A stretch of DNA of 5,293 nucleotides, taken from positions 1 through 5,293 of the forward strand of contig JAEVZN010000502.1 of assembly GCA_023392205.1 (NCBI GenBank), read 5' to 3'. Below the pieces are notes generated by a model. That model was not told the origin of the DNA. It worked only from the letters and a program-made list of their open reading frames with translations, and made no database searches. This DNA is from Pseudomonadota bacterium (GTDB taxonomy: Bacteria; Pseudomonadota; Alphaproteobacteria; Rhizobiales; Xanthobacteraceae). The position numbers were made by a program, and so were the translations under genes. Of this stretch, positions 1 through 5,293 are shown piece after piece (the stretch's first letter is position 1; every line of letters starts with the position of its first letter).

Positions 1-110
1 TCGGCCTTGTAGAGGCCGTTGATCGTTTCGGCGAGCGCATTGTCGTATGAATCGCCGACGCTGCCGACGGAAGGCTCGATGCCCGCCTCGGCCAGGCGCT
101 CGGTGTATTT
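1..110 (-). pseudogene. IS3-family transposase (OrfB integrase core) fragment, cut by the window edge and by a break
   Basis: Read on the minus strand, the frame gives KYTERLAEAGIEPSVGSVGD followed by SYDNALAETINGLYKA. This is the highly conserved block around the last catalytic residue of the DDE integrase core of IS3-family transposases; the Glu of the ALAET motif is encoded at 27-29. The gene would continue beyond position 1. Upstream of the KYTERL motif (positions above about 110) the usual HSDxGxQY segment is missing. The frame stays open but reads unrelated sequence (REPERA, preceded by GGNLLLPSEIYLKA) up to the end of the recombinase gene. I infer a truncated, inactive remnant whose 5' part was lost by insertion or recombination near position 110. 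The family call is secure; the exact element is not identifiable. Confidence 0.8.
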
Positions 111-165
111 CGCCCGTTCGGGCTCGCGCGCTTTGAGATAAATTTCCGACGGTAGAAGCAAATTC

Positions 166-182
166 CCGCCTATAAAAGGCGG
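166..182 (-). terminator. small hairpin directly after the recombinase stop codon
   Basis: CCGCC (166-170) and GGCGG (178-182) are perfect inverted arms around the 7-nt loop TATAAAA, starting one base after the recombinase stop codon on the minus strand. The position suits a transcription terminator. However, the stem is only 5 bp and no clear T-run follows on the minus strand, so the call is weak. Confidence 0.25.
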
Positions 183-183
183 C

Positions 184-864
184 TTAAGCAAAGCGCTGGG
201 CGCGAGCCAGCAGGTTTGAAACTGACGAAACATGCCACCGACCGCCGCGGGGTGATCGGATGCCACGCTGGTTCAGGGCCGCTGTCATCGCGTGCAGGGT
301 AGTTGAGCCGCCGGCTCTGATCGCCGCAATCAGTGGCAAGAGTTCGGCAGTGAAGCGGTCGGCAGCGGCGATTTGGGCGTCCCGGCCAAGTCTGGCCGCT
401 TCCGCCGCATTAGCTAAATTACCCAGCCTGGCGCCGGCACCTCGTTTGGCTGCCAAGGCTGCTCGCGTCCGCTCCGATATCAGCCTCCGCTCCTTCTCGG
501 CCAAGGCCGCATAAAGGTGAAGCATGAACGGGTCGGCGTCCCGCCCCAGCTCCGCCACGATGAACGGCACCTTCTGCGCCATGAGGCCCGCAACGAAGGC
601 AACGTCGCGGGAGAGGCGATCCAGTTTCGAGACAACCACGCAGCATTTCGCAGACTTGGCGGCAGCCAGGGCAGCAGCGAGTTGCGGCCGGCGGTCGAGC
701 GCATCGGTACCCTTGCCGGTTTCGGCCTCGACGTATTCCGCGAGGATAACAAGGCCTTCCGCTTCGGCGAACCGGGCGATGGCCGCCCGTTGAGCTTCGA
801 TCCCGAGGCCGGAGCGCTGCTGCCGCTGTGTCGAAACCCGCAAATAGGCGATCGCGCTGTGCAT
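184..864 (-). CDS. serine recombinase, resolvase/invertase family
   Basis: This is a site-specific DNA recombinase that cuts and religates DNA through a serine nucleophile. Counting from the ATG at 864 (226 aa), the catalytic serine is S11 in AIAYLRVST. The conserved SKLDRLSRD segment is at about 79-87, and the long helix [19 protein letters not shown] (about 119-137) links the catalytic core to the DNA-binding part. The C-terminus (about 196-221, [20 protein letters not shown]) has the RG-I-(S/T)PRGG-W pattern that closes many 'recombinase family' proteins. A GTG at 882 would add six residues, but it falls inside a dyad and has no Shine-Dalgarno sequence. The ATG gives the usual short lead into the YLRVST strand, although its own ribosome site is also weak. 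It is slightly longer than classical Tn3 TnpR (about 185 aa). No transposase gene or second transposon end accompanies it here, so it may be a remnant of a Tn3-like element or a stand-alone resolvase. The gene itself looks intact. Confidence 0.88.
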
Positions 865-873
865 TTCCAAACA

Positions 874-980
874 GCAAACCACCGTTTGCGGTTTGTATGA
901 AGTCGAATTCAGAGCAATTTCATTGCTGTTTTCACGTCGCAGCAGCGAGGCAACCTGAGCACAATGTGAAGAAATTCACA
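874..980 (-). promoter_or_regulatory. three dyads upstream of the recombinase gene; possible res-like recombination site
   Basis: Three perfect 6-bp inverted repeats stand in a row upstream of the recombinase start: GCAAAC-N4-GTTTGC (874-889), AGCAAT-N3-ATTGCT (913-927) and TGTGAA-N4-TTCACA (965-980). Their centres are 38.5 and 52.5 bp apart. Resolvase res sites of Tn3-type elements contain three dimer-binding sites next to the resolvase gene, with the crossover site farthest away and a site I to II distance close to 53 bp. The order and spacing therefore fit. The caveat is that known resolvase half-sites lie at the outer ends of 25-34 bp subsites, and I see no clear TGTC-type end motif here. 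Confidence 0.35.
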
Positions 981-1266
981 ATAAGTTGGTGCAGTCGGCC
1001 TACCTGTACACACAATCCCAAGTCCGGGCTTCTGTGGGCCAGCGTTAACCTTCAGGGGGCAAAAAGCGGGGTGCTTACGATCTGCAGCAGGGCCTTCAAG
1101 GCAGCTCTCAGCGCCGAGGTCACCGGCGTTCGGCTGGCCGGGCCTCTCGCCGTGGCTTCGCCAATGTGACGCTAATAGCGCTAAAGGCTGTGTAGCATCC
1201 TAGGATCAACGGCATTCTTAATACCAACGAATATGCGGAAGAATTTCGTGAACGCTGCTTGGAGCT
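883..1266. other. gene-poor interval between recombinase and reductase genes
   Basis: No convincing gene lies here. The first 100 bases hold the dyads described for the recombinase. On the minus strand an open frame of about 39 codons (about 1052-1171, ending in a TGA at 1052-1054) reads RGPASRTPVTSALRAAL and then KALLQIVSTPLFAP. It has no start codon and is preceded in frame by a stop, so it could be the tail of a lost gene. The opposite strand of the same stretch is also open. A TAGCGCTA palindrome lies near 1176-1183. No transposon terminal repeat was recognised, and no strong terminator was seen after the reductase stop at 1267. Confidence 0.5.
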
Positions 1267-2274
1267 TCAGAGGTCTAAGACCAGCCTGTCGCCCACACAA
1301 CCGGAGCAGCAAATCATCATCGTTTTTCCGCTGGCCCTTTCATCCGCGGTCAAAACGAGGTCGCGATGGTCAGCAACACCCTCAATGATAGCTGTTTCGC
1401 AATTCCCGCATACGCCTTCCTTGCAGGAATGCGGCGCATCAATTCCGGCAAGGACGATCGCATCGAGAATGCTCTGACCGCGCTCGATCGTAAGCGTCTT
1501 GCCTGAGCGCGCCAGTTCAATCTGAAAGCCGCCCAGCTCGGCGTGCGAGATGGCGCCTGAAAAATATTCGGTGTGAATTTGGCTTGCGGGCAAGTTTGCC
1601 GTGCACTGCTGAAATGACGCCAGCATTCCTGACGGCCCACAGCAGTAAAGATGCGCGTCATTCTGCGCCTGCGCAATCACGGATTCCATACTGATACCAA
1701 GCTCCGGCCGCCCCCCATCGAAATGAAAATGGATGCGCGGGCTGTCCGTTTGCAGGGACATAAGTTCATTGTAGAAGGCGGCATGCTCGCGCGTACGGAC
1801 GCAATAATGAAGCGTCCAGGACCGCCCCAACTTTTCCAGCCGCTGAACCATGCTCCAGATTGGAGTGATGCCAATGCCGCCAGCGATGAACAGGACGTGC
1901 GGGGCGTCTTCCACAAGAGGGAAATGATTTTTCGGCTCACTGATGGTGACACGGCTCCCCGGCGACATCCGGTTGTGCATGAAGAGTGAGCCGCCGCGCC
2001 CGCTGGTTTCCTTGCGAACAGCAATCACATAACGGTGCCTGTCGCTCTGCTCGTTGAGAAGCGAATAGCTCCGAATCATCCCGCCCGGCAGGTGAAGGTC
2101 GATATGGGCGCCCGCGGTGAAAGCAGGAAGTGACTCCCCGCCTTTCTCGACGAGTTCGAACGAGGTGACATCAACCGCCTGCTGGCGGATCTCTCCGACG
2201 GTCACGTCGAAGAGAGGGGGCGTCGGGGCCGGCACCGCGGTCGGGAGATCGTCCATTTCGTCCATAGATCTCAT
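1267..2274 (-). CDS. Rieske oxygenase reductase component, phthalate dioxygenase reductase / VanB type (FMN, NAD(P)H, [2Fe-2S])
   Basis: This is a cytoplasmic electron-transfer protein that takes hydride from NAD(P)H, passes electrons through FMN to a plant-type [2Fe-2S] cluster and on to a Rieske oxygenase. Counted from the ATG at 2274 (335 aa), the FMN site is RSYS (68-71) with GRGGS (92-96). The nucleotide site is IAGGIGITP (130-138) with CCGPSGM (211-217). The C-terminal ferredoxin domain has C284-x4-C289-x2-C292-x29-C322, the VanB/PDR spacing, and ends in the typical LVLDL. The frame is open to an ATG at 2379 (370 aa), but that start lies inside a palindromic operator, has no Shine-Dalgarno sequence and gives a protein longer than the roughly 320 aa usual for the family. 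The 35 extra codons are also poorer in G/C at third positions. ATGs at 2274, 2265 and 2256 are all possible; 2274 is the outermost that fits the promoter at 2317-2345. The gene is divergent from lysR and is the only reductase near the oxygenase at 3630. The substrate of the pair is unknown. Confidence 0.9.
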   Translation of the reverse strand: MRSMDEMDDLPTAVPAPTPPLFDVTVGEIRQQAVDVTSFELVEKGGESLPAFTAGAHIDLHLPGGMIRSYSLLNEQSDRHRYVIAVRKETSGRGGSLFMHNRMSPGSRVTISEPKNHFPLVEDAPHVLFIAGGIGITPIWSMVQRLEKLGRSWTLHYCVRTREHAAFYNELMSLQTDSPRIHFHFDGGRPELGISMESVIAQAQNDAHLYCCGPSGMLASFQQCTANLPASQIHTEYFSGAISHAELGGFQIELARSGKTLTIERGQSILDAIVLAGIDAPHSCKEGVCGNCETAIIEGVADHRDLVLTADERASGKTMMICCSGCVGDRLVLDL

Positions 2275-2316
2275 GCGCTGATATTCGTGAAGGGGCGCAT
2301 CATCAAGCGCCTGCCA

Positions 2317-2345
2317 AGTATAGGTCGGAGGGACTGACAATGAAG
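2317..2345 (-). promoter_or_regulatory. predicted activator-dependent promoter of the reductase gene
   Basis: On the minus strand, CTTCAT (2345-2340) and TATACT (2322-2317) are separated by 17 bp. The -10 is close to consensus. The -35 keeps only the CTT of the alphaproteobacterial CTTGAC pattern, as expected for a promoter that needs an activator. Transcription would start near 2310, leaving a leader of about 36 nt before the ATG at 2274. The element mirrors the oxygenase promoter in spacing and in its distance from the shared palindrome. Confidence 0.45.
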
Positions 2346-2355
2346 ACCCGCGCGA

Positions 2356-2372
2356 TTTGACATTTTCACAAA
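2356..2372. promoter_or_regulatory. candidate LysR T-N11-A box (TTTG-N9-CAAA)
   Basis: TTTG (2356-2359) and CAAA (2369-2372) are inverted 4-bp arms with a 9-bp spacer and contain T2358-N11-A2370, the LysR-family box. The centre is at 2364, 21.5 bp from the centre of the palindrome at 2373-2398 and about 54 bp upstream of the predicted reductase transcription start. A dyad with the same N9 spacing sits at the same relative place upstream of the oxygenase. The arms are short, so taken alone this would be weak. Confidence 0.35.
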
Positions 2373-2384
2373 GATACATATCGA
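2357..2384 (+). promoter_or_regulatory. predicted lysR promoter, overlapped by the operator
   Basis: A perfect TTGACA -35 (2357-2362) is followed after 16 bp by TATCGA (2379-2384), a partial -10. The start point would be near 2391, about 60 nt before the lysR GTG. The -10 and start point lie inside the 2373-2398 palindrome and the -35 overlaps the T-N11-A box, the usual layout for negative autoregulation by a LysR protein. The weak -10 keeps the confidence moderate. Confidence 0.35.
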
Positions 2385-2398
2385 CTGTGATATGTATC
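2373..2398. promoter_or_regulatory. 26-bp perfect palindromic operator between reductase and lysR
   Basis: GATACATAT (2373-2381) and ATATGTATC (2390-2398) are perfect 9-bp inverted arms around the 8-bp spacer CGACTGTG. The site is AT-rich in a GC-rich setting and lies between divergent oxidoreductase and lysR genes, the classical place for a LysR binding site. A near copy with the same N8 spacing occurs at 3483-3506. The centre lies about 75 bp upstream of the predicted reductase start point. Confidence 0.65.
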
Positions 2399-2452
2399 GG
2401 ATCGCGAGCCGGGCGTTAGATCGCCGCAGCAGATTTTCGGCAGGACAGACCT

Positions 2453-3430
2453 GTGAAGTACAAGCAAAAACTAACTGTTCGGCACTTCCGGATGATTGAG
2501 ACGCTTGGTCGTGAGCTCAGCATCAGCCGCAGCGCGGCGATCCTACATACGTCGCAATCCGCCATTTCTCGCGGATTGAGCGAGGTCGAGGAACTGCTCG
2601 GGGCGCGGCTGTTCGAGCGGACGACGCGCCGGGTTATCCCGACATCGCTTGGACAAACGCTTATCTGGCATGCAGAGCAGATACTCGGCCAGATCGACCG
2701 TGCCGAGGCCGATGTCGACGCATTGTCGCGGGGCATCGGCGGTACACTCAATGTGGGCATGATGGGAGCCTTCTCGCCTGCCCTGTTGGCGGAAGCGGTC
2801 ATGCTCGCAACCGAGCAGGCGCCCAAGCTGACCATACGGCTACGAAGTAATTTCGCTGACAGCCTGATCACAGACATGATCAATGGTCGTTGCGAGATGG
2901 TCATTACGCATTTCGATATCAGGCAATTCAGCAATGAGGAGCTGATCGTCGAAGCGCTTTACAGCGACAATGTCGTCGTTGTTGCGGCTCCTGGACATCC
3001 TTTGACGCGCCGGAAAAGAGTGGATTGGGCGGATCTGACCGGCGAGCGGTGGGTCCTCATGCCGGTCGAGACTTCGACGCGGCGCGCCGTAGAGCGCAAT
3101 CTCCTGATCCATTCGGAAGGCAGGAGCCCGGTCATCGTCGAAGCGCTGGAACTGCATTACATTATTAGCCTCGTGCGAGATGCGCACATGGTGACGGCCT
3201 TGCCGACGGCGTTGGCAAGGTGGCTTGAGCGGGAAGCGAATCTGGTTCGCTGCCTTCCTATTACAGACGAATTGTCGTCTTGGGCCGTGTGTGTTGCGCG
3301 GCTGCGTTCGCGCAAGATTGGAGTGGCGGAAACGCTGTTCATCAATTGTTTGAAGACGGTGACCGCCAAAGCAAGGGCAAAAAATCCGGTCAAGACAAGT
3401 CGAATGAAGACACTGATTTCAAAATCATAA
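2453..3430 (+). CDS. LysR-family transcriptional regulator
   Basis: This is a DNA-binding regulator of 325 aa, the normal length for the family. The N-terminal winged helix-turn-helix spans about residues 7-66; its recognition segment is AAILHTSQSAISRGLSEVEE, followed by LLGARLFERTTRRVIPTSLG. The effector-binding domain runs from about 95 to 300, starting GTLNVGMMGAFSP and including GHPLTRRKRVDWADL and RWVLMPVETSTRR, a style that recalls the PcaQ/GbpR-type branch (tentative). The protein ends in a Lys/Arg-rich tail (about 301-325). Translation starts at a GTG preceded by AGGA at 2442-2445 with a 7-nt gap. The gene diverges from the reductase and precedes the oxygenase in the same direction, so it probably controls both, using the substrate or a downstream metabolite as inducer. 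The matched palindromes at 2373 and 3483 support this. The effector cannot be deduced. Confidence 0.95.
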   Translation: MKYKQKLTVRHFRMIETLGRELSISRSAAILHTSQSAISRGLSEVEELLGARLFERTTRRVIPTSLGQTLIWHAEQILGQIDRAEADVDALSRGIGGTLNVGMMGAFSPALLAEAVMLATEQAPKLTIRLRSNFADSLITDMINGRCEMVITHFDIRQFSNEELIVEALYSDNVVVVAAPGHPLTRRKRVDWADLTGERWVLMPVETSTRRAVERNLLIHSEGRSPVIVEALELHYIISLVRDAHMVTALPTALARWLEREANLVRCLPITDELSSWAVCVARLRSRKIGVAETLFINCLKTVTAKARAKNPVKTSRMKTLISKS

Positions 3431-3453
3431 ATCGACTTTGTCGGCGCCGGGAA

Positions 3454-3474
3454 CGCGATCGTCAAAGGATCGCG
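3454..3474. terminator. hairpin shortly after lysR
   Basis: CGCGATC (3454-3460) and GATCGCG (3468-3474) form a perfect 7-bp stem with a 7-nt loop, starting 24 bases after the lysR stop. It could end lysR transcription, which would separate it from the oxygenase promoter, but no T-run follows. It could equally be an upstream protein-binding site. Confidence 0.3.
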
Positions 3475-3482
3475 AATCCTGC

Positions 3483-3506
3483 ATTCATATTGGTTCCGAT
3501 ATTAAT
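3483..3506. promoter_or_regulatory. second copy of the palindromic operator, upstream of the oxygenase
   Basis: ATTCATAT (3483-3490) and ATATTAAT (3499-3506) pair at 7 of 8 positions around an 8-bp spacer. Compared with the operator at 2374-2397 the left arms agree at 7 of 8 positions and the right arms at 6 of 8, with an identical N8 spacing and unrelated spacers. The centre, 3494.5, is 62.5 bp upstream of the first base of the oxygenase -10; the reductase copy is 63.5 bp from its -10. Confidence 0.55.
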
Positions 3507-3526
3507 CGCTGCGAAAAAGTCAGCGA
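3506..3526. promoter_or_regulatory. LysR T-N11-A box (TCGCTG-N9-CAGCGA) upstream of the oxygenase
   Basis: TCGCTG (3506-3511) and CAGCGA (3521-3526) are perfect 6-bp inverted arms with a 9-bp spacer, embedding T3510-N11-A3522. The centre is at 3516, 21.5 bp from the palindrome at 3483-3506 and about 53 bp upstream of the predicted start point, between that palindrome and the -35. This is a typical location for the second half of a LysR activation region. Confidence 0.45.
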
Positions 3527-3533
3527 CCGGCCG

Positions 3534-3562
3534 CTTGGCGCGATCCAAGTTATCTCTATAAT
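3534..3562 (+). promoter_or_regulatory. predicted promoter of the oxygenase gene
   Basis: CTTGGC (3534-3539), 17 bp, then a perfect TATAAT (3557-3562). The -35 resembles the alphaproteobacterial CTTGAC type. The start point would be near 3569, giving a leader of about 60 nt. Because the promoter lies inside the 5' extension of the oxygenase reading frame (open from a TTG at 3438), it shows that the extension is not translated. Confidence 0.6.
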
Positions 3563-3581
3563 TTTTCTAAACGAGAGATGT

Positions 3582-3597
3582 GACGGAGATATCCGTC
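3582..3597 (+). other. short hairpin in the oxygenase mRNA leader
   Basis: GACGGA (3582-3587) and TCCGTC (3592-3597) form a 6-bp stem with the tetraloop GATA, about 13 nt after the predicted transcription start and 32 nt before the start codon. It may stabilise the mRNA or be a protein site; nothing in the sequence decides between these. Confidence 0.35.
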
Positions 3598-3619
3598 GCT
3601 CTTACGACATTCGAATTGC

Positions 3620-3624
3620 GGAGA
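3620..3624 (+). promoter_or_regulatory. ribosome binding site that fixes the oxygenase start
   Basis: GGAGA is followed after 5 nt by the ATG at 3630. It is one of the best Shine-Dalgarno matches in the window and selects this start over the TTG at 3438 that opens the longest frame. Confidence 0.75.
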
Positions 3625-3629
3625 CGGGA

Positions 3630-4796
3630 ATGAACGCGCGATCGGGCCAGATGAAGCAAAAGAGCATGGATTACGCGCTTGCCGGTCCCGGCACAGTTGG
3701 CGGGACGTTTCTGCGCAAATTCTGGCAGCCGGTCTACATGTCCAAGGAATTGGCGCGCGGAACGGCCCGTCCGATCCTGATCATGGGTGAGAAGTTCACG
3801 CTTTATCGTGGCGAGTCGGGCACCGCCTTTGTGGTCGATCACCGTTGCGCTCACAGGAATACCCAATTGTCGACCGGCTGGGTGCGCGGCGATTGTATCC
3901 GCTGCTTCTATCACGGCTGGACATTTGACGGCGATGGACAGTGCGTCGAGCGACCCGGCGAAGTGCCACCAGGGCCAGCCCCCGGCGTGCGCATCGCGGC
4001 CTACCCTACGCGCGAGCATCTCGGCCTGATCTACGCCTATTTCGGTTCTGGCGAGCCACCCGCATTCCCTCCCTTTCCGAACTTCGAGGGCACGGGCGTC
4101 GTAGAGAATATGATGGAAGACTTTCCGTGCAACTGGTTTCAAACCTATGAGAACCAGGCCGACGAGGCGCACCTGTCTTTCGTTCACAGCCCCAGCGGTT
4201 CGCACAACGCCCTCGGTCGCGACCAGGTCCGCATCCCGGAAACATGGGCGGAAGAGATGCCTTTCGGCATGGTTCGCTATAGCCGTGTCGGGGAAGGCAA
4301 GCGGCGCTCGACCTTCTATCTCTTTCCCAACACGATGCGCATCATTATCCCGCCTTTTGGTGGACTCCCGATAGGCGGATGGCGCGATTCCTACCTCACG
4401 CTGGTTCCGACAGACGACGAAAACCATATTCTCTTTATGACCCAGTTTGCACAGGTGTCCGAGGACGAGCTCCCTGCCTATAACAAGGCCGCCGAGCAGA
4501 ACGATGCGCGCATCAAGGCTGCCAGGAAGATCCCGGATATCGCCCGCGAGATTCTCGACGGCAAGGCGGTGCTGGAAGATTTCCGGGACCACCCGCGTTT
4601 TCTCCTGATCGAAGATGCCGTTGCTCAGGGTGGACAGGGCTGGATCGCCGACCGAAGTCTGGAGCATCTCGGCCGGACAGATATCTGCATTGTTCGAATG
4701 CGCCGTCTGTTCGATCGTGAACTGGAGGCCGCCGCTCAGAACAAGCCGGGCAAGGACTATGTCTATTCCGGCGAAAAGCCCGAGATCGGCTTCTAG
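3630..4796 (+). CDS. Rieske [2Fe-2S] non-heme iron aromatic oxygenase, catalytic subunit (phthalate dioxygenase / vanillate demethylase type)
   Basis: This is the terminal oxygenase of a two-component system. It uses O2 and reductase electrons to hydroxylate an aromatic ring or remove an O- or N-alkyl group. In the 388-aa protein, the N-terminal Rieske domain ligates its cluster through C73-x-H75 (CAHR) and C92-x2-H95 (CFYHGW). The catalytic domain binds mononuclear Fe(II) through D178-x2-H181-x4-H186 (DEAHLSFVH), with D329 of IEDAVAQGGQG as the likely carboxylate ligand. The opening GPGTVGGTFLRKFWQPVYMS and the late DRSLEHLGRTD are typical of the single-subunit class that includes phthalate 4,5-dioxygenase, VanA and phenoxybenzoate dioxygenase. 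No beta subunit gene is present, as expected for this class. The start is chosen by the GGAGA site and by the promoter at 3534-3562. The likely partner is the reductase encoded at 1267-2274, and the likely regulator is the LysR protein encoded immediately upstream. All catalytic residues are present. The substrate is not predictable from this sequence alone. Confidence 0.95.
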   Translation: MNARSGQMKQKSMDYALAGPGTVGGTFLRKFWQPVYMSKELARGTARPILIMGEKFTLYRGESGTAFVVDHRCAHRNTQLSTGWVRGDCIRCFYHGWTFDGDGQCVERPGEVPPGPAPGVRIAAYPTREHLGLIYAYFGSGEPPAFPPFPNFEGTGVVENMMEDFPCNWFQTYENQADEAHLSFVHSPSGSHNALGRDQVRIPETWAEEMPFGMVRYSRVGEGKRRSTFYLFPNTMRIIIPPFGGLPIGGWRDSYLTLVPTDDENHILFMTQFAQVSEDELPAYNKAAEQNDARIKAARKIPDIAREILDGKAVLEDFRDHPRFLLIEDAVAQGGQGWIADRSLEHLGRTDICIVRMRRLFDRELEAAAQNKPGKDYVYSGEKPEIGF

Positions 4797-4816
4797 TCCC
4801 GGTCAAAAGAAGCCGA
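4786..4816 (+). terminator. stem-loop spanning the oxygenase stop codon
   Basis: TCGGCTTCT (4786-4794) and AGAAGCCGA (4808-4816) are perfect 9-bp inverted arms with a 13-nt loop that contains part of the stop codon. It could protect the 3' end of the mRNA or act in termination. There is no T-run after it, so an intrinsic terminator is doubtful. A second GC-rich hairpin, CGCAGC-N6-GCTGCG, lies at 4919-4936. Confidence 0.35.
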
Positions 4817-5207
4817 GAGGTGAGCGAGGTGTTCGCCATCGGTCTGTCTTATGGTTGCATCGAGCACTCTCACGCCGCAGCATGGGGGGCACTCTCTGGG
4901 TAATGATGTCGCAGACGCCGCAGCAAAAGCGCTGCGATTCAAGTCGAAGCACAATTCATGGACATCTGCACAGCCTTGCAGCAACGAGAGGCCGAACACA
5001 CCGAACTTATATCAACGGCGTCATAAGTTGATGCAGAAATGTCAGCTATCGAACCACGCTCTCGGAATATAGTAATTCAAATGAGCGCAACGCCATGTCC
5101 AGCGTTAAGCCGCCGGCGAAGACCACTTCACGCAAAACTGTAGAGCTCTGATGAGGGCATTTGATGATCGAGCATTGTGAGTGATGTTGCCAGAGGGGGC
5201 GTCCGGA
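4797..5207. other. intergenic region between the oxygenase and the membrane protein gene
   Basis: No gene is supported in these 411 bases. Short open frames exist on both strands but lack ribosome sites and recognisable content. Visible structures are the stop-codon stem-loop, the hairpin CGCAGC-N6-GCTGCG (4919-4936), and two interleaved inverted repeats at 5004-5032. A TATAGT at 5068-5073 could be a -10 but has no matching -35. The length suggests that the downstream gene has its own promoter. Confidence 0.5.
5004..5032. promoter_or_regulatory. interleaved inverted repeats upstream of the membrane protein gene
   Basis: AACTTAT (5004-5010) pairs with ATAAGTT (5023-5029) across 12 bp, and ATCAAC (5011-5016) pairs with GTTGAT (5027-5032) across 10 bp. 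The outer repeat spans 26 bp, as does the operator at 2373-2398, but the arm sequences are not alike. It lies about 180 bp before the ATG at 5208 and may be an operator for that gene. Confidence 0.3.
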
Positions 5208-5293
5208 ATGAGATCGCTTCACAGAGTCCTCCGTGCTCTTGCAATTGCCTTTGCATATCTGGGTGGGGCCATCGTCGCAGCCCTGGCCATTGT
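5208..5293 (+). CDS. membrane protein, N-terminus only; probable TRAP transporter small permease (DctQ-type)
   Basis: The ATG at 5208 opens a frame that runs to the window end: MRSLHRVLRALAIAFAYLGG followed by AIVAALAI. A short basic head (R2, H5, R6, R9) leads into a hydrophobic stretch that looks like a first transmembrane helix. This head-plus-helix pattern is characteristic of the small 4-helix permease of TRAP transporters, which import organic acids together with a large permease and a periplasmic binding protein. AGGGGG at 5194-5199, 8 nt before the ATG, is a good ribosome site. Only 28 residues are visible, so another small membrane protein is possible. If the TRAP call is right, the transporter could bring in the aromatic acid used by the oxygenase. 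This is inference from neighbourhood only. Confidence 0.5.
   Translation, partial: MRSLHRVLRALAIAFAYLGGAIVAALAI

Follow-up and report, generated by a model that had tools for sequence, protein, structure and literature searches.

It is very probable that the LysR-type regulator encoded in the 5,293-nucleotide stretch of DNA analysed here (the window) binds all three copies of a two-part operator module, each made of a palindrome and a T-N11-A box, likely co-activating the genes behind these copies when inducer is present. What the sequences show directly is the modules themselves, the register they keep and the fact that relatives conserve them. On the sequences compared, the finding is real, and it is stronger with the relatives than from the window alone. 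The genes concerned are the following.

184-882, minus strand: serine recombinase gene (PF00239).
1267..2265, minus strand: PDR/VanB-type reductase gene, with start at 2265 as in database record P0241.
2453..3430, plus strand: LysR-type regulator gene (PF00126 and PF03466 above cut-off).
3630..4796, plus strand: Rieske oxygenase gene (PF00355; Rieske and N..D..H....H motifs).
5208..5293, plus strand: first 28 codons, hydrophobic, of a gene that runs past the end of the window.

The protein encoded at 2453..3430 is a LysR protein by both of its domains, HTH_1 (PF00126, 57.8 bits against a cut-off of 26.6) and LysR_substrate (PF03466, 109.7 against 28). With NCBIfam model TIGR02424 (PcaQ) it scored 104.1 bits, far under the cut-off of 303.8, and it is therefore not PcaQ. 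Compared with LigXa-type Rieske O-demethylases, the oxygenase scored 74.1 bits for the Rieske domain (PF00355) and a borderline 27.3 bits for LigXa_C (PF19301, cut-off 27.0), with a best stretch of 26 residues, so that it may or may not be of that type; the closest solved structure is 7fhr, named putative phthalate 4,5-dioxygenase alpha subunit. The reductase sequence carries R.YS, GG.G..P and plant-type 2Fe-2S motifs, which, like the Rieske and N..D..H....H motifs of the oxygenase, are read here in what we take to be their usual meaning. The 28-codon gene start at 5208..5293 gave no Pfam match.

Modules 1 and 2, with the predicted promoters that accompany them, are arranged as follows.

2374..2397, minus strand: module 1 palindrome, predicted high-affinity LysR site on the reductase side (8/8 arm pairs).
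2358..2370, minus strand: module 1 T-N11-A box, in the register (T28, A40) common to 9/11 modules.
2317..2345, minus strand: predicted reductase promoter CTTCAT-N17-TATACT, its -10 placed as in 10/11 modules.
2357..2384, plus strand: possible lysR promoter TTGACA-N16-TATCGA, read inside module 1 on the strand opposite the reductase promoter.
3483..3506, plus strand: module 2 palindrome on the oxygenase side (7/8 arm pairs), present at 5/5 orthologous oxygenase promoters.
3510..3522, plus strand: module 2 T-N11-A box.
3534..3562, plus strand: predicted oxygenase promoter CTTGGC-N17-TATAAT.

The initial annotation had described this pair, and its description held to the base: the arms of the two palindromes are equal at 13 of 16 positions and their spacers differ, with 2/8 positions equal; the T-N11-A box lies 21.5 bp from the palindrome centre in both modules; a CTTNNN-N17-TATA(A/C)T promoter follows each box, and the -10 starts 63.5 bp (module 1) and 62.5 bp (module 2) from the palindrome centre. 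In module 1 the perfect arms extend to 10 bp (2373-2398). The predicted -35 begins 11-12 bp past the end of the box, and modules 1 and 2 would sit at about -75 (palindrome) and -53 (box), counted from predicted, not mapped, starts.

The match between the two palindromes exceeds what shuffled sequence yields. Searched with the arms of palindrome 1, 200 dinucleotide-shuffled windows gave at best 12/16 (0/200 reached 13), and none of 2000 shuffles of the 199-bp gap between lysR and the oxygenase gene reached 13/16 arm matches; in the real window the same scan found 13/16 at 3483 and at most 11 elsewhere, the palindrome's own site excepted. Other features are non-significant taken alone: a perfect inverted repeat of at least 10 bp arises in 2/40 shuffled windows, and a sigma-70 scan of 2200-3700 returned 1 site against 0.8 expected, preferring another -35 for the oxygenase (TTGGCG, N16). 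The weight of the observation lies in the match between the two sites and in their conservation in relatives. We give almost no credence to the view that these repeats act as hairpins or terminators in RNA, or that they are AT-rich promoter sequence matching by chance. A six-pair stem could form from TCGCTG-N9-CAGCGA at 3506-3526, and the frequency of 10-bp perfect repeats in shuffled windows favours chance as far as a single repeat goes, but the relatives mostly keep only the box ends of that stem, there is no Rfam match, the sole terminator-like site is on the other strand (1 found against 1.3 expected), and the module recurs at 8 more promoters, with 0/300 shuffles as good at each. A hairpin or terminator was rejected on stem non-conservation, Rfam and the terminator scan, and a chance origin on the shuffle tests of modules 1-3 and of the relatives.

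Whole genomes were queried with the LysR protein (1914 genome searches, repeats included). Seven loci, spread over five genomes, carry an orthologue at E <= 1e-40. Later rounds added no further loci; in the large ones ~5-8 candidates per genome were scored, so that misses are possible. One genome holds loci L038 and L039, another holds L045 and L046, and L040, L041 and L042 are the remaining loci. Identity of their LysR to the window protein is 72% in L038, 49% in L039, 73% in L045, 72% in L046 (a 98-residue fragment), 51% in L040, 59% in L041 and 41% in L042. The L045/L046 genome is of the same genus as a genome holding a Bradyrhizobium jicamae locus. A relative of the oxygenase, 57-83% identical, lies 3' of lysR in five loci (L038, L039, L040, L041, L045), and protein matches whose longest contigs are equally long, such as P0009, P0140 and P0254 (10664), suggest more loci with all three genes. 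Among viral contigs no LysR relative was found. Plasmids gave no oxygenase or LysR protein match of at least 60% identity and, at the DNA level, short reductase-gene matches only, with no match to 4797-5293.

A scan motif restricted to the positions at which modules 1 and 2 of the window agree was run over 12 intergenic stretches of these loci, as a composite of palindrome, box and -10 covering 29 positions. It was found at 5/5 oxygenase promoters and at 3/3 divergent transporter/reductase promoters (L038, L045, L046), with 0/300 shuffles as good in each case. It was missing upstream of lysR in L039, L040 and L041 (257-286/300 shuffles as good), and no transporter or reductase relative occurs in the 16-17 kb fetched for these three loci. 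The motif is marginal in L042 (5/300 shuffles as good), the -10 being absent from the expected place, and in L039 and L040 the palindrome taken alone is unconvincing (67/300 and 11/300 shuffles, 3/8 arm pairs). Once 11 modules were aligned on their palindromes, the offset of 21.5 bp that the initial annotation had wished to see compared between related genomes proved to be shared: T at position 28 and A at position 40 occur together in 9/11 modules, and other offsets from 25 to 59 occur in at most 3. The CTA of the -10 falls 32-34 bp past the box in 10/11 modules. The arms average 1.15 bits of information per column, the box 0.90 and the -10 (positions 73-80) 0.56, against 0.22-0.30 elsewhere. 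The dyad is imperfect in 10/11 modules (3 to 7 of 8 arm pairs), and a third conserved box near -35 was sought, with no T-N10/11/12-A further downstream common to at least 4 modules.

The module is also specific within larger stretches. It was the best-scoring place in 7/7 relative loci of 15.5-18 kb each, narrowly so in L042 (17 against 16). A matrix built from six orthologous modules, with the window left out, scored modules 1 and 2 of the window at 41.3 and 40.4; among 831,604 positions of other loci a score of at least 14 was reached only by the six training modules and L042, and the drifted modules of L039 and L040 stayed below it. A strict pattern, derived from the known modules that it detects and missing those of L039, L040 and L042, was run over 20 whole genomes; in the five that bear the LysR orthologue it matched the six known modules only, the 15 genomes without an orthologue gave two matches, to similar sequences, and the pattern read backwards gave zero matches in all 20. 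Upstream of ten distant oxygenase relatives (37-40% identical), 450 bp were scanned and the module was absent, the best place being equalled by 47 to 200 of 200 shuffles; nine of these ten genomes were searched with the LysR and gave a best match of ~1e-21, none near 1e-40, the tenth locus (L008) coming from the same isolate as L003.

Judged by this distribution, the module goes with this LysR and the genes it is predicted to control. Its presence at 8 further promoters of orthologue loci, its absence upstream of lysR in the 3 loci where no divergent target was found, and its absence from 10/10 distant oxygenase loci support the initial view of one LysR acting on two matched modules in a fixed register. 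That another transcription factor, encoded elsewhere, binds the modules, and that the LysR between them regulates something else, is very improbable. The palindrome is even-symmetric, its core being ATA-N10-TAT in 8/11 modules, and is not itself a T-N11-A site, which would suit another factor; against this, an ATA-N10-TAT site is reported for PcaQ, itself of the LysR family (PMC5002191), the second half of the module is a T-N11-A box, and the module is present at all seven LysR-orthologue loci (marginally in L042) and absent from the ten distant oxygenase loci, whose searched genomes hold no close LysR.

Identity over 42 positions in the window, L038 and L045 was 0.67 within a promoter type, 0.64 between the two promoters of one locus and 0.65 across both. 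Nothing in these values supports a recent copying of one module into the other, since they show neither clustering by type nor a fresh copy, in line with the initial annotation, which had seen no simple recent duplication. The recognition region of the LysR reads QSAISRGL in the window, L038 and L045, QSAISRGV in L041 and QSAISCGL in the truncated L046 copy; it reads QSAVSRAL in L039 and QSAVSRTL in L040, both with a drifted module. In L042 it is QPAVSRSL, yet the module has the standard ATAT, which breaks the correlation between recognition region and module, and the correlation was therefore not used as evidence. As a separate observation, the module at the oxygenase promoters of L039 and L040 has drifted to a common form (ATGA...GATAA, GGC), and the recognition region of the LysR is changed in these two loci.

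The third module of the window was absent from the initial annotation.

5005..5044, plus strand: module 3, palindrome 5005-5028 and T-N11-A box 5032-5044 (ortholog matrix score 18.4).
5068..5073, plus strand: possible module 3 -10, TATAGT, as read from the letters.

It precedes the gene starting at 5208 that is cut by the window end, and would be a weaker third copy of the control site, new in this analysis. None of 1000 shuffled windows reached its score of 18.4 (maximum 16.2), nor did any of 2000 shuffles of 4797-5207. Its palindrome is weak (8/13 shared positions), and its box, TGCAGAAATGTCA, stands in the same register as in modules 1 and 2. Between the palindrome centre and TATAGT there are 51.5 bp, roughly a helical turn less than in modules 1 and 2, so that module 3 is predicted near -64, counted from a predicted, not mapped, start. 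Neither L038 nor L045 showed a counterpart, and the case for module 3 is for this reason its score.

The layout of these promoters, a palindrome and a second site about two turns (21.5 bp) nearer the promoter, agrees with LysR-type architecture. In that architecture the primary site is centred near -65 and has a T-N11-A core; here the predicted centres are near -75 (modules 1 and 2) and near -64 (module 3), and T-N11-A is the pattern of the second box. According to PMC5603801, a LysR tetramer contacts two sites, one of high affinity and a second that reportedly has no conserved motif. In the mechanism that we propose, the palindrome would take one dimer of the tetramer and the T-N11-A box the other, with some two helical turns between them and both dimers on one face of the DNA; since the box stops 11-12 bp before the predicted -35, the -35 would be left free for RNA polymerase. 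Given the 21.5 bp spacing and no conserved site over the -35, the module is predicted to be an activator site in active geometry. An alternative, to which we allow a small chance, is that the LysR occupies the modules chiefly as a repressor of both promoters and is relieved by inducer. Some LysR proteins do repress, and BhbR1 covers the -35 without inducer, whereas inducer shifts its second dimer off the -35 (PMC12016517); here the module ends before the predicted -35 is reached, the -35 is not covered by another conserved site, and the weak -35 sequences suit activator-dependent promoters. Along with activation by the LysR, its complex on module 1 would cover the possible lysR promoter and repress lysR. 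The primary site of LysR-family regulators usually overlaps the regulator's own promoter, as stated in PMC4834489. The position of the possible lysR promoter (2357-2384) within module 1 would fit such self-repression; its -35, TTGACA or TTGAGA, occurs also in L046 and L045 and is absent from L038.

The control scheme looks like a well-preserved case of known LysR-type control, for which ThnR, PcaQ and OxyR are precedents. The LysR-type ThnR of the tetralin genes of Sphingopyxis granuli TFA (PMC4834489, PMC6563040) activates several oxygenase-pathway promoters, including that of an operon with ferredoxin and ferredoxin reductase genes, through a primary and a secondary site at each promoter. 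Its primary sites lie at -64 (three promoters) and at -75/-76 (one), one turn apart, as module 3 and modules 1 and 2 appear to do. ThnR needs a co-activator, ThnY, and its motif differs; its divergent promoters share one intergenic region and a loop, whereas here lysR separates the modules. PcaQ of Sinorhizobium meliloti is, like the regulator here, an alphaproteobacterial LysR of aromatic catabolism with an even-symmetry ATA-N10-TAT site, but its targets differ (PMC5002191). OxyR, with its IR1/IR2/IR3 layout, has its first repeat at -66 and its second at -44 (PMC5002191); this spacing of 22 bp is close to the 21.5 bp of the modules. In the modules no conserved counterpart of the third repeat near -35 was found, and both sites of modules 1 and 2 are predicted farther upstream. 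GalR of Pseudomonas, a single LysR over two operons including a transporter gene, is comparable in having predicted recognition-site and activation-site consensus sequences, but its motifs are others and it serves gallate genes instead of a Rieske oxygenase system (PMC12314914).

In the literature covered on LysR-controlled Rieske oxygenase and LigXa systems, most subscription journals lying outside it, this regulator and its operator were not recognised. For the LysR subfamily that goes with Rieske oxygenases in Bradyrhizobium, in a Beijerinckia-like genome and in their relatives, our data provide a predicted operator at base resolution. On sequence alone, this operator points to a further member of the regulon, the gene after module 3. 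Also, the second LysR site is here nearly as conserved as the first (0.90 against 1.15 bits), and its role can be tested at two or three matched promoters about one helical turn apart.

The genes behind the divergent module vary. In L045 an MFS transporter gene comes first behind the module and the reductase gene second; in L038 there is the transporter gene only, the 17 kb covered containing no reductase relative; and in L046 there are a transporter remnant and a reductase gene. Of the initial annotation's proposal that one LysR coordinates a split operon, the matched modules and the fixed register stood. What the relatives conserve is not a pair of halves of one oxygenase system, which is one form of a looser rule, that of an oxygenase with accessory genes. 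In L045, the one intact locus with the three genes that was examined, both modules are retained, and the loss of the palindromes that the initial annotation had named as refuting its view is not seen there. The divergent target would once have been a transporter-plus-reductase operon, from which the window lost the transporter gene; such a loss most simply explains the reductase that directly follows the module in the window. A module-like site in L042 (7144-7183), where the LysR is 41% identical, faces a divergent gene that we take to be a look-alike of TctC-type solute-binding proteins, and this is perhaps the same operator with another target. We put forward only tentatively, as less likely than not, that this LysR subfamily uses the module as a portable 40-bp cassette fixed in active-state spacing, with no alternative inactive site over the -35, recruited or kept wherever oxygenase, transporter, reductase or other genes require co-induction, and working within one regulon at two distances one turn apart.

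Two further observations concern the surroundings of these clusters. The L045/L046 genome has the cluster twice: ~43 kb away from the intact cluster lies another copy, L046 (7302-9026), in which lysR is shortened and the transporter gene is reduced to a remnant, and the module and the reductase gene are kept. In the window, a minus-strand reading frame at 3-266, which resembles the end of an IS3-type transposase and has no Pfam match, overlaps the serine recombinase gene (184-882, minus strand), so that genes of mobile DNA adjoin the reductase/lysR/oxygenase cluster.
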